A DNA stretch of 64,000 nt, taken from Roseibacillus ishigakijimensis (GTDB taxonomy: Bacteria; Verrucomicrobiota; Verrucomicrobiia; Verrucomicrobiales; Akkermansiaceae). A program made the translations under genes and the position numbers. The notes under the pieces were generated by a model, which saw only the letters and a list, made by a program, of their open reading frames with translations, searched no databases and had not been told where the DNA came from. Positions within the stretch are counted from its first letter, which is position 1. Every line of letters starts with the position of its first letter. The DNA lies in assembly GCF_016595415.1 (NCBI RefSeq), contig NZ_JAENIO010000015.1, positions 1 through 64,000 on the forward strand. The letters are read 5' to 3'. Shown here piece by piece: positions 1 to 64,000 of this stretch.

Positions 1-124
1 GGCGCACCGACGTTTCGGGGTGGACGATGCTGCGGCTGCTTTCGTGATCAGTGGAGGCAGCTGCGAGCAGGATTGTTGGTGCGGCGAGATCACAGCCTTG
101 CTGGGACGTAAGCCGGGCAACAAT

Positions 125-267
125 CCCAGGGCGTTGCCCTGGGCTGATATGTGCAGCCCCTTTGGGGTTCGGGGAGTGCTTGGGGCACCGGGCCTGCGGT
201 GGGGCGGGGCCGGTGGTTTCGGTGTTTCGTGAGTAGACGTAAGCTCTGGGGCCGACGGGGCGTCGGC
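125..267. repeat. REP-like palindrome cluster at window start
   Basis: Three short perfect inverted repeats sit close together: an 8-bp stem with 3-base loop at 125-143, a CCCC-TTT-GGGG hairpin with flanking pairs at 155-169, and GCCGACG-GGG-CGTCGGC at 251-267. Clusters of this kind, reading like 'ccagggc..gccctgg' followed by 'cccctttgggg', are typical intergenic repeat DNA in Verrucomicrobia and often accompany REP-associated tyrosine transposases. The whole stretch 1-453 has no convincing coding frame: the small open frames there have no recognisable product. Confidence 0.45.
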
Positions 268-453
268 GCTACGGCCGCGTAATCTCTGACGCGAACTCTC
301 AGATTATGGTTCCCGAAGGCCAGTTCATTGCTCTCCCAAACGCAATCCTCGCTACTATCCTCGCTGGATTGCTCCTAGGGAAGGAACCAGGCAAACCTCT
401 GACAAGGGCCTCCTTTAGCACGACATCTTCGTCACCGAGAGGAAGAGCCCCTC

Positions 454-906
454 TTACTTATCAGCAGTCCAACGAGAGCATTTTTCCCAAATCTCTTCCT
501 GCTCACGGGCCATGCGGGCGGCGTCCGCTTCGCTGCGGTCATCCAGCCCGGCCAGGTGGAGAAAGCCGTGAATGAGGTAGAGGAAGGTCTCGCCCCGCAC
601 CCCCTTGCCATATTCCCCCCCACAACGGGCCGCCATCTCCACGCTGACGAGGATTTCTCCATGGGGGAAGGTGATCACATCGGTGACAGTGGGATCGTTG
701 AAGAATTCGCCATGGATCTCCGCCAAAGTGGCATCATCGACCAATGACAGCTCCAGCTCGGACAAGTCGGCGAGGCCGCTTTCCGGGTAGCGGGAGAGAA
801 CCTCGTCGCGCACGGCCGGGAGGCGGGACTCGATCCATTGCAAATCACTCTCCTGAAGCGGTTCCGCCCAGTGCACGAAGAGTTCCAGTTCGGGGGAATT
901 GCTCAT
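454..906 (-). CDS. ybeY: Endoribonuclease YbeY (rRNA maturation factor)
   Basis: A 150-residue YbeY/UPF0054 protein, the usual family length. YbeY is a cytoplasmic metal-dependent endoribonuclease involved in 16S rRNA 3'-end maturation and 70S quality control. The family signature HGxLHLxGxDH is seen at residues 113-123 as HGFLHLAGLDD: the first two zinc-binding histidines (H113, H117) are present, but the third is aspartate (D123). Asp can coordinate zinc, so the protein may still be active. The ATG start overlaps the stop of the upstream HD-domain gene in an ATGA tetranucleotide, so the two are co-translated. The PgpH-like/YbeY pairing is conserved in many bacteria and supports the assignment. 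Confidence 0.93.
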   Translation of the reverse strand: MSNSPELELFVHWAEPLQESDLQWIESRLPAVRDEVLSRYPESGLADLSELELSLVDDATLAEIHGEFFNDPTVTDVITFPHGEILVSVEMAARCGGEYGKGVRGETFLYLIHGFLHLAGLDDRSEADAARMAREQEEIWEKCSRWTADK

Positions 907-2570
907 GACGCCGTTCCTTTGCCCGACTTGGAGGGCTGACTCTCCGTCTTTTTGGCCGGAGACGGTTCCTCTCCAGTCTTCTTCTCCTCTTCGCCATTTC
1001 CGTTTCCGCGACGGTCAGCGTTCTTCTTGCCCTTCTTTTTCTCATCGGGATAGGCGATGCGGGTGTGCATCATGCTGCGCAGGGTCTTGGCAAAGACTTC
1101 CCGAATCACCTTCACTTCATTAAGGGTCAAACCGGACTCGTCAAGCTGGCCATCCTTGATCCGGGAAAGCACGATATCATCGACCAGAGCCCGAATCTTG
1201 GTGGGGGTGGGCTTGTCGAGGCTGCGGGAAGCGCTCTCCACGGCATCGGCCAGAGAGATGATGCCACTCTCGCGGGTCTGCGGCACGGGACCGGGATAGC
1301 TGAAGTTTTTCCGGTCGACCTCCACGATATCTTCATCGGAGATGTGCCCGCTATCGGCCTCCTCCTTTTGCAAACGCCTCTGCTCTTGGGCCTTGCGGTA
1401 AAAGTAGTAAACGAGCGAATCCCCGTGATGCTCCTGAATGACGTCGATGATCTCAGGCGCCAGCTTTTCCTTGATGGCCATATCGACCCCATCCTTGACG
1501 TGAGCCACGATGACAAGCGCGCTCATGGTGGGGGTGAGGTCGTCGTGGGGATTGCCTTCCACCTGATTCTCCACAAAGTAGCCTGGCTTTTTCAATTTGC
1601 CGATATCGTGGAAGTAGGCACAGACCCGGCACATGGCGGAATTGGCCCCGATGGCATCGGCGGCAGCCTCGGCAAGCTGGGAGACCATCAGGCTGTGATG
1701 AAAAGTCCCCGGCGCTTCCATCTGCATACGCTTGAGCAACTTGTGATTGAGGTCACTCATCTCCAGCCAGCTGATCTCGGTGGTGAGGAGGAAAACTCCT
1801 TCCAAGATGGGCAAGACCGCACTAACGGCCATTCCAGTGAGCAATCCCATCCCGAAAGCTACTCCCATCTGGGTGAGACAGGCCTGGGCGGCAGCACTGC
1901 CTTGCCAAAGTTGCGCCGGATCAATGGCCCCGAAGAGCAAACCGAGCACCACGCTCACCAAACCAATGTAGCAGCCCGCTCGCAGGAGCCGGCCCCGCTT
2001 CTTAACCCGCCGGGTGGCCACCACCCCGGTGTAACTGGCGACCAATCCGTAAGCGAGAAATGGCATCGCTTCCTCGGGTTCCATCAGAAGAGCCCCTAGA
2101 ATGGCGGTAAAAATAGCGGAAAACGTCCCCACCCGCTGCCCGATGAGGACAGAGTGAAACAAGGGAATCAAGGCCACCGGCATCAGAATCAAGCCGTGCA
2201 CCGGGTCCATCGCCAGCACGGCCCGCAGGATAAAAAGCTCGGCCAGCAAGCCCCCGATGACGAGGAAGGTCTTGCTACTCCGGCTCGAAGTCGCCGGGTA
2301 GTTGAAGTGGAAAATGAGGACCGCCGCCGCGAGAATGACCAGGGTCACGGTCCAGCCTGCCAGCAATTGTCCTTCGAAAGTCCCGCCTGGCATGGAGGTC
2401 ACCAGCCAGCCGGCAATCAACGCCATCAGCGAGTAGAGCCCGATGCGGACCCCCAAGCTGCTCTCGAGAGACTCGCTGACGTGGCGGTCTTCCTGCTTGC
2501 GACGTTTCCGCCCCGAGCCCAAGCCCCGGCGCGCCAAGCGCTCCCGTTTGATTTTATCGAAGAATTCCAA
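903..2570 (-). CDS. HDIG-domain membrane protein, PgpH-like (putative c-di-AMP phosphodiesterase)
   Basis: A 555-residue protein with a basic N-terminus, about seven to eight hydrophobic segments between residues 45 and 265, and a cytoplasmic HD domain. The HD metal site is visible: H291 in the GTFHHS stretch, H321-D322 in YFHDIGK, H357, and H381-H382. PgpH-type 7TM-HD proteins hydrolyse cyclic di-AMP; that activity is family knowledge, not shown here. Compared with typical PgpH proteins (over 700 residues) it lacks the large extracellular 7TMR-HDED domain at the N-terminus, so the sensing part is missing or replaced. The first start available is TTG at 2570; no in-frame ATG lies before the membrane region. 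It is co-translated with ybeY. The C-terminal tail (about 500-555) is Lys/Glu-rich and low complexity. Confidence 0.85.
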   Translation of the reverse strand: MEFFDKIKRERLARRGLGSGRKRRKQEDRHVSESLESSLGVRIGLYSLMALIAGWLVTSMPGGTFEGQLLAGWTVTLVILAAAVLIFHFNYPATSSRSSKTFLVIGGLLAELFILRAVLAMDPVHGLILMPVALIPLFHSVLIGQRVGTFSAIFTAILGALLMEPEEAMPFLAYGLVASYTGVVATRRVKKRGRLLRAGCYIGLVSVVLGLLFGAIDPAQLWQGSAAAQACLTQMGVAFGMGLLTGMAVSAVLPILEGVFLLTTEISWLEMSDLNHKLLKRMQMEAPGTFHHSLMVSQLAEAAADAIGANSAMCRVCAYFHDIGKLKKPGYFVENQVEGNPHDDLTPTMSALVIVAHVKDGVDMAIKEKLAPEIIDVIQEHHGDSLVYYFYRKAQEQRRLQKEEADSGHISDEDIVEVDRKNFSYPGPVPQTRESGIISLADAVESASRSLDKPTPTKIRALVDDIVLSRIKDGQLDESGLTLNEVKVIREVFAKTLRSMMHTRIAYPDEKKKGKKNADRRGNGNGEEEKKTGEEPSPAKKTESQPSKSGKGTAS

Positions 2571-2844
2571 AATCGATTGATTGCCCTCGCACGCAAGCTC
2601 TCGCGAGACTGGCGGCGATAGCTGCGAGGCTACACCGTCTCCTGCCGAATGCCAATCATTCGATGCAAATTCCCCAAAAGTTCCCCGCCGTCACAAAAAG
2701 CTCATCACGATGGAGTCCCGATGAAAGCAAGCGCAATCATCGACAAGAGAAAGGAGTCCTCCCGGCGGCACCGTCCTCCGGAGAGCCCCCGTTTCCCGAC
2801 GCAAGAAAACTCGACTCCACCCGCTCCCGTGCGCTAGTTCCTTC

Positions 2845-4092
2845 ATGCGCTTTTTCCTTTTTTCCCTCTTTCTCGCCACTCCCCTTGCTGCCCAGCAGGG
2901 AAGCCCGCTCCCCGACCAGGAGGAAGGCTACGAACACCTCGAGCGCTTCATCCACCTCCTCGAAGAAGTGCGGGCCCACCACCCCGAGGCCGATAAGGTC
3001 ACCTACGAGCGCCTTATCAATCACGCCCTAGAGGGCATGGTGGGTTCACTGGATCGCTTCTCGGCCTTCTACCATCCCGAGACCGCCCGCCATCTGGACC
3101 TCGAAAGCGAGGACCCGAGCGAAGCTCTGACCCTGCCCAGTCTGGGCCTCTCGCTGGCCGAGAAAGAGGGCCACATTGAACTCGCCCGCGTTTGGGAGCA
3201 TTCGGCAGCAGCCCAAGGTGGCCTGCTCGATGGCGATATCCTCCTGAGAGTGGACGGCGTAGCACCGGCGGAAGGAGACCTCCTAGCCGCGCGGACCGCT
3301 CTGAGTGCGCCCCCCGGACAAGCCGTGGTGGTAACCGTGCTTCGCCCCGCCAGCAATCTGGAAGTCGAGGCCACCCTCCTCCCCCGGGTGGTGAAGGAGC
3401 GGGCCCTGCCCGAGGCCTTCCTCCTCACCGACCAGGGAGCCCCCACCACGGGCTACGCCCGCTTGGGCGAATTCTCGGCAACGGCCGCCCGCGAGCTGGG
3501 AGCCGCCCTCGATGACCTGGAAGATCAGGGAATGAAGGCCCTCATCCTGGATCTACGGGGCAATCCCGGCGGGCTCTTGACCAGTGCGGTGGAGATTCTC
3601 GGCCTTTTCCTCCCCCCCGACAGCGAAGTAGTTACCACCCGGGGCCGCTCTCCGCAGGCCCAGACCCCGGCCCTGCGCACCCCCGCCCGCCAGCGGGTCC
3701 AACGCTCCTATCCCCTCGCCGTCCTCATCGACCGCCACTCCGCCAGCGCCTCCGAGCTGGTCGCGGGCGCATTGCAGGATCTCGCGCGCGGCACCATCGT
3801 GGGCGAAACCTCCTTTGGCAAAGGATCGGTGCAAAATGTGGTCGGTCAAGCCGGCGGCACCGCCCTCCGCCTGACCTTCGCCACCTACCACACTCCCTCC
3901 GGCCGCACCCCCCACGAGGTCGGCATCTCTCCCGACCTCGCCATCAACCTCAGCGAACGAGATCGGCAGCTTTTCGACCTTTTCCGCCTGCGCCACCAAG
4001 CCGACCCGGCCACCTTGCTACCACTGGCTTCTTGGAAAGACCCGGTCCTTTCCGCCGCTCTTGAGCTCCTGAAAAGCGAGAACAATGAGTAG
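2845..4092 (+). CDS. S41 family carboxyl-terminal processing peptidase (CtpA-like)
   Basis: A 415-residue exported serine protease. It has a signal peptide (hydrophobic residues 3-15, cleavage near AAQQ), an N-terminal helical region, a PDZ domain around residues 100-180 and an S41 catalytic domain. By alignment with E. coli Prc the catalytic serine is S301 in SASASE and the general-base lysine is K326 in SFGKGS, exactly 25 residues apart as in Prc. CTPs trim or degrade periplasmic proteins from the C-terminus. The ATG at 2845 follows about 270 bases of intergenic DNA shared with the divergent HD gene. It converges on the next gene with only 11 bases between, so read-through antisense is possible. 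Confidence 0.92.
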   Translation: MRFFLFSLFLATPLAAQQGSPLPDQEEGYEHLERFIHLLEEVRAHHPEADKVTYERLINHALEGMVGSLDRFSAFYHPETARHLDLESEDPSEALTLPSLGLSLAEKEGHIELARVWEHSAAAQGGLLDGDILLRVDGVAPAEGDLLAARTALSAPPGQAVVVTVLRPASNLEVEATLLPRVVKERALPEAFLLTDQGAPTTGYARLGEFSATAARELGAALDDLEDQGMKALILDLRGNPGGLLTSAVEILGLFLPPDSEVVTTRGRSPQAQTPALRTPARQRVQRSYPLAVLIDRHSASASELVAGALQDLARGTIVGETSFGKGSVQNVVGQAGGTALRLTFATYHTPSGRTPHEVGISPDLAINLSERDRQLFDLFRLRHQADPATLLPLASWKDPVLSAALELLKSENNE

Positions 4093-4103
4093 AGAAGAGC
4101 GCA

Positions 4104-4523
4104 TCACGGCAAGATCCGTTCGCGCAGACTCCCCGGCGGCAAAGAGCAATCCTCCCGCGCGCCCCACCAGCGGCGGCGATTGCGAGCCACCTGGTCATAG
4201 AGCTTGTCGCGAAGAGCCGGGGGAACGAAGGCGGCTACCTTTCCCAGCAAGGCCCAGGGACCGCCGAGGTGAGAAGCCAGGGCCAAGGCCGCCCGACTGC
4301 GAAACGCGACTTGCCCCGTCTCCTCATCGAAAAGAGCAAAGGTCTCTGCCTCCTCTCCGGGGCCGGGCAAATCCAAGTCTTCCCGCCGTTCGCGCGCAAA
4401 ATCACTTCCCAGCGAGGCAAACCAAAGCTTTCCCCCGCGATCCCAGCGATGACACCACCGCACCACCGCGGCGCAGAGCAGACAGTCGCCATCATAAAAA
4501 ACAATTTTTCTCCGTCCCTCCAT
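4104..4523 (-). CDS. DCC-family thiol-disulfide oxidoreductase-like protein (DUF393)
   Basis: About 139 residues from the chosen ATG at 4523; the frame stays open further upstream but the homologous part starts here, just before the FYDGDC motif. The family hallmark DxDCxxC is seen at residues 11-17 (D11, C14, C17). DCC proteins are small thioredoxin-like proteins of poorly defined function; oxidoreductase activity is only predicted. The C-terminal half matches the usual YRWxxxNR-type end of the family (here residues VARNRRRWWG). It is convergent with the S41 protease and divergent from the Gfo/Idh/MocA gene, so it is probably a single transcription unit. Confidence 0.8.
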   Translation of the reverse strand: MEGRRKIVFYDGDCLLCAAVVRWCHRWDRGGKLWFASLGSDFARERREDLDLPGPGEEAETFALFDEETGQVAFRSRAALALASHLGGPWALLGKVAAFVPPALRDKLYDQVARNRRRWWGAREDCSLPPGSLRERILP

Positions 4524-4621
4524 GGCATGACAGTCTAGCACCATCCGGGGCGAAAGAAATGCGCGCACTTGGCAAAAAGCTTGCAAGAAAAAGCGCCCCG
4601 AGCGCGTTTCAAAGGGAGCAC

Positions 4622-4650
4622 TTGACAAAAATGTCATTTTTACCTTTAAT
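4622..4650 (+). promoter_or_regulatory. Sigma70 promoter for the Gfo/Idh/MocA gene, with overlapping palindrome
   Basis: TTGACA at 4622-4627 and TTTAAT at 4645-4650 are separated by exactly 17 bases, 28 bases ahead of the ATG at 4678. The -35 box overlaps a perfect inverted repeat TGACA-AAAA-TGTCA (4623-4636), which could be an operator. This is one of the few AT-rich stretches in the region. Confidence 0.7.
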
Positions 4651-4677
4651 TAACAAAATTACCACAAGCGAACGATC

Positions 4678-5973
4678 ATGAGTCAGACCACCACCCGCCG
4701 CCAAGTATTGAAGACCGCCACCGCGGCCGGCACTCTCGCCGCCATCTCCGCCCCGCACATTGCCAAGGCGCAAGCTGGCAACAACGACACCATCAAGGTC
4801 GGCATCATCGGCTGTGGTGGCCGTGGCACCGGAGCCATCACCCAAGCGCTCAATGCCGACGCCAACACCAAGCTGTGGGCCGCTGGAGACGCCTTTCAAG
4901 ATCGTCTCGACAGCTGCTTGAGCAACATCGCTTCCTTCGAAGACCGGGCCAAAGTTCCCGCCGAGCGCCAGTTCACGGGCATTGACTGCTACCAAGGCGT
5001 TCTCGACTCGGGAGTCGACGTGGTCATCCTCACCGCGCCTCCCGGATTCCGCCCCGAGCACATTGCGGCAGCCGTCGACAAAGGCGTCCACATGTTCATC
5101 GAGAAGCCGATGGCGGTCGATCCCGCGGGTCTCCGCGCTGTGCTGGATTCGGTCAAAAAGGCCAAAGAAAAGAACCTCACCATCCAAAATGGTTTCTGCT
5201 GGCGCTTCCACCCGGCGGTGAAAGAAGCCTACGGCAAAATTCTCTCCGGTGAATACGGTCGCGTGAATGCGGTTTACGGCACCTACCTGGCCGGTCCCGT
5301 GCGCCCTCTGCCCAATGACGCCAAGAAGCCCTCCGGCATGAGCATGGTGGAATGGCAAGTGGCCAACTGGATCAACTTCGACTGGCTCTCCGGCGGCCCC
5401 CTTGTGGAGCAGGCCATCCACACCACCGACAAGGTGGCTTGGGCCATGAACGACGCCATCCCCATCGCCGCCGTCGGCAATGGAGGCAAAATCGCCCGCA
5501 CCGACCCCGGCAATGTCTATGATCACACCAACGTGACGTATGAATACGCCGACAACGTCTTCTGCCACGTGGCCCAGCGCCAGATTCAGGGCGTGCATAC
5601 CGAGGTCATCGACCGCGTCACCTGCGACGACGCCACCGTCATCGGGCCAGGTCGCTGCTATGCCAAGGACCACAAAGGCAAAATGATCTGGCGCTCGCAG
5701 CCCAAGCCCGGGGAAGAGCAAAACATGTATCAAGTCGAGCACAACGAGCTCTTCGCCGCCCTCCGGGCCGGCAAGCGCATCGATGGCGGCGAGCACATGA
5801 TCAATTCCACCGCCCACGCGCTGCTGGGGGCCTTTGCCGCCCAAACTGGCAAGCGCATCACCTGGGACGAGCTCTGGAATTCAGAACTGGATCTAGCCCC
5901 CGAAGGACTGACCTTCAAAGACGACTTCGAGCCCCAGCCCCTGCCCATTCCCGGAAAATTCTCTCTGGCCTAA
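4678..5973 (+). CDS. Gfo/Idh/MocA family oxidoreductase, Tat-exported
   Basis: A 431-residue NAD(P)-dependent oxidoreductase. The N-terminus TTRRQVLKTATAAG is a twin-arginine signal (RR at 7-8) followed by a hydrophobic stretch and AKA cleavage site near residue 33, so the folded, cofactor-loaded enzyme is predicted to be exported. The Rossmann nucleotide motif GCGGRGTG lies at about residues 45-52, and the family EKP motif occurs in FIEKPMAVD around residue 143. Members act on sugars or sugar-like compounds; the substrate cannot be read from sequence. Large numbers of Tat-exported Gfo/Idh/MocA proteins are characteristic of Planctomycetes and Verrucomicrobia. It stands alone between its own promoter and terminator. 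Confidence 0.92.
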   Translation: MSQTTTRRQVLKTATAAGTLAAISAPHIAKAQAGNNDTIKVGIIGCGGRGTGAITQALNADANTKLWAAGDAFQDRLDSCLSNIASFEDRAKVPAERQFTGIDCYQGVLDSGVDVVILTAPPGFRPEHIAAAVDKGVHMFIEKPMAVDPAGLRAVLDSVKKAKEKNLTIQNGFCWRFHPAVKEAYGKILSGEYGRVNAVYGTYLAGPVRPLPNDAKKPSGMSMVEWQVANWINFDWLSGGPLVEQAIHTTDKVAWAMNDAIPIAAVGNGGKIARTDPGNVYDHTNVTYEYADNVFCHVAQRQIQGVHTEVIDRVTCDDATVIGPGRCYAKDHKGKMIWRSQPKPGEEQNMYQVEHNELFAALRAGKRIDGGEHMINSTAHALLGAFAAQTGKRITWDELWNSELDLAPEGLTFKDDFEPQPLPIPGKFSLA

Positions 5974-6010
5974 GCCCCCTGTGGCGCCATCCTGGCCAGA
6001 GCCCTTTCGG

Positions 6011-6040
6011 AAAAAGCCCGTCATCCGGCGGGCTTTTTTT
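6011..6040 (+). terminator. Intrinsic terminator after the Gfo/Idh/MocA gene
   Basis: A ten-base stem (AAAAAGCCCG paired with CGGGCTTTTT) with an eight-base loop ends in a run of T, 38 bases after the stop codon. The stem is A-tailed on the left, so it could also work in the other direction, though no minus-strand gene ends here. Confidence 0.85.
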
Positions 6041-6077
6041 CCGCCAACCCACCGCACATCCGCCCTCCTTTCTTGAT

Positions 6078-7256
6078 ATGAAAATCGCACCCCTGTTTGC
6101 CGCCACCTTCCTCGTCGGCCCCCTCTATGGCGAATCCACTACCGGACTCGCCCCCACCGTCACCATTCTGCCCCAGACTCCGGCCGAGCTCCCGGCCCCT
6201 GACCAACTGGAAATCAGCCGCAAGATTCACGCCCTCATCGTTGCCAAAGCCAAGGAAGAAGCTTCTCACGAGAACTACGAAGTGCCCGTCCCCAAGGCCG
6301 GAGACAAGCCCCTTAAGCTCATTGCCATCCCTGGTGGCAGCTTTCTCATGGGTTCGCCCGCAGAGGAAGAGGGCCGCAATGAAGACGAAGGCCCTCAGCA
6401 AAAGGTCACCATCGCTCCCTTCTGGATGAGCCCGACCGAAATCACCTGGGCCCACTACAACCCTTTCTGGCAAAACAATGTCGAGACCTATCCCCGCAAC
6501 AAGGATGGCACCATCGACACCAACGAGGATCGCTACGTGCCGGAAAAGCCGGACCTCGAAAAACACCCCCTCATCGACGCCGTCTCCCAGCCTACGACCC
6601 AGATCATGGATCAGTTCCTCAATGGCGAATTCATCCACAGCGATGAATACCCCGCGATGAACATGACCAATCATGCGGCCGCCAAGTTCTGCCAATGGCT
6701 CTCCGCCCAGACCGGCCATTTCTACCGCCTCCCCACCGAGGCCGAGTGGGAATACGCCTGCCGCGCGGGCACCACCACCGCCTATTCCTTCGGCGATGAT
6801 GCCAGCCAGTTGGGCGACTTTGCCTGGTTCGTGGACAATGGCGACTTCACCTATCATCCGGTAGCGGGCAAGAAGCCGAATCCCTGGGGCCTCTACGACA
6901 TGCACGGCAACGTCGCCGAGTGGACCATCGACCAGTATGCCGCCGACTCGATCGCCAAACTACCAGAAAATGTCACCAATCCCTGGGTCTACCCCACCAA
7001 GCGCTACCCGCGGGTGATCCGGGGTGGCTCCTGGGACCACGACGCCACGGGACTCCGCTCCGCCGCCCGGGCCCAGTCGGACAAAAACTTGAAAATGCGC
7101 GATCCCCAGATTCCCAAGTCTGTCTGGTATCACACCGGCGGCCAACACGTCGGCTTCCGCGTAGTGCGCCCGCTGGAGATTCCCTCTGCCGAAGAGATGC
7201 ACCTCTTCTGGAACACCGACTACCTGACCCCCGAGCGCACCGCCGAGGATCTGTAG
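6078..7256 (+). CDS. Secreted SUMF1/formylglycine-generating-enzyme-fold protein
   Basis: A 392-residue protein with a signal peptide (first 18 residues) and an FGE-sulfatase domain beginning at GGSFLMGS (about 86-93) and including the DMHGNVAEW and RGGSW signatures. In catalytic aerobic FGE a cysteine precedes AAR near the C-terminus; here the corresponding stretch reads RSAARAQSD with no cysteine, so it is unlikely to be a genuine formylglycine-generating enzyme. Relatives of this fold serve other exported roles. The domain is interrupted by an insertion of about 60 residues around 150-205. A sulfatase needing formylglycine is encoded 56 kb away, but nothing links the two directly. Confidence 0.85.
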   Translation: MKIAPLFAATFLVGPLYGESTTGLAPTVTILPQTPAELPAPDQLEISRKIHALIVAKAKEEASHENYEVPVPKAGDKPLKLIAIPGGSFLMGSPAEEEGRNEDEGPQQKVTIAPFWMSPTEITWAHYNPFWQNNVETYPRNKDGTIDTNEDRYVPEKPDLEKHPLIDAVSQPTTQIMDQFLNGEFIHSDEYPAMNMTNHAAAKFCQWLSAQTGHFYRLPTEAEWEYACRAGTTTAYSFGDDASQLGDFAWFVDNGDFTYHPVAGKKPNPWGLYDMHGNVAEWTIDQYAADSIAKLPENVTNPWVYPTKRYPRVIRGGSWDHDATGLRSAARAQSDKNLKMRDPQIPKSVWYHTGGQHVGFRVVRPLEIPSAEEMHLFWNTDYLTPERTAEDL

Positions 7257-7310
7257 ATTCTCCGGCTCACGCCACCGGGCCCGGCGTTCCTTCAGGGCCC
7301 ACTCTCCCCT

Positions 7311-7628
7311 TCACCCCCTTTGGCCCTGGCACTGCCAACACTCGGCCAAGGAGTCGGGGACCTTTTCCCCACAGGCTGAACAAATCCAATCCTCGCCCAG
7401 AGGCTCGTTTTCCCTGGCCAAGTAGTCCTTCACCAGCTCCACGGCCCTTTTTTCATCCTCAGGATGAACCACACAAAGCGCGGGATAAAACTCCGGAATG
7501 GGAATCTCACTCAAGCCAGACATGGTCAGATTCCGGTTACGCAGAAAAACTTCGATCCCTTCGCTCTTCAAGAGCGATTCCAGCAAACCCACCCGGGCGT
7601 GATCGCGATGGCGATAAATCTCTCTCAT
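7311..7628 (-). CDS. DUF2007 protein with C-terminal zinc ribbon
   Basis: A 105-residue cytoplasmic protein. The N-terminal 75 residues match the DUF2007 ('putative signal transducing protein') pattern, a small ferredoxin-like fold that begins with a REIYRH-type strand followed by LLESLLKSEGIEV. The C-terminus carries two CxxC pairs (CSAC and CWQC), a probable zinc ribbon. I chose the second ATG (7628) because it overlaps the stop of the preceding small membrane protein in an ATGA junction; another ATG sits two codons upstream. It is the last gene of the type II secretion operon, but a role in secretion is unproven. Confidence 0.75.
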   Translation of the reverse strand: MREIYRHRDHARVGLLESLLKSEGIEVFLRNRNLTMSGLSEIPIPEFYPALCVVHPEDEKRAVELVKDYLARENEPLGEDWICSACGEKVPDSLAECWQCQGQRG

Positions 7629-7810
7629 TCCCAATCATTCCCCTCCAGCACGCTCTTGCCGATGAGAATTGCTCCCGCAATGGCACAAAAAGAGCCTCCG
7701 AGGAGGCTCAAGGTGAGACCAACCGGGCCTTCGAGCGGTCCCCTCCCCCCGGCGAGGTAAATCCCCACCCCGAGCAAGAGAAAGATGATGCCGAAGACCC
7801 GCTTGATCAT
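7625..7810 (-). CDS. Small two-helix membrane protein
   Basis: Sixty-one residues from the ATG at 7810 (MIKRVFG). Two hydrophobic segments, roughly residues 5-22 and 30-50, are separated by a Gly/Pro-rich turn. No recognisable family. It sits between gspD and the DUF2007 gene on the same strand, with a 22-base gap from the gspD stop and a four-base overlap with the next start, so it is very probably in the same operon. The reading frame extends further upstream inside gspD, but that extension is Arg/Ser-rich shadow sequence. Confidence 0.6.
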   Translation of the reverse strand: MIKRVFGIIFLLLGVGIYLAGGRGPLEGPVGLTLSLLGGSFCAIAGAILIGKSVLEGNDWE

Positions 7811-7832
7811 GTGAAGAGAAAGGGAAGGCCCC

Positions 7833-10235
7833 TCACTTTTGCCGCGCGGCCTCTTGGCGGCGCTTCTTATCGTAAATGGCCTGCTGCAGGGGCGACATCG
7901 GCATGCGCTCCTGAGGGGCCTGCTGCTGCACGGGCTTGGGCTTGCCAAAGACTTTGTCCACCGCACTATTCACGCGGGGCTGGTATTCCGGTGCCGTGAA
8001 CTGCTGGCGCGCCTTGCCACTCAGATTGCTACTGTAGTCGTAGACGTCCTGATACTGCTGAATGGCCACTTTGCCATCCACGATGGTGGGACGAATCATG
8101 ATCACGAGCTCCGAGCGGCGGAATTGATCGTCGATGTTCTTGAAGAAGTTTCCGACCAAGGGAATCGCCCGCAAAATAGGCACCCCCCCTTCGGAGTCGT
8201 TGGTATCTTCTTCAATCAAACCACCGAGCAAGACCGCCGCGCCCACCGGGACGGTGACAATGGTGTCGAGTTGGTCGGAAAGCAGGTCGGGAATGATCAG
8301 CTCGCCCACGTTGCGGTCCTCGCCCACGGTGTCCCGCACGATGGAGATTTCGAGAGTCACCTCGTCGGCGGAGTTCACCAGAGGGCGAACCAAAAGCTCG
8401 AGGGCGACATCGCGATATTCCACGTTGGTGGACTGCCCGCTGGAGCCATTCAGGCCCTGATAGGTGTTGGTCGGAATGGCGATCTGCGTTCCCGAGGAAA
8501 TGCGCGCCTCCTTGTTATTGGTGGTAAAAATCGTCGGCCGGGCGAAGGACTGGAAGTTGGTGTAGGTCTCCACCGCATTGATGAAGGCTCCGAAATCGCC
8601 GTCGATGCCTGCTGCGGCCAGACCCGCTCCGGGCGTGACCAAGTTGGCAAATTCGGTGATGGCATTGTTCTCAATAATGCCTCCACCGCCACCATTGTTG
8701 GTCGCGAAGCCGATGCCGTTGCCATTGAGCAAGCGACCGAGGTTGGTGCCGAATGTCAGCCCGTCAGTCACGGAGAAGCGACCGAAGACCGCACTGATGG
8801 CGACCTGCTCATTCTTCACATCCAGTTCGTCAATCAAGCCCTCCACCATTTCAATGTGGTGGGGAGGACCCTGCACAATGATGCTGTTGGCCACGTTGTC
8901 CGTAACGAGCAAAGTCTGGCCCACCAGAATGCTCTCCGGCTGGGTGGGGCGATCGGAACCGCTCAAGGAGGCCGTAGAACTGCCCGTTCCTCCACCCGCG
9001 CCTCCACCGAACCCGGTGTTGGAATTGTTGTTCGAGTTGGTATTGTTCTGTCCCAAGCTGCGGTTGTTGGCATTGGCCGTGGAACGCGCTCCCCCGGCAG
9101 ACCCGCCACCACCGGCGACGGCCTCGCTCATGGTGCTGGAAATGGCACTCTCGGCAATAGGAAGAAACTCGTAAACAGGCAAGTAACGGAGCTTACGTTT
9201 GAGGAAATTGCGCTTGCTGGTGGGCACATCCCACTGCGCGATGAGTTGCTTGATGAAGACCAGGTCCACCGGACGGCCCATCAGGAAAATCCGATTGGTG
9301 CGACTGTCAGGAGTGATGGTGGGCGGGCTCTCCTCCCCACCGCCCTCGGCAGTGCCTCCTGCCGCGCCATTGGCAGCCAGGCCGGGAATGGGCGGCGTAT
9401 TCGCCGGCTGCGCCTGCTGTTGGCGCTGCACCCGGGCCGATTGCTGGTTGGACTGCTGGGCATTGAACATCTCGTTGAGCTGCTCGGCGAGTTCTTGCAC
9501 ATCGGCATACTCCACTTCCACCCACTCGGTGCCCACTCGGGCGGAAGGAACGTCGATCTCGTCCTTCAGCTTGAGCAGATTCTGAATGAGAGCCGCTTTC
9601 TCTGTAATAATTAAAGAAGAGGCATTGCGCACCTCGGAGATGGTGCCGCCGGGGCGCAGCTGGCCAAAGACCTGCGTGAAGGCACGCTGTGCTTCCTCGG
9701 GCTTGAGATACTGGAACCTCATCACGTAGGACACCACGCCCTGCTCGAGAGCAAGTTGCGAAGGCTCGGTCACCACTCGGACGGGCTCGGCCGCCGTCGC
9801 GGGACCACCCGGCTGATTGGTTCCCAGCAGAGTGACGATGTTGGGATTGCGCAAGTCGGGATTCAGCTGATAGCCCTCCAGCATGAGGAATTTTTCCAAA
9901 AGATCGGCTACCTCCTGGTTGGTCATTCCCGGACCTTGCAGGAAGGTGAATTGCACGTCCTTGAGCGCGGAGGGCACGAGCACCCGCTTGCCAGTGACGT
10001 TCTGATAGACCGCCACCAGATCATGCGCGGTGGCATTGGGAAATTCCAAGCCCCCAGGATACGGGGCATCGGGGTCGGGTTTACTGAGAGCTTGGGTCAA
10101 GTTCGCGGGTGGCGTATCGCCCTGCTCTTCTTCGGCATTGGCTCCTCCCTGCGTCAAGCCGGGAATGGGCGGAACCTGGGCGGAGAGCAGGCTGGAGACC
10201 GCAAGGCTCAGGAGTAGAAATTTCGAAATGGACAT
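7833..10235 (-). CDS. gspD: Type II secretion system secretin GspD
   Basis: An 800-residue outer-membrane secretin forming the T2SS exit channel. Signal peptide at residues 1-19, then a short Pro/Gly linker, an N0 domain (about 60-140) and N1-N2 repeats. A long Gly/Asn/Ser-rich insertion around residues 365-435 interrupts the N-domain series. The C-terminal secretin core includes VPVGAAVLLGGLI and the terminal ELVIMIRPTIV strand (about 685-755), followed by a Gln-rich tail. The family is certain; within secretins it could also be assigned to type IV pilus PilQ, but the pseudopilin genes upstream favour T2SS. It is the ninth gene of the operon. Confidence 0.93.
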   Translation of the reverse strand: MSISKFLLLSLAVSSLLSAQVPPIPGLTQGGANAEEEQGDTPPANLTQALSKPDPDAPYPGGLEFPNATAHDLVAVYQNVTGKRVLVPSALKDVQFTFLQGPGMTNQEVADLLEKFLMLEGYQLNPDLRNPNIVTLLGTNQPGGPATAAEPVRVVTEPSQLALEQGVVSYVMRFQYLKPEEAQRAFTQVFGQLRPGGTISEVRNASSLIITEKAALIQNLLKLKDEIDVPSARVGTEWVEVEYADVQELAEQLNEMFNAQQSNQQSARVQRQQQAQPANTPPIPGLAANGAAGGTAEGGGEESPPTITPDSRTNRIFLMGRPVDLVFIKQLIAQWDVPTSKRNFLKRKLRYLPVYEFLPIAESAISSTMSEAVAGGGGSAGGARSTANANNRSLGQNNTNSNNNSNTGFGGGAGGGTGSSTASLSGSDRPTQPESILVGQTLLVTDNVANSIIVQGPPHHIEMVEGLIDELDVKNEQVAISAVFGRFSVTDGLTFGTNLGRLLNGNGIGFATNNGGGGGIIENNAITEFANLVTPGAGLAAAGIDGDFGAFINAVETYTNFQSFARPTIFTTNNKEARISSGTQIAIPTNTYQGLNGSSGQSTNVEYRDVALELLVRPLVNSADEVTLEISIVRDTVGEDRNVGELIIPDLLSDQLDTIVTVPVGAAVLLGGLIEEDTNDSEGGVPILRAIPLVGNFFKNIDDQFRRSELVIMIRPTIVDGKVAIQQYQDVYDYSSNLSGKARQQFTAPEYQPRVNSAVDKVFGKPKPVQQQAPQERMPMSPLQQAIYDKKRRQEAARQK

Positions 10236-10241
10236 GATTGT

Positions 10242-10799
10242 TTAGTTCTGGGGTGGCACCGGGACCCGACGGACTCGGGGCTGACGTCTGTTTTCTTGCG
10301 AATTATTGTTGTTGTTGCTGCGAGCGTTGTTGTTATTGGTAGGAATAGGCGGCTGAGCCTGCTGCTGGGCCGGCTGCGGCGTGGCCGCCGGAGGCTGCTG
10401 CAAGGTGAGAAACTTGTCCTCGTAGCCGATCCACCTCTTATGCGGACCCATGGTGATGAGAATCTGCGTCGATTTGTAGTTGGTGGGGTCGCGCTTCACA
10501 TCGAGCACCTGGAAATTCTTTTCGTTGGGCATCCCCGGCGCGATGGTCTGCCGCTCCTTGGGGTCCTTGGTGTTGATCAAGCTGACCAGATAACCATTCC
10601 CGGTCTGGGTCCAGCCCGCGAGCACATAGTCATCCAGCTCGTTGGGCGGGGCCTCCACCGGACCGGGGTCCACCACCGGCTTTTCAGTCACAAGGGAGTT
10701 GTCCCAAAGCTGACGATACTTGTTGAGCGGGTCTTTGCGAGGAGCTTGCGCGCTCACACTCAGGACACTGGCAAGAAGAATGAGAGAAGTGAATTTCAT
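10242..10799 (-). CDS. T2SS-operon periplasmic protein, GspC/PilP-like position
   Basis: A 185-residue exported protein (signal peptide MKFTSLILLASVLSVSAQA). The central part (about 40-130) may be a compact beta domain; the last 55 residues are low complexity, rich in Gln, Pro and Asn. I do not recognise the family. In other secretion systems the gene just before the secretin encodes a lipoprotein or inner-membrane clamp (PilP, GspC) that contacts the secretin N0 domain, so this position suggests a similar role. The ATG at 10799 overlaps the stop of the preceding gspM-like gene (ATGA), which fixes the start despite the longer open frame. Confidence 0.6.
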   Translation of the reverse strand: MKFTSLILLASVLSVSAQAPRKDPLNKYRQLWDNSLVTEKPVVDPGPVEAPPNELDDYVLAGWTQTGNGYLVSLINTKDPKERQTIAPGMPNEKNFQVLDVKRDPTNYKSTQILITMGPHKRWIGYEDKFLTLQQPPAATPQPAQQQAQPPIPTNNNNARSNNNNNSQENRRQPRVRRVPVPPQN

Positions 10800-11335
10800 A
10801 TTTGGCCTCCTTCCGGAACGAACCATTGGTCGAGGAAGATCTGGCAATCCGCCCGGGTGGCATCATCGCGCTGAGGTTCAAGTTTGATAAAAGTCACCAC
10901 CCGGAACTCGTTGGGATTGTGCAAACGGTCAATCCAGCTGTAGATCGCCGCCTCGGTGCCATTGACCTCAATGTCGTAGCGCGCCCGATGGTAGTGCAGC
11001 GAGGGGTCGACAACATTGGCTCCAAAGCCCTTATCTTTGATGGTGAGCCCTTTGCGCACCGCTTCGTTTTCAGCCAACTGCTGGATCCGGGTCTGCATTT
11101 GCCCCGCCGTGGTGGGCTTGGGCTCGTAGCGGGCCAGCCACTCCATGTCTGCGGAGAGCGCGTCGCGGATGCCGCCCATGCTTTCGTTGGTCTCGGCCTT
11201 GCGCTCGGCCGCTTCCATGGCCGCCTCCATCTCCGCCATCTTGGGCGCATACCACATATTGTAGGCCAGGAAGTTGACCGCCAAAAAGGCCATGGCCACG
11301 AGGAGGATGAGTAAGTTTCTTTCGCGTGAGGTCAT
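10796..11335 (-). CDS. GspM/PilO-like T2SS assembly protein
   Basis: A 179-residue bitopic inner-membrane protein: short cytoplasmic N-terminus, one transmembrane helix at about residues 8-27, a coiled-coil stretch (30-60) and a C-terminal ferredoxin-like domain with the pattern Y-x-V-x-x-x-G-x-x-x-x-x-x-x-x-I-D-x-L found in PilO/GspM. Such proteins pair with GspL/PilN in the inner-membrane platform. It lies between the gspL-like gene and the secretin-adjacent gene with overlapping or very short junctions. Sequence similarity to characterised GspM is weak; the call rests on topology and position. Confidence 0.7.
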   Translation of the reverse strand: MTSRERNLLILLVAMAFLAVNFLAYNMWYAPKMAEMEAAMEAAERKAETNESMGGIRDALSADMEWLARYEPKPTTAGQMQTRIQQLAENEAVRKGLTIKDKGFGANVVDPSLHYHRARYDIEVNGTEAAIYSWIDRLHNPNEFRVVTFIKLEPQRDDATRADCQIFLDQWFVPEGGQI

Positions 11336-11341
11336 CGTTCG

Positions 11342-12634
11342 TTATAGCGCTGCGCCGACGGGGTCGGCTTGATATCTAAAGCTCCAAGTGTCGCGATTTG
11401 TCGGTGTCGGGCTGACAATACTCCACTGAAATTCCGAAAAATAAGAGCTGCGGGTGAGATTTTCTCCGAATTGCACCGCCTGCTCGGCCTTCTCGCTCTC
11501 CCCTTCCAGAATCATGAAACGACGCAGTCGCGCCTCTCCACTGGGGTAATCAATCTCGTTGTGCATCTCGATCTCGGTCAGTTTGAGCCCTTCCTTGGGA
11601 GCGGCCAGATAAGCATTGTAGTATTGCTCCAAGGGCCAGAATTGGTTTTCGACGATGGGCTTGAGCTCTTCCCACTTGGAAGTGAAGGTCGCCACCTCCT
11701 CCGCCACCGGGCCAGAGGCGGCCGCCCGTTGCTCAGCCAGATCGGTGCGCTTTTTGGCCTCATTGAACTTGTAAGCAAAGTAGCCGATGGCTCCGAGGTA
11801 ACACAGAACCACTGCCGCGATAGCCATCTTGGTTTGCCGGGCCTTCTGCAGCGCGAGCCTCTCGGCCCGGATGTCGGCCGGCAAGAGCTGGCTGAGGGGC
11901 TGTGGCAAACGCGGAGCCGGCTTTTCTGCAGCGGAAACCGGAATTCCCAGTATCTGCCCCAGCGCGGCCATTGCCTCTTCCGCAGGAGGGATTTCGCTTT
12001 CTCCGGTCCAGACCAAGCACTGCTGCAAGGGCTGGGGCAACAGCTCCTGCATGGAAAGCTGCGCCGTGCCAAGCGCGACTTCGCGACTGAGCTGGGCATC
12101 AAAGAGGGCCCCCGGAAGGGCTTGGAAATACAAAGTCTGCCCCTGGGCATCGGAAACCGCAAAAACCCAGCGACCAAATTCGCGCCAGAGCACCACCGAC
12201 AAGGGAGGGAGGGGCAGGCAGCGGGCGGAGACATCAAAGGCCTTGGGCGATTTCTTGGGCAAACCGCCCTCCGGCGGCGGGGAAAGCACCACCGGCAGAA
12301 GAGTGGCCTCCTCCTCCCCCGTGCTCAGGGTGAAGCAGTCACTCAAGGAGCCCGCCGCATCCTCCGCGCGCAAACCCGAGCGCTCCAAATGCAGGTCGGC
12401 GAGATCGCGGAACATCTCCTGCTCACCAGTCGCCGCCAAAAAGGGAGCCGCCGAAACGTCGCGCACGGGAAAGGCCATGGTCAACAGTCCCTTGGGCACG
12501 CCCTCGACCGCGAGCGCCTCCCGCTCTCCGGTGGCTTTGAGCAGACTGAACTCCTCGGTCCCCCGCCAGATTTCCCAGCCTTCGGCCCCCGGAAAGAGGA
12601 GCACTTGTTCGTTCTTTTTAGCGTTTTGACTCAC
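11342..12634 (-). CDS. GspL/PilMN-like T2SS platform protein
   Basis: A 430-residue protein with a cytoplasmic N-terminal domain of about 265 residues, one transmembrane helix around 270-290 and a periplasmic coiled coil plus small C-terminal domain. That layout matches GspL, whose actin-like cytoplasmic part recruits the ATPase GspE. The actin-like fold itself is inferred from position. The start is GTG at 12634 and no ATG is available. It is preceded by the gspK-like gene with a 32-base gap and followed by the gspM-like gene after 6 bases. Confidence 0.7.
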   Translation of the reverse strand: MSQNAKKNEQVLLFPGAEGWEIWRGTEEFSLLKATGEREALAVEGVPKGLLTMAFPVRDVSAAPFLAATGEQEMFRDLADLHLERSGLRAEDAAGSLSDCFTLSTGEEEATLLPVVLSPPPEGGLPKKSPKAFDVSARCLPLPPLSVVLWREFGRWVFAVSDAQGQTLYFQALPGALFDAQLSREVALGTAQLSMQELLPQPLQQCLVWTGESEIPPAEEAMAALGQILGIPVSAAEKPAPRLPQPLSQLLPADIRAERLALQKARQTKMAIAAVVLCYLGAIGYFAYKFNEAKKRTDLAEQRAAASGPVAEEVATFTSKWEELKPIVENQFWPLEQYYNAYLAAPKEGLKLTEIEMHNEIDYPSGEARLRRFMILEGESEKAEQAVQFGENLTRSSYFSEFQWSIVSPTPTNRDTWSFRYQADPVGAAL

Positions 12635-12666
12635 GTGATTGTTCTGAAATGATGAAAACTGTTAAT

Positions 12667-13632
12667 CTACTGCACGATTTCCTCGCGCCGTTCTAGCAAA
12701 GTGGGATTGCCCTCGCGATTACGAATCACGATTGTGACCCGTCTTTTCACGTCACCGGACCAACCCGTGCTTTCGATGCGCACGGTGGGGCTGTTGACCG
12801 TGATGCGATGTCCATTCTGGGCAAATTCCTCCTCGGTCATGAAAATCGCACCTCCCGGACCAGCGGCCGCCTCCACACTCTGGAAAGGCTGATCGTCATC
12901 GGTGCCCAGAATACCATCCGCCCCCCGCACCGTTTCGGGAATGACGTCGGCATCATCGATGGAAACATTGAGCACCCGGGCAATCTTGTCCGCGCTGGCT
13001 TCATTGACATCGAGTCCGCTCTGGGTCCAGATCGTGAACCAGTCCTTCCAATTCGGGTTGGCCGCTTCCAGCAAATCAAAACCGCGCACGAATTTCATTT
13101 CGTCCAGATTGTAAAAGGGCCGGTTGAAGGGTCGGTCGAGAAAACCCAGATTTTCGTAATAGGGAGCCTCGGCACCGTTCAACTCCTCGGTATCCCCGGC
13201 ATCCACCCAGTCCACCAGAGCGTCGACCAAGTCCTGCGCGTCAGTCAGCTCCAATCCCCAGTCAAAAAAGAGCTCGCGCAACCACCCCTTGTCATCCGCA
13301 ATCGGATCCTGATTGCTGAGAAGGTAGTTGATATCAATTTTGTCGGCCTCGGAAGCGAGCTGGCAACTGAAGCCCTCGCCACCCCCTTCAAAGACCTGCC
13401 GCAGAATCGGGTCGTCGCGCCGCACCACGGGATTGGCTCCCACCGCGATACCCATCTCGGCCAAGTGCCGGGCCCGCGTGCCCTGGGTCTGGGAAGCCAC
13501 CAGGTCGCTCTCGAACTTGACCAGAGTGATCACCGAGAAGACCGCAATGCCCAAAATGGACATCAGCCAAAAGACCGCCACCATGGTCGAGCCCCGTTGC
13601 CGGGCCCCAGATTGCCGACAACCCAGTCTCAT
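12667..13632 (-). CDS. gspK: GspK-like minor pseudopilin
   Basis: A 321-residue protein with a prepilin-type N-terminus: basic leader ending in RQRG, then STMVAVFWLMSILGIAVF as the hydrophobic helix. It lacks the Glu at +5 of the mature protein, as is usual for GspK, which caps the pseudopilus tip. The body contains the GspK signature of a large insertion with acidic motifs (DLVDALVDWVDAGD near 145-160) and the helix-hairpin-like LDVNEASADKIARVL stretch near 215. The start overlaps the gspJ stop (ATGA). Confidence 0.85.
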   Translation of the reverse strand: MRLGCRQSGARQRGSTMVAVFWLMSILGIAVFSVITLVKFESDLVASQTQGTRARHLAEMGIAVGANPVVRRDDPILRQVFEGGGEGFSCQLASEADKIDINYLLSNQDPIADDKGWLRELFFDWGLELTDAQDLVDALVDWVDAGDTEELNGAEAPYYENLGFLDRPFNRPFYNLDEMKFVRGFDLLEAANPNWKDWFTIWTQSGLDVNEASADKIARVLNVSIDDADVIPETVRGADGILGTDDDQPFQSVEAAAGPGGAIFMTEEEFAQNGHRITVNSPTVRIESTGWSGDVKRRVTIVIRNREGNPTLLERREEIVQ

Positions 13633-14387
13633 TGTCCACCTCCTCCACCTTGGGGATCGCCATCGTCATTCCCGCCCTGATTGCCTCCTCCCCGGGTGCC
13701 TCCCCGGGCATTGGAGCCTTGGCCCATGCCCCGCATCAGCGCGGAGGGATTGGCCTTGGGCGGGACCCAGAAATAGTGAATGACCTCCTCACCATTGGGC
13801 TCAAAGACCGCATTGAGTTCGATCTGCAAAGGCAAGCGCCCGCGTATGTCCCAATCGCTGACCCACTCCATGGTGCGGGAATCCATCACCCGCATTTCAA
13901 AACGCCAGATATCGCGGTAGAGAATCAGCGAGCCCGCCGGTTCCTGTCGCTCCGTTGCGACCTGGTCTTCATCATCCAAAAGCGGCTCTTCGTAATATTC
14001 CAGCACGACATTGACGCCTCCACTGGGCACCGGAACCGTATTCAGAACAATCGCTTGGGCCGAAATCGGCAATCCCGCAAAGGAAAAGGAAGCGGGCGCA
14101 TTCTGAATCGTCATCGTGGGCAAATAGCGCTGGGCGGTCTCCTGCGTGACCAGTTCGATGACCGCATTGCCCGGCAATTGCTCGAAATTGCGCCCCATGA
14201 AGTTGAGAAAAGCTTCCCGCCTCGTCTGGTAGCGCCCCTCCTCCACAATGCGCTCCGCCAGACTCATGGAGCCCGTGGCAATGGCAAAAATGCCACCCAG
14301 CAAAGCGGCCGCCAGCCCCATCGCCAGCACCACTTCGAGCAAAAGATAGCCTCCCTGCGAAGACTTATTGACGGTAGAGCCGCGCAT
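13629..14387 (-). CDS. gspJ: GspJ-like minor pseudopilin
   Basis: About 252 residues from the ATG at 14387. The prepilin peptidase site is GG|YLLLEV, with Glu at +5 and a hydrophobic helix to about residue 40. The C-terminus ends in a Gly/Asn/Asp-rich tail. GspJ is a pseudopilus tip protein with GspI and GspK, and the order I-J-K is conserved here. A second ATG at 14426 would add 13 residues and lengthen the overlap with gspI from 23 to 62 bases, so the shorter form is preferred. Divergence from characterised GspJ is considerable. Confidence 0.75.
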   Translation of the reverse strand: MRGSTVNKSSQGGYLLLEVVLAMGLAAALLGGIFAIATGSMSLAERIVEEGRYQTRREAFLNFMGRNFEQLPGNAVIELVTQETAQRYLPTMTIQNAPASFSFAGLPISAQAIVLNTVPVPSGGVNVVLEYYEEPLLDDEDQVATERQEPAGSLILYRDIWRFEMRVMDSRTMEWVSDWDIRGRLPLQIELNAVFEPNGEEVIHYFWVPPKANPSALMRGMGQGSNARGGTRGGGNQGGNDDGDPQGGGGGQ

Positions 14388-14784
14388 ATCGCCAGGTTTC
14401 GGTTGATTGAATTTGGTCTTGTCCATCCGCAGTCCAGTAGGCTGTCACGCGGATGAGAAACATGTTATTGAGCACCTGCCCGTCCTGATTTTCCATCTCT
14501 TCCAGAGGCTCAATGAGAGTCTCAATCTCCACCCCCAGTTCCTCGAATTCCCGCACCTCTTTTCCCTCTTCCAAATTGGGCAAAGACATGGTGCGCCGCA
14601 GCTCGCTATCGAGAATCCGCGACAGGCGCTGACTGCGGTGGAGCTTGAAGGTCAAATCTCCCACATCATTGATCGCCACCACCATGGCGGTGCCCACGAT
14701 AGCAAACATGGAGACCGCGATGAGAACCTCCATCATCACAAAGCCACGGCGATTCCGCTGGCGACTGGAAGTTCCTTTAATCAT
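14365..14784 (-). CDS. gspI: GspI-like minor pseudopilin
   Basis: A 139-residue prepilin-like protein. Leader MIKGTSSRQRNRRG, then FVMMEVLIAVSMFAIVGTA with Glu at +5, as cleaved by prepilin peptidase. Its length matches GspI. ATG 14784 is preferred over the upstream GTG (14811); it overlaps the preceding gene by 8 bases. Part of the tightly packed pseudopilin block. Confidence 0.78.
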   Translation of the reverse strand: MIKGTSSRQRNRRGFVMMEVLIAVSMFAIVGTAMVVAINDVGDLTFKLHRSQRLSRILDSELRRTMSLPNLEEGKEVREFEELGVEIETLIEPLEEMENQDGQVLNNMFLIRVTAYWTADGQDQIQSTETWRYARLYRQ

Positions 14785-15391
14785 AAATTTCACTCGATTC
14801 GTCAGCCACACGTGCGGTCAGTGGGTCCATCTCCAGCTCGGTCCAGCTCTCCCCGATTTCCAAACGCAGGGAAATCGGTTCGCAGAGACCACTTTGCTCG
14901 AAGTTCCAGAAGATCGCCGGGTCCTCGGGCTTCTCCTGATGAAACCAAGCCTGGAAAGGAGCACCCCAGCGCCGCACGAAGACCTCCATCCCTGCCGGAA
15001 ACTCAAAGCTATCGTAATCGACCGTCAGCTCCTGCACTTCGGTGGCAGCGGCCAGCTCCTCCTCGTAAGAAGCACCGAATTCCTCGCTGGGAGCGGAGGT
15101 ATCGACTTCGGTCAACTCCGCGCCCTGCAAGATCACCTTGTTGCGCTCGAAGCGGAGCCAGAAGGGCTTCTGGTGCAGCACGGCCATGGTGTGACCGCGC
15201 GCCGAGAGCGCCTCCAGCTCCACCACTGCCCTCTTCATGCGCTCTGCCGGGCTATCCGGCTTGTAGGCCATGAAGACGAAGCTGATGAGCAGAGCCACAA
15301 GGCTGAGCGTGACCATCATCTCCAACAGGGTGAAGCCACCCCGAGGCATCAGCGTCAAGCGCAGTGGCTTAGTCCTGACTACTGATGTCAT
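14777..15391 (-). CDS. gspH: GspH-like minor pseudopilin
   Basis: A 204-residue prepilin-like protein: RGG|FTLLEMMVTLSLVALLISFVF, Glu +5 present, followed by a globular beta-rich domain. The frame has two plausible ATG starts, 15391 (23-base overlap with gspG) and 15349 (leader of five residues, 19-base gap); the second gives a more typical leader. By position after gspG it is the GspH-type minor pseudopilin. Confidence 0.78.
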   Translation of the reverse strand: MTSVVRTKPLRLTLMPRGGFTLLEMMVTLSLVALLISFVFMAYKPDSPAERMKRAVVELEALSARGHTMAVLHQKPFWLRFERNKVILQGAELTEVDTSAPSEEFGASYEEELAAATEVQELTVDYDSFEFPAGMEVFVRRWGAPFQAWFHQEKPEDPAIFWNFEQSGLCEPISLRLEIGESWTELEMDPLTARVADESSEIYD

Positions 15392-15812
15392 CTTCGGTAT
15401 CGAACTGACCGTCCGGGCCGGCGGAGATCACCTCCGGAGTGCTGGCGTCCTTACTGCCGGGATAGACGTATTTGAGCTCCTTGCCCCAAGGATCGACGGG
15501 CAGCTCATCATAGAGCGCGTTCCAACGCTTGGGAACGGGAGCCATCGAGGGCTTGGTTACTAACGACTGTAAACCTTGGGCTTGAGAGGGATACATTCCG
15601 CCCAACATGCGATACTCCCGCAACTTGGTCTCCACCCCTTTGACGAGCGTTTCCGACATCTTAATGTTAGCGGTGTCACTCGATTTTCCCACCACCGCCA
15701 CCGCAACCGAGAGAATGAGTCCGATGATGCCGAGCACGACAATCATCTCCAAAAGAGAGAAGCCGCGTGCCTGGGAAGAGAAGATGAGAGTCTGTTTGCC
15801 TGTTCCTTTCAT
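15369..15812 (-). CDS. gspG: Major pseudopilin GspG
   Basis: A 147-residue major pseudopilin. The leader ends ARG|FSLLEMIVVLGIIGLILS, with cleavage after G17 and Glu at +5. Downstream features typical of GspG are visible: the GMYPSQAQGLQSL loop, the LPVDPWGKELKYVYPG stretch, and the acidic calcium-binding C-terminus around DGQFDTEDD. GspG polymerises into the periplasmic pseudopilus of the type II secretion machine. ATG 15812 is chosen over a TTG three codons upstream. It is the first gene of the operon; upstream (15813-15934) there is a perfect 10-bp palindrome CCTACGTAGG at 15842-15851 but no clear promoter match. Confidence 0.93.
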   Translation of the reverse strand: MKGTGKQTLIFSSQARGFSLLEMIVVLGIIGLILSVAVAVVGKSSDTANIKMSETLVKGVETKLREYRMLGGMYPSQAQGLQSLVTKPSMAPVPKRWNALYDELPVDPWGKELKYVYPGSKDASTPEVISAGPDGQFDTEDDISSQD

Positions 15813-15934
15813 AAATTCCAATGGTTGAGCTGTGCCGACAGCCTACGTAGGATGAAACGCCCTTGAAATAAAAAGTTGTCAGCAAAATCGAGGAACTTTG
15901 TTCACTCAGCGAAAACGAGCACTTTTCCGACCTT

Positions 15935-16609
15935 TCAGGACGCCTCCTTCTCCCGCTGTCGGGCTGAGACCCGCTTGGCTTCGGGGAAAAGCAATTGCAA
16001 CATCCCCGGCACACAATGCCGCGCCGCCAAGGCCCGCATGGCCTTGCTGATAGCGATGCGATCATCCTCCCGCGCGATGATGGCTCGCGATTGCAGAAAC
16101 TGGCTGGTCAAGGTCGCGGCTTGCCACTCCACCCAAGCGGCGATGAACCCCACCAGAGTGCCCACCCCCAGGCCAACGGATACCGCTGGCAGGATCCAGC
16201 GCACAAAGCTGCCCACGAGGGCGGAAAAAATGACCACCAGAATGAGAAAGGCGGGAAAGGCCCAGGAAAACTTGAGCGCCCACTCGCGCCACCGCAAGAG
16301 CTCCGGCTGCCGTTTGCCCAGCAGCGCGAGACCAAAGAGCAAACCGACCTCCGCCAAGGGCACGATACTTTTTTCCTCCCCCCAATCCCGCGTAATGACG
16401 ATCTCCTCCTCATCCAGCTTGCTGCGCTTGGCCATCCGCGGGGTCAGCTCCAGAGAAGAAGCGGCCAGCAACTGACCCAGAAAACGCTCCCCATCCAAGC
16501 GGGTAGGATGGGCCGGCAAGCGCTGCAAAACACGCTCTCCAAACCACTTTCGCATCGCAATCCCGACCACTACGGGAATCAGTCCTAGAATAATCAACGC
16601 CCTCACCAC
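15935..16609 (-). CDS. Membrane protein resembling a YugP-type peptidase without its active site
   Basis: A 224-residue protein with an N-terminal membrane helix (3-20) and two or three hydrophobic segments at about 118-165. Its layout resembles the YugP/Zn_peptidase_2 family: N-terminal helix, cytoplasmic part, hydrophobic pair and a C-terminal VEWQAATL region recalling the family VEFNAS motif. The HExGHA zinc-binding motif expected near residue 90 is absent (the stretch reads AEVGLLFGLALL). If the relationship is real this is an inactive paralogue. Starts with GTG at 16609. Its neighbours suggest no function. Low to moderate confidence in the family; high confidence that it is a gene. Confidence 0.5.
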   Translation of the reverse strand: MVRALIILGLIPVVVGIAMRKWFGERVLQRLPAHPTRLDGERFLGQLLAASSLELTPRMAKRSKLDEEEIVITRDWGEEKSIVPLAEVGLLFGLALLGKRQPELLRWREWALKFSWAFPAFLILVVIFSALVGSFVRWILPAVSVGLGVGTLVGFIAAWVEWQAATLTSQFLQSRAIIAREDDRIAISKAMRALAARHCVPGMLQLLFPEAKRVSARQREKEAS

Positions 16610-16764
16610 AGCCCCAGTCTCGATCCTACCCCCTCCCGCAACAACTTCTTTCTGGGTTCATTGATGCCATGGCCTTGCCACCCCTCCTTCCCAAAGGGGA
16701 AAATTTGTGCTACTTCCAACCTCATCAACGCCAGCTCTCCCAGCTTTGGCCTCTGGCCCACCAC

Positions 16765-17856
16765 ATGAGAAGACTTAAGAACATAACGATTAGAGGATTA
16801 AAGTCCATTCGAGAGCAAACTCTTGAGCTTGACAAACTCAACGTATTTATAGGCGGCAATGGAGCAGGGAAATCGAATCTTGTCGGTGCCTTCCAATTGC
16901 TTCACGAGGTCGTGAATCAGCGTCTCACAGACTATTCCATCGCCCGAGGAGGAGCATCCAGCCTCTTTCACTTCGGACGAAAAATCACTTCCGCTATCGA
17001 AATCGAACTCAGCTTGCGGCTCTCTAACTCTAGCGTTCTTGACTACAAGCTCCAAATCGAGGCTACGGATGAAGGCCTCTTATTCGTCAAAAATGAGGAA
17101 GTCAATAAGCAGGCCGACGGAAGTGACAACGGAATTATTCTGCCAAATTCTCGCCTTGAATCGCGTATCAAAGACGACCGTGATCCTCTCTCCAAGCAGC
17201 TATTTTCCTCTCTCGACAGCTTTCGGGTCTACCATTTCCACGACACCAGCGAAACGGCAGCTGTGAAAGGTCATTGCGCAGTCGAAGACAACCGGCTCCT
17301 TCGTCCCAGAGCCGAGAACTTGGCCGCCTATCTTTACTTTTTGCAACAGAAACACCCTGAACATCTTGCTCTCATTGAGGACACGATTCGTCAGATCGCA
17401 CCTTTCTTCGATGGATTCCGGCTCGCGCCCTCCCGCTTGAACGAAGACAAGATTCGACTCGAATGGCAAGAGAAAGGGCAAGATGGCTATTTCAATGCCA
17501 CCGCACTTTCCGATGGCACCCTGCGGTTCATTTGCCTGACCACCCTCCTCCTCCAACCTGAGGAGGATCTGCCCACCGTGCTCCTACTCGATGAACCCGA
17601 ACTCGGCCTCCACCCCGCCGCCGTCGCCTTGCTGGCGGATTTACTCTCTTCCTGTGCCGAAAAGTGCCAGGTCATCGTCGCCACCCAGTCAGTCACCCTC
17701 ATCAATCAATTGCATCCGGAACAGGTTTGGACCGTTGATCGCGAGAATGCGCAAAGCGTCTTCCGCCAATTGAATGAAAACAGCTACCGACAATGGCTCG
17801 ATGATTATTCGCTCGGAGAGCTGTGGGAAAAGAACCTCCTCAACGCCCGCCCCTGA
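16765..17856 (+). CDS. AAA/OLD-like ATPase of a two-gene defence-type module
   Basis: A 363-residue SMC/RecF-like AAA ATPase (AAA_21 type). Walker A GGNGAGKS at residues 30-37, Walker B LLLDEPE with D276-E277, and a downstream switch-like ATQS motif around 300. The family couples ATP hydrolysis to a partner nuclease or effector. The start MRRLKN is where similarity to AAA_21 begins; the longer frame to 16669 adds an unconvincing 32 residues. The stop TGA shares its A with the ATG of the DUF4276 gene. The first 450 bases are AT-richer than the neighbours, a possible sign of acquisition. Role in phage defence is inference from the pairing. Confidence 0.82.
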   Translation: MRRLKNITIRGLKSIREQTLELDKLNVFIGGNGAGKSNLVGAFQLLHEVVNQRLTDYSIARGGASSLFHFGRKITSAIEIELSLRLSNSSVLDYKLQIEATDEGLLFVKNEEVNKQADGSDNGIILPNSRLESRIKDDRDPLSKQLFSSLDSFRVYHFHDTSETAAVKGHCAVEDNRLLRPRAENLAAYLYFLQQKHPEHLALIEDTIRQIAPFFDGFRLAPSRLNEDKIRLEWQEKGQDGYFNATALSDGTLRFICLTTLLLQPEEDLPTVLLLDEPELGLHPAAVALLADLLSSCAEKCQVIVATQSVTLINQLHPEQVWTVDRENAQSVFRQLNENSYRQWLDDYSLGELWEKNLLNARP

Positions 17857-18518
17857 TGAAGCGCTGCCTCATCATTACCGAAGGACAAACCGAGGAGCGT
17901 TTTATCAAAGATCTCCTCGCTCCCTACTTTCTCACTCTGGAGCTCGCGGTCACTCCCACCATCCTAAATACCAAAGTTGTAAAAAGCGGCCAAAATTTCA
18001 AGGGAGGGGTCACCAGCTACCCGCGATTGCGACGGGACATATCAAAATGCCTTGGTGACTCGAGCGCCCTGCTCACGACTTTCATCGACTACTACGGCCT
18101 CCCCGATGACGTTCCAGGCATGGAGAACCGACCACAGGGAAGCGCGCTGGACCGAGTGAGGCACGTCGAAGCAGCTATCAGGCAAGATTTTGGCAACCCT
18201 GCAAATTTCAAACCCTTCCTAATGCTACATGAGTTTGAAGCCTTCCTCTTCTGTGATTGCCAAATCACCGCGACCGCGGCTCTCCAGGGGGGGCAAGCGA
18301 GAGAGTTGGAACGCGCAGCGGGAGAACGATCACCCGAAGAAATCAATGAGCGGCCCGAAAGCGCTCCCTCCAAGAGAATTCTGCAAATATTCCCCGCATT
18401 CCGCAAAACTCTTCACGGGCCTACTGCAGCCAAACGTATTGGACTGGAAACGCTCAGACGAAAATGTCCTCACTTCGATTCCTGGTTGAGCGACCTCGAG
18501 AACTTTGCCCGACCCTAG
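17856..18518 (+). CDS. DUF4276 (TOPRIM-like) protein, partner of the upstream ATPase
   Basis: A 220-residue DUF4276 protein. The family pattern is clear: ITEGQTEE at residues 7-14 (E9, E13), a DYYGLPDDVPGM stretch around 70-82, LHEFEAFLF near 122-130, and an INERPESAPSKRI stretch near 165-180. The EGxTE start and later acidic residues resemble TOPRIM nucleases of the RloB/OLD class, so it may be the nuclease or effector of the pair; that is inference. The ATG at 17856 overlaps the ATPase stop by one base, which decides the start over the longer frame from 17823. ATPase plus TOPRIM-like gene is the architecture of class 2 OLD, PARIS and AbiL-type abortive infection systems. Confidence 0.82.
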   Translation: MKRCLIITEGQTEERFIKDLLAPYFLTLELAVTPTILNTKVVKSGQNFKGGVTSYPRLRRDISKCLGDSSALLTTFIDYYGLPDDVPGMENRPQGSALDRVRHVEAAIRQDFGNPANFKPFLMLHEFEAFLFCDCQITATAALQGGQARELERAAGERSPEEINERPESAPSKRILQIFPAFRKTLHGPTAAKRIGLETLRRKCPHFDSWLSDLENFARP

Positions 18519-18865
18519 AAAACCATGCGCAGAAACATCCGCAGAAAAGCGAAACCGGCGCAGACTCCCGCATACCAATAGGTGAAGTGACGATTGAGCG
18601 ATCTCCAATGGGGATCAAAAAGTTTCAACGCAAAAAAGCCCAATACGAATGGAACCGTCGCTACCCGAAGGGGCCGAACGGGTATCAGGAAAAGCAGCAG
18701 AACAGACAAAAGTGCACACCCCATCACGACCACCCGCAGGCAAAGGAGTTTCTTTTTCCGCTCTTCTTTCTCCTTGCGGTAGAGAGCACTGATGGCTTTG
18801 TCGAACTCGGGTTTGCCTCGCACAAGAGGCAGTGGAGAAGAAAAGCTATCGGCCTGCAACCTCAA
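18515..18865 (-). CDS. Small membrane protein downstream of mutL
   Basis: Up to 116 residues. After a charged N-terminal helix (about 20-40, KEKEERKKK) come two to three hydrophobic segments at roughly 42-62, 66-82 and 95-113. No family recognised. The only starts are TTG (18865 or 18859), about 16 bases after a GAGGGA that overlaps the mutL stop, so it may be translationally coupled to mutL. Its end overlaps the end of the DUF4276 gene on the other strand by four bases. Confidence 0.5.
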   Translation of the reverse strand: MRLQADSFSSPLPLVRGKPEFDKAISALYRKEKEERKKKLLCLRVVVMGCALLSVLLLFLIPVRPLRVATVPFVLGFFALKLFDPHWRSLNRHFTYWYAGVCAGFAFLRMFLRMVF

Positions 18866-18885
18866 TCAGCCGAACCGCTTTTCCC

Positions 18886-20748
18886 TCACTTGCGCCCGAA
18901 ACGTCGTTCCAGCTCATTGGTAGAATAATGAATCAGCGTCGGGCGGCCGTCAGCAGTGCAGTAGGGCAATTGGCAGCGAAAGAGATCTTCCAAGAGAGCC
19001 CAGGCGGTGTCCGGGCGAGCTTTTTCGCCCCGGGCCCCTTGCTTGGCAAAGCGCGCGGCAAAGCTCTCGAAGGCCACCGCACGGCCACCTCGGGTTCCCT
19101 CGCTCGCGAGAAGCTCATCCACCAGATGCAGCACCAATTCTTCGATTTCTCCTTCCCCCAGGAAGTCCGGGGCGCTGCGAATCTGCACGGTATTGCCACC
19201 GAATTCCTCCACTTCCATGCCTGCCTCCGCGAAGTTCTCGCGATTGGCAAAGACGACGGCGGCATCCCGGGCGTCGAGGTGCAGGACCACCGGCACGAGC
19301 AGGCCTTGGGCAAGAGCATCGCCTTCTTTCTGAAGAAGACGCTCATAGACGATGCGCTCGCGGGCATTACGCGGATCCATGAGCACGAGCCCGTCTTTTC
19401 CTTCCAAAATCAAGTGCCGATCGTGGAGGCAGCCTAGCACTCGGAAGCTCTCCGCACCCTCCCTCGGCGGGGTCTCTACCGGCAGTTCCTCCTGCCGGGA
19501 GACCTCGATGGTGCGCGCTTGCAGGTCGGGCTTGGGCGCGCTGGCGACAAGATTTTGCAAAGCCTCGCGGGAGGGCAGAGGCGGCAATTGGGAAGGAGAA
19601 TCATCCGGCAAGGGCAGGGGCTTCTTCTCCGGCCCAGGGGAAACCTCCCGGCCCACCCACTCAGCGGGCAAAGTGGCTCTGAGCGCAGAAGTCGCCTCCT
19701 CCCCGGCGGCGGGAGAAGCGGGCGGCTCGTCTTGCGCCGTCGATTCAAAAACATCTTGGCGTTCTCCGCGCAGGGCCGCGCCCACGCCCTCCAGCAGGAT
19801 CCGCCGCACCTCGGAAGGCCGGTGGAAACGCACTTCCCGCTTGGCGGGGTGGACATTGACATCGACCGATTCAGGAGGCAGCTCCAGCCACAGCCAGGCG
19901 ACCGGGGACATCCCCTTCCCCAGCCGCTCGCCATAGGCATCGGCCACGGCCCGCCAGATGACCCGGTCGTCGATGGGGCGGTCATTGAGAAACATCGCTT
20001 GCCCGTGGCGGCTCTTGCGCGCGCCCTCTACCGGAAGGACAAAGCCCCGCACTGAGAGCCTACCCTCCCGCCAATCCACCTCGCGCATGGAGCGCATCAG
20101 CTGGCGGCCATCGAGCTCGCCAATGCGCACTCGGGCATCCTTGCTGGCCGGGACATCGAAAACGGTGCGTCCGTCTTTGCGAAAGATAAAGCGCACTCCC
20201 GGCGAGGACAGAGCATGCATCCGCACCTCGTGCTCGACGTGACCGCTCTCGGTCAATTCCGTGCGCAGGAACTTGCGCCGGGCAGGGACATTGAAGAAGA
20301 GGTCCTTGACCTCCACCTCGGTGCCGACCGCACAGCCGGCCTCGCGCACCTCCCCCAAGCGCCCCCCCTCCACAACGATCTCGGTGCCGTAGTCGGCGCC
20401 TTTTTCCCGCGTGGTGAGACGAAAACGCGAGACGCTGGCAATACTGGGCACAGCCTCTCCCCGGAAGCCCAGGGTGCTGATGCCGGCGAGGTCCTCCACC
20501 GTCTTCAGCTTGCTGGTGGCATGGCGTTGCAGGCTCATCTCGGCATCGTCCCGCGACATTCCACAGCCATCATCACGCACCTTGATGAGGGCGATGCCGC
20601 CCTTGCGCACCTCGACCACGATCTCGCGCGCGCCGGCATCGAGCGCATTCTCCATCAACTCCTTGACCACACTGGCCGGGCGCTCCACGACCTCCCCGGC
20701 GGCCACTTGGCTCGCCAAGGTATCGGACATGACCTGCACTTTCCCCAT
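18886..20748 (-). CDS. mutL: DNA mismatch repair protein MutL
   Basis: A 620-residue MutL. The N-terminal GHKL ATPase shows E/N in KELMENALDAGA (Bergerat motif I), DDGCGM (motif II) and TLGFRGEA (motif III). A Pro/Glu-rich linker (about 335-425) joins the dimerisation domain. In MutL proteins with latent endonuclease activity the C-terminus contains DQHAxxExxxxE; here residues 458-469 read DPRNARERIVYE: the Asp and both Glu remain but Gln and His are replaced. The later CPNGRP-type motif appears as CTADGRP. The nicking activity may therefore be lost or altered. No mutS or mutH lies in the window. Confidence 0.95.
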   Translation of the reverse strand: MGKVQVMSDTLASQVAAGEVVERPASVVKELMENALDAGAREIVVEVRKGGIALIKVRDDGCGMSRDDAEMSLQRHATSKLKTVEDLAGISTLGFRGEAVPSIASVSRFRLTTREKGADYGTEIVVEGGRLGEVREAGCAVGTEVEVKDLFFNVPARRKFLRTELTESGHVEHEVRMHALSSPGVRFIFRKDGRTVFDVPASKDARVRIGELDGRQLMRSMREVDWREGRLSVRGFVLPVEGARKSRHGQAMFLNDRPIDDRVIWRAVADAYGERLGKGMSPVAWLWLELPPESVDVNVHPAKREVRFHRPSEVRRILLEGVGAALRGERQDVFESTAQDEPPASPAAGEEATSALRATLPAEWVGREVSPGPEKKPLPLPDDSPSQLPPLPSREALQNLVASAPKPDLQARTIEVSRQEELPVETPPREGAESFRVLGCLHDRHLILEGKDGLVLMDPRNARERIVYERLLQKEGDALAQGLLVPVVLHLDARDAAVVFANRENFAEAGMEVEEFGGNTVQIRSAPDFLGEGEIEELVLHLVDELLASEGTRGGRAVAFESFAARFAKQGARGEKARPDTAWALLEDLFRCQLPYCTADGRPTLIHYSTNELERRFGRK

Positions 20749-20872
20749 CGCGACCCCACGCTAGCCAAGGATGGCGGGGACGGAAACGATTTCGGTGCAA
20801 TATGACGGAGGCCTTTTCCCCCGGCGCAAGAAAAGGGGTGGAAATTCGCCTGCAGGGCTTTAACTTTCCCCC

Positions 20873-21253
20873 ATGATCACCCTCACTCCCAAAGCCGTTA
20901 TTGCGCTAAAAGACCTGCTGGCGAAGAAAGAAGCCGCGCCCACGGCTGGACTCCGCCTGGCCATTGAACGCGGAGGCTGCGCGGGTCTCGCCTACACCAT
21001 GAAGGTGGCCGAAGCGGGCGAGGACGACACGGTGGTGGAAGAAGACGGCACCCGGGTCATCATCCCAGCGGATTCACTCGACCATCTCCGGGGTTCCACC
21101 CTCGACTTCTCGGACAGCCTTTCCGACGCGGGCTTCAAGATCACCAATCCCAATGCCGCGCGCTCCTGTGGCTGCGGCACCTCCTTCGAGCCTGCGGAGG
21201 AAGGGAAAAAGCCGGAGTATGATCCCGCCCTGGATGGGACGGCCTGCCGCTAA
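20873..21253 (+). CDS. HesB/IscA-family iron-sulfur assembly protein
   Basis: A 126-residue A-type Fe-S carrier. The three conserved cysteines are C36 (RGGCAG) and the C-terminal C99 and C101 (SCGCG), the ligands through which IscA/ErpA/SufA proteins hold and pass on Fe-S clusters or iron. The protein has an extra 20 residues after the CGCG motif. It is divergent from mutL and has no other Fe-S assembly gene nearby, so it cannot be assigned to ErpA, IscA or SufA. Confidence 0.92.
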   Translation: MITLTPKAVIALKDLLAKKEAAPTAGLRLAIERGGCAGLAYTMKVAEAGEDDTVVEEDGTRVIIPADSLDHLRGSTLDFSDSLSDAGFKITNPNAARSCGCGTSFEPAEEGKKPEYDPALDGTACR

Positions 21254-21276
21254 AAGCGCGGAAAAACCTAATGACT

Positions 21277-21361
21277 AAAAACTCAAAAATTAAAGTTCAG
21301 CCTCCGAATGGCAAAAATTTTTCGAGGGCTGAATCTTTGGTTTTTGGATTTTTGAGTTTTT
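21277..21361. terminator. Long imperfect stem-loop between convergent iscA-like gene and rnpB
   Basis: A 14-base perfect inverted repeat (21277-21290 with 21348-21361, AAAAACTCAAAAAT and its complement) encloses a second one (TTCAGCC at 21296-21302 with GGCTGAA at 21327-21333). The arms end in A- and T-runs on both sides, as expected of a bidirectional terminator for the Fe-S gene (+) and the RNase P RNA (-). Confidence 0.6.
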
Positions 21362-21390
21362 CGTTTTTCGTTTTTCGTTTTTCGTTTTTC
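21356..21390. repeat. Five tandem copies of GTTTTTC
   Basis: Five perfect copies of the heptamer GTTTTTC follow the stem-loop directly, ending 20 bases before the 3' end of the RNase P RNA. On the rnpB strand this is a GAAAAAC repeat. Slippage-prone simple repeat with no known role. Confidence 0.8.
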
Positions 21391-21410
21391 CTCGCGTAGC
21401 GAGGAGGGGC

Positions 21411-21763
21411 GGCCGCTCTCCTGTAAGCCGGATTCTGTTCGACCGGCCCTTTGCCGGCCGCGATGACCATTTCTCTATGCGACTATTACCCGGGGATCCA
21501 ACGGACGGGTCGCCCTCTCCCCTGTTCTGTCTTGCACCACGCGGGGTTTGCCCTGCCACCTCGGTTACCCTCAGCGCGGTGGGCTCTTACCCCACCTTTT
21601 CACCCTTACCCGGCGAACCAGGCGGTTTGTTTTCTGCGGCACTTTCCGTCCAATCCCGCTTGCGCGAGACCGTCCCCCGTTTTCACGAGGCACGCTACCC
21701 GATGGAGTCCGGACTTTCCTCACCCACGCCAAAGCGCGACTGCGGTCACCCGGAGAGCGGACA
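21411..21763 (-). ncRNA. rnpB: RNase P RNA (bacterial type A)
   Basis: The catalytic RNA of ribonuclease P, which matures tRNA 5' ends. Read on the minus strand, the 5' region contains the hallmark GAGGAAAGTCCGGACTC (around 21705-21722) and the 3' region ACAGAATCCGGCTTACA (21421-21437); these form the conserved core. The terminal helix P1 is visible as CCGCTCTCC at the 5' end (21752-21760) pairing with GGAGAGCGG at the 3' end (21413-21421). Total length about 350 bases fits type A. Exact ends are estimated from P1. Confidence 0.95.
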
Positions 21764-21932
21764 GGGAGTAAGCACCTAAATCCTGAAAAGGTCGACTACT
21801 AAATGAATCGCCACGGCCCCGGCCGCTACCATGATGGGGATTTGTGCGGGAATGAGCGGAAAAAGAGGTATCCCTCAGCCGGAGAGAAGGAGGAACCACG
21901 GCAGGAAGCAAGTGCCATCAACGACCCCCCAC

Positions 21933-22220
21933 TCACTCCGGGGATTTCCCCCGCCCGGGAGCTTTTTTCTCCGCTGTCTCGTTCTCTTCTTTCTTTGCCG
22001 AAACCAGGATGGCGGCCTCTTCTCCCTTACCAGGCTCCGCCGGGGCGACCTTGGCGAGCGCTTCTTCACAAGCCTGCAGCTCGGCTTGGCACTCCAGCCA
22101 CCGGCGACGATAGCCGCGCCAAATCCAGCACCCCATCAGAAGCCCGAAGAGAAAGCAGAGCGAGCCGAGGAGAAAGTTCCAAAGCGCGAGTTGAGTGAGA
22201 AAGTGGGCGGCAGCATCCAT
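21933..22220 (-). CDS. Small membrane-anchored protein
   Basis: Ninety-five residues with one hydrophobic segment (about 10-32), then a basic patch (RGYRRRW), a short helix with EAEL-type heptads and a charged low-complexity C-terminus rich in Lys, Glu and Pro. No family recognised. It begins four bases after the stop of the OmpA-like gene, so the two are probably co-expressed and may act together at the envelope. Confidence 0.55.
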   Translation of the reverse strand: MDAAAHFLTQLALWNFLLGSLCFLFGLLMGCWIWRGYRRRWLECQAELQACEEALAKVAPAEPGKGEEAAILVSAKKEENETAEKKAPGRGKSPE

Positions 22221-22224
22221 AAAC

Positions 22225-23208
22225 TTAACGCACTAATACCTCGACTTGCCCCGCCAACTCACTTCCCGCCTCCGTCATTTCGAAAGGGACGATTTTCAGG
22301 CGCTCTTCTGCCAATCCCTGCGAGACCAGGAGGGATCGCACCACTGCCGCCCGAGCGCGGGCCTGGGCCGACGACTCCCCCTCAGTGGGATGAGCCCCGA
22401 TGACGAAGGTCACTTCCTCGCTCTGCTCCTGGAGAATCCCATGCAAGCGGGGAAGCAGACTCGCGCTCTCCGCCGTCAGAGCCTCGCCGGAGGCATCCAG
22501 CCGCAGAGTCCATTCCACCAGCTGGCGACTGAGACCCCGCAGCGCTTCGCCTTCCAAAGGAGACTCGCTGGTCCGGGAGGGAAAATGATAAAAGGAGGGA
22601 AATCGCAGCAGCACATCGCTGACCCGCACCTCCTCCCCCAAGGAGCGGGCTTGCTGCAAAATCTCCTCGGCCATCGCCGGGGTCGCCTCTCCTTCTAGCG
22701 AAAGCCGCGAGCCGAGCAGCGCAAAGGCTCGCTCTCCCGGCGGCTGGAAAAAGGCCTGCAGCCACGCCCGCCAGGCAGCGGCATCCTTGCCCGCCAAGGT
22801 GACCTCCGCGCGTTCGGCCAGCTCACCCACCGTTTGATCCCCCAGGGCAGACAAAAGCTCCTCCCGCCAACCAGTCGGGACGATTCCCCGCAAAGAGATC
22901 TCTTCCTTTTCCCGCCGAAACCGCAACCAACCCTCCACCACCAGACGGTTGTCAGCCAATCGTGCTCCGGGCAGGGCACTGACCAATTGCCCAATCCGCC
23001 GGGCGTCGGCCTCTTGCTGCACGAATCCGGCAATGGTCACGTCGAGGTAGTCAACGGTCACGCGGGGTTCCCCCACTCCTTCCGCGCGCAGAAGAGCCTC
23101 CACCTCCGCCACCCGGCGCGGCAGGGACTCCTCCCGATAGGCACGGGTCTGAAATTTCAGCAGCAAGGGGACGAGCAGTAGGGCCGCCAACACGATCAAC
23201 ACTCTCAC
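22225..23208 (-). CDS. BON/OmpA-like envelope protein
   Basis: About 327 residues. An N-terminal membrane anchor (VRVLIVLAALLLVPLLL) is followed by repeated domains of about 70 residues with patterns such as VDYLDVTIAGFVQQEADARRIGQLVSAL, resembling BON domains. The C-terminal 100 residues resemble an OmpA-like domain (LHGILQEQSEEVTFVIGAHPTEGESSAQARARAAVV), which in relatives binds peptidoglycan; the canonical NxxLSxxRAxxV form is degenerate. Start uncertain: no ATG; GTG 23208 puts the anchor at the very N-terminus, while TTG 23250 adds 14 residues. Confidence 0.6.
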   Translation of the reverse strand: MRVLIVLAALLLVPLLLKFQTRAYREESLPRRVAEVEALLRAEGVGEPRVTVDYLDVTIAGFVQQEADARRIGQLVSALPGARLADNRLVVEGWLRFRREKEEISLRGIVPTGWREELLSALGDQTVGELAERAEVTLAGKDAAAWRAWLQAFFQPPGERAFALLGSRLSLEGEATPAMAEEILQQARSLGEEVRVSDVLLRFPSFYHFPSRTSESPLEGEALRGLSRQLVEWTLRLDASGEALTAESASLLPRLHGILQEQSEEVTFVIGAHPTEGESSAQARARAAVVRSLLVSQGLAEERLKIVPFEMTEAGSELAGQVEVLVR

Positions 23209-23280
23209 GTCCCCCACCCTGCCTTCTTCCCGGACCGGACAAAATGACAAACTCTGTCCTGCCTACTGACCAGCCTTCCT

Positions 23281-24333
23281 TCAGGCCGACCAATCCCAGT
23301 CGGCAAGGTGGCAAACGGCATCGGCGAGCAGGTCGATGCCGCCCTGGATATCGTCCTTGTGACTCATCTCAATCACCTGGTGAATGTGCCGGGTCGGGAT
23401 GGAGATGGCCCCCGCAATCGATCCCCCGGGGCTCATCCGCTGCAGCCCGGCCGTATCCGTGCCACCAGCGGCGAGAATCTCGGGCTGCCAGGTGATGCGC
23501 TCTTCCTTGGCGCGCTCCTTCAGATAGGCCACCATGCGGCGGTCGCAGATGGTGGAGCTGTCCATGATCTTGATGCCCACTCCTTTGCCCAGCTCGGTGC
23601 AGCGCTCCTGGGGCTTGGACCCCGGAACATCGTAGGCAATGGTGGTATCGAGGCCGAAACCGAAGTCCGGCTGAATCTCCAGCGCGGAGGCATTGGCTCC
23701 CCGCAGCCCGACTTCCTCCTGCACGGTGAAGACGGCATAGAAATCATAGCTCGGAGTCTGGTCCTGCAGCTTCTTGAGCGCCTCGATGAGGACAAACACC
23801 GAAACCCGGTTGTCGAGAGACTTCACATTCACGCAATCGCCCATCTCGATGAGACTGCGCTCGCGCGTGACGGAATCCCCCACTTCCACCAGCTTCTTGA
23901 CCTCGCTGGCGGGCAAACCCACGTCGATGAAGTAATCCTGCAGCTTCACTCCCTTGGTGCGCTCTTCCGGTGCCATGATGTGAATGGGCTTCGAACCCAT
24001 CACCCCGATGACGTCCTCGCGGCCATGCACGATGACCCGCTGCGCGGAAAGAGTCTTGGGATCAAACCCGCCGAGGGGATTGAAGCGAATGAACCCCTTG
24101 TCGTCGATATGAGTCACAATGAAGCCGATCTCGTCCATGTGAGCAGCGGCCATCGCCTTTTTCTCGGAAGACGCTCCTTTTTTGAGGGCCACCACATTGC
24201 CCATGGCATCAACGCGCACCTCATCCACCAGACCTTCGATTTCCTTCAACACAAGGTCGCGGATGGGCTTCTCGAATCCGGGAGCGCCGGGGACTTCACA
24301 AATCTTTGCTAACAATGGGACATCAATGGCCAT
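23281..24333 (-). CDS. M42 family metallopeptidase (glutamyl aminopeptidase/FrvX-like)
   Basis: A 350-residue dinuclear zinc aminopeptidase. Metal and catalytic motifs are in place: AHMDEIGF (first His/Asp), the SLDNRV Asp, VQEEVG (catalytic and ligand Glu), a later GLDTT Asp, and PTRHIHQ with the last zinc His near the C-terminus. M42 enzymes form cytosolic tetrahedral assemblies that trim peptides. I start at the ATG at 24333 (MAIDVPLLAKICEVPG), where homologues begin. The frame remains open another 60 codons and encodes a signal-peptide-like stretch just before this Met, but without a good start; it overlaps DNA upstream of the divergent galM gene. Confidence 0.9.
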   Translation of the reverse strand: MAIDVPLLAKICEVPGAPGFEKPIRDLVLKEIEGLVDEVRVDAMGNVVALKKGASSEKKAMAAAHMDEIGFIVTHIDDKGFIRFNPLGGFDPKTLSAQRVIVHGREDVIGVMGSKPIHIMAPEERTKGVKLQDYFIDVGLPASEVKKLVEVGDSVTRERSLIEMGDCVNVKSLDNRVSVFVLIEALKKLQDQTPSYDFYAVFTVQEEVGLRGANASALEIQPDFGFGLDTTIAYDVPGSKPQERCTELGKGVGIKIMDSSTICDRRMVAYLKERAKEERITWQPEILAAGGTDTAGLQRMSPGGSIAGAISIPTRHIHQVIEMSHKDDIQGGIDLLADAVCHLADWDWSA

Positions 24334-24514
24334 GCCGGACGCTAGCAAGAGACATGCCGCACTCAAGGCCACAAAGCGGCTGCGCCAAAGAATGTCTCCA
24401 TTTCGCGATTTCGTCTCCTCGGAAAGAAGCTTTTCCGGCTGGTTCCCCTGCTCTCGCTTCGCTAGCCTCCGCCATGTCGAACAGGGCAACCGCCCGCCAA
24501 AAAACCGAAACACG

Positions 24515-25558
24515 ATGACGGCAAAACCTTACGGAACTCTCTCAAACGGTCGCGAGGCCACCCTTTTCACGCTCACCAACAAGAACGGAATGGAGGCGAA
24601 AGTCACCGACTACGGGGCCATTCTGGTTGGCGTGTTGGTGCCAGACAAAGATGGCACCAGCAAGGACGTCACTCTCGGTTTCGATGACCTCGCGGGCTGG
24701 GAGCAGGACACCTGTTACCTCGGAGCTACCGTGGGCCGCTTCGGCAACCGCATTGCACACGGGAAGTTCTCCCTCGATGGCAAAGACTACCAGATGGTGC
24801 TCAACAACGAGCCCAACGGCGTTCCCTGCCACCTTCACGGCGGCACCGTCGGGTTCAATTCCGTCCTCTGGGAAAGCCGGGAAATCGAGAATGGCGTCGA
24901 GTTCACCTACCTTTCTGCCGACGGCGAAGAAGGCTACCCGGGCGAAGTGACCGCCAAAGTGCGCTACCTCCTCACCGATGACAACGAGCTCATCTGGCAA
25001 GCGGAAGCCACCACCACCGCCGCCACGCCCCTGAACATGGTTCATCACAGCTACTGGAATCTCTCGGGCGACAGCAGCCAACGCATCGAGAGCCAACGCT
25101 TGCAATTGGAGGCCGACCACTACCTCCCCACCGACCCCGGCCTCATCCCCACCGGGGAAGTCGCTCCCGTCGCAGGCACACCCCTGGACTTCCGCCAGGC
25201 CACCGTCATCGGAGAGCACATTGAGGATGACTTCGAGGCCCTCAAGTTCGCCGGAGGCTACGACCATGCTTGGGTGGTCAATGGCGAAGGCCTCCGCCTG
25301 GTGGCCACCCTGAGCGATCCCGCCAGCGGACGCAGCATGACCCTGCACAGCGAGCAACCGGCAGTTCACTTTTACGCGGGCAGTTTCCTGGAAAGCGCCG
25401 TGCCCGGCAAAAACGGGCAGCCTCTCCTCCCCCGCACCGGACTTTGTCTGGAGACTGAACTCTACCCCGATGGACCGAACAAGCCAGCCTTCCCCAACTG
25501 CATCCTGCGCCCCGGCGAAACCTACCGCCACACCATGGTGCACAAGTTCAGCTGGTGA
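24515..25558 (+). CDS. galM: Aldose 1-epimerase (mutarotase)
   Basis: A 347-residue galactose mutarotase. Visible signatures: GRFGNRIAHGKF at 74-85, LHGG with H108, the NMVHHSYWNL motif with catalytic acid H178, and ETELYPDGPN near 313 with the catalytic base Glu. It interconverts alpha and beta anomers of aldoses before metabolism, probably in the cytoplasm since no signal peptide is present from this start. The ATG at 24515 lies at the point where family similarity begins; the frame is open further upstream but out of homology. No sugar-catabolic genes are adjacent. Confidence 0.95.
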   Translation: MTAKPYGTLSNGREATLFTLTNKNGMEAKVTDYGAILVGVLVPDKDGTSKDVTLGFDDLAGWEQDTCYLGATVGRFGNRIAHGKFSLDGKDYQMVLNNEPNGVPCHLHGGTVGFNSVLWESREIENGVEFTYLSADGEEGYPGEVTAKVRYLLTDDNELIWQAEATTTAATPLNMVHHSYWNLSGDSSQRIESQRLQLEADHYLPTDPGLIPTGEVAPVAGTPLDFRQATVIGEHIEDDFEALKFAGGYDHAWVVNGEGLRLVATLSDPASGRSMTLHSEQPAVHFYAGSFLESAVPGKNGQPLLPRTGLCLETELYPDGPNKPAFPNCILRPGETYRHTMVHKFSW

Positions 25559-25642
25559 GGCTCTTCCCGCCATCAAGTTCGTAAAGGGCCGCAGACTTGA
25601 GCTCACCCAGTGGCTTCCCCAGCACCTCCCCTGCAACCGAAG

Positions 25643-26230
25643 ATGAAACGAAAACTCCGCAGATTCATGCTTTGGTCCGCTGGGGGCCTCCTTCTTTGGG
25701 TCCTCTTCGTTGCAGTCTCCATTTGGAGCCATGGGAACAAGGACTTCGCCCAAAAATCCGACTGCCTCATCGTCCTCGGTGCCGCCGTCCAAGGCGAACA
25801 ACCCTCTCCGGTATTCGAAGAGCGCATTCAGCATGGACTCACGCTATTCAGGGCAGATATGGCCCCGATCCTCATCTTCACGGGGGGCTTCGGACCGGGA
25901 GCGAGCCATGCCGAAAGCGAAGTCGCGGCCTCCTATGCGCAGGCAAGCGGCATCCCCGAGGACGCCATCCTGACGGAGAACCGCTCTCGCACCACGAGCC
26001 AGAATCTGGCCCAAGCCTAGGCTCTCATGAATGCGGCGGGGCTGAAATCTGCCATCATCGTGAGTGATCCCTTGCATCTCAAGCGCGCTTCCCTGATGGC
26101 CAAAGACCTTGGCATCCGGTCCGTCACCTCACCCACGCCCACCTCCCGCTACCGCTCCCTTAAAACAAAACTCCCCTTTCTCCAGCGCGAAATCTACTTC
26201 TATCATCACTACGCGATAACGGGCCATTGA
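25643..26230 (+). pseudogene. DUF218 (YdcF/SanA-like) gene interrupted by an in-frame amber codon
   Basis: A gene for a roughly 195-residue envelope protein: basic N-terminus, membrane anchor (about 9-27), and a DUF218 domain with CLIVLGAAV, the ILIFTGGFGPG stretch, an EDAILTENRSRTTSQNLAQA motif and, after the break, AIIVSDPLHLKRASLMA. A TAG at 26018-26020 (codon 126) stops translation just after SQNLAQA. The frame continues without shift for another 70 codons and carries the rest of the domain, so a single base change (for example from CAG, AAG or TGG) explains it. It may be a recent pseudogene, a sequencing error or a read-through case. Confidence 0.8.
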
Positions 26231-26415
26231 GAAAGTTCGCTCCATGAAGAGGAGAACCCGTGGAGCGGAGAGTTCTCGTTCCCACTTTTCGGTGGAGGCC
26301 CTGAAAAGACCGCTCGACCACCCTTGCGAGGTCGGCCCTCGTTTTCCTTGGTGACCACTTTTCGCCCTGAGCAAGATCTGGTCACTGGGTCCGTAGTCTG
26401 GTTCCTTTTTCACCC

Positions 26416-28956
26416 ATGCGACCGCTTACCCTACTCACCCTCGCCCTGGGCAGCCTCTGCGCTGCTGGAGAGCAGATCGATCTCGTCACTCTAGGCGAGG
26501 AAACCTTCTCCAGCCTCGGCTGCATCGAGTGCCACTCGGTCTTGCCCGACGACTCCTCGGTCAAGACTGGCCCGGGACTTTACGGACTCTTCCAAAAAGA
26601 GGCGCGCGACCATCGCGTGCAGGCGGCGGACGCGAAAAAAGAAGTCACCGCCGACCGCGCCTTCCTCCTCCGCTCCTTGCGCGAGCCCACCGCCGAGCTG
26701 GCGCTGAAGGATGAGAACGAGGCCTATCTGCCGGTGATGCCGCCTTACAACGAGCAACTGCTCCCCAACCAAAAAGTCGAAGCTCTCTTCGCCTACCTCC
26801 AGACCCTCAACGACCCGGCCCAGGCGGGTCCAAGTGAGGTGCTGGTCGAGAAAGTCGGCGAAGCAGACCAAGGGGGCGCCCTTGCCGATGCGGCGGAAAT
26901 CCTCGTCACCGATCGCACCCGCATCTTCCGCGCCCGCCTCGGCAAGACCTCGGCCCGCGCAGTCCACGTGGGCACTCCAGTCGGCATCAATTACAGCTTT
27001 GATCCCCGCACCCTTTCCATTGAACGCCTCTGGTGGGGCGGCTTTCTCAATCTGCGCGAAGAGCTCTCCGGTCGGGCCGGCAAGGTCTCGCGCCTCGGGG
27101 AGCAAGCACAGGAGGTGGAGCTGGGCGGCTCTCTCCTCGCCCCCCTCGACCCCGCCACCGGCCAGCCCATCGACCTTTCTTTCAAGTCCCCGACCCACGC
27201 CGATGAGCAACAAATCATTGCCAACATGAAGGGCGCGGCGGAGTTTCTCGATCAACTGGCCGAAGCCTCCGGGCACTTTCTTGGCTACGAAGAGGGCGAG
27301 GCTCCGACCTTCGTCTACCGGGTGGGAGCCAACACCTTCCAAGTCCGGCTTGCCATCAACGCCGAGGGCGCGGCCAAGCTGACCTTGCAAGGGCAGCTGA
27401 CCCATCCCCAGACCTTCCGCCTCTCCCCACTCATTCGCGGACAGGCCGAGGACTGGACCGTGCGCCAACTCCCCGCCGAGCTGACCTTTCAAGTTCCCGT
27501 CAAGCCCGCCTGGCGTCCCTGGGAAGCCCAAAGCCAACGCGAACCCCAGGCGGTGGTCACCTCCGCGCCCGACAAGCTGGTGCTCCCCACCGGCTACGGC
27601 GCGGAAGTCATCCAACCCCCTCTCGACGTCAATGGCCGCCGCCAGCTCTTCGAGCCCATGGGCATGGCCGAGACCGCCGAGGGAGCCCTCATCGTCTCCA
27701 CCCGCACCGCCGGACTTTGGAAGTTGCAAAATGGCCAATGGCAGCAAATTGCCGAAGGCCTTCTCGATGCCCTGGGCCTTGTGGTGGAAGACGAAAACAC
27801 CCTCGTGGTGGGGCAAAAACCCGAACTGACCCGCCTGCGCGACACCGATGGCGACGGCTGGATGGACCGCTACGAAACCCTCTGCGACGACTTCCTCTTC
27901 ACCCACAACTACCACGAATATCTCCACGGCCCAACCCGTGGCGCGGATGGCAACTACTACATCCAGCTCAATCTCGGTCACCGCGGCAACCCCAAGAATA
28001 ACCACATGGCTGGCGGCAAGTTCATGGGCACCCAGGGGGGGCTGCGGGCCTGGGCCTTGCAGGTGACACCCGAGGGCCAGATGACCCCCTTTGCCAATGG
28101 TCTGCGCAGCCCCGCCGGACTCGCTACCGGCCCCGATGGGCGGCTCTACTACACCGAGAACCAAGGAGAATACGTGGGCACTTCCAAGCTCTTCGTGCTG
28201 GAGAAAGACAAGTTCTATGGCCACCCCGCCAGCCTCATCGATCTGCCCGGCCGCCATCCCGACTCCCCGGAGATCGCTTGGGAAAAAGTCCAGCAGAGCA
28301 AGGAAAAAGCCCTCGCTCTGATGCCGCATTCCCGCCTCGCCAATGCTCCCGGCAGCCCGGCCTGGGCTCCCGCCGAGAGCGATTTCGCGCGCTTTGCCGG
28401 CCACATGTTCGTGGGCGACCAGACCCTCTCGCAAATTTTCCGCATTTTACCCAAGGAAGACCACGAGGCGGCCCTCATTCCCTTCGCCCACGGCTTCGCC
28501 TCCGGGGTCATGCGCCTGCACTTTGCTTCCGACGGCAGCCTCTTGGTGGGCCAGACCGGACGCGGCTGGCGCGCCCAGGGGGGCTCCGAGGACGGACTGG
28601 TCCGCCTTTCCCGCGCGGAGGAGTCCCTCAGCAACGAGCTCCTCGACCTCACCCGCGAGGGGGCAACCTTTACCCTCCACTTCGCCGAAGCCCTGGCCCA
28701 AGCCCCCGCCGCCGAGGCTCTGACCGTCCAGAGCTGGGAATACCACGACAGCCCTGACTACGGCTCCAAGGAGCTACGCAAGACCGATTGGAAGATTACC
28801 CGAGTCTCTCTGGGAGAAAACCGCCGACAACTGCAGGTGACCCTGCGCGAGCTCACCCCCCCGGAGGACAATCGCGTTTTTGCCCTGGAGAGCAAAAGCC
28901 TGCCCGGCACCAAAGGCGATCTCCTGCAGGCCTACTACTCGCAAACCGTGCGCTGA
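26416..28956 (+). CDS. Secreted c-type cytochrome/beta-propeller protein (PVC-type)
   Basis: An 846-residue exported protein. Signal peptide at 1-18; single haem site CIECH at residues 36-40 in an N-terminal cytochrome c domain of about 120 residues; a middle beta-rich region (150-380); and a propeller domain (about 390-760) with glucose/sorbosone dehydrogenase-like repeats, including LRSPAGLATGPDGRLYYTENQGEYVG and a GDGWMDRYETL calcium-loop-like stretch. Proteins with this combination are abundant in Planctomycetes and Verrucomicrobia and are thought to oxidise carbohydrates in the periplasm; the substrate is unknown. It starts 185 bases after the broken DUF218 gene and is followed by a strong terminator-like hairpin. 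Confidence 0.88.
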   Translation: MRPLTLLTLALGSLCAAGEQIDLVTLGEETFSSLGCIECHSVLPDDSSVKTGPGLYGLFQKEARDHRVQAADAKKEVTADRAFLLRSLREPTAELALKDENEAYLPVMPPYNEQLLPNQKVEALFAYLQTLNDPAQAGPSEVLVEKVGEADQGGALADAAEILVTDRTRIFRARLGKTSARAVHVGTPVGINYSFDPRTLSIERLWWGGFLNLREELSGRAGKVSRLGEQAQEVELGGSLLAPLDPATGQPIDLSFKSPTHADEQQIIANMKGAAEFLDQLAEASGHFLGYEEGEAPTFVYRVGANTFQVRLAINAEGAAKLTLQGQLTHPQTFRLSPLIRGQAEDWTVRQLPAELTFQVPVKPAWRPWEAQSQREPQAVVTSAPDKLVLPTGYGAEVIQPPLDVNGRRQLFEPMGMAETAEGALIVSTRTAGLWKLQNGQWQQIAEGLLDALGLVVEDENTLVVGQKPELTRLRDTDGDGWMDRYETLCDDFLFTHNYHEYLHGPTRGADGNYYIQLNLGHRGNPKNNHMAGGKFMGTQGGLRAWALQVTPEGQMTPFANGLRSPAGLATGPDGRLYYTENQGEYVGTSKLFVLEKDKFYGHPASLIDLPGRHPDSPEIAWEKVQQSKEKALALMPHSRLANAPGSPAWAPAESDFARFAGHMFVGDQTLSQIFRILPKEDHEAALIPFAHGFASGVMRLHFASDGSLLVGQTGRGWRAQGGSEDGLVRLSRAEESLSNELLDLTREGATFTLHFAEALAQAPAAEALTVQSWEYHDSPDYGSKELRKTDWKITRVSLGENRRQLQVTLRELTPPEDNRVFALESKSLPGTKGDLLQAYYSQTVR

Positions 28957-29023
28957 ACCCCGCCCCGGCTCCCTCTGGCTGAGAAAAACTTGCCCCGCCC
29001 GGGGGAAAGCGCGTTATACTCCC

Positions 29024-29060
29024 AAGCCCCGCGAAGAAAAGTTCGCGGGGCTTGCTTTTT
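29024..29060 (+). terminator. Intrinsic terminator after the cytochrome/propeller gene
   Basis: A perfect 12-base stem (AAGCCCCGCGAA with TTCGCGGGGCTT, loop GAAAAG) followed by GC and TTTTT, 67 bases after the stop codon and 21 bases before the next ATG. Confidence 0.88.
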
Positions 29061-29081
29061 ATCCCCTTAACCCATCTTCCC

Positions 29082-30149
29082 ATGCCCAAAGTCCGCCTCT
29101 CTGGAACCGTCCTCGGCCCCGAGGACCCTAGCCGCTCTGCCCGCGCCCGCCTGCTTTTCCACCTCTTCAATGCCGGTTGGGATATCTACAATTCCAATGG
29201 CGACCAACAAATCACCCTCGCCAATATCGAGGAGAAAATCATCGAATCCGACGCCTTTGTCTTCACCCCCGGCGCCAGCTTGCAAGACCTCTTCAAGGCC
29301 ATCTCGGTCTTTGTCGGCTACCAGACCCTCGACAAGAATCTCGCCAACAAACCTACTGTCATCCTCAACGACGACGGCTCTTGGGACCCGCTCTTTCGCC
29401 TCCTGGAGCATCTCCACGACCGCGGCACGGTGAGGCAGAATTACCGCGACTACCTCCTCATCGTCGACAGTCCCTCCGGGGTGGTGAAGGCCTTGGAAGA
29501 ATTCCGCGACAAAGGACTCCCCCCCATCGATCGGGAAGCCATCGAGGATCATCCCCAGCTCCCCGCCGACGCCAAGACCCCACCCCCGACCGATCTGCAG
29601 GGGCGGGTCTGCGTTTTCTGCTCCGCCACTATCGAGAAAGAAGGCTACCTCGCCGATGGCGAAGAGCTGGGCCGGCAACTGGCAGAGCACAAGCTCGGCT
29701 GTGTCTCCGGAGCGGGCAAATCCGGCGTCATGGGTGCCGTGGTGCGCGGCTCGGTCGCCGCCGGCGGCTGGACGGCGGGCTCCAATGTCCCCCACATCAT
29801 TCGCTTGGAGGGGCTCCCCGAAGGACTCTCCTACTTCTGGTTACGTGACGACATCTACACTCGCATGGAGGTGATGATCGAGAACTCCGAAGCCTTCGTC
29901 ATCTTCCCCGGCGGCTCGGGCACCGTGCAGGAGCTCCTCGCTCTCATGATTTTCCTCGAACAAGGCGATGCCATGATGAAAGGCAAGCCCGTGGTCATCT
30001 TCAACCGCCGGGACCAAGACGGCATCGCCTTCTGGGATCCATTGATCAAACTGCTCGAGAACTACTGCTGCCAAGAGCAATTCACCGTCGTCGACGACCT
30101 CCACGCCATCGTGCCTACGATTGAAGAAAAACTCGCTCGGCAGGAATGA
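29082..30149 (+). CDS. Two-domain LOG-family (TIGR00730-like) Rossmann protein
   Basis: A 355-residue cytoplasmic protein. The C-terminal half (about 174-350) is a LOG-type domain related to cytokinin riboside phosphohydrolases: SGAGKSGVMGAVVRG at 209-223 and PGGSGTVQE at 276-284, the nucleotide-binding motif. The N-terminal half (1-145) repeats the same order in degenerate form: SDAFVFTPGASLQDL (56-70) against SEAFVIFPGGSGTVQEL, then KPTVILN and DPLFRLLEHL (102-111) against KPVVIFN and DPLIKLLENY (319-328). So the gene appears to be a fused internal duplication in which the first copy lost the PGGxGT motif. Function unknown; nucleotide N-glycosidase activity is known for the family. Confidence 0.8.
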   Translation: MPKVRLSGTVLGPEDPSRSARARLLFHLFNAGWDIYNSNGDQQITLANIEEKIIESDAFVFTPGASLQDLFKAISVFVGYQTLDKNLANKPTVILNDDGSWDPLFRLLEHLHDRGTVRQNYRDYLLIVDSPSGVVKALEEFRDKGLPPIDREAIEDHPQLPADAKTPPPTDLQGRVCVFCSATIEKEGYLADGEELGRQLAEHKLGCVSGAGKSGVMGAVVRGSVAAGGWTAGSNVPHIIRLEGLPEGLSYFWLRDDIYTRMEVMIENSEAFVIFPGGSGTVQELLALMIFLEQGDAMMKGKPVVIFNRRDQDGIAFWDPLIKLLENYCCQEQFTVVDDLHAIVPTIEEKLARQE

Positions 30150-30194
30150 GGGGGGCTACTTGGACTAAGAGGGATGAGATTGACGTCCTTTTGA

Positions 30195-30724
30195 GAAGTT
30201 TGAACCGCAGATTGACGCGGAGAGACGCAGATTGACGAGGCTTTGAGTCATTTTGGTTTTTTGACGGAGGTTTCTGAACTCCACCCTGTGAAAGGGCTTC
30301 CTCCAGAGTGGAGGATGCTATTGTGCGAGGACGAGGGCTCCTTACCTGTCTTCGGCGCCAAAGGTGCCATCCATACCAGCCCCGGACGCAGTCCGGGGTT
30401 CGGAAAGGCGTGGAGAAAAAGAAGGGTGATGACGTTGCACCAAACAACGTTCCCGCCGCGACTGGGAAAACGCCGACGGAGAAATCGAAGCGATGTGTCC
30501 GTCAGCCATTGCCTTTCGACCCAACATCGCCCTTCGAATCCCCACGGCATAGACGGTCTTCGGGAGGACCTAAGAACTTCACAATCACCCGCTCGACCTC
30601 AATCTCTCTTCTCCTAGATCCGGGGGCTCCGCTGCGCTCTACCCCCGGCTACCCTCTGCCGTCCCTTCGGGACTCAAAACCCCGTCAATCTGCGTCCCTC
30701 CGCGTCAATCTGCGGTTCGTCTTC
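30195..30724. repeat. Non-coding block framed by 55-base inverted repeats
   Basis: The stretch 30150-30826 has no plausible gene. Its left part (30195-30249) and right part (30671-30724) are imperfect inverted copies, close to 85-90 percent alike by eye, each built from two CGCAGATTGACG-type words. Between them lie a perfect palindrome CCCCGGAC-GCA-GTCCGGGG (30380-30398) and a CTTCGGGAC/GGGGGCTCCGC-type hairpin region near 30610-30675, the style of REP DNA seen elsewhere in the window. It could be a non-autonomous mobile element or two inserted copies of a dispersed repeat. Confidence 0.6.
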
Positions 30725-30808
30725 AAAAAATTTCCCTCCTCGCCAGCAACAACAAAGCACCCGGAAGCCTTTCTATAAATCATTGCGAAAAGCCCCTCCT
30801 TCCCCTAA

Positions 30809-33037
<2,229 letters not shown>

Positions 33038-33070
33038 TTTCTTACCTCATCATCAGCCCCGAATCCTCCG

Positions 33071-34423
33071 ATGAAACTCCGCGGATGCCTCTTGAAAGAC
33101 CTGCCACCCTTTGGGGAGCAGGCCATGGAATTCCCGGAGCTTCCGGCGGGGGCCCAAGGGGCTGAGATTCACTTCATCACCGGCGTCAACGGTGCGGGAA
33201 AGACGCGGTTTTTGAGTGTCTTGGAAGCGGCGTTGGGGAATTCAAGTGATCTTGATGCAAGGACTAAAGATCGTGCCAGTGTTGGAGTTTGGGGACAGGT
33301 TGACGATTTTGATGAAAATGATCCAACCTACCGATGGTCAAACGGTGCCACCCTCCTCAAAACTACGTTGGGATTCAACTTTAACAAAAACGAACCTGAT
33401 TTCTCGGCGTTTCGCGAGCATCAAATCGGCGATGAAGTTGTCGACTCACAACTAATAATTAATCCAACAACCGGTAGAAGAATTCACAAACTTGATTTTT
33501 CTATTATCGAAGGAGTTTTCGCTCTTTCCTTCCGCGGTAGCCTGAAAATCACCAACTCGTCCATTCAAGCACAAGCCCCAGTTAAGCTTGGCTCGCTAAC
33601 AGACCACCTCTCCTTAAACCAAAGGCCCGAGGGCGAGTCCCAGATGATCGCGCAGGCGCTGGCGAACATCGTTTCGATGGGGTCACAGGAGGTGATGCAA
33701 GAAATCACCGATGGACGCTACGGGGCCCTTCTCAAGAAAGTGAACAAGGTCCTAGGCGACTTTCTCAAGCGCAAGACCGCTTTTTTCGTCGATAGCCGAC
33801 GGGAAAGAATCGCGCTCAAGGTCCTTCTCGGCTCCGAACGCATCGACCTCGATCATCTCCCCGACGGCTTGCGCTCGATCATTGCCTGGCTCTTTGCCAC
33901 CATCGCCAAGCTTGAGGTGGCTTTTCCCGATGATTCGGACCCACTGGAGCGCGAGTTTATCATGATTCTCGATGAGCCGGAGACCCACCTCCACCCGGCT
34001 TGGCAACGCTACGTGCTCCGCATTGCACAGGAGCTTTTCCCCAATGCCCAGTTCATCGTAGCCACCCATTCCCCTTTCATCATCTCCAGCATCAACCGCG
34101 GTTGGATTCACATCCTCAACACCTGTGAGGACGACGGTCTCGTCTACTTCGGTGAACCCCAGCCGTGTAGCGAAGGCGACACCTACATGGATGCGGTGGA
34201 AGATGTCCTGGGGATCAAAGAACTCTACGATCCGGAAACCGAAGACCTCCTCGCCCAGTTCCGGGAACTGCGTCAGCAAGTTCTCAGCAACGGCTTTGAG
34301 GGGGAAACCGAATTGCGCAGCTTAATGATGAAGATTGGAGCGCGCAGCAAGTCACTGGAAAATATGATGGGGCGCGAACTCTTCCAGCTCGACAAAGCCA
34401 AGCAAATGGCGGCGGCGTCATGA
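33071..34423 (+). CDS. Septu-like defence ATPase (PtuA-like)
   Basis: A 450-residue AAA_21-type ATPase. Walker A GVNGAGKT at residues 38-45; Walker B FIMILDEPETHLHP with D301-E302; a following FIVATHSPFIISS switch motif. Immediately downstream, sharing an ATGA, is a small HNH nuclease gene; this ATPase-HNH pair is the composition of the Septu anti-phage system (PtuA/PtuB). The stretch 33235-33610 (about residues 55-180) is clearly AT-richer and uses different codons than the flanks, hinting at acquisition or domain replacement. Assignment to Septu rests on architecture; similar pairs occur with retrons, but no reverse transcriptase is present. Confidence 0.8.
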   Translation: MKLRGCLLKDLPPFGEQAMEFPELPAGAQGAEIHFITGVNGAGKTRFLSVLEAALGNSSDLDARTKDRASVGVWGQVDDFDENDPTYRWSNGATLLKTTLGFNFNKNEPDFSAFREHQIGDEVVDSQLIINPTTGRRIHKLDFSIIEGVFALSFRGSLKITNSSIQAQAPVKLGSLTDHLSLNQRPEGESQMIAQALANIVSMGSQEVMQEITDGRYGALLKKVNKVLGDFLKRKTAFFVDSRRERIALKVLLGSERIDLDHLPDGLRSIIAWLFATIAKLEVAFPDDSDPLEREFIMILDEPETHLHPAWQRYVLRIAQELFPNAQFIVATHSPFIISSINRGWIHILNTCEDDGLVYFGEPQPCSEGDTYMDAVEDVLGIKELYDPETEDLLAQFRELRQQVLSNGFEGETELRSLMMKIGARSKSLENMMGRELFQLDKAKQMAAAS

Positions 34424-35025
34424 GAAAGCAAGTCCGCCCCCCAGCCCCCGACGTCTTCCAGAAGCACGCCGACTCTTGGAACGCCCGCTGGGTGGCCCTG
34501 CGAGCGAAGAACCCCAGCGCCCGCTTCAGTTGGTATTCGGCCGAGGGCCAAACCGCCCGCGACTGGGCTTTGCCCGCTCTCAAGGTAATGAATCAGGGGC
34601 ACTGCTCATTCTGCGACAACTTTCCTCTGGATGCTGGCGATCACCCAATCGAACACCTTCGCCCCAAAACCCATCCTGACTACCAGCACTTGGCCTATGC
34701 TTGGGAGAATCTCTACTACTGCTGCACCACCTCCTGCAACGGCTTCAAGCGGGAGCGATTCGACGAGGAGGTTCTCAGCCCTGACGCGGACGATTTTGAG
34801 CCTTTGCGCTACTTCTATTTTGACACCACCACTGGCGAAGTATTGCCACACCCGTCCGCCTCGGCAGCGAACCAAAAGCGAGCGAAAGTCACCATCGACC
34901 TCTTTGGACTGAACAAAGACGAACGCCCCAAGCTCCGCCGCTTGGAAATCCAAAAATGGGCCGGACAGCAAGAGAACAGCAACTTAAACGTGGACGATTT
35001 TGGCTATCGTGAGTTTCTGGCCTGA
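34420..35025 (+). CDS. HNH endonuclease of the Septu-like pair (PtuB-like)
   Basis: A 201-residue protein. It shows the HNH/zinc arrangement of PtuB/TIGR02646 proteins: CSFC (C62, C65), HPIEHLRPK (E78, H79 as the core His), then WENLYYCCTTSCNGFK with N97, C102/C106, N107. The four cysteines probably bind a structural zinc around the beta-beta-alpha metal nuclease site. In Septu systems the ATPase and this nuclease form a complex that degrades DNA during phage infection. It starts inside the last codons of the ATPase gene (ATGA). The pair sits between housekeeping genes for IDH and IMPase. Confidence 0.8.
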   Translation: MRKQVRPPAPDVFQKHADSWNARWVALRAKNPSARFSWYSAEGQTARDWALPALKVMNQGHCSFCDNFPLDAGDHPIEHLRPKTHPDYQHLAYAWENLYYCCTTSCNGFKRERFDEEVLSPDADDFEPLRYFYFDTTTGEVLPHPSASAANQKRAKVTIDLFGLNKDERPKLRRLEIQKWAGQQENSNLNVDDFGYREFLA

Positions 35026-35103
35026 AAGCGCCCCCCTTTTCCCCGACATTCTTTCGGCAAGGCCGGGGTTTGCAAAAGCGGTCGTTCCTGATAAGCCCGC
35101 TCT

Positions 35104-35853
35104 GTGAGCTATCTCGATACTGCCATTGCCGCTGCCAAGGACGCGGGCCAACTCCTGCGCGACCACTTCCATGCCGATAAGAATGTGGACGAGGCCCTCC
35201 ACCACGACCTCAAGCTGGAGCTGGACCGCAAGTCCCAGGACCTCATCTTCGACCGCATCGCGCAAGACTTTCCCGACCACGCCCTCTACGGCGAGGAGGG
35301 CCTGGGCGGCAACCAGCAGTCGGAGTTCCAATGGATCGTGGATCCCATTGATGGCACGGTGAACTTTTTCTACGGCATCCCCCATTTCTGCGTCTCCATC
35401 GCCATGCGCCAGGGCGACGAGATTCTGGTGGGCGTGATCTACGACCCCATGACGGGAGAGCTGTGGACGGCGGAAAAAGGAGGCGAGGTCCTTCTCAATG
35501 GCCAGCCCCTGCGGGTGAGCAAGCGCGAGAAGCTGGAAGAAGCCATTGTCTTCATCGGTTGCGGCAAGGATGAAGAAGCGCTCAAAATCGGTCTCGAACG
35601 CTTTCGCAAGGCCTCCCTGCGCTGCCGCAAGATGCGCATGATGGGGAGCGCCGCCCTCGGGATGGCCTACACCGCAGCGGGACGACTGGACGCCTATGTG
35701 GAATCCCGTATTTCGCTCTGGGACATCGCGGCGGGCAAGCTGATTCTCGAAATGGCGGGCGGTTCCTGCGAACTCGTGCCCAATGCAGAGAACCCCGACA
35801 TTTACGCCATCAAGGCCAGCAACGGCCTCATTCCCATCGACGAAGTGCTTTAA
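35104..35853 (+). CDS. Inositol monophosphatase family protein
   Basis: A 249-residue Mg-dependent phosphatase. Metal-binding motifs are clear: GEEG (E about 63), the DPIDGTVNF signature (about 82-90) and SLWDIAAG near the C-terminus (about 204-211). Members include inositol-1-phosphatase/SuhB, 3'(2'),5'-bisphosphate nucleotidase (CysQ) and histidinol phosphatase; the sequence alone does not separate these. GTG start at 35104. The stop codon is followed directly by the ispF start, so the two form an operon. Confidence 0.9.
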   Translation: MSYLDTAIAAAKDAGQLLRDHFHADKNVDEALHHDLKLELDRKSQDLIFDRIAQDFPDHALYGEEGLGGNQQSEFQWIVDPIDGTVNFFYGIPHFCVSIAMRQGDEILVGVIYDPMTGELWTAEKGGEVLLNGQPLRVSKREKLEEAIVFIGCGKDEEALKIGLERFRKASLRCRKMRMMGSAALGMAYTAAGRLDAYVESRISLWDIAAGKLILEMAGGSCELVPNAENPDIYAIKASNGLIPIDEVL

Positions 35854-35856
35854 GTG

Positions 35857-36372
35857 ATGTTTAAGAAAATTGATTCTGACCCGACTTGGATCCCGCTGGT
35901 GGGCACGGGCTACGATGTCCATCAGTTTGCCGAAGGACGCCCGCTCATCCTCGGTGGGGTGGAGATTCCGCACACCCACGGACTCCAAGGTCACTCCGAT
36001 GCCGACGTGCTCTCCCACGCCATCGCCGACGCCATTCTAGGAGCGGTGGGCCTGCCCGATATCGGCCACTACTTCCCGCCGGGCGACCCGGATTGCGCCG
36101 GCATTTCTTCCCTGAAGATTCTCCAGAAAGCAGCTGAACTGGTGCGGGAGCAGGGGGGACGCTTGTGCAATGTGGACTCCGCCCTGGTGGCCGAGGCACC
36201 CAAGGTTCTGCCCCACGCGGCGGCGATGAAGGAAAACATCGGAGCGGCTCTCGGGCTCTCCCCCACCCGCGTCGGCATCAAGGCCACCACCAACGAGACC
36301 ATGGGCTTCGTCGGTCGTCGCGAAGGCATCGCCGCCCTCGCCAGCGCCAGCGTGCTGATGCCGGAGGACTAA
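35857..36372 (+). CDS. ispF: 2-C-methyl-D-erythritol 2,4-cyclodiphosphate synthase
   Basis: A 171-residue enzyme of the MEP isoprenoid pathway, cyclising CDP-ME 2-phosphate to MEcPP with release of CMP. The signature TGYDVHQF (zinc ligands Asp and His) is near residues 16-24, followed by GHSDADVLSHAIADAILGA and IGHYFPP. ATTN-E-MGFVGR-EG-IAA at the C-terminus is also conserved. ATG 35857 is used; a GTG directly before it (35854) is possible. Convergent with the RND permease gene with a 22-base gap. Confidence 0.96.
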   Translation: MFKKIDSDPTWIPLVGTGYDVHQFAEGRPLILGGVEIPHTHGLQGHSDADVLSHAIADAILGAVGLPDIGHYFPPGDPDCAGISSLKILQKAAELVREQGGRLCNVDSALVAEAPKVLPHAAAMKENIGAALGLSPTRVGIKATTNETMGFVGRREGIAALASASVLMPED

Positions 36373-36394
36373 GGGCCGACCCCACTTTTTTCCG

Positions 36395-39300
36395 CTAGCT
36401 CACTTTTACTCTTCGCCCCGCCCACTTCAGCAGGCGCTCGATGTCGTCGAGGACGACGTAGACCGCAGGGACGAGGAAAAGGGTGATGAGGGTGGCGAAG
36501 ATAATGCCAAAACCGAGCGAAACCGCCATCGGGACGAGGAATTTGGCCTGCATGTCTTGCTCAGCGAGCATGGGCAGGAGTCCGGCAAAGGTGGTCAGCG
36601 AGGTGAGCAAAATGGCCCGGAAGCGCCGTCCTCCCGCCTGCAGGGCGGCCTCCCGCGCCGAACCCAGCTCCGCGCGGTGGCGATTGACGAATTCGACCAG
36701 GACGAGGGAATCATTGACCACCACCCCCGCCAGGGCCACGAAGCCGACCATGGACATGATGGACAAGTTCATCCCCAACAACCCGTGCCCCCAAATGCCT
36801 CCAATGAGACCAAAGGGGATGACGCTGAGGATGATGAGCGGCTGGAAGTAGCTCTTTAGCGGAATGGCGATGAGGACATACATCACCACCAGGGCCGCCA
36901 GGAAGCCCATGCCAATCTCGCGCACGGAATTGGCCTGATCCTCTTGCTCACCCTCGAAGCCCCAGGTCACGCTGGGGAAGCGCGCGTTCAGCTGGTTGAG
37001 CACTTCTTCGGTGTAGCGGGCCACCACTTCGTTGGCATTGGTCTCCCCGTCCACGTCGGCGGTGATCTTGATGGAACGCTTGCGATCGGTGCGGTTGATC
37101 ACAGCGGGACCACTGCCGAATTCCAGCACCGCAATCTCACTGAGCGCGACCCGTTCCCCGGCCGGGCTGACCAGCTCCAGCTTCTCGATGGTCTCCACTG
37201 TGCGGCGATCGTCTTCCGGCAAGCGCACCATCACTTTGACCTCATCGCGGCCCCGTTGCAGCCGCTGCACTTCGTTTCCGTAAAAGGCATCGCGCACCTG
37301 GGCTCCGACTTCGCCCAAAGTGAATCCCAGGGTCTCGCCCGCCCGGGTCAGGCTCACGATTTGGATTTCATCTTTGCCCGCCCGACTGCTGTCCGCGATG
37401 TCGATCACGCCCTGGTAATCATTGAGCCTTTCTTTGGCAAAGGCGGTGGCGGCTTCCAATTCCTCCAAATTTGTCCCGGTCAGCTTGAGGTCGATGGCGT
37501 TGCCACCCGCCGCTGTCTCGGCCTTGAAAGACAGCTCCACGACCCCCGGAATGGCTCCGACCAGCTCCCGCCAGGCTTCCACCAATTCATCACTGCCCGC
37601 TCGCCGTTGGGCCGAGGGCACGAGTTCGATGGTCACTTCGCCAAGATGGGAGGCCTTGGGCGGCCCGCCGGGAGTGAATCCCGTCAGGAAAGGCTGGGTG
37701 CCACTGCTGGCCAGGATATGCTTCACCACCGGCTCCCCGTTTTCGGCGCGATACCTCTCACCCAACTCCACGGCCGCGGATTCGATTTCTTCCACGATGC
37801 GTTGGGTTTCGCTGAAGGGCACCCCTTGCGCCAGTTCCAGCTTCGCGCTCAAGACATCGCCTTCTACCACCGGAAAGAACTCGGCTTTGATGCGTCCCGT
37901 CCCGACCACGGCGAGGCTGACGACAAAGACGGCGAAGAAAAGAGCGATCATGGGATAGCGCCACCGCAGGCCGAAGTTGAGGGCTGGCTGGTAGACCTTG
38001 CGAATGAAGCGCAGCAAACCCTCGGAGATGAGGTGTTGCAGCCAAAAAAGAAAGGTCGAGAGCGCAAGGATCCACTTGAGAGGATTCCACGCGGCCATCT
38101 TTTTCCAGCGGGGCTCGCGCTGGCGCTCCTCTTCGCTCTTGGTCGGTCCCAGCAGCGCTAGGTGGGAGGGCAGCACGAACTTCGATTGCACCAGCGAAAA
38201 GAGCAGAGTGGGAATGACCACCAGCGGAATATTGGGCCAGATTTTTCCACTCACTCCGCTCAGCCCCAGCATGGGGGTGAAGGCCACCACCGTGGTGAGA
38301 ACGCCAAAGATCACCACCGTGCCCACCTCGTGAGTGCCTTTCCAGGCGGCCAAGGAGGGATGTTCGCCACCTTGAATGCGCGAGTAGACATTCTCCCCCG
38401 TCACGATGGCATCATCGACCACGATGCCGAGCACCAGGATGAAGGCGAAGAGAGAAATCATATTGATGGAAATCCCCATCATGGGCATGAGCCACATCCC
38501 CCCGGCAAAGGAAACGGGGATGCCCAGCGCCACCAGGAGCGCCAAGGACGGACGGAGGAAGAGGGCGAGCACCACCAGGACGAGGAGGAGGCCGGTGACC
38601 GCGTTGCGGGCGAGCAAATCGATGCGCCCTTTCAAAATCTCGCTCTGATCGTTCCAAATCCCGAGCTGCACCCCATCAAGCGCTTGCTCATTTTTCCAAG
38701 CAACGTATTCCTCCACCAGCTTGGCCAGGCGGGTGGTGTCCTGCTCGCCCACCCGGTAAACGTTCACCACCACCGCTTCGCGCTGGTCGTAGTCCACGCT
38801 CAGATCGACGTCCTCAAAACCATCAATGAGGTCGGCCACCTGCTCCAGCCGCACCACCGAGCCATCGGCCAAGGTCTTGACTGGCACGCGGGCAAAGTCG
38901 ACCGCGCGAAATTTCTTGCCCACCGTGCGCACGATGAGTTCGCCACCCTGGGTGCGGATGGAGCCGGCGGGCAAATCGACCGAGTAACGGCGCACCGCTT
39001 CCGCCACTTGCCCGAGGGTCAGCCCCAGTTCCTGCAAGCGTTCTTCGCTGACTTCCAGCGAGATTTCGTAGGGGCGGGTGCCCGCGATAGAGACCTTGGT
39101 GATGCGGGGCTTGCCCGCCAAGGCATTGCCCACGAAGTCGAGGAAGCCCGGTGCTTGCCGCGACTCAAAGGCCAGCAGCTCATCCTTCATCTCCTCCGCC
39201 AGTCGATTGAGGGTGGCTTCATCCGCTCCGTCCGCGACCAGGGTGATAGCCATCACCGGGGAAGTGATGACCACCTCTTCCAGAATGGGCTTCTCTGCTT

Positions 39301-39664
39301 CTTCCGGGAAATTGTCGATGGCATCGACGCGGGTCTTCACGTCATCCATCACATTGCGCACCTCGTAGCCGGTCTCGACTTCGATGGTCACCGCCCCCGT
39401 GTTTTGCGCGGAGGTCGAGGTCATTTTTTTGATGCCCAGGACATCGGCGATGGCCTCCTCCACGGGCACCACCACCCCGCGCTCGACCTCCTCGGGGGTG
39501 GCATTGGGATAGGGAATGGAAACGGTCAGGGCATCAAAGGCGGTGTCGGGAAAGATCTCCTTGCGCACCTTGAACCAAGTCGTCACCCCTGCCAGCAGGA
39601 CGGCCAGCATGAGAAAGTTGCCCGCGACGTGATTGCGGGTGAACCAGCGAACAGCGCCTTCCAT
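36395..39664 (-). CDS. RND efflux permease (AcrB/MexB-type superfamily)
   Basis: A 1089-residue inner-membrane proton antiporter. It has two halves, each one transmembrane helix plus a periplasmic domain plus a helix bundle. The TM4 proton-relay acidic pair is visible in VLGIVVDDAIVTGEN (adjacent Asp residues), and the TM10-11 region ends in LVEFVNRH. Periplasmic porter and docking regions occupy about 35-335 and 575-875. The pump's substrate class (drugs, lipids, metals) cannot be read; the absence of the metal-type signature suggests hydrophobic substrates. The ATG at 39664 shares a base with the adaptor stop (TGATG). Last gene of the operon tetR-OMF-MFP-RND. Confidence 0.94.
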   Translation of the reverse strand: MEGAVRWFTRNHVAGNFLMLAVLLAGVTTWFKVRKEIFPDTAFDALTVSIPYPNATPEEVERGVVVPVEEAIADVLGIKKMTSTSAQNTGAVTIEVETGYEVRNVMDDVKTRVDAIDNFPEEAEKPILEEVVITSPVMAITLVADGADEATLNRLAEEMKDELLAFESRQAPGFLDFVGNALAGKPRITKVSIAGTRPYEISLEVSEERLQELGLTLGQVAEAVRRYSVDLPAGSIRTQGGELIVRTVGKKFRAVDFARVPVKTLADGSVVRLEQVADLIDGFEDVDLSVDYDQREAVVVNVYRVGEQDTTRLAKLVEEYVAWKNEQALDGVQLGIWNDQSEILKGRIDLLARNAVTGLLLVLVVLALFLRPSLALLVALGIPVSFAGGMWLMPMMGISINMISLFAFILVLGIVVDDAIVTGENVYSRIQGGEHPSLAAWKGTHEVGTVVIFGVLTTVVAFTPMLGLSGVSGKIWPNIPLVVIPTLLFSLVQSKFVLPSHLALLGPTKSEEERQREPRWKKMAAWNPLKWILALSTFLFWLQHLISEGLLRFIRKVYQPALNFGLRWRYPMIALFFAVFVVSLAVVGTGRIKAEFFPVVEGDVLSAKLELAQGVPFSETQRIVEEIESAAVELGERYRAENGEPVVKHILASSGTQPFLTGFTPGGPPKASHLGEVTIELVPSAQRRAGSDELVEAWRELVGAIPGVVELSFKAETAAGGNAIDLKLTGTNLEELEAATAFAKERLNDYQGVIDIADSSRAGKDEIQIVSLTRAGETLGFTLGEVGAQVRDAFYGNEVQRLQRGRDEVKVMVRLPEDDRRTVETIEKLELVSPAGERVALSEIAVLEFGSGPAVINRTDRKRSIKITADVDGETNANEVVARYTEEVLNQLNARFPSVTWGFEGEQEDQANSVREIGMGFLAALVVMYVLIAIPLKSYFQPLIILSVIPFGLIGGIWGHGLLGMNLSIMSMVGFVALAGVVVNDSLVLVEFVNRHRAELGSAREAALQAGGRRFRAILLTSLTTFAGLLPMLAEQDMQAKFLVPMAVSLGFGIIFATLITLFLVPAVYVVLDDIERLLKWAGRRVKVS

Positions 39665-40929
39665 CACTCGCCCTCCTCTGCTGGGGTTTCCGCGGCCACG
39701 GTCACCGGGGTGCCTTCCAGGGCTCCCGTCAAGCGCGTGAGCACGACCCGCTCGCCCGCCTCCACCCCACTGGTGGCCAGGACCGTATCAGGAGTGGTGC
39801 GCACGATTTGCAACTGGCGAAAAGTCAGGGTCTCATCGGCAGCGACCACCGCCACCCGATCGCCCTCGCGCACCGCTTCCCGGGGAATGACCACCGCTTC
39901 GTTGAGAGCCTGCCCGGTCAAGGACGCTTCCACAAACAAGCCCGGCGGAGGAAGACGGAGCTCGCCCTCGCCATCGGTGGGCTCCACGGCGGCCACCACC
40001 CCGGCGGTGAGCGCGCCGCGACTGACCTCGCCCGTGGTGCGCACGATGCGGGCCGGCCAGGACACAGAGCGCGTGCCCAGAGTGCCGGTGAGAGTGACCT
40101 CGCCCTCAACCTGGCCATCGGCATCGCGGCGCAAGAGCGCGTAGTCCGCGAGCTTGAGAGGGAGTTCCACTTCGAGACTTTCCTCCGAAAAGAGAGTGGC
40201 AATGCTGATGCCGGGAGCAAGAACAGCCCCCACTTCCACCGACTCCTCGCGCACCACGGCATCGAAGGGAGCCCGGATAATGGTTCGGTCCAGGTTCCGG
40301 GCCGCGCGCTCGATTTCGGCTTCCGCACTGGCGATATCGGCTTCCGCGCTCGCCACCCGGGCCCGCGCGCTTTCCAGCTGGGGCTTGCGCACCAGCAGGT
40401 CGCTGGGCTCTCCCCCGCCCAGCTGTTCCCAGTCGCGCAGCGCCTGCTCGCGGCGGGCTTCTTCCTGCTCAATGGCCAGGCGCGCTTCCGCCAAAGCCTG
40501 TTTCGCCTTGTCGCGAGTGGCCTTGGCCTGCTCCAGAGCCGCCCGGTAATCGGCCGGTTCGATGGCGACCAGGATTTCATCACGCCGCACCCGTCCCCCG
40601 GGCACGAGTTTCTCATTCACCTCGGTCAACTTGCCGGAGACCTCCGCCGTGAGAGTCACCTCGCGTTGACTCTCCACCACCCCCTCGGCCACAATCTCCG
40701 CTCCGCCACTGGCCTGGCCGACCAGGGCCACCGCCACCGAACGGGCCAAGGCCGCTTCTTCCGCCTTCTTGACGGCCTGGGGCTTTGTTTTCACCAAAAT
40801 CCAAACTGCCGCCACCAGGGCTGCCAGAATCCCCAGCACGGCCACAAAGCTCAGCACCGCCCGCAGGGCCGTCTGCCGCTCGGCCTCCATCTCCTCGTGC
40901 GATCGTTCCGCTTCCAACTCTTCACTCAT
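39664..40929 (-). CDS. RND periplasmic adaptor (HlyD/MFP family)
   Basis: A 421-residue membrane fusion protein. One transmembrane helix near residues 30-50 anchors it, followed by barrel-sandwich and lipoyl half-motifs and a long Ala/Glu/Arg-rich coiled-coil hairpin (about 135-210, with repeated ASAEADIASAEAE-type heptads), then beta-barrel and membrane-proximal domains. It links the pump to the outer-membrane factor. Starts 24 bases after the OMF gene and overlaps the permease gene. Confidence 0.93.
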   Translation of the reverse strand: MSEELEAERSHEEMEAERQTALRAVLSFVAVLGILAALVAAVWILVKTKPQAVKKAEEAALARSVAVALVGQASGGAEIVAEGVVESQREVTLTAEVSGKLTEVNEKLVPGGRVRRDEILVAIEPADYRAALEQAKATRDKAKQALAEARLAIEQEEARREQALRDWEQLGGGEPSDLLVRKPQLESARARVASAEADIASAEAEIERAARNLDRTIIRAPFDAVVREESVEVGAVLAPGISIATLFSEESLEVELPLKLADYALLRRDADGQVEGEVTLTGTLGTRSVSWPARIVRTTGEVSRGALTAGVVAAVEPTDGEGELRLPPPGLFVEASLTGQALNEAVVIPREAVREGDRVAVVAADETLTFRQLQIVRTTPDTVLATSGVEAGERVVLTRLTGALEGTPVTVAAETPAEEGE

Positions 40930-40953
40930 GATTTGCTCGTTTTCTAAAAATGT

Positions 40954-42387
40954 TCACTTGCCACGCACCTTGAAGTCGCCGCCCAGCGCGAGGTGCAGAT
41001 CGACCCGGTTCTCAAGACGCTGCCGCCGCAGGGTCACGACCTGACTGGCGATTTGCGTCCGCTGCCCCTGGGCCTCCAGCACCGTCAAGACATTATCGAG
41101 ACCATCGGCATAGTCGCGCACGGCGGCCTCATCGGCAGCCTCGGATTCAGCCAAAGCCCGCTCCGCAGCCGCGAGGCGTTCGTCGAAAAAGGCATCCGCG
41201 ACGAGGGCTTGTTCCACCTCGCCAAAGGCAGCGAGCACTTTGCTCTGCAAATCGGCCAAGGCCCCTCGCTCACTGCTCTGGGACAATTCGTAATTGGCCC
41301 GCAACTGCCCGCCGGAAAGAATGGGCGCGGTCAGGTTGCCCCCCAGCGACCAGACCCCGAAATCGCTTTTCAGCAGATCCTCCAACTGCGAAGAGCTGCG
41401 CCCCGCACTGCTGGTCAGGGAAATACTAGGAAAACGCGCCCAATGAGCCACCTCCCGATCCTTGCTCGCCGCGGCAAAGAGTCGCTCCGCCTCCAAGACA
41501 TCGGGGCGACGCTGGAGCAATTCACTGGGCAGCCCCACCGGCGGCTTGGTCGGCAGCGAGGGCAAGGTCACCCCCTGCCCCGCTTGTCCCGCCGGGTAAC
41601 GCCCGACCAGAATCTCCAGCTGGCGCCGCGCCCGCTCCGCTTCGGCCTGCCAGCTGACAATCAACTCTTCGTTATTGGCCACCTCGGTGCGAGCCAGCCG
41701 CAGCTGCGCCGCCGTGCCCCCGTCTTCACTCAGGGCATTGGCGAAGCGCTCGTGCACCGCTGTTTCCAATTTTTTGCGCAGCCCGAGGGTGTATTGGGAG
41801 AGGGCGACCTGCTCCTGAGCTTCCCCCAAGGCGAGCCAGGCCTTCACCACCTGCCCGGCCAGGCTGGCCCGCGCAGCGCGATAGGCATTCTCCTCGGCCC
41901 CCACGCGAGCGAGGTCGGCAGCCTGCCCGGCCGCCACCTTGCCCCAGATATCGGGCTCCCAGCTGACATCCAAGGAAGCCCCGAAATTAGTCGAAAGCGA
42001 AGAGAGCGGCCCGCTCGATCCCGGAATGGGCAAACCGACGAAAACCTGTTTGTTGCGGTTGCCATTGAAAGTGCCGTTGAGCTGCGGCAAGGAGGCCGCA
42101 TTGGAAGCCTCGGCCAGAATGACCGCCCGCTGCACCTTCTCCCGGGTCGACTGCAAATTCGGATTGGCCGCGATGGCTTCCCGCACCAGCGCCTCCAGGC
42201 GACTATCGCCAAAGCGCCGCACCCACTCCTCATCGACCCCCGCACGCCCCGGCCCACTGGCCACCCAGGATTGTGGGGCCATCGCAGTGACCGCCGCCAT
42301 CTGCGAATCCGGCACCGAGCCCACGCCACAGCCCGCCACCAAGACCAAGAATCCGGCCAGACCACTCCAAATCACTACCTTTTTCAT
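40954..42387 (-). CDS. RND outer-membrane factor lipoprotein (NodT/OprM family)
   Basis: A 477-residue TolC-fold lipoprotein. The signal MKKVVIWSGLAGFLVLVAGCG has a lipobox (LVAGC, Cys about 20). Two TolC repeats are seen, with the family motifs SLDVSWEPDIWG near 145 and RRPDVLEAERLFAAAS near 315-330. It forms the outer-membrane exit duct. Its ATG shares an ATGA with the tetR stop, so regulator and efflux genes are one transcript. Confidence 0.93.
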   Translation of the reverse strand: MKKVVIWSGLAGFLVLVAGCGVGSVPDSQMAAVTAMAPQSWVASGPGRAGVDEEWVRRFGDSRLEALVREAIAANPNLQSTREKVQRAVILAEASNAASLPQLNGTFNGNRNKQVFVGLPIPGSSGPLSSLSTNFGASLDVSWEPDIWGKVAAGQAADLARVGAEENAYRAARASLAGQVVKAWLALGEAQEQVALSQYTLGLRKKLETAVHERFANALSEDGGTAAQLRLARTEVANNEELIVSWQAEAERARRQLEILVGRYPAGQAGQGVTLPSLPTKPPVGLPSELLQRRPDVLEAERLFAAASKDREVAHWARFPSISLTSSAGRSSSQLEDLLKSDFGVWSLGGNLTAPILSGGQLRANYELSQSSERGALADLQSKVLAAFGEVEQALVADAFFDERLAAAERALAESEAADEAAVRDYADGLDNVLTVLEAQGQRTQIASQVVTLRRQRLENRVDLHLALGGDFKVRGK

Positions 42388-43019
42388 GCGCGCAACCCTC
42401 CTTCACAAAAATTCAACACCTCGTCCAAGAGCTCCTCCAAGCTCCAGTTCTCCTGCCCGTGACCCTCCGCTATCTGGCTGAAAGCCTCATCCGGAGTGAG
42501 GGCGTCGGCCATCACTGCGAAGCAAAATTTCAGCTGCAAATAAGCCCGCTCCTCACTGAGTCCGGGCACCGCCACCTGCAAGGCCACGACCACCTGCCGC
42601 ATCATTTTCTGGAAATCAACCAACACCTCGGACGGCAAACAAGCGGCCCCCTCCCCCACCATGCGTGACTTGAAACGAGCAAAGAGGCGTTGGCGAAACT
42701 TCCGCTCACACACCCGCTCAATCAAGGGGCGGAGAAAGGCTTCCACCACCTCCCGCACCTGAGGCGGCTTTTCCTGTGCCAAGAGCTCCTTCAGCCGCGC
42801 CATCCGCTCCCGATTCGCGGGCAAAACATGACGCTTGATGACCGCATTGATGAGGTTCTCCTTGCTCCCGAAGTGATAATTCACCGCCGCCACATTGGCA
42901 CCGGCCGCCGCCGTGATTTCCCGCAAAGAAACCGACTCGAAACCCTTTTCCGCAAAGAGTTCCTCTGCCGCATCCAAAAGCCGCTCCTGTGTTTCCTGCT
43001 TCTCGTTCGCCCGATCCAC
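42384..43019 (-). CDS. TetR/AcrR-family transcriptional regulator
   Basis: A 211-residue regulator. The N-terminal helix-turn-helix is at about residues 28-58 (SVSLREITAAAGANVAAVNYHFGSK), with the typical YHFGSK recognition-helix end. The C-terminal ligand domain (CerR-like) is variable. Start is GTG at 43019. It heads the efflux operon and very likely represses it, since operator-like palindromes overlap the promoter just upstream. The predicted transcription start falls at or within two bases of the GTG, so the mRNA may be nearly leaderless. Confidence 0.9.
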   Translation of the reverse strand: MDRANEKQETQERLLDAAEELFAEKGFESVSLREITAAAGANVAAVNYHFGSKENLINAVIKRHVLPANRERMARLKELLAQEKPPQVREVVEAFLRPLIERVCERKFRQRLFARFKSRMVGEGAACLPSEVLVDFQKMMRQVVVALQVAVPGLSEERAYLQLKFCFAVMADALTPDEAFSQIAEGHGQENWSLEELLDEVLNFCEGGLRA

Positions 43020-43025
43020 GGCCGC

Positions 43026-43076
43026 AATCTAGGAAAACCCGCCCTCGTGTCAAACAATTGTTTGAAACGGTTGTTT
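43026..43076 (-). promoter_or_regulatory. Promoter and tandem TetR operator candidates of the efflux operon
   Basis: On the minus strand TTGACA (43048-43053) and TAGATT (43026-43031) are separated by 16 bases. Overlapping the -35 box is a perfect 16-base palindrome TCAAACAATTGTTTGA (43050-43065). A second, less symmetric copy AAACGGTTGTTT (43065-43076) lies 13 bases further, against AAACAATTGTTT (43052-43063) in the first. TetR-family dimers typically bind such palindromes and a tandem pair suits two dimers. Confidence 0.75.
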
Positions 43077-43106
43077 TTCTCCTTCAGGAAGCACCTCACA
43101 ACTCCG

Positions 43107-43263
43107 TCACCACGAGCCGTTCGTCTCTTTCAGAGCGTTGAGTTGGCGTTGCAGAGCATTGAGCCGCCATTGCAGAGCATTGAGCCGCCGTTGCAAAGCA
43201 TCGAGACGCCGTTGCAGAAACCGCAGAACCCGAATCGCCCGGTTATGCCTGCGGTGCAGCCTT
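43107..43263 (-). repeat. Four 21-bp tandem repeats within a remnant coiled-coil reading frame
   Basis: Units of 21 bases at 43132-43152, 43153-43173, 43174-43194 and 43195-43215 are nearly alike (units 2 and 3 differ by one base). On the minus strand one frame reads LQRRLDA, LQRRLNA, LQWRLNA, LQRQLNA, perfect leucine heptads, ending KETNGSW and a TGA at 43107-43109. This frame runs back to a stop near 43264 and has no ATG, GTG or TTG in a useful place, so it looks like the tail of a decayed gene or a non-standard small peptide. The region lies between tetR and the rhomboid gene. Confidence 0.55.
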
Positions 43264-43296
43264 GAACCTCACCAGATAGCCAAAGCGTCCTTGCTC

Positions 43297-44553
43297 CTAA
43301 AAACCCCGCATCCGAATCACCGCCAAAATGGCACCGCCGATCACGACCAGCCCGGCCAGCACACCCAGAATCCGATCGGTCGTGGTGGCGCGGGGGCGAT
43401 GAGCGGAGCTGGATTTGGGAAAAACGATGGCGGCATAAACGGCTCCCGCCAGCAGCCCCCCACCGTGGGCCCAGTTGTCGATGAAGTTGTAGCCCACAAA
43501 GCCGACCACAAAGGTGAAGACCACGGCCGCGATGAGACGACGGGTCGCACGCTGGGGCACGAGCTTGCCGTGCAGATACTCAAAGGTCAGCACGAAGCCC
43601 AAGAGCCCCATGATGCCACCGGAGGCTCCCACCGAGGGATGCTCCGGCAAGCCATGGGCAGAGGCCATTCCACCCGCAATCATGGAGACGAGAAAGACGA
43701 GGGCGAAGTGGGGCCAACCAGCCATCACCTCGGTGCGACGGCCGAGATAGAGGAGCCCGAGCCCGTTCATGACGATGTGGAGGAGCTGCCCGTGGAGCAA
43801 AGGCGCGGTGAGCAGACGCCAGCTTTCTCCATGAAAGTAGCCGATCCCGTTCATCGATTTGACCAAGCCCGCCTCGGGCAACCCGGCCAAAGTGAGCTCG
43901 CCATTCCAAGTCGCAAACGGGAACCAAAGGGAATTGAGGAGGCTGCCGGATTGGGGGAGCCCTTTGAGGGCCTGCACGAGGTAGACCCCGACGAGCATGC
44001 CCATGAGGGTCTTGGTGGCCGGGATATGCTGGCGCCGAATCCAGATTTCGAAGCGGACTTCTTCGGCCTCATCGGCCAGCGTCGCGGCATTCAAGCGGCG
44101 GGCCCGGCGGGTGCGTTTCCAAGCTTCGTAGGCGGGAATGCCGGCAAACATGAGCCAGAGAACGGCGAAGATGCCCAGCTCCTGGGAACGAAAGAGGCGT
44201 CCTTCGGCGAGGGCCTGCCACAGGAAATAGATAATGGGGAGCGCGAAGAGAAAGGCCCGGAAGCGGGAGCTCCCCCAATCCATCTCGGAAAGCGCCGCCT
44301 TGCGCTTGCGCAACACAGTAAGCAAGCGGGCGTCCTCTTCAGGCGGAAAACACCGTTCGCGCTCGGGCGTCCAAATGAGCCCGGCAGGCTCGTTGATGCG
44401 GCCAAGGTGGGCTTCCAACTCGCCAAAGTCGTAAAAAGCGCGGGCCTGGCCTTTTCCCAGCAAGACCCCGTAGGGAGCACCGGGAGGCTTTTCAGGAAAA
44501 ATCTGTTCCCGCCGCCAGACGGGCAGGTCCGACTCACTGTCCTGCCCGCTCAT
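43297..44553 (-). CDS. Rhomboid family intramembrane serine protease
   Basis: A 418-residue membrane protein. The N-terminal 95 residues are soluble; two helices (about 100-140) come first, then a rhomboid core of six helices from about 180. Catalytic dyad: S311 in GASGG and H363 in WAHGGG, with the HxxxN-type LLHIVMN stretch for the oxyanion site. Rhomboids cleave transmembrane substrates within the bilayer; the substrate here is unknown. An N-terminal soluble domain of this length is an accessory domain without a name I recognise. Starts at ATG 44553. Confidence 0.92.
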   Translation of the reverse strand: MSGQDSESDLPVWRREQIFPEKPPGAPYGVLLGKGQARAFYDFGELEAHLGRINEPAGLIWTPERERCFPPEEDARLLTVLRKRKAALSEMDWGSSRFRAFLFALPIIYFLWQALAEGRLFRSQELGIFAVLWLMFAGIPAYEAWKRTRRARRLNAATLADEAEEVRFEIWIRRQHIPATKTLMGMLVGVYLVQALKGLPQSGSLLNSLWFPFATWNGELTLAGLPEAGLVKSMNGIGYFHGESWRLLTAPLLHGQLLHIVMNGLGLLYLGRRTEVMAGWPHFALVFLVSMIAGGMASAHGLPEHPSVGASGGIMGLLGFVLTFEYLHGKLVPQRATRRLIAAVVFTFVVGFVGYNFIDNWAHGGGLLAGAVYAAIVFPKSSSAHRPRATTTDRILGVLAGLVVIGGAILAVIRMRGF

Positions 44554-44562
44554 AAATGATCC

Positions 44563-45231
44563 TTATTCGCCGGCGGATTGTTCGTCCGTTTCGGCGGGAG
44601 TTTCTTCGCCAACCGCCTCTTCAGCGGGAGTTTCCTCTTCAGCGGGAGTTTCCTCTTCAGCGGGAGTTTCCTCTTCAGCGGGAGTTTCCTCTTCAGCGGG
44701 AGTTTCCTCTTCAACCGGAGCTTCCTCGGTCGCTGGGGTTTCTTCCGCAGCGGGTGCTTCTTCTTCGGCCGCAGTTTCCTCAGAGATAGGAGCTTCTTCC
44801 GCAGCAGGAGTTTCTTCTTCAGCCGCAGGTGCGGTGGCGGTCTCGATGGCCTCCAGAAGTGCGTCTTCCTCACTGCTCAAATCGATGGTAGCGGGAACCT
44901 CCGGCGCGGGGGCCGCAGATTCCTCACCAGCCACGGGCTTGAGAGTGGTGAGCCCCTGGGCCTTGTTGGAGCGGCCTACCAGGATGCCCAAAATCAGGCT
45001 GAAAAGGAAAAAGAGAATACCCAACACCACGGTGGACTTCTGCAGGAAGCTCGTGGTGCCAGCTCCGAGCAGCTGGTCGGTCATGCCGCCCCCGAAGGCC
45101 GCGCCGAGGCCTTCCTGCTTGGGACGCTGCATCATGACAACGAGAATCATGAGAAGACTGATCACCACCAGAGCGATGATGAGGAGAGTGATGGCAATAT
45201 TGAGGCCTGTTGAAGCGGCTACCAGAGTCAT
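44563..45231 (-). CDS. secG: Preprotein translocase subunit SecG with long acidic tail
   Basis: A 222-residue protein. Residues 1-90 are a normal SecG: two membrane helices with the conserved QRPKQEGLGAAFGGG loop between them. SecG assists SecYE in Sec-dependent export. The remaining 130 residues are an unusual Glu/Pro/Ala/Thr tail with five exact repeats of the six residues encoded by an 18-bp minisatellite, then similar degenerate units; the tail is strongly acidic and probably disordered and cytoplasmic. The start MTLVAAS is taken because a good promoter lies directly upstream; a longer frame to 45387 has no homology. Confidence 0.93.
   Translation of the reverse strand: MTLVAASTGLNIAITLLIIALVVISLLMILVVMMQRPKQEGLGAAFGGGMTDQLLGAGTTSFLQKSTVVLGILFFLFSLILGILVGRSNKAQGLTTLKPVAGEESAAPAPEVPATIDLSSEEDALLEAIETATAPAAEEETPAAEEAPISEETAAEEEAPAAEETPATEEAPVEEETPAEEETPAEEETPAEEETPAEEETPAEEAVGEETPAETDEQSAGE
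44623..44712. repeat. 18-bp minisatellite in secG
   Basis: Five perfect tandem copies of an 18-base unit (AGCGGGAGTTTCCTCTTC on the plus strand), followed by degenerate units to about 44830. In the secG frame each copy encodes six residues of the type TPAEEE. Copy number is likely to vary between strains. Confidence 0.95.
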
Positions 45232-45240
45232 GGGCGGCGG

Positions 45241-45269
45241 ACTATGGGTAAGGGATCTGGAGTTGTCAA
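45241..45269 (-). promoter_or_regulatory. Sigma70-like promoter of secG
   Basis: On the minus strand TTGACA (45264-45269) and CATAGT (45241-45246) are 17 bases apart. The ATG of secG (45231) lies only nine bases after the -10 box, so the mRNA would be leaderless or have a leader of a few bases. Confidence 0.55.
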
Positions 45270-45422
45270 AAGAAGTTTCACGCAATGCGATGGCGGCGCA
45301 ATACGGGCGGAGAAAGGGACCAGGCCCGGACCCGATGTGGAATGGATAAGAACTTGAGCCAAGCTTTTCACTTTTCGCACGTATCATCCTATGCCAGATT
45401 TTACTGAATCGATTTTTAACCC

Positions 45423-46883
45423 ATGAACCGACTCCCCTTCGCCTCTTCCTTAACGGCCTTACTCCTGGTCTCCACGCCGATCCTCAGCGCTCAGACCGTT
45501 TCCATTACCCAGAAATCCACCGGCAAATCCCTTTCGGTGAAGATCCTCGGCTACTCCGAGGGCGAAGTCCGCTTTCGGGCCAATGGCCGCGTCTATGAAT
45601 TGGCGGAGGACAAACTCACCCCCGACAGCTTGGACCGGGTGAAGGAGGCCCTGGCGGCAGCGGGCAAGCTGACAGCGAGCCTGGGGGTCTTGGGCGAGAA
45701 AGCCAACGAACTGGCGGGCCACTCTCTTTTCGGAGAGAAGTCCCTTTGGCAAGAACCTGCCGAGGAAGTCGCCCAACGTCTGCGCCTCCCGCGCGAAAGC
45801 CGTAAGGAGGACTCCAGCAGCTACCGCCTCTATCCCCCCAGCGACTACTTTTTCCTCGGTGCCCACCCCTACTGCATCACCCTTTACGGCAATAGCGAGC
45901 ACCAGCCGGAGAGTTTCTCCCTAGTCTACGCCAACAAGGGCGACTTCGGGAGCACGATGGGACGCGGCGAGGATCACTTCAAAAAAGTGCACCCCGACAA
46001 AGAGCTGCCCACCACCCTGGAAGAAGCCATCGAGCTGGATGCGGAATTGATCGCGACCACTCTCAGCGAGCTCCTGGGCGAACCCGAGGACCAATATTAC
46101 GGGGAGAAAGAAGACAAACGCCGGGTCAAGCGCTGGGATCTGGGCGACCATGCCTTCCTCCTTTCCACCATGGACGAGGAATACACCAGCTTGCTGATCG
46201 TGCCCACCGAAGTGGCTGATGCCGAGGGCAAGGTGGAATTCATCGCCGACTCCGAGATGAAAAAGCAGCAGGCGGGCAATCTGCGCCAGGAGGACAATGG
46301 CGACGTCTGGATCGACAACATCCCCATGGTGGACCAGGGTCCCAAGGGCTATTGCGCCCCAGCGACCTTCGAGCGGGCCATGCGCTACATGCGCATCCCA
46401 GCGGACATGTATCTCCTCGCCACTGCGGCTACCGCCCCGGGCGGAGGCACCAATACCATGAAGCTCTCCGACGATTGCAAACGCATCGTGCGCAGCAAGG
46501 CCCGCAAGATCCGGGAACTGGAGCTGGATGAGGATCTGGACCTGAAGACGGTGCGCAAATACATCGACAAAGGAGTGCCCATTCTCTGGCAGATGTGCAG
46601 CCTGCCGAACTACAATCAAATTGCCAACACCCGCACGATCCAGCGGAGCGAGGTGGAAAATTTCGAAAAATGGGCCGAAGAGATTGCGGAGGAAGCCGAG
46701 AAGGTCGCCCCCGGGCTAGCCATCCCCGCCAATCACCACATCTGCATGATCATTGGCTACAATGAAGCGACCAAGGAACTGGCGGTCAGCGACTCCTGGG
46801 GTCCGGAATACGAACTGCGTTGGGTCCACGTCGACATCGCCAAGGCCGTCACCAGCCAGGGAGGCTTCGTGATCGACTATTGA
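45423..46883 (+). CDS. Secreted C39-like cysteine peptidase
   Basis: A 486-residue exported protein. Signal peptide at 1-23 (ending ILSAQT). Residues 24-80 form a small beta domain like those on other Verrucomicrobia secreted proteins (SVKILGYSEGEVRFRANGRVYEL). The middle part is unassigned. The C-terminal domain is a papain-like C39_2 peptidase: MVDQGPKGYCAPATFERAM with C311, and NHHICMIIGYNE with H438-H439 followed by SDSWG. The catalytic Cys-His pair is thus present. C39-like enzymes release leader peptides or cleave other peptides; the target is not evident. No transporter or precursor-peptide gene is next to it. Confidence 0.78.
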   Translation: MNRLPFASSLTALLLVSTPILSAQTVSITQKSTGKSLSVKILGYSEGEVRFRANGRVYELAEDKLTPDSLDRVKEALAAAGKLTASLGVLGEKANELAGHSLFGEKSLWQEPAEEVAQRLRLPRESRKEDSSSYRLYPPSDYFFLGAHPYCITLYGNSEHQPESFSLVYANKGDFGSTMGRGEDHFKKVHPDKELPTTLEEAIELDAELIATTLSELLGEPEDQYYGEKEDKRRVKRWDLGDHAFLLSTMDEEYTSLLIVPTEVADAEGKVEFIADSEMKKQQAGNLRQEDNGDVWIDNIPMVDQGPKGYCAPATFERAMRYMRIPADMYLLATAATAPGGGTNTMKLSDDCKRIVRSKARKIRELELDEDLDLKTVRKYIDKGVPILWQMCSLPNYNQIANTRTIQRSEVENFEKWAEEIAEEAEKVAPGLAIPANHHICMIIGYNEATKELAVSDSWGPEYELRWVHVDIAKAVTSQGGFVIDY

Positions 46884-47263
46884 CTCTCGCCGTAGGGCAC
46901 ACGCTCGCGCGGGTTCTCCGGACCCGAGCGGGCCACGACCTCGTTCTTCTCGTTCATCACGATGCGGCGGGCCACGACCGGCCCCTCCGAGAGGCCCCAG
47001 GCCATGATGGTCACCCGCTCCCCTTTTTTAATGCGGTGGGCAGCCCCTCCATTGATGATGAAGTCGGTGCCGTCGGCCCCCCGCTGGGCGTAGGTTTCCA
47101 AGCGATTGCCGGAGGTCACCGAAGCGACGAGAACCTTCTCTCCTTCCACGAGGTCGACTTCATCCATCAGATTCCCGGGCAGCTCGATACTCCCTTCGTA
47201 TTCGATATCGGCTTGGGTGATGACCGCACGATGAATCTTGGATTTGAGGTATTGCCGTAACAT
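46877..47263 (-). CDS. panD: Aspartate 1-decarboxylase
   Basis: A 128-residue PanD proenzyme that makes beta-alanine for pantothenate and coenzyme A. The self-processing site is Gly24-Ser25 in YEGS, cut to give the pyruvoyl group on the alpha subunit. Conserved parts include the N-terminal KSKIHRAVIT and the C-terminal NGGAAH and YGESQ-type ends. Overlaps the end of the C39-like gene by seven bases on the opposite strand. Confidence 0.96.
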   Translation of the reverse strand: MLRQYLKSKIHRAVITQADIEYEGSIELPGNLMDEVDLVEGEKVLVASVTSGNRLETYAQRGADGTDFIINGGAAHRIKKGERVTIMAWGLSEGPVVARRIVMNEKNEVVARSGPENPRERVPYGESQ

Positions 47264-47377
47264 GATTCTCGCGCACTCTTCTCTCCCGACAGCGGAATCG
47301 TCAACGGCGAAAACGAATTTTCATGGCCGGGGCGAAGGAGTCACCCCCTCCGCCGACGATGTGGGAAAGGGACGCCC

Positions 47378-48985
47378 TCAGCGCTGGCTGGCCCGCTCGA
47401 TGGCTCTCTCCACCACCGGGCGCAGCTCTTCATGGGAGAGTTCACCGAGCATTTCCCGCATCCCGGGCACTTGCGCCGCCGTGCCGACCTGACCCAGCAA
47501 GTGGGCCGCCGAGCGCACAAGCGCGGACTCGGACGAGCGCAAGAAGGGCACCAGCAAGGGGGCCACCCCGGAGCCGTAGTTCTCAAGAAAGCGCTGGCGG
47601 GAGACCGGCTCTTCCACCCAAAGCTCAATCAAAAGGACAGCAGCGGACTCGGGCTTCCGCTCTGCCAGAAAGGCCATCACGTCGTCTGGAATCGCCACTC
47701 CCTCCTCCCGCAAGCGGGTAGCATTGTCCACCACCAGACGATCGACCCCGTCACCCTCTTGCGACCAGACCCCGAGGGCCTTGACGAGGGAGCCCAGCTC
47801 CTCGCTGGAAAGACTGCCGCCCAAGAGCCCGACCAGACGCACCGTCATATCTTGCCGCATTTGCCGCGGCTCCACGGAAGCCAAGCGGTCCAAGGCCGAC
47901 TTCACCCGCGTGCGATCCAGTGCGACCAGTTCGGCGTAGTTCAGCTCGAAGAATCGCTCGCTGGTGGCATCATTCAATTGATTGATCAAGGCCCCGCTGG
48001 CAACGCCGAGGACCTCGGGATTGACTTTGACCTGAATGAGGCGCAACTCGGGCAGAACGGCCTCGATCTCTCCGATGCGACCGGCGGCGACTTCCACCCG
48101 CTCCAAATCCAAGGGCACCCCGGTCATCACAAAAATACCGCCATCCTGAAGCACGCGGAACTCGGGGGACAAGGGCAGGTCAAACTCACCCTTGAGATAT
48201 TGCTCGAGCTGGAGACTCTGGAACTCTTTCATCTCCCGCACCCAGATGGCAGCGACCTGGCTCTCATTTTCCACCGTGTGAGGCAGGACCATCGCCTCCC
48301 ATCGCGTGGCCTCCATGATTTCCTGGGGAGAAAGGGAGTCATCGGAAATGCCCGGGAAATAGGCCTGCTCCCTCTCGCCAGTCTCGTCCGCCGCTTCTTC
48401 CAAAGCACCGGTCCCGGCCTGCCTCTCCCCCACCCCGCGCACCGAATAGTGGACGGGCATAAGGTAGGCGAGAGCCATCACTCCAGCCAAGCCCAGCGCA
48501 CCGACCAGAATGCCGAGGGCCCGTCCCCGCACCGCACCCCAGCCCAGGAGGAAAAAGCCCAGCAAACCAGCGAAGCCCCCCAGCAAAAGTCGATCCGGGC
48601 GCTCCACGTCGCGCAGGAGGGTGCTCCCCGGTTGCGAGCCAAAGTAGAGGAAGAGAGCGGTCAGCACGAGGGCAAAGAAGCCTGCCACCACCGCGAACAC
48701 GCGGATGGGAGGGACGGGCCCCACCACCGGCTGCTTGGGAGGCTCACTATATTCCATGGTGCGGAAAGCCACCGGGGCCGCCTTGGCCGGAGCCCGGCCA
48801 AATCGGCTCAAATCGGTGTTCTTGCGAATCTCATCCGGGAAGAATCGTTCGCGCTGATTGGCGATCACGTCGGGAGTGACCTGAAAACGGCTTTCACAAG
48901 ATCCACATTCCACCATGCGCCCCTTCAGCTCCTCACTCACTTCGAAATCCTGGCGGCAATCGGGGCATTCAATACGCAATGTCAT
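47378..48985 (-). CDS. Zinc-ribbon membrane protein with HEAT-like C-terminus
   Basis: A 535-residue protein. N-terminal zinc ribbon with CPDC (C7, C10) and CGSC (C27, C30), like the MJ0042-type finger common in these bacteria. A linker leads to four hydrophobic segments between about residues 90 and 185. The C-terminal part is soluble with helical repeats resembling HEAT repeats near the end (LRSSESALVRSAAHLLGQVGTAAQVPGM). Function unknown. It faces away from the CT398-like gene at 49139. Confidence 0.65.
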   Translation of the reverse strand: MTLRIECPDCRQDFEVSEELKGRMVECGSCESRFQVTPDVIANQRERFFPDEIRKNTDLSRFGRAPAKAAPVAFRTMEYSEPPKQPVVGPVPPIRVFAVVAGFFALVLTALFLYFGSQPGSTLLRDVERPDRLLLGGFAGLLGFFLLGWGAVRGRALGILVGALGLAGVMALAYLMPVHYSVRGVGERQAGTGALEEAADETGEREQAYFPGISDDSLSPQEIMEATRWEAMVLPHTVENESQVAAIWVREMKEFQSLQLEQYLKGEFDLPLSPEFRVLQDGGIFVMTGVPLDLERVEVAAGRIGEIEAVLPELRLIQVKVNPEVLGVASGALINQLNDATSERFFELNYAELVALDRTRVKSALDRLASVEPRQMRQDMTVRLVGLLGGSLSSEELGSLVKALGVWSQEGDGVDRLVVDNATRLREEGVAIPDDVMAFLAERKPESAAVLLIELWVEEPVSRQRFLENYGSGVAPLLVPFLRSSESALVRSAAHLLGQVGTAAQVPGMREMLGELSHEELRPVVERAIERASQR

Positions 48986-49138
48986 AGGTCACTTTGGAGT
49001 AGTCAGCGTGCTAAGCGGGCCCAAGTGTCTCTTTTTCCTTCGCCCGCATCAACTCATTCCCACAAAAATCGAGTCCTTCTCCTTTCTCCTGCCATTCCCG
49101 CTCTTGCCAGCCCCCCTCTGGCGCGATAATCACAAGGA

Positions 49139-49846
49139 ATGCTTCCAGAAATTGAGCGCCTCCTCATCCTCCAGCAACGCGACCAGACCATTGCCGGGCT
49201 GGAGAGCGACCTCAAACGCCTCCCCCACGAGAAGGAACTGGCCCGCACCCGCCTGGCCACCTCACAAAATGCCGTCGCCAAGGCCAAAGCCGCGCTGCAA
49301 GAAAACGAAATGGCGATCAAAACCGTTGAGCTCGATGTCGAGACCCGCAAGAACACCATTCTGCGCCTGAAAAACCAGCAGTTCGAGACCCGGAAAAACG
49401 AAGAGTTCCGCGCCCTCGGCACCGAGATCGACCGCTATCAAGCCGAGATTGACGACCGCGAGACGACCGAACTGGAGCTGATGGAAAAGGCCGACACCCT
49501 GCGCGCCACGCTGGATGAAGCCAAAGCCACGCTGGAAAAAGCAGAAGCCAGCGTGAGCGAGGAAATCACCCTCATCGACCAACGGGAAGAAGAAGAGCGC
49601 AAACGCCTGGCCGAAGTGAAGCTCCAGCGCCAAGCAGCGCAAGAAAAGCTCGCCGACGAGGATCTCCTCGAGCTCTATGAGCGCCTCCGCAAAGCCCGGG
49701 GCACGAAGGTTGTGGTCAATCTTTCCGAAAGCGGACAATGCGATGGCTGCCATGTCAAGGTCACCCCCGCGACCCTGATCAAGGTCACCGCCGACAAGGA
49801 AGTGACCCAGTGCGAAAACTGCGGCCGTATACTCTATGCCGGCTAA
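49139..49846 (+). CDS. CT398-like coiled-coil zinc-ribbon protein
   Basis: A 235-residue protein with an almost unbroken antiparallel coiled coil (about 1-180, rich in Glu, Ala, Lys) and a C-terminal four-cysteine zinc ribbon: CDGC and CENC. This is the CT398/zf-RING_7 family known from Chlamydia; in Chlamydia the protein was reported to bind the sigma54 factor and flagellar-type secretion parts. That activity cannot be assumed here, but a sigma54-type activator gene does lie 1.5 kb downstream. Starts at ATG 49139 with AAGGA immediately upstream. Confidence 0.85.
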   Translation: MLPEIERLLILQQRDQTIAGLESDLKRLPHEKELARTRLATSQNAVAKAKAALQENEMAIKTVELDVETRKNTILRLKNQQFETRKNEEFRALGTEIDRYQAEIDDRETTELELMEKADTLRATLDEAKATLEKAEASVSEEITLIDQREEEERKRLAEVKLQRQAAQEKLADEDLLELYERLRKARGTKVVVNLSESGQCDGCHVKVTPATLIKVTADKEVTQCENCGRILYAG

Positions 49847-49990
49847 TGCTCTCACAAAATCGGCAAAAAATGGCTTTTCCGGGCCGATTTCGAAAAAAAC
49901 AGTTGAAACACGTCGGCGAATCCCTTAGTTCCCTCGCCCCTTCCGGCCCGAAACCTTCGGCAAGACCCCGGCAGAAAAATCTTTCAAGCC

Positions 49991-50434
49991 ATGAGCACCA
50001 TCATCGACAAAATTGAGCAAGAGCAGCAGAAGGATGACATCCCCGAATTCGGTGTCGGTGATAGCGTCAAGATTCACTGCCTCGTAAAAGAAGGCGACAA
50101 AGAGCGGACCCAGATCTTCGCGGGTCTCGTCATCGCCCGTCGCGGCGGCGGCGTGAATGCCTCCTACACCGTGCGCAAGATTTCCTACGGCGAAGGCGTG
50201 GAGCGCGTCTTCCCCCTGCACACTCCTCGCGTGGCCAAAATCGAAGTCACTTCCCGCGGTAAAGTGCGTCGTGCCAAGCTGCACTACCTGCGCGACCGCG
50301 TGGGCAAGCGCGCTCTCCTCGTGAAGCCCGCCGACTCCAATGCAGCGGCCAAAGCACGCGAAGCCAAGAAAGAAGCTGCCGCTGCCGCCCGGGCCAAGAA
50401 GGCCGAGAGCGAAGCCGCCGAAAGCGCGGAGTAA
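49991..50434 (+). CDS. rplS: 50S ribosomal protein L19
   Basis: A 147-residue L19. The conserved core (about 15-115) includes [22 protein letters not shown] and the [30 protein letters not shown] stretch. It has an alanine/lysine-rich C-terminal extension of about 30 residues beyond the usual end. It sits at the subunit interface of the ribosome. Not accompanied by rpsP-rimM-trmD as in many bacteria. Intrinsic terminator follows. Confidence 0.96.
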
Positions 50435-50462
50435 CTTTCCGACGGACCATTTTCTTTCAAAG

Positions 50463-50492
50463 AACGGCCTCCTCTCCAGGGGCCGTTTTTTT
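50463..50492 (+). terminator. Intrinsic terminator of rplS
   Basis: Stem AACGGCC (50463-50469) pairs with GGCCGTT (50481-50487), followed by seven or more T. It lies 29 bases after the stop codon. Confidence 0.85.
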
Positions 50493-50539
50493 GTGCCTTC
50501 TTCCCTTGCGTCTCCCCAAAGCAGCCTTAGAGACTAGCC

Positions 50540-51283
50540 ATGATTGCGAAAATTGCAGGAATCACTTTGGCGGGCTTCGGGCTGGCCGCAGCGGACAACA
50601 TTCTCCTCGTCCTCACCAACCATGGTGAACTGGGCGATACCGGCAAGAAGACCGGCTTCTATCTCTCCGAAGCAGCCCATCCCTACCAAGTCTTTACCGA
50701 GGCAGGGCACGAGGTCATCCTCGCCAGCCCCCAGGGCGGAAGCGCGCCACTCGATCCCAAAAGCCTGAAGCTGGACGACCCGGCCAACGAGACTTTCTGG
50801 AAAAAGTTCGGCAACGCCAAGGAAGACTCCCCCGCCGTGAGTGACACCGTCCCTCTGGCAGAAATCGAGGCCGATGAGTTCGCTGGAATCTTCTTCGCCG
50901 GAGGCCACGGCACGATGTGGGACTTTCCGCACTCCGAGCCGCTCCAGGCGCTCACCCGTGAACTCTACGAAGCCGGCAAGCCGGTGGGAGCGGTCTGCCA
51001 CGGCCCCGCCGCCTTGGTCAACGTCACCCTCAGCAATGGCAAGAAGCTCATTGCCGACAAGTCGGTCGCCGTCTTCACCAACGCCGAAGAAGAAGCCGTG
51101 GAACTGACCGAGGTGGTCCCCTTCCTCCTGCAGACAAAGTTTGCCCAAGCCGGGGCCGAGGTGAAGGAAGGAGCCAACTTCCAGAAAAACGCGGTCCGGG
51201 ACGGACTTCTCATCACCGGCCAGAATCCCGCTTCGGCGCACCAGGCCGGCGAACTGTTTGTGGAGGCTCTCTCCGCAGAGTAA
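50540..51283 (+). CDS. Exported DJ-1/PfpI-family protein (Hsp31/glyoxalase III-like)
   Basis: A 247-residue DJ-1 superfamily protein. The nucleophile is C153 in AVCHGPAAL, with a GGHGTMWDFP motif earlier (around 115-125) as in Hsp31-type glyoxalases/chaperones, and a conserved Glu region. The N-terminus MIAKIAGITLAGFGLAAADN looks like a signal peptide, unusual for this family and suggesting a periplasmic location. Its activity (glyoxalase, deglycase or chaperone) cannot be chosen. It lies between rplS and the sigma54 activator and is flanked by terminators. Confidence 0.87.
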   Translation: MIAKIAGITLAGFGLAAADNILLVLTNHGELGDTGKKTGFYLSEAAHPYQVFTEAGHEVILASPQGGSAPLDPKSLKLDDPANETFWKKFGNAKEDSPAVSDTVPLAEIEADEFAGIFFAGGHGTMWDFPHSEPLQALTRELYEAGKPVGAVCHGPAALVNVTLSNGKKLIADKSVAVFTNAEEEAVELTEVVPFLLQTKFAQAGAEVKEGANFQKNAVRDGLLITGQNPASAHQAGELFVEALSAE

Positions 51284-51322
51284 ACTCCAGCCCATTTGGC
51301 TCAATTCCGCAAAAAAAAGATT

Positions 51323-51361
51323 CCTGAATCGCATTGTCAGTTGGCGATTCGGGCTTTTTTT
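51323..51361 (+). terminator. Intrinsic terminator after the DJ-1/PfpI gene
   Basis: CCTGAATCGC (51323-51332) pairs with GCGATTCGGG (51344-51353) with one G-T pair, followed by CTTTTTTT. Confidence 0.8.
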
Positions 51362-51383
51362 GTCATGAACGGTCGCACCGACG

Positions 51384-52688
51384 ATGCCTGATGCTGAATA
51401 CAAAGACACGGTCCTGATAGTTGATTCCGATATCGACTTTCTCAACTGGGCAACCAAACATTTGGAAGCTCCGGATTTGCGGATTCTCCGCACCGATAAT
51501 GCCGAAAAGGCCTTGAAAATCATTGCGGGCACCGAGGTCGACCTCGTCCTTTCCGACATTCAGGTGCAGCCCTTTGATGGCCTGGAGCTCATCTCCAAAA
51601 TTCGCGCCCAGAATCCCGCCATCGTGACGATTCTATTGGCCGGCTTCCCCAGCACCACCCAAATCATCGAAGCCACGCGGCTGGGAGCACGGGATGTCTT
51701 GCGCAAGGAGGCCCTCAACTTCGAGCTGCGAGCCGTGGTGGAAAGCGCGTTTCAAGTCATCGAGAGTCGGCGCTCCGCTGAACAGCCCGAGCAAGCCCTC
51801 CCCGTGGCCGATGCCCGCATCAAGATGATCGGCCAGTCCCGCATCATCCAAGAGACCTTCAAGCTGGTCGGCCGGGTCGCGCCTTCCGATGCCCCCGTGC
51901 TGGTGACGGGGGAATCCGGCACGGGCAAAGAGCTCGTGGCCCAGGCGGTGCACGAATACTCGCCCCGTCGCAAGAATGACTTCATCGCCATCAACTGCGG
52001 AGCAATTCCCGAGAATCTGCTGGAGTCGGAGCTCTTTGGTCACGAGAAGGGTTCCTTCACGGGGGCGATGGCCCGGCGGGCGGGCCGCTTCGAGCAAGGA
52101 GACGGCGGCACCCTCTTTCTGGATGAGATCGGCGACATGCCGCAGTCGGTGCAAGTCAAGCTCTTGCGGGTGCTGCAGGACGGCAGTTTCTCACGGGTGG
52201 GCTCCAATGAGACTCTGAATTCCGACGTGCGCATCGTGGCGGCCACCAACAAAGATCTGGCCCACGAGGTGGCCAAGGGCCGCTTCCGGGAAGACCTTTA
52301 CTACCGGCTGAACGTGGTGGAAATCCACCTCCCGCCCCTGCGCGAACGGCGGGAAGACATCCCCTTGCTCGCCGAGTTCTTCCTCCAGCGCCTCGCCCGC
52401 AAATACGGCTTGGCCAAGATCAAGCTCTCGGGAGAAGCGATCCACACTCTCCAGAACCACCGCTGGACAGGCAATGTGCGCGAGTTGGAGAACACCATGG
52501 CCCGGGCTTGTGCCCTGGCCGAGTCCTCCCTCCTCCTCTCCGACGACATCCCCTTCGCCCGCTCCCCTTGGTCGGAGGAAGGCCGCCGGACCAAGGCCCT
52601 GCGCGAGCTCATGGACCTGCTTCCCGAGAGCGAAAAGGATCCCGTGGCGTGGTTTGGCCAACTGCTGGCGGAAGAAGAGCTGGCTTGA
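51384..52688 (+). CDS. NtrC-type response regulator with AAA+ sigma54 domain but no HTH
   Basis: A 434-residue regulator. The N-terminal receiver (1-125) has the phospho-acceptor D58 in LVLSDIQ. The AAA+ domain carries Walker A GESGTGKE (176-183), the sigma54-contacting loop as GSFTGA (223-228; GAFTGA is usual) and FLDEIGD as Walker B. After the R-finger and sensor II region, the protein ends at ELLAEEELA with only a short helical tail: there is no Fis-type DNA-binding domain, which NtrC proteins carry in the last 50 residues. It may act without specific DNA binding, or bind through a partner. No histidine kinase gene is visible nearby. Confidence 0.88.
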
Positions 52689-52694
52689 GGCCGC

Positions 52695-54410
52695 CTACAA
52701 ATCCTGCTCGATGGCATTGATCTCCAGGAAATAGCGGTCCCAGCGATCCAACTGGGGCTTGAGCTTCATCTTGAGGTCGGCGACATGGCGACGGATGCCC
52801 TCGAACATGGTGGCATATTCCACAAAGAATCCCCGCACCCCCTCCTCATAGTCTTCCCCCAGAGCCTCGGCAAAGGGACGCGCGCAGGCCGACGATTTCT
52901 CCTCAAACCAGGCCAAGAGGTCGCGGGAATTGCGCCGGGCCTGCCAGAGGCCGTTGGCAAGGCTACCCCCGGCTCCAAGGAGGAGAACGAGAGCAATGAT
53001 ATGGAGCCCGAAAGTGCCAAAAAGCCCTGCCAGCATGACTAGAAACAAGGTGGAAGAAACCACCCGGCGCAAGGCCTGGCGATGAGCATTCATCTCACGA
53101 TCCAGGAGAGCGCGTATTTTTTGAGCAAGAACGGCTTTGCGTGCGGCCGCTCCCAAGCGTTTGGCAAAGCGCTCGCGGGAGTCGGCAAAGCCCCCGGAAA
53201 CCACTTCGAAATCCGGGGGCGGCATTTCCAACCGGTCCTCCACGCGGGGAACCACAGTCTCCCAATGGGCCCGGCAGGCGGCGACCAGCTCGTCACTCTC
53301 CCGCAGGGCCAGCTCTTCAATGGCCCTTTGCACGGCCTCAGAGAGTTCCTTCTCGATTTCACCCGGAGTGGGGTCCTTGCGCACCAGAGACCGCAGAGAG
53401 GGCCTCAGACAGGTCCTCTGCGCCAGCAGCTCCCCCATTCGCTCCAGTTCCTCGACAAAGACCTTGGCCAAATCGGCGCTTTTTCCCGCGAGACGCAGGA
53501 TTTGCCCCTCGCGGGCCTGCACCACTTCGCTCTCGATATCACTGAGCAAACCCTGGTCATTGTCCAGGGTGCGCCGCCGGGTCTCCATGCGGTCCTCGAT
53601 GGTGCGCAGCACGGCTGCAGTCTCCTTCCGCACCCGCCGCAGCTGTTCACGCCGGGGCCAGGAGCCAGCCACCTTGCCCGAGACGAAGCCCTCGAGCGCG
53701 GGGTAGCCACTCTGGGTCCAGAGATGGTGGCGCTTCGGAGTATGCTGTTTGGCCTGCAGCGCCTTTTGCCCCGAGACGGGAAAAACCGGCAAAGAGTCGC
53801 CGATTTTTTGGCGCGACAGCTCATTGATATGCCCGGTCAGAACCCTCAGCTCATCCTCGGTGCTGCGGTCGCATTGCTGAATGACAATGGCCACCTTGCC
53901 CGCCATCGCGGGAGCATGCTCACTGATGAGGGACCAAGTCGCGGCCGCCCAGGGATTCCCCACCGGAAAGACGAAAAACAACAAATCGATCGTTTCCAAC
54001 AAGGCCTCCAGAGCCCGGCGGCAATCCTCCCTCAGGCCATTGCTGCCCGGCGTATCGAGAACGTTGAAATCACGCAAAAATTCGTCCGCACGGAAGAGGT
54101 GGGCCACTCCTTCGCCCGCCGCCTCGCGCCGCTCCCGGCTCCCGTAGCGGAACCACTGCACCTCCTTGGTCCAAGGCAGGACATTGCTCTCGCAAAGCTC
54201 GGCGCCAAAGAGGCCGTTGAGAAAAGCCGACTTGCCCGCATTCACTTCCCCGCAGACGGCGAAGAGAAAGGGCTCGTAGAGGGGGGCCAGAAAGCTCTCC
54301 GGGTCGGCCAACGGACCGCAGTCCGCCCCCGTTTCCTCGGCCAGGGCCTTCACCCCGCGGGCGACCTCCGCGAGGCGCTCCCGGGTCGCGAAGTAGCGTT
54401 CTCCGAACAT
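52695..54410 (-). CDS. Bacterial dynamin-like GTPase
   Basis: A 571-residue protein of the dynamin-like/Era-type GTPase group. G1 GEVNAGKS at 54-61, G3 FNVLDTPGSN around 115-124, and a degenerate G4 reading QQCDRS instead of NKxD. Long helical stretches follow (about 265-450), with two membrane segments near 455-490 (STLFLVMLAGLFGTFGLHIIALVLLLG), and a C-terminal helical bundle. Bacterial dynamins remodel membranes and some protect against envelope stress or phage. It is convergent with the sigma54 activator and divergent in order from the deacetylase gene, with ten bases to it. Confidence 0.85.
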   Translation of the reverse strand: MFGERYFATRERLAEVARGVKALAEETGADCGPLADPESFLAPLYEPFLFAVCGEVNAGKSAFLNGLFGAELCESNVLPWTKEVQWFRYGSRERREAAGEGVAHLFRADEFLRDFNVLDTPGSNGLREDCRRALEALLETIDLLFFVFPVGNPWAAATWSLISEHAPAMAGKVAIVIQQCDRSTEDELRVLTGHINELSRQKIGDSLPVFPVSGQKALQAKQHTPKRHHLWTQSGYPALEGFVSGKVAGSWPRREQLRRVRKETAAVLRTIEDRMETRRRTLDNDQGLLSDIESEVVQAREGQILRLAGKSADLAKVFVEELERMGELLAQRTCLRPSLRSLVRKDPTPGEIEKELSEAVQRAIEELALRESDELVAACRAHWETVVPRVEDRLEMPPPDFEVVSGGFADSRERFAKRLGAAARKAVLAQKIRALLDREMNAHRQALRRVVSSTLFLVMLAGLFGTFGLHIIALVLLLGAGGSLANGLWQARRNSRDLLAWFEEKSSACARPFAEALGEDYEEGVRGFFVEYATMFEGIRRHVADLKMKLKPQLDRWDRYFLEINAIEQDL

Positions 54411-54420
54411 GACTGGGCCC

Positions 54421-55281
54421 TCACGGCCGCGAAGCGTCCTTCATGGCAAGGAGTTGAGAGACAGTCACGAAGCGATAACCCTTGGCCAGAAGAGCATCGA
54501 TCGTGGAAGGCATCGCATCGACGGTCGTGGAGTGCAGATCGTGAGCGAGCACGATGGAACCCGACTTGGTGCCATTGAGGATGCGGGAGCGCACCACCGA
54601 GGTGCCCGGCCGCTTCCAATCCAAGGGATCGACATCCCAGAGAATGGTGGGATAGCCGTAAGCCCGATGAATCATCTGGCGCTGGGTCGTCTTCAACGAG
54701 CCGTAGGGCGGCCGCATGGTGCGGGGACGCACCCCGGCCGCGCTGATGATGGCTTCCCGGGTACTGTCGAGCTCTTGCCGCACCTTGGCATCGCTCAAGT
54801 TGGCCAGATTGGGGTGATTCCAAGTGTGATTCCCAAGCTCGTGCCCCTCGGCATGGATGCGGCGCACGATGTCAGGGTAGAGCTTCACGCTTTTCCCAAT
54901 CACATAAAAGGTGGCCTTCACGTTGCGTTGACGCAAAATATCAAGCAGCCGGGGGGTATTCTTGGGATGAGGACCATCATCGAAGGTCAAGGCGATGAAG
55001 TTGCCATTGTTCGCCACATTGGTGAACGTCACCCCGGCATTGGGAGAGAAATTGGAAGGTAAGGACAGGGTGGGATTGCGCGCTGCGGCCGAGGCATAGG
55101 GCGGAGTCTGATAAGCCCCGTTGGGTTTCATCAAGACCTGTGGCGGATTGCTCACTGCGGCCTTTCGATCCGCTTGCGCGGTTTTGTCAGCCGAGCACGC
55201 CGCGAGGGTCAAAACTCCGCTGAAAAGAAGAAAAAATCGTTTCAAGAGGGAGGGAAGGTTGGGATTGAGATTGGAGGTCAC
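54421..55281 (-). CDS. Polysaccharide deacetylase lipoprotein (NodB domain)
   Basis: A 286-residue outer-envelope lipoprotein: hydrophobic signal with lipobox LAAC (Cys about 29), then a NodB homology domain. Motifs: TFDDGPH (metal Asp), HTWNHPN (His pair), RPPYG (Arg/Pro), and a later WDVDPLDW and HDLH. CE4 family members remove N- or O-acetyl groups from peptidoglycan or surface polysaccharide. Start is GTG at 55281; no ATG fits. Ten bases separate it from the dynamin-like gene, so the two may be co-transcribed. Confidence 0.9.
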   Translation of the reverse strand: MTSNLNPNLPSLLKRFFLLFSGVLTLAACSADKTAQADRKAAVSNPPQVLMKPNGAYQTPPYASAAARNPTLSLPSNFSPNAGVTFTNVANNGNFIALTFDDGPHPKNTPRLLDILRQRNVKATFYVIGKSVKLYPDIVRRIHAEGHELGNHTWNHPNLANLSDAKVRQELDSTREAIISAAGVRPRTMRPPYGSLKTTQRQMIHRAYGYPTILWDVDPLDWKRPGTSVVRSRILNGTKSGSIVLAHDLHSTTVDAMPSTIDALLAKGYRFVTVSQLLAMKDASRP

Positions 55282-55366
55282 CGTTGCCGTTTTCTACTGA
55301 CTCCCTTCCATGATGTCACGCGCTCATTTCGCACAGAAAGCAAGTTGCCGCCCCTCCCCAGTCCCC

Positions 55367-56308
55367 TTAGTCGCGGCGCGCCTGGCCGGCGACGGCGAAG
55401 TGGACGGTGGTGACCAGTTTGTCATCCGCCGTGGTGCCGGGATCGCTGTTGTAAATTTCGAAGGGATGAATCCCGCGAGCACACTTCCATTGCCGGGCCC
55501 GCACCCGGGCGACAGCCGCTGCCCAGGCATTGCCCAAATGTTGATAAGAGCCCGTGTGGCGAATTTTCTGCACGCGGCAAGCGGGGATTTTTTCCGAAAC
55601 CAGATCCTCCGGCAGCCAGCCGGGCACTTTTTCGACCGGGAAGCCCAGGGTGAATCGAGTGATGCCCTGCGTGGGTGACCACTTGTGATAAATGGCCAAG
55701 GGCGGTCCCTTGGGCGTGATGTGCTGGTCCTGCACCCACTTCTCCATGCGGTGAAGATCCATCTCCATTTTCTCGGCCACATCGGCGATGCGACAAGTGG
55801 TATTCACTCCCACATAGGAGAAACCGGCGAAATCCTCCTCTCCCAGGAGCTCAACCTTGGAAGGCACTTCTCCCTTCTGGATCAGGTCCTTGAGCATGGC
55901 GAGCCCCCGCTTGTAGTCGAGAGCGATATTGGCCACCATCATGTCGCGCAGGAAGAAAAGGTAGAAGGGCAACTTGCCGTGCATCTTCCACATCACCCGC
56001 GTGCGATCTCCTTCGCGACCAAAGTCGAAACGCACCCGGGAGACAGACTTCCAAGGCGAGGTGAGAGTCAATTCCAGCTCGATAAACTCGTTTTCGCGCT
56101 CGCTGGTGACTTCGATTTTTCCTCCGCCGATGACCTCACCATCCCAAGCATAACCTTTTCCCTCCGGAAAAAAATCCAAGGGACAATCACGCTCGGCATA
56201 AAGCCAAGGGGACCACCGGGGCCAGGTTTTGAAGTCCCGCACGGTGGCGAAAACTTTTTCCGCCGGCTCACCGATGAGAATGGACCGCTCGACCTCGAAG
56301 TTGCTCAT
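55367..56308 (-). CDS. SRPBCC protein with GyrI-like C-terminal domain
   Basis: A 313-residue protein. Residues 1-150 are a START/SRPBCC fold (SNFEVERSILIGEPAEKVFATVRDF, WSPW, then strands). Residues 155-313 resemble a GyrI-like/AraC-effector-binding domain (THTGSYQHLG-like RHTGSYQHLGNAW near 255). Such fusions bind small hydrophobic or aromatic ligands; no ligand is known here. The neighbours do not suggest a role. Confidence 0.8.
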   Translation of the reverse strand: MSNFEVERSILIGEPAEKVFATVRDFKTWPRWSPWLYAERDCPLDFFPEGKGYAWDGEVIGGGKIEVTSERENEFIELELTLTSPWKSVSRVRFDFGREGDRTRVMWKMHGKLPFYLFFLRDMMVANIALDYKRGLAMLKDLIQKGEVPSKVELLGEEDFAGFSYVGVNTTCRIADVAEKMEMDLHRMEKWVQDQHITPKGPPLAIYHKWSPTQGITRFTLGFPVEKVPGWLPEDLVSEKIPACRVQKIRHTGSYQHLGNAWAAAVARVRARQWKCARGIHPFEIYNSDPGTTADDKLVTTVHFAVAGQARRD

Positions 56309-56388
56309 GGGCGGGAAGCTGTCAGGGCATCAGGAGAGAAACAAGACCTACTCGCGACCTCAGGAACTTTTCTCTTCATCGGAAGTCA

Positions 56389-57831
56389 TCACGAGCTCGC
56401 GAGAGCCTCAAGCAGCTTAGGGTGAATTCCTCCGAAGCCGCCATTGCTGAGCACGGCCACCAAATCGCCCTCGCGGGCTTCTGCCACCGTCCAGGCCACG
56501 ATATCCTCGACATTGGAAATGCTGCGGGCATCCCCTCCGGCGGCGTTGATATCGGCAATCAACTGCGGGACATCGAGCAGGGCCTCCTGCGCAATCTGCC
56601 CCACCTCGAGCACCGGGGGGACCACGGCCAGATCCGCTTTCGCCAAGGCGCCCGCGAGGTTCCCCTTGTGGGCCTCCTGACGCATGGTGTTGGAGCGCGG
56701 CTCAAGAATCACCAGCAAGCGTCTTCCGGGGTAACCCTGACGCAGGCCATCGATGACCTGCTCCACGGCGGTGGGATGGTGGGCAAAGTCGTCAATGACG
56801 GTGACCCCCCGCACCTCGCCGCGCACTTCCTGGCGGCGCTTGATGCCAGCAAAAGAAGCTAGTCCCTCGCGAATCTCCTCCTCGCTCAAGCCCGCCTGCC
56901 GCGCCACGCAAACGGCCATCGCGGCATTGCGCACATTGAACTCACCCGTCATGGGCAGGAAAAAGGACTCGCCATTGAGCTGGAAAGAAGTTCCGCCATC
57001 CGCACCGGTGATCTCGCTGATGCGGACCTGGCAGTTTTCCCCCATCCCGACCAACTGAATGGGGCAAGGGGCGGCCTCCACCAAGGTCAGGGAGTTGGCG
57101 CAATCGCCATTGAGAAAGGCCACGCCATTACCCGGCACGATGCGCAGGAGTCGGGAAAAAGTGAGCAACACCGCATCGAGGTCGGCATAGATGTCGGCGT
57201 GATCGAACTCGATATTGTTGATCACCGCTACCTCGGGCAAGTAGTGGAGAAACTTGGAGCGCTTGTCAAAAAAGGCAGTGTCGTATTCATCGCCCTCCAG
57301 CACCACGAATTCAGAATCGGTGAACTCCGCGCCGCGCTCGAAGTTCTTGGGCACGCCCCCGATCATGTGGCTGGGATTGCGCCCCGCCGCCTTCAGGAGC
57401 CAGGCCACCAGCGAACTGGTGGTGGTCTTGCCATGGGTGCCGGCGATGACGAGATTGCGCTTTCCCCGGAGGAAATGCTCTTTCAAGACCTCGGGCAGTG
57501 ATTGGTAAAGCAGCTTGCGGTCAAGAACTTCCTCCGCCTCTTCATTGCCCCGGCTCACCGCGTTGCCCACGATGATGGTATCGGCGCTGGCGGGGATGTT
57601 CTCACGCCGGTAGCCCTCGAAAAGCTCGATGCCCTCGCTCTCGAGAAAGGTGGACATGGGCGGATAGACATTGGCATCGGAGCCGGTGACCTCGAATCCC
57701 GCGCGCTTCATCGCCGCCGCCACCGAGCCCATCGCCGTCCCGCAAATACCAATAAAGTGAAAGTGCCTCACGGCTGTAGCCAAGCGGATTGTGGGCACGG
57801 GGAAAAGCCCGCGCCCAAAAATCAGCGTCAT
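56389..57831 (-). CDS. mpl: UDP-N-acetylmuramate:L-alanyl-gamma-D-glutamyl-meso-diaminopimelate ligase (Mpl)
   Basis: A 480-residue Mur-family ligase. The N-terminal HFIGICGTAMGSVA is the characteristic Mpl form of the Mur dinucleotide-like motif, with GTHGKTTT (P-loop) around 132-139, VVLEGDEYDTAF, and HHPTAVEQVI. It recycles the tripeptide of peptidoglycan by adding it back to UDP-MurNAc. The ATG at 57831 is used; a GTG at 57771 (VRHFHF) would match homologous N-termini better and lacks the 20 extra residues. Its presence implies meso-DAP peptidoglycan and a recycling pathway. Confidence 0.93.
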   Translation of the reverse strand: MTLIFGRGLFPVPTIRLATAVRHFHFIGICGTAMGSVAAAMKRAGFEVTGSDANVYPPMSTFLESEGIELFEGYRRENIPASADTIIVGNAVSRGNEEAEEVLDRKLLYQSLPEVLKEHFLRGKRNLVIAGTHGKTTTSSLVAWLLKAAGRNPSHMIGGVPKNFERGAEFTDSEFVVLEGDEYDTAFFDKRSKFLHYLPEVAVINNIEFDHADIYADLDAVLLTFSRLLRIVPGNGVAFLNGDCANSLTLVEAAPCPIQLVGMGENCQVRISEITGADGGTSFQLNGESFFLPMTGEFNVRNAAMAVCVARQAGLSEEEIREGLASFAGIKRRQEVRGEVRGVTVIDDFAHHPTAVEQVIDGLRQGYPGRRLLVILEPRSNTMRQEAHKGNLAGALAKADLAVVPPVLEVGQIAQEALLDVPQLIADINAAGGDARSISNVEDIVAWTVAEAREGDLVAVLSNGGFGGIHPKLLEALASS

Positions 57832-57936
57832 CCCCCACCCTTGGCCCCTTCAACGCAAGCCCTCTCGGCATGTCCGCTGCCCTCCAACCCCCAAGCGACG
57901 GTGGAGCGTAGACACAACCCCGCAAGAAACCACCCC

Positions 57937-58050
57937 GTCCCGATGCCGGAGAAACCGCGTCCCGATGCCGGAGGCATCTCAGCTAGTAGCCGGCGGTTGA
58001 GCGCAGCGACACCACCGGAAAGGCCTTTATTGAGCATCCCGGAGGGATGC
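57937..58050. repeat. Left flank of the RAYT transposase: REP units and inverted repeat
   Basis: Two direct copies of a CGTCCCGATGCCGGAG word begin at 57937 and 57960. The 57-base block 57963-58019 is the inverted partner of 58560-58616 (53 of 57 bases alike by eye). It contains a hairpin with arms CCGGCGGT and ACCACCGG. A separate hairpin GCATCCC-GGA-GGGATGC sits at 58034-58050. Confidence 0.85.
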
Positions 58051-58062
58051 CAGCGTCCTTCG

Positions 58063-58503
58063 TCAATCCAGATATTGTGGGTCGTAACTCACCCCGGATT
58101 TTTCTAGAAATTCGACCAACTCCTCGCGAAACGATCTCGACCGATGGTGCTCTTCCTGCCTCGCAATGTAAGCACGCACAGCTTCAAGATTGGACGCGCT
58201 CACCGTGAGGGCAGCATATCCATCCTGCCACGAAAACGCGGGATTCTTCCCTTTCACCCAGCGAGAAGACGACTTCTTCAACTCGCGCATGAAATCAGCC
58301 AAACAGAGCGTGGCTTTAAGCGAAACCAAGAGGTGGACATGATCCGCGACTCCTCCTACCGCCAGAGATTTTCCTCCGAGTCCATTGACGACTCCCCCAA
58401 GATAATCATGGAGGTCACTGCGCCAATCTCCATGCAAAAGCTTCTCCCGATTCTTGGTAGAAAACACGAGATGATAGAGCAGGGAAGTGTAGGTCGAAGA
58501 CAT
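58063..58503 (-). CDS. REP-associated tyrosine transposase (RAYT, Y1_Tnp/IS200-like)
   Basis: A 146-residue Y1-type single-strand transposase. The HUH motif is VADHVHLLVS with H55 and H57; the catalytic tyrosine is Y112 in VRAYIARQEEHH, the typical RAYT pattern. The ATG at 58503 (MSSTYTS) is preferred because homology starts there; the longer frame adds 17 residues. No second accessory gene (tnpB) is next to it, as expected for RAYT proteins, which mobilise REP/BIME elements. The gene is enclosed by near-perfect inverted repeats. By family knowledge RAYTs cut single-stranded REP DNA. Confidence 0.9.
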   Translation of the reverse strand: MSSTYTSLLYHLVFSTKNREKLLHGDWRSDLHDYLGGVVNGLGGKSLAVGGVADHVHLLVSLKATLCLADFMRELKKSSSRWVKGKNPAFSWQDGYAALTVSASNLEAVRAYIARQEEHHRSRSFREELVEFLEKSGVSYDPQYLD

Positions 58504-58523
58504 GAGGCACGGTTCTTCAGCTG

Positions 58524-58616
58524 GCACCCCTCCGGGGTGCTTGTTCTCCCTCATCAGGATCCGTTGGTGTCGCTTCGCTCAACCAACGGCTACTAGCTGA
58601 GATGCCTCCGGCATCG
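58524..58616. repeat. Right flank of the RAYT transposase: REP hairpin and inverted repeat
   Basis: Hairpin GCACCCC-TCC-GGGGTGC at 58524-58540, overlapping the upstream sequence of the transposase, then the 57-base inverted partner 58560-58616 of the left flank. Where the left hairpin has ..GGCGG../..CCACC.. the right has ..CCAAC.. on both arms, so the stem is preserved by paired changes. Confidence 0.85.
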
Positions 58617-58763
58617 CAAAAGGGCTCCCATGGTCGTTGATTGGCTCAGCACCCTCGCCCTTATCCAATCAGAGACCTAACAAATTGAAAGAGAAAAAAT
58701 TCCCAACCAAAAAGCAGTATGAAATGGCACCACCCCGGAGTGCTGGTGCGCGTTTCACAGAAC

Positions 58764-58826
58764 CCAGTGGTTGAGCGCAGCGACACCACCGGAAAGGCCG
58801 CATCCCGTCCCAATGCCGGAGGCATT
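58764..58826. repeat. Solo REP unit copy
   Basis: A third copy of the repeat: 58769-58799 is identical over 31 bases to 57995-58025, followed by CGTCCCAATGCCGGAGGCATT as in the left flank. Just before it, 58726-58749 holds a degenerate GCACCA...TGGTGC hairpin. The rest of 58617-58883 has no gene that I can support. Confidence 0.75.
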
Positions 58827-58883
58827 AAGACAGGCCACCCTCGTTGAGGCGGAATCCCCTCAAGGCCCGCAGGAACTCTACCC

Positions 58884-60500
58884 TTACTCGGCGGTCACCG
58901 CGGCGCGATCGTCATCGAGCCCACTCTTCTCCAGGAAGTAGTCATAGCCCCCGGCATAGCGAGTGAGGGTGCCGTTGTTGACGTGCAAGGTGGTCTCCGC
59001 CAGCGAGCGGATGAAGTGCACATCGTGGGAAATGAAGACCAGGGTGCCGGTGTAATTCTTCAATCCCTGCACCAGCGCATCGATGGAATTGATATCGAGG
59101 TGAGTTGTGGGCTCGTCCATCAAGAGCAAATTGGGCGGATCGACCAGGAACTTGACCAGATTCAGGCGCGACTTCTCGCCCCCGGAGAGAACCCGCACCC
59201 GCTTGTCGACATCGGCCCGGCGGAAGAGGAAGGAGCCCAACACGGCACGCACTTCGTCTTCTGCCAAGGTGGTGTTGGCTCCCATCACTTCATCGAGCAC
59301 GGTGTTGTCCTCATTCAAGGAGTCCACCCGGTGCTGGGAGAAGTAGCCCATCTTGGTGAGGTAGCCAATCTTGCGCTCCCCGCCCGCGAGGTCGAGGTGC
59401 CCGGCGATGATTTTCAGCAGAGTCGACTTACCCGCCCCATTGGGACCCACGAGCACGATTTTTTCGCCTTTTTCCAAGACCAAATCGAGACCGTCGTAGA
59501 TGACCTTGTCGCCGTAGGCCTGCTTGACCTTCTCCAGCTCCACGAGCTTCTGGTTCGGCCGCGGCGGCTCGGGAAAATTGAATTTGAACACTTTGCGCGG
59601 AGCCCGGGGCTTCTGCATCTTGTCCTTCATCTTATCAAGCTGCTTCATGCGGTCCTGCACCTGCGAGGCCTTGGAGCCGACATTGCGGAAGCGGTCGATG
59701 AACTCCTGCACCCGGTCCATCTCCTTCTTGTGATTGCGCCAGGCCTGCATCTTCTGCTCGTAGCGTTCCTTGCGCTGCTTTTGATAAGAAGAATAATTGC
59801 CGGTGTAGCTGACTAGCTCCATGGCTTCGGGGTCGATCTCGACCACTTGCTCCACGAGCCCGTCCATGAAGTCGCGGTCGTGGGAAATCATTAGAATCGC
59901 ACCGGGATAGTTGCTCAAGTAACGCTGGAACCAGAGCAAGGACATGAGGTCGAGGTGGTTGGTGGGCTCGTCCATCATGAGGAGGTCGGGCTCCATCACG
60001 AGGAGGCGCGCGATGTGGGCCCGCATGACCCAACCGCCGGAGAATTCCCGCGCAGGCTTCTCGAAGTCCTCTTGCTTGAAGCCGAGACCGGCGAGGATCT
60101 TCTTCGCCTTGGGCTCCAAGGCATAGCCATTGAGCTCGTTGAAACGGTCCTGGGCCTTGGCGAACTCCGGGGTATCGAGCTTGCCCGAGCTCTCGCCCTC
60201 GCGGATAGCGCGCAAAATGGAGACCATCTCATCATCGATCCCCATCGCAATCTCAAGCACGGTCTCATCGGTCGGATCGCCCGCTTCCTGGGCGAGAAAG
60301 CCCATAATGGCGTATTCGTCGCGATCCACGGTGCCCTCGTCCATCGGTTCTTCGTCGAGGATGATCTTGAAGAGGGTGGACTTGCCCGCGCCATTGGGAC
60401 CGACCAGGGCCACGCGTTCGCCCCAGTTCACGGTCAGATTGGCTTCGCGAAAGAGCGTGCGCCCGCCCATGGCCTTGGTGAGATTCTTGATGGTCAGCAT
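58884..60500 (-). CDS. ABC-F family ATP-binding protein (EttA/YbiT-like)
   Basis: A 538-residue protein with two ABC domains and no membrane segments. First Walker A GPNGAGKST at about 34-42; its signature region reads FSGGW; second half with GPNGAGKST again and LSGGEKSRLN and MDEPTTHLD. The inter-domain linker is the charged helical P-site tRNA interaction motif typical of ABC-F translation factors. Start at ATG 60500 (MLTIKN), since the frame upstream to 60686 reads through non-homologous sequence. ABC-F proteins regulate ribosome activity or give antibiotic protection; which applies is not evident. Confidence 0.93.
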   Translation of the reverse strand: MLTIKNLTKAMGGRTLFREANLTVNWGERVALVGPNGAGKSTLFKIILDEEPMDEGTVDRDEYAIMGFLAQEAGDPTDETVLEIAMGIDDEMVSILRAIREGESSGKLDTPEFAKAQDRFNELNGYALEPKAKKILAGLGFKQEDFEKPAREFSGGWVMRAHIARLLVMEPDLLMMDEPTNHLDLMSLLWFQRYLSNYPGAILMISHDRDFMDGLVEQVVEIDPEAMELVSYTGNYSSYQKQRKERYEQKMQAWRNHKKEMDRVQEFIDRFRNVGSKASQVQDRMKQLDKMKDKMQKPRAPRKVFKFNFPEPPRPNQKLVELEKVKQAYGDKVIYDGLDLVLEKGEKIVLVGPNGAGKSTLLKIIAGHLDLAGGERKIGYLTKMGYFSQHRVDSLNEDNTVLDEVMGANTTLAEDEVRAVLGSFLFRRADVDKRVRVLSGGEKSRLNLVKFLVDPPNLLLMDEPTTHLDINSIDALVQGLKNYTGTLVFISHDVHFIRSLAETTLHVNNGTLTRYAGGYDYFLEKSGLDDDRAAVTAE

Positions 60501-60567
60501 TTGCGGGCGCAACCATGCGAATCTTTCCCCACCTTTCAACCCTTGATTCGTCTTTTGGATGGGAAAA

Positions 60568-62268
60568 TCACTTTCCCTTTGAAAAGCTGAAGGACTTTGT
60601 CTCTGGCTGGGAAGAGAGAACAAGATTGCCTTTTCCCATTCGATAACGGCGGCGAAGCCACCAGCAAGAGCCATGAACCACAGCAATTATCGCCGAGGCA
60701 ACAAGCAGACACCAACTCCCGTCCATCCGCCCTTGCAGCCAGCGCGTCGCGTTCAACAAGAAGAGCAGAAGGAGGGCCCAAGTCATGAGGAAGTAGCCCC
60801 ACTTAGCAGTATGGCTTTTGATTCGATCCCGGGGTGAATCCGGGAAGGTCTCGCAATTCAACCAGAGATTGAAAGTCCAAATAATCTGAGGACGGACCAG
60901 CGCCCACGACAACAAGACGACGAGAAACAGTTCCAACCACCCGTCGCCCCAGCGAAAAATGCCGAAAGCACTCACAAAACCCAAGGTCAGAACCTGAGGC
61001 ACAAGGAACAGAGCAAACCGGAAGTAATACTCCTTGAGGAACATGCGGAAGATTTTCTTCTCCGAGATCGGAAAGAGCGCCAGTAAAGTCACCTCTCTCA
61101 TCCCCCCGGCAGAAAGCCTGCGGAAGGCCATCTGACACACCCCAGAAGGACTCGAACCGTTCATCATGCACAAAGTGATCCACCAAGAACTAGAAAAAGA
61201 AAAATCCCGCATCGAAAAATAGTCATAGTCTCCAATAAAGTCGGTCATTGAAAGTCCCCGAACCGCCGCAGCCAACCACAACCCACCAATCACCAGAGCG
61301 AAGAAAAGAGAGCAGACGAAGGCGCCCGACAACGGTCGAAACCAAAGAACCTCCCCGAGTTCCCGTTCCTCTTTCGAAAGGACCAGATTCAACGGGCGCG
61401 AACCCCAGCTGGGCTTCGGCCCTTGTCTGTTCAGTCCCACTGCTGTAGCGGCTTTCTCACCGACCGCTTCTTCCCGAGCTCCTGCGGCGGCCAGCCCAGT
61501 CCAAGTATCGAGCAGACGAAAATTCCTTTTCATTCGTCCCCAGAGAAGCACGGTGCCCACAACGACTAGAAGAGACAAGAACGGCCCCAAGAGCCCTGCC
61601 TCCAGCCACCGGGACGGTGCAAAGGCAAGTAAGCGTGACAACCAAACAGACTCATCCCAATCGCGCCAAGGATCGGCGAGTTGCAAAATCGGCAAAAAGA
61701 AAGACAACACCCCCAAGAGAAGTCCTATCCTGAGCCAAGGAATCCGACTGAGCCCCTTGCGCAAAAACTGCCAGGAGATTCCGAGCAAGGGCCACAGGAG
61801 CCAGCCCAATCCGCGAAGCCAAGCTTGCCCAAAAGACATCGGGCTGGAGACGAAGAGCAAGACCGCCAACAGAACAAAGCCAACCAGAAAGAGAGGCACT
61901 TTCCAAAACGAATACTTCCAGACTGCGCGATCACTGACGGGCAGTTGAGAAAGCACCTGCCCATGACGAGGAATGAGCAAATGCGAACCGACTAAATGGG
62001 AAGCTATCCCCGCCCCCACCAGTCCGACCGCCAAAAGGCGCAGGCTCCCGATGGCTTCTCCTGACTCCAAAAAAACCAGCAGACTAAAGAAAAAGAGAGC
62101 AAGAACCCCGGTTCCGTAGAGCGGGACACGCAACAAGAGGCCAAGCCGTCTTCGATACCGGAGCCACAGACCTCCCTCGGCAGGCACTCCCCGAGCCTGC
62201 TGGAGAGCGGCTTGGCGAAACCTCGCCTCGTGCTCTCTATTGCGAAATTGAAACGGCCCCCAGTTCAT
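60568..62268 (-). CDS. ABC transporter permease-like membrane protein
   Basis: A 566-residue protein with a soluble basic N-terminus (about 1-45) and about 11-12 hydrophobic segments. It lacks a recognisable domain name but is located 20 bases downstream of an ABC ATPase gene, so it is most likely the membrane part of that transporter, resembling the multi-helix permeases of ABC-2 type exporters. Substrate unknown. Its last residues are charged and rich in Ser/Lys. Confidence 0.65.
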   Translation of the reverse strand: MNWGPFQFRNREHEARFRQAALQQARGVPAEGGLWLRYRRRLGLLLRVPLYGTGVLALFFFSLLVFLESGEAIGSLRLLAVGLVGAGIASHLVGSHLLIPRHGQVLSQLPVSDRAVWKYSFWKVPLFLVGFVLLAVLLFVSSPMSFGQAWLRGLGWLLWPLLGISWQFLRKGLSRIPWLRIGLLLGVLSFFLPILQLADPWRDWDESVWLSRLLAFAPSRWLEAGLLGPFLSLLVVVGTVLLWGRMKRNFRLLDTWTGLAAAGAREEAVGEKAATAVGLNRQGPKPSWGSRPLNLVLSKEERELGEVLWFRPLSGAFVCSLFFALVIGGLWLAAAVRGLSMTDFIGDYDYFSMRDFSFSSSWWITLCMMNGSSPSGVCQMAFRRLSAGGMREVTLLALFPISEKKIFRMFLKEYYFRFALFLVPQVLTLGFVSAFGIFRWGDGWLELFLVVLLSWALVRPQIIWTFNLWLNCETFPDSPRDRIKSHTAKWGYFLMTWALLLLFLLNATRWLQGRMDGSWCLLVASAIIAVVHGSCWWLRRRYRMGKGNLVLSSQPETKSFSFSKGK

Positions 62269-62288
62269 TTTCTCCTCTCTTTGTGATT

Positions 62289-63008
62289 TCAGAAATCCAT
62301 CAGATTGCGCAAGTGAGGATCCCCCGCCCGGGCCTTTTCTTCCAACTCGGGCACAGCGCCATCATGGAGCACCACCCCACCCGCCACCACCGTTACCCGC
62401 GGGGCAAAGTCCCGCACCATCTCGATCAGTTGGGTCGAAAAAACGACTAAAGCGCCCTCCGCCAGCCCTTCCCGGATCAGCTGACGCAGGGTGCGCAGGC
62501 CTTGAGCATCCATGCCGGATGCAAAAGGCTCGTCGAGGAGCCAAATGGGTGGGCGCAAAGTCGCCAGAATGACCAGCGCGACTTTGTAGCGCTGGCCGCG
62601 AGAGAGTTGCGCGACCGGCTTTTCCCGCAGGGCAAGAATCCCAAACCGCTCCATCCACTCCGCAGCCTCCTCTTCTAGACCCCGGCGAAACACCTGCCAG
62701 AGCCGGGCCATGGTCGCGAGGTTAACAAGGGCATTTTCCTCCGGGAATAGCGCTGGTTCGTCTCCGAGAAAGTAAAGCTGCCGTCGCAGGGCCAGATCCT
62801 CACGAGTGAAGCGTTGACCGTCGATGCGCACTTCACCCGACTCGGGCCCGACCAACCCCGCCAGCACGCGAAGCATGGTCGTCTTGCCTGCACCATTGAC
62901 TCCCATCAGCGCGACCAGTTCGCCCTCCGTCCCCTGCCAATTCACCCCGCTCAAGACGTCCTGCTTGCCAAAGCGCTTCCAGACCTCACACAATTCCACT
63001 CGAGCCAT
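62289..63008 (-). CDS. ABC transporter ATP-binding protein
   Basis: A 239-residue ABC ATPase. Walker A GVNGAGKTT near 36-44, signature QLSRGQRYKVAL near 133-144 (SRGQ rather than SGGQ), Walker B WLLDEPFASGMD. The domain order matches ABC-2 exporters. The ATG at 63008 has GAGGAA directly before it; an upstream TTG would add 12 residues and is less likely. Followed by the permease gene after 20 bases, forming a two-gene operon. Confidence 0.88.
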   Translation of the reverse strand: MARVELCEVWKRFGKQDVLSGVNWQGTEGELVALMGVNGAGKTTMLRVLAGLVGPESGEVRIDGQRFTREDLALRRQLYFLGDEPALFPEENALVNLATMARLWQVFRRGLEEEAAEWMERFGILALREKPVAQLSRGQRYKVALVILATLRPPIWLLDEPFASGMDAQGLRTLRQLIREGLAEGALVVFSTQLIEMVRDFAPRVTVVAGGVVLHDGAVPELEEKARAGDPHLRNLMDF

Positions 63009-63092
63009 TTCCTCAAGAACTGCCCGAATCCCTTCCTCCCGCAAAGCAAAAATATTTTGACCGCTCCTTTCAGCCTCGCCCCACTCCTGAAA

Positions 63093-63108
63093 AGTTGACT
63101 CGTCAACT
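63093..63108. promoter_or_regulatory. Palindrome upstream of the sulfatase gene
   Basis: AGTTGAC-TC-GTCAACT is a perfect seven-base-arm inverted repeat 46 bases before the sulfatase ATG. It may be an operator, or coincidental. Confidence 0.35.
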
Positions 63109-63153
63109 CACTCCACTTTGCAAGGGGCGCTTACCTGCCGCGTAAAAGCCTTC

Positions 63154-64000
63154 ATGCGTCTCTGGCTTTTGTTTCTCCTCGCTCCCCTGCTCGCTGTCGC
63201 GCAGCCCAATATCATCCTCATGCTGAGCGATGACCTAGGTTATGGCGAGATTCAGCACCTCAATCCCGAGCGGGGAAAAATTCCCACCCCGCACTTCGAC
63301 GAACTGGCCCGCAGCGGGATGACCTTCACCGATGCCCACAGCGCGTCCTCGGTCTGCACGCCCACCCGCTACACCCTGCTCACCGGTCGCTACTCCTGGC
63401 GCACCCGCTTGCAAAAAGGCGTCCTCACCGGCGGGCCCTCGCTCATTGCCCCCGACCGGGTCACCTTGCCCAAGCTCCTTTCCCAAGCTGGCTACGAGAC
63501 CGCCATCATCGGTAAGTGGCATCTCGGCATGCTCTACGATGGCGAACACGTGCAGGGAAAGGTCGCGGTGGGAGCGAAGGTGACCCACGGCCCCCTCGAT
63601 CGCGGGGGCTTCGACTTCTTCCGCGGTTTTCACCACGCCCGGCAGATGGATGTCTGGATCGAGGACGACCGGGTGAGCGAACGCATCGAGCCCATCGAGA
63701 TGCTCCCGCGACTCACCGAAGCAGCCGTGGCCTTCATCCAGAAGCGGGAGAAGGGCGACGCGCCCTTCTTCCTCTACCTCCCCTGGAACTCGCCCCACAG
63801 CCCGGTGGTGCCGACCAAGGAATGGCAGGGGCGCAGCGGGCTCAATGCCCACGCGGATTTCGTGATGCAGACCGACGACAGCCATGGTCGGGTGATGGCT
63901 GCACTACGCGAAAGCGGTTTGCTCGAGAACACCCTCGTCATTGTCTCCTCCGACAACGGCACCTCGGCTCCCACTGCCAAAAAGGACGAATTGGAAAAGA
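63154..64000 (+). CDS. Secreted arylsulfatase-type sulfatase (5' part, truncated by window end)
   Basis: The first 282 codons of a sulfatase. Signal peptide MRLWLLFLLAPLLAVAQ, then PNIILMLSDDLGYG with the metal-binding Asp pair. The active-site motif CTPTR starts at C68 (CxPxR), so the cysteine is to be converted to formylglycine. GKWHLG and the SPHSP metal/substrate motifs follow, and DNGT near the window end. Type I sulfatases of PVC bacteria act on algal or host sulfated polysaccharides; the substrate here is unknown. The rest of the gene lies outside the window. Confidence 0.92.
   Translation, partial: MRLWLLFLLAPLLAVAQPNIILMLSDDLGYGEIQHLNPERGKIPTPHFDELARSGMTFTDAHSASSVCTPTRYTLLTGRYSWRTRLQKGVLTGGPSLIAPDRVTLPKLLSQAGYETAIIGKWHLGMLYDGEHVQGKVAVGAKVTHGPLDRGGFDFFRGFHHARQMDVWIEDDRVSERIEPIEMLPRLTEAAVAFIQKREKGDAPFFLYLPWNSPHSPVVPTKEWQGRSGLNAHADFVMQTDDSHGRVMAALRESGLLENTLVIVSSDNGTSAPTAKKDELEK

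Follow-up and report, generated by a model that had tools for sequence, protein, structure and literature searches.

LOG proteins are described as homodimers, or as hexamers of dimers, with pockets formed between subunits. CgLOG is a homodimer in which Glu125 and Trp129 are supplied by the neighbouring molecule, and its dimer interface is made chiefly of helices 5 and 6 and part of helix 4 (PMC4979012). The same source proposes Arg99 and Glu122 as catalytic residues, assigns phosphate binding to the PGGxGT loop, and gives Met96, His97, Lys100, Glu125 and Trp129 as the residues of the prenyl pocket (PMC4979012). Cg1261 departs from CgLOG at three of these five positions, yet made isopentenyladenine, and its Lys156 and Glu181 are the counterparts of CgLOG Lys100 and Glu125 (PMC5379747). 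In the nucleosidase PpnN, the PAG2 domain has helices and strands in common with the second monomer of the LOG dimer and may gate the active site, and the authors of that work suggested that duplication of the gene of a simpler enzyme could have given rise to the PAG gating domains (PMC6717881). A half-dead tandem chain differs from these LOG arrangements, and among the best-ranked titles of a literature search that covered few subscription papers, none dealt with a tandem or half-dead LOG.

A gene predicted to encode such a chain is found at 29082..30149 (plus strand) of the window, a 64,000 nt stretch of the Roseibacillus ishigakijimensis contig NZ_JAENIO010000015.1 (positions 1 to 64,000). 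It is an open frame of 355 aa plus stop, with 38 relatives, and the start was placed at ATG 29082 because most aligned relatives open with MPxVRLSG. The whole protein matches PF03641 with 95.2 bits (curated cut-off 27), and each half alone is also above this cut-off (N-half, residues 1–173, 32.2 bits; C-half 66.3 bits). The TIGR00730 cut-off of 96.35 bits is exceeded by the whole protein (118.2) and by the C-half alone (97.8), while the N-half alone scores 24.1. PF03641 and PF18306 are the only Pfam families matched at E ≤ 1. The protein falls below the cut-offs of the NCBIfam cytokinin equivalog NF058542 (84.9 against 300 bits), the PpnN model NF038390 (36.4 against 450) and TIGR00725, the model for Moco carriers (18.5 against 106.9), and no PADLOC defence model matches it at E ≤ 1.

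An earlier note on this DNA had read the gene as two tandem LOG copies with a shared order of motifs. The order is as claimed, with SDAFV (residues 56–60), PGAS (63–66), KPTVILN (90–96) and DPLFRLLE (102–109) in the N-half answered by SEAFV (269–273), PGGS (276–279), KPVVIFN (302–308) and DPLIKLLE (319–326) in the C-half, that is, residues 56–109 versus 269–326. The presence of two copies is borne out by PF03641 in each half, by profile comparison and by predicted folds, which all agree. The N-terminal domain, residues 1–146 (29082..29519, plus strand), carries the 32.2-bit PF03641 match, and the family was matched at E ≤ 1 in all 32 N-halves scanned (best E-value 3e-8). Comparison of the N- and C-half profiles by hhalign gave P = 6.9e-10 over 84 columns, against a best P of 0.03 in 20 column-shuffled controls; at the level of sequence profiles, the likeness of the two halves is not due to chance. 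The N-half profile also matches single-domain LOG-type frames of 196–273 aa in 11 of 387 genomes (E-values 4e-9 to 1.2e-4).

The AlphaFold2 model of the full chain has a pLDDT of 90.2 and a pTM of 0.90 (36 aligned sequences). Modelled alone, the N-half gave a best pLDDT of 77.7 and pTM of 0.76, with the five models ranging down to a pLDDT of 49.0. The inputs were shallow, at 36 related rows for the full chain and 32 for the N-half; alignment A1 consisted of the window and 35 of the 38 loci (without L013, L026 and L040), and alignment A2 of the window and 31 of the 38. In VIA, the best match of the N-half model (residues 1–150) was 5zbl_C (Z 14.2, rmsd 2.6, 137 aligned), and ranks 1–15 were all LOG-type structures (Z 14.2–12.4), followed by PpnN, TM1055 and Moco carriers or other SLOG proteins (Z 10.4–9.2), with other folds at Z ≤ 8.9. 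Foldseek likewise placed LOG-type chains at ranks 1–18 (E-values 1.2e-5 to 3.8e-4). For the full-chain model, the best VIA match of the C-half was 3qua_A (Z 25.3, residues 171–352, rmsd 1.6, 171 aligned). Both halves, then, match LOG structures in the comparison that the earlier note had proposed, and the result it had named as telling against its reading, an unrelated fold for the N-half, did not appear, since prediction of this half alone gives a LOG fold. By these models, the N-terminal copy is a LOG domain in shortened form, and two LOG-fold copies are shown in one 355-aa chain.

The C-terminal copy, residues 173–355 (29598..30146, plus strand; TIGR00730 97.8 bits, VIA Z 25.3), is a complete LOG domain. 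Residue counts given here are for 48 distinct sequences out of 56, taken from BLAST matches after exclusion of four loci that belong to the genome of the window. The 48 include L040 and L071, both gapped in the N-half and left out of the sets of 46 proteins. L071 is a fragment, and the tandem relative at L040, in a metagenome-assembled genome (JAURPJ010000126.1), stops after 86 residues, either as a pseudogene or through sequencing error. Numbering against CgLOG is by alignment to LOGs for the C-half, and through the N–C alignment for the N-half. The C-half carries both PGGxGTxxE and the catalytic Arg/Glu pair. R261, the catalytic Arg (29862..29864, plus strand), and E284, the catalytic Glu within PGGSGTVQE (residues 276–284; 29907..29933, plus strand), are each present in 48/48 sequences, as is Q283, and G280 and T281 are found in 47/48 and 46/48. 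A287 (29940..29942, plus strand), which corresponds to the Glu125 that a CgLOG subunit lends to its partner, is Ala in every one of the 48.

The N-half lacks this combination. In the hhalign register, N48 (29223..29225, plus strand) stands where LOGs have their catalytic Arg (Arg99 in CgLOG) and is Asn in 47/48 sequences, with one gap. PGASLQD (29268..29288, plus strand) is, in the same register, the remnant of PGGxGTxxE minus two residues, and its Asp69, at the place of the catalytic Glu, is Asp in 46/48 (Glu in one, gap in one). Among sequences with a residue at these positions, Arg has become Asn in 47/47 and Glu has become Asp in 46/47, the latter a conservative change. A larger loss lies between strand 2 and the catalytic-Arg helix, a stretch of 48 residues in the C-half (210–257; 29709..29852, plus strand), with a glycine-rich loop and two strands, and of only 12 in the N-half (37–48). 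According to DSSP of the full model, about 36 residues, including that loop and both strands, are missing from the N-half, and the remaining strands and helices follow an identical order in the two halves. With the Arg, the loop residues and the glycine-rich segment all lost, cleavage of nucleotides by the N-half is very unlikely, and its sequence strongly supports a catalytically dead domain. Loss of catalysis had been suggested in the earlier note from PGAS in place of PGGSGT; to this can be added the Arg to Asn change, the missing loop residues and the shortened stretch.

Judged by its sequences, the N-half is not decaying, and its conservation comes close to that of the live half, with mean column values of 0.764 against 0.781 in the C-half (46 proteins) and a mean pairwise identity of 68% against 70% (1035 pairs of the same 46). 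Invariant columns number 22/146 in the N-half and 53/180 in the C-half (48 sequences, two fragments included). The linker, residues 147–172 (29520..29597, plus strand), is variable, with a mean conservation of 0.54 and no invariant column. A highly conserved part of the N-half is formed by residues 66–84 (29277..29333, plus strand), where 10/19 columns are invariant compared to 22/127 in the rest of residues 1–146 (Fisher p 0.0016, for a stretch picked post hoc). In the alignment it corresponds to the helix and loop with which a LOG subunit extends into the active site of its partner, and it includes K72, which is Lys in 45/48 sequences, Gln in two and a gap in one.

The genome-contig scan found 38 relatives with 57–77% identity in the best segment, all 38 from Verrucomicrobiota by record title; it used exact peptide patterns and so captures close relatives only, and the profile searches stayed inside Verrucomicrobiota. 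The relatives come from Roseibacillus, Haloferula, Luteolibacter, Pelagicoccus, uncultured Akkermansiaceae, Terrimicrobiaceae, Spartobacteria and others. Strong matches to the N-half profile (E < 1e-18) occur in 12/387 Verrucomicrobiota genomes and sit in frames of at least 341 aa, except for a 61-aa frame in genome G268, where two pieces of the tandem gene lie on different contigs. Genomes G215 and G240 have two tandem copies each, and R. persicicus also carries two (L003 and L014); as the copies show the same identities, G240 may belong to this species. By the N-half profile, the tandem gene is absent from G237, which belongs to the same genus as the window, and from 19 listed genomes of group g2. 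A search of 72,556 plasmid records (E 1e-8) gave no match, and none of the 11 pattern matches in viral contigs is a relative of the tandem protein. The genome that contains the window is 95% complete and encodes another LOG-type protein, 367 aa long and extended at both ends, at G000:C115:184297-184599 (L086 973-2076). It is the only other PF03641 match there, and an ordinary LOG (about 200 aa) was not seen in that genome. Frames of 340–440 aa with PF03641 matches occur in many of the listed genomes of the class.

A phylogeny of both halves, as suggested in the earlier note, places the N-halves in one clade and the C-halves in another (86 rows: both halves of 20 of the 46 tandem proteins, plus 46 single LOGs), although a long-branch single LOG, L079, joins the C clade. 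Since each half forms one clade in these 20 of 46 proteins, the fusion looks like one event. A second tree, with 16 of the 46 tandem proteins and without six long-branch single LOGs (L073, L078, L079, L081, L111 and L112), joins the N and C clades with support of 96/69, a node that is not starred and carries a long-branch warning. This joining of sequences is compatible with internal duplication of one gene, the alternative being fusion of two LOGs.

Upstream of the tandem gene is an 846-aa protein (26416–28956, plus strand) with a DUF7133 match and, near its start, CIECH, which reads as a CxxCH haem-type motif. The next recognised gene downstream is that of a monomeric isocitrate dehydrogenase (30827–33037, plus strand; PF03971, 1278 bits). 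Beyond it are overlapping genes for a PtuA-like ATPase and a PtuB-like protein (33071–35025, plus strand; PDLC00281 8.6e-70, PDLC00351 1.5e-55), which match the PtuA/PtuB pair of the Septu anti-phage system. Nine window frames were compared with the loci of the relatives (tblastn, E 1e-15), many of which have flanks of only 1–5 kb. Outside the window's genome, isocitrate dehydrogenase recurs near the tandem gene only in the near relative L003, and a frame at 24542–25834, without a Pfam family, has a weak match (30%) in L024 and L025. As the neighbours do not recur in other loci, they give no function. Long minus-strand frames lying antisense to real genes (29067–29795, 30830–33031 and others) were not counted as genes.

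How the two halves are likely to be arranged is suggested by the elements that the N-half retains. Counterparts of the LOG dimer helices are kept, going by the order of elements, and in the model of the N-half alone residues 75–81 have a pLDDT below 50, as would follow if that helix depends on the C-half. The pTM of 0.90 for the full chain points the same way. Position 125 is Glu or Asp in 46/46 single-domain LOGs of Verrucomicrobiota (54 before copies and one short row, L113, were dropped). The tandem family has Ala there in 48/48 C-halves, and Lys (45), Gln (2) or a gap (1) in the N-halves. Such an asymmetry is what a protein with a single live site should show, and would fit a pseudo-dimer with one working site, in which Ala287 of the C-half would face the dead site and Lys72 of the N-half the live one. 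The models and alignments suggest that a LOG homodimer has likely been turned into a pseudo-dimer within one chain. The reading favoured here, with moderate confidence, is that of a single-chain LOG pseudo-dimer in which a live C-half nucleosidase is completed or capped by the dead N-half. We infer its geometry, the lending of residues, the activity of the C-half and the substrate as follows. The C-half would be a working nucleoside 5′-monophosphate N-glycosidase (phosphoribohydrolase). The N-half, a LOG copy that would have lost nucleotide binding and catalysis and kept its dimerisation helices, would occupy the place of the second subunit and complete or cap the single live active site. It would lend K72 and the conserved FVGYQTLD loop, replacing the Glu and the aromatic residue of the ordinary LOG partner. 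The changes in the base pocket suggest that the substrate would not be a cytokinin precursor but another nucleotide, probably, as for PpnN, a purine monophosphate, either ordinary or modified.

Tandem chains could still dimerise further, and the enzyme might instead be a canonical C–C homodimer, with the N-half lying at the periphery or serving regulation, for instance in building higher oligomers of the kind seen in type II LOGs, which form hexamers through an N-terminal helix (PMC5379747). This is unlikely, because a C–C pair would lend nothing acidic, position 287 being Ala in 48/48 C-halves where the single LOGs have Glu or Asp in 46/46. Prediction of the full chain at a pTM of 0.90, and the high conservation of the N-half stretch matching the partner-facing helix and loop, also speak against it. 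A LOG that activates cytokinins as other TIGR00730 proteins do, and differs from them only in domain organisation, would account for the TIGR00730 score (118.2 against 96.35 bits) and the invariant catalytic Arg and Glu, yet is improbable in view of the prenyl pocket. Met96, His97 and Lys100 of CgLOG are replaced by Ile, Tyr and Met in 48/48 C-halves; positions 125 and 129 are Ala and mostly Phe in the C-half, and Lys or Gln and Ile or Val in the N-half. Not one of the five CgLOG pocket residues is kept, counting partner residues from either half, which makes cytokinin activation less likely. The loss is not decisive, as pocket residues vary among working LOGs: they differ among LOGs with demonstrated cytokinin activity (PMC5379747), and the His97 and Trp129 positions vary in the single LOGs of Verrucomicrobiota too. 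However, Lys100 and Glu125 are both lost, though Cg1261 has counterparts of each (PMC5379747), and the NF058542 score (84.9) is far from the cut-off of 300. The least probable alternative is a wholly non-catalytic binder of a nucleotide or cofactor, of the SLOG sensor or molybdenum-cofactor carrier type, with both halves binding. Carriers and sensors use this fold too, the C-half in the full model is matched by Moco carriers at Z 21.8–19.6, a range that overlaps with that of the lower-ranked LOGs, and the beta3–beta4 stretch NVPHII is unlike that of ordinary LOGs. Against this, Arg261 and Glu284 are invariant (48/48), beyond the need of binding alone, and the best LOGs rank above the Moco carriers in both sequence and fold.

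Local likeness to PpnN also bears on the reaction of the putative pseudo-dimer. The C-half consensus has PDIxxRxE and IFPGGxGTxxELL, as does E. coli PpnN, and the C-half follows the pattern PDIxxR[LM]E with IFPGGxGTx[EQ]ELL (DDI for PDI in the window's copy), a pattern that is our own reading of one PpnN sequence rather than a published definition. Over residues 257–292, mean identity is 41% to E. coli PpnN versus 33% to single LOGs; for the window's own protein the values are 44% to PpnN and 42% to the best single LOG, while over the whole C-half single LOGs (28%) are closer than PpnN (22%), one PpnN sequence being used throughout. From the absence of the prenyl-pocket residues and this local likeness, a nucleosidase with a built-in dead partner is predicted, hydrolysing the N-glycosidic bond of a nucleoside 5′-monophosphate; the partner would be comparable to the gating domain of PpnN. 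An annotation of 'LOG family' or 'lysine decarboxylase' may mask an enzyme with a pocket unsuited to cytokinins.

The tandem protein shares the fold of both its halves with type I LOGs (CgLOG 5ITS/5ZBL, PaLOG 5ZBK and MmLOG 3SBX), and PGGxGTxxE with the catalytic Arg/Glu in its C-half only. It differs from them in having two copies per chain, one apparently dead, in the Gln for Glu121 and Ala for Glu125 of its C-half, and in a prenyl pocket that is changed throughout. Type II LOGs (CgLOGII 5WQ3, TtLOGII 1WEK) have the same catalytic fold and residues but form hexamers through an extra N-terminal helix, not a second LOG domain (PMC5379747). PpnN (YgdH of E. coli, 6GFL/6GFM) is alike in its LOG-like catalytic domain, similar active-site stretch and non-acidic position 125 (Tyr in PpnN), whereas its PAG1 and PAG2 domains lie before and after the catalytic domain, and the LOG-half partner of the tandem protein precedes the catalytic half. 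Classification of the tandem protein as a PpnN was rejected, given the NF038390 score (36.4 against 450 bits) and an N-half unlike PAG1 or PAG2: hhalign of the N-half against the PAG1 and PAG2 stretches of E. coli PpnN showed no similarity (P 0.16 and 0.14). No VIA row for the full model aligned the N-half to PAG2, which is uninformative as the domain order differs. A tentative and rather doubtful extension of the pseudo-dimer reading is that the protein is an independent counterpart of PpnN, with the dead LOG half as a built-in gate or sensor whose NSNGD and FVGYQTLD stretches bind an effector or close over the substrate. If true, it would be direct evidence for gating domains arising from a duplicated LOG-like unit. 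The tandem chain allows this duplication idea to be tested, as one half can be deleted or swapped while the other site stays unbroken. By analogy, and if the reading holds, the tandem protein would represent a simpler form of the PpnN-like idea, with a LOG half as the partner and the domains in the opposite order.

What the first reader, a model, noticed from the sequence alone, without database searches (positions are those of the whole stretch)
33071..35025. Septu-like ATPase/HNH pair inserted between housekeeping genes
Seen: AAA_21-type ATPase and a small C4-HNH protein with an ATGA overlap; the ATPase segment 33235-33610 is much more AT-rich than the flanks. Known: PtuA-PtuB pairs form the Septu anti-phage complex. 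The location between idh and imp/ispF suggests an insertion in an otherwise conserved neighbourhood, and the AT-rich insert may be a replaced recognition region.
Basis: partly seen in the sequence, partly recalled or inferred. Interest (0 to 1): 0.6.

Follow-up and report, generated by a model that had tools for sequence, protein, structure and literature searches.

The report
Septu-type phage defence gene pair
A two-gene bacterial immune cassette of a known type (Septu: an ATPase plus a small nuclease) sits between two housekeeping genes in one Verrucomicrobiota genome, apparently acquired from elsewhere; it is an ordinary member of a known kind with one unusually AT-rich, fast-changing segment.

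Summary
The pair is real: ptuA 33071-34423 (450 aa) and ptuB 34420-35025 (201 aa), with an ATGA overlap. Both match Septu models over nearly full length (PADLOC PtuA 8.6e-70, PtuB 1.5e-55). PtuB passes the TIGR02646 cut-off (65.2 against 52.15 bits). All 50 listed PDB fold matches of the PtuA model are PtuA. No reverse transcriptase or known RNA family lies nearby, so it is a stand-alone Septu, not a retron.

The pair is sporadic: 13 of 337 genomes of the order, absent from all three congeners, with different neighbours wherever read. The "conserved neighbourhood" claim fails: idh and imp are adjacent in none of the relatives, and in the three congeners other genes fill both sides. The pair lies at a synteny breakpoint.

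The AT-rich stretch is real. GC3 is 0.33 over codons 57-152 and 0.71 elsewhere, the strongest contrast of 39 long ORFs. It covers a segment that is hypervariable and gap-rich across 18 PtuA proteins; 15 of 17 relatives also have lower GC3 there. A variable sensor or partner-binding segment is plausible; replacement by recombination is not shown. New member of a known kind; low interest.

The parts
33071..34423 (+). ptuA: 450-aa ABC/AAA_21-type ATPase of Septu; Walker A GVNGAGKT (38-45, K44), LPDGLRS (263), Walker B MILDEPE (D301), ATHSP (331)
   Evidence: PADLOC PtuA 8.6e-70 over 1-445; PDB PtuA profile match 2.4e-35; all 50 listed fold matches are PtuA
33239..33526 (+). AT-rich segment of ptuA (codons 57-152, GC3 0.33 against 0.71 outside), coinciding with the hypervariable, gap-rich segment of the family; residues 77-147 predicted with low confidence
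34420..35025 (+). ptuB: 201-aa HNH nuclease (TIGR02646); C62/C65/C102/C106, H79, N97; overlaps the ptuA stop by ATGA
   Evidence: TIGR02646 65.2 bits, cut-off 52.15; PADLOC PtuB 1.5e-55; alignment
33038..33070 (+). 33-bp gap between idh stop and ptuA start; the terminator-like hairpin plus T run that follows idh in congeners G001 and G003 is not present here
   Evidence: sequence; no sigma-70-like promoter found in 32700-35400
35026..35103 (+). 78-bp gap between ptuB stop and imp start; DNA similarity to the congeners begins only at the imp start (35087-35111)
30827..33037 (+). flank: monomeric isocitrate dehydrogenase (idh)
   Evidence: PF03971, 1277.9 bits
35104..35853 (+). flank: inositol monophosphatase family gene (imp), followed by ispF 35854-36372
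   Evidence: PF00459, PF02542

Best explanation
A stand-alone Septu (PtuA-PtuB) anti-phage system, acquired horizontally as a compact two-gene cassette. Most likely mechanism (inferred by homology, not shown here): PtuA subunits bind ATP and assemble with PtuB into a complex held inactive in healthy cells. Infection changes the nucleotide or ligand state of PtuA, and PtuB then cuts nucleic acid so that the phage cycle fails. The target may be tRNA, as in retron-Eco7 and Septu EcB88 (my estimate about 50%), or DNA, as reported for the E. coli ATCC25922 Septu (about 35%). The AT-rich, hypervariable part of PtuA between the Walker A region and the next conserved strand is the likeliest place for trigger or partner specificity, and it may have been exchanged more often than the rest of the gene.
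For: Near full-length PADLOC PtuA and PtuB matches. TIGR02646 above its curated cut-off. Residues shown essential in Septu EcB88 (PtuA K43/D316, PtuB H75/N91; PMC13096335) have counterparts K44/D301 and H79/N97. Profile and fold matches to solved PtuA and PtuB. The genome's single RVT_1 match lies on another contig and no Rfam family is found in 25-45 kb. Sporadic distribution, varied neighbours, and GC below the flanks in all seven loci compared. Published tRNA-Tyr and DNA targets: PMC13096335, PMC11555353.
Against: No activity is shown. ptuB has a CX3C instead of a CX2C second zinc pair, unlike the eight other PtuB proteins aligned. No promoter-like site was found; expression by read-through from idh is assumed. 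The target (tRNA or DNA) cannot be told from sequence.
Confidence: 0.88

Rival explanations
1. It is the effector pair of a type I-A retron whose reverse transcriptase and RNA lie elsewhere or were lost.
For: PtuA and PtuB show clear similarity to the retron Ec78 models (NF041760 8.6e-33, NF041761 3.6e-17), and PtuB is closer by profile to Ec78 PtuB than to the stand-alone 8ee7 PtuB.
Against: Scores are far below the equivalog cut-offs (114 of 500 bits, 62.9 of 150). PtuA lacks the roughly 65-residue N-terminal extension of retron PtuA and aligns end to end with the stand-alone 8ee4. The genome's only RVT_1 match is on another contig inside a 602-codon frame. The relatives also show no reverse transcriptase beside the pair (ORF lists, read by eye, not profile-searched).
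Confidence: 0.05
2. The AT-rich segment is a recent replacement of a recognition module by recombination with an AT-rich donor (mosaic gene). This concerns the history of one segment and is compatible with the best explanation.
For: Sharp GC3 step (0.33 against 0.71). Identity to the closest relative drops from 63% outside to 33% inside, with a 35-residue part missing in the relative.
Against: The same segment is variable in all relatives, and 15 of 17 have lower GC3 there (sign test p = 0.002), so a dip is family-wide and needs no recent event. No donor, and no sister gene with a different middle, was found.
Confidence: 0.3
3. The idh-ptuAB-imp order is an assembly artefact: the pair is real, but the junctions are joined wrongly.
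For: The order is unique among the genomes checked, and the genome is in 192 contigs.
Against: The contig is 84 kb long with the pair well inside it. No long repeats at the junctions would mislead an assembler. Reported contamination is 0.01%.
Confidence: 0.06
4. A decayed or inactive Septu relic.
For: One extra residue in the second zinc pair of PtuB (CX3C).
Against: Both frames are intact, the catalytic residues are kept, and Ec78 PtuB also has an enlarged spacing in this place (alignments).
Confidence: 0.06

Closest known systems
Stand-alone Septu of E. coli, PtuAB (PDB 8ee4, 8ee7, 8eea)
   Same: Stand-alone ATPase plus HNH pair; PtuA of similar size (450 against 465 aa), aligned end to end by profile
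   Different: PtuB similarity weak and mostly C-terminal (1.5e-7); the variable segment is unrelated in sequence
Retron Ec78/Eco7 effectors PtuA-PtuB (type I-A; PDB 9kjx, 9l7p, 9nnb)
   Same: Same ATPase and TIGR02646 nuclease families; best fold and PtuB profile matches
   Different: Retron PtuA has an N-terminal extension and works with reverse transcriptase and msDNA; none is near here
Septu EcB88 (PMC13096335)
   Same: Two-gene Septu; its essential Walker and HNH residues have counterparts here
   Different: tRNA-Tyr cleavage shown there, not here; sequence not compared directly

Membership tests
Septu (PtuAB) | PtuA-family ATPase with Walker A and B | tested here: met
   PADLOC PDLC00281 8.6e-70 over 1-445; K44 and D301 present
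Septu (PtuAB) | PtuB HNH nuclease of TIGR02646 next to PtuA | tested here: met
   TIGR02646 65.2 bits, cut-off 52.15; ATGA overlap; H79/N97
Septu (PtuAB) | PtuA fold as in solved structures | tested here: met
   Model pLDDT 76.7; all 50 listed PDB matches are PtuA, E 1e-16 to 6e-12; TM-scores are moderate (about 0.5) and rmsd large, partly from the low-confidence segment
Septu (PtuAB) | Oligomeric PtuA-PtuB complex and anti-phage activity | not testable with these tools
   needs experiment
Retron type I-A | Reverse transcriptase and msr-msd RNA adjacent | tested here: not met
   No Rfam match in 25-45 kb; the only RVT_1 match of the genome is on contig C149
Retron type I-A | Retron PtuA/PtuB equivalog scores (NF041760, NF041761) | tested here: not met
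   114 of 500 and 62.9 of 150 bits

The most novel reading that the evidence does not exclude
The hypervariable, AT-rich segment after Walker A in PtuA is an exchangeable specificity module (trigger sensor or partner-binding), swapped between Septu systems by recombination while the ATPase core and the nuclease stay, comparable to target-recognition domains of restriction enzymes.
Probability: 0.2. Interest if true: 0.5.

Novelty: new member of a known kind. Interest (0 to 1): 0.2.

Why it matters
It adds a Verrucomicrobiota branch of stand-alone Septu with a clear cassette-like spread. If the variable segment of PtuA is the sensor, as its variability and composition hint, it would give a place to look for what triggers Septu. 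Otherwise it is one more copy of a known system.

Tried and rejected
The genome-contig scan with A1 used poor peptide patterns and returned one close relative and one weak one; the viral-contig scan gave none. Plasmid and phage tblastn gave only partial, distant ATPase matches, so no carrier element was found. No tRNA in the window and none near idh or imp in the congeners as an attachment site, and no direct repeats at the pair's ends, so a site-specific integration footprint was rejected for this pair. The pilin-like gene upstream of imp in G001 was not found in the window's own genome, so that side of the rearrangement could not be traced. The main structural papers on PtuAB (PMC12318543, PMC12240667) are not held.

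Full report
What is there. Two ORFs lie head to tail at 33071-34423 (450 aa) and 34420-35025 (201 aa) with an ATGA overlap. They are single copy in this genome. The left neighbour is monomeric isocitrate dehydrogenase (its stop 33 bp before ptuA) and the right neighbours are an inositol monophosphatase gene and ispF.

Identity. The ATPase matches PADLOC PtuA at 8.6e-70 over residues 1-445, and the small protein matches PtuB at 1.5e-55 over 1-200. The small protein passes the TIGR02646 curated cut-off (65.2 against 52.15 bits), while both are far below the cut-offs of the retron Ec78 PtuA and PtuB equivalog models. Pfam finds AAA_21 and AAA_15 in the ATPase and nothing in the HNH protein. A profile of 18 relatives matches solved PtuA structures, the stand-alone E. 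coli PtuA 8ee4 end to end at 2.4e-35. A profile of nine PtuB proteins matches Ec78 PtuB at 1.2e-15 and 8ee7 PtuB at 1.5e-7. The AlphaFold2 model of PtuA (mean pLDDT 76.7) has only PtuA entries among the 50 listed PDB fold matches.

Residues. Septu EcB88 needs PtuA K43 and D316 and PtuB H75 and N91 (PMC13096335). The window proteins have K44 in GVNGAGKT, D301 in MILDEPE, H79 in IEHLRPK and N97 in ENLYYC. PtuB has one residue more between its last two zinc-type cysteines (CX3C) than the eight relatives aligned (CX2C). Ec78 PtuB also departs from CX2C there (alignments), so this need not be fatal.

Not a retron. No Rfam match falls in 25-45 kb, and the only RVT_1 match in the genome is on another contig.

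Distribution and insertion. Among 58 close genomes seven have a PtuA match, the window's own included and no congener; the HNH protein gives five. Class and phylum samples gave 3 of 384 and 3 of 388 at strict thresholds; the order sample with a profile gave 13 of 337. Where neighbours were read they differ at every locus. Pair GC is below flank GC in all seven loci compared, for example 0.548 against 0.603 here and 0.451 against 0.564 in G053, though the difference is small in some, and some other parts of the window are equally low. The pair is best read as a horizontally acquired cassette.

In the relatives that have both genes, idh and imp are never adjacent; the nearest pairs, in G011 and G023, are about 9.7 kb apart. 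In all three congeners the sequence 3' of idh and 5' of imp is present and filled with other genes, and similarity ends at the last codons of idh and at the imp start. The pair thus sits at a synteny breakpoint, and no empty idh-imp site exists in the data. In congener G001 the 3' side of idh holds a phage-integrase-family gene, a primase-polymerase-domain gene and a type I methyltransferase gene, so this side of idh appears to have received foreign DNA at least twice in the genus.

The AT-rich segment. The best-fitting segment is codons 57-152 (33239-33526) with GC3 0.33 against 0.71 outside. The log-likelihood gain on a coarse grid is 20.6, the maximum in 200 shuffles is 11.2, and it ranks first of 39 long ORFs; two other ORFs come close (17.9, 16.9), and some of these mechanical ORFs may not be genes. 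Across 17 relatives the homologous segment is gap-rich, with 9-33% aligned identity inside against 28-63% outside, and 15 of 17 have lower GC3 inside. The sign test gives p = 0.002, and GC3 correlates with column conservation (Wilcoxon p = 0.0008); relatives are not independent, so these values are optimistic. The model has low confidence at 77-147. So the dip is an extreme case of a family-wide property of a fast-changing segment. A role in sensing or partner choice is an inference; replacement by recombination is possible but not shown.

Mechanism. By homology, PtuA binds ATP and holds PtuB, and infection releases or activates PtuB. The reported targets differ: tRNA-Tyr for retron-Eco7 and Septu EcB88, and DNA for the ATCC25922 Septu (PMC11555353, PMC13096335). 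PtuB here is closer by profile to Eco7/Ec78 PtuB, a weak reason to prefer tRNA. All steps of this paragraph are inferred for the window's proteins.

Organism. A finer placement was not tested.

Verdict. A genuine, horizontally acquired, stand-alone Septu pair: ordinary, with a mildly interesting variable segment.

Noticed in passing
window 16669-18518: A second candidate defence pair, AAA_21 ATPase plus DUF4276 protein, matches PADLOC HEC-01A (1.2e-134) and HEC-01B (3.4e-72), also in a low-GC stretch (GC3 0.58-0.59 by ORF).
   Followed up: partly
L081 2401-8425 (congener G001, 3' of idh): Phage-integrase-family gene, primase-polymerase-domain gene and type I methyltransferase directly downstream of idh: an apparent integrated element at the same side of idh as the Septu pair here.
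   Followed up: partly
L087, L088, L092 (genome G053): One genome of the order carries three different PtuAB-like pairs at three places.
   Followed up: no
window 34723-34737: PtuB of the window has CX3C in place of CX2C in its last zinc pair; unique among nine aligned.
   Followed up: no
window 44563-45387 and 58884-60686: Two other ORFs with strong internal GC3 contrasts (log-likelihood gains 16.9 and 17.9); possibly not real genes.
   Followed up: no
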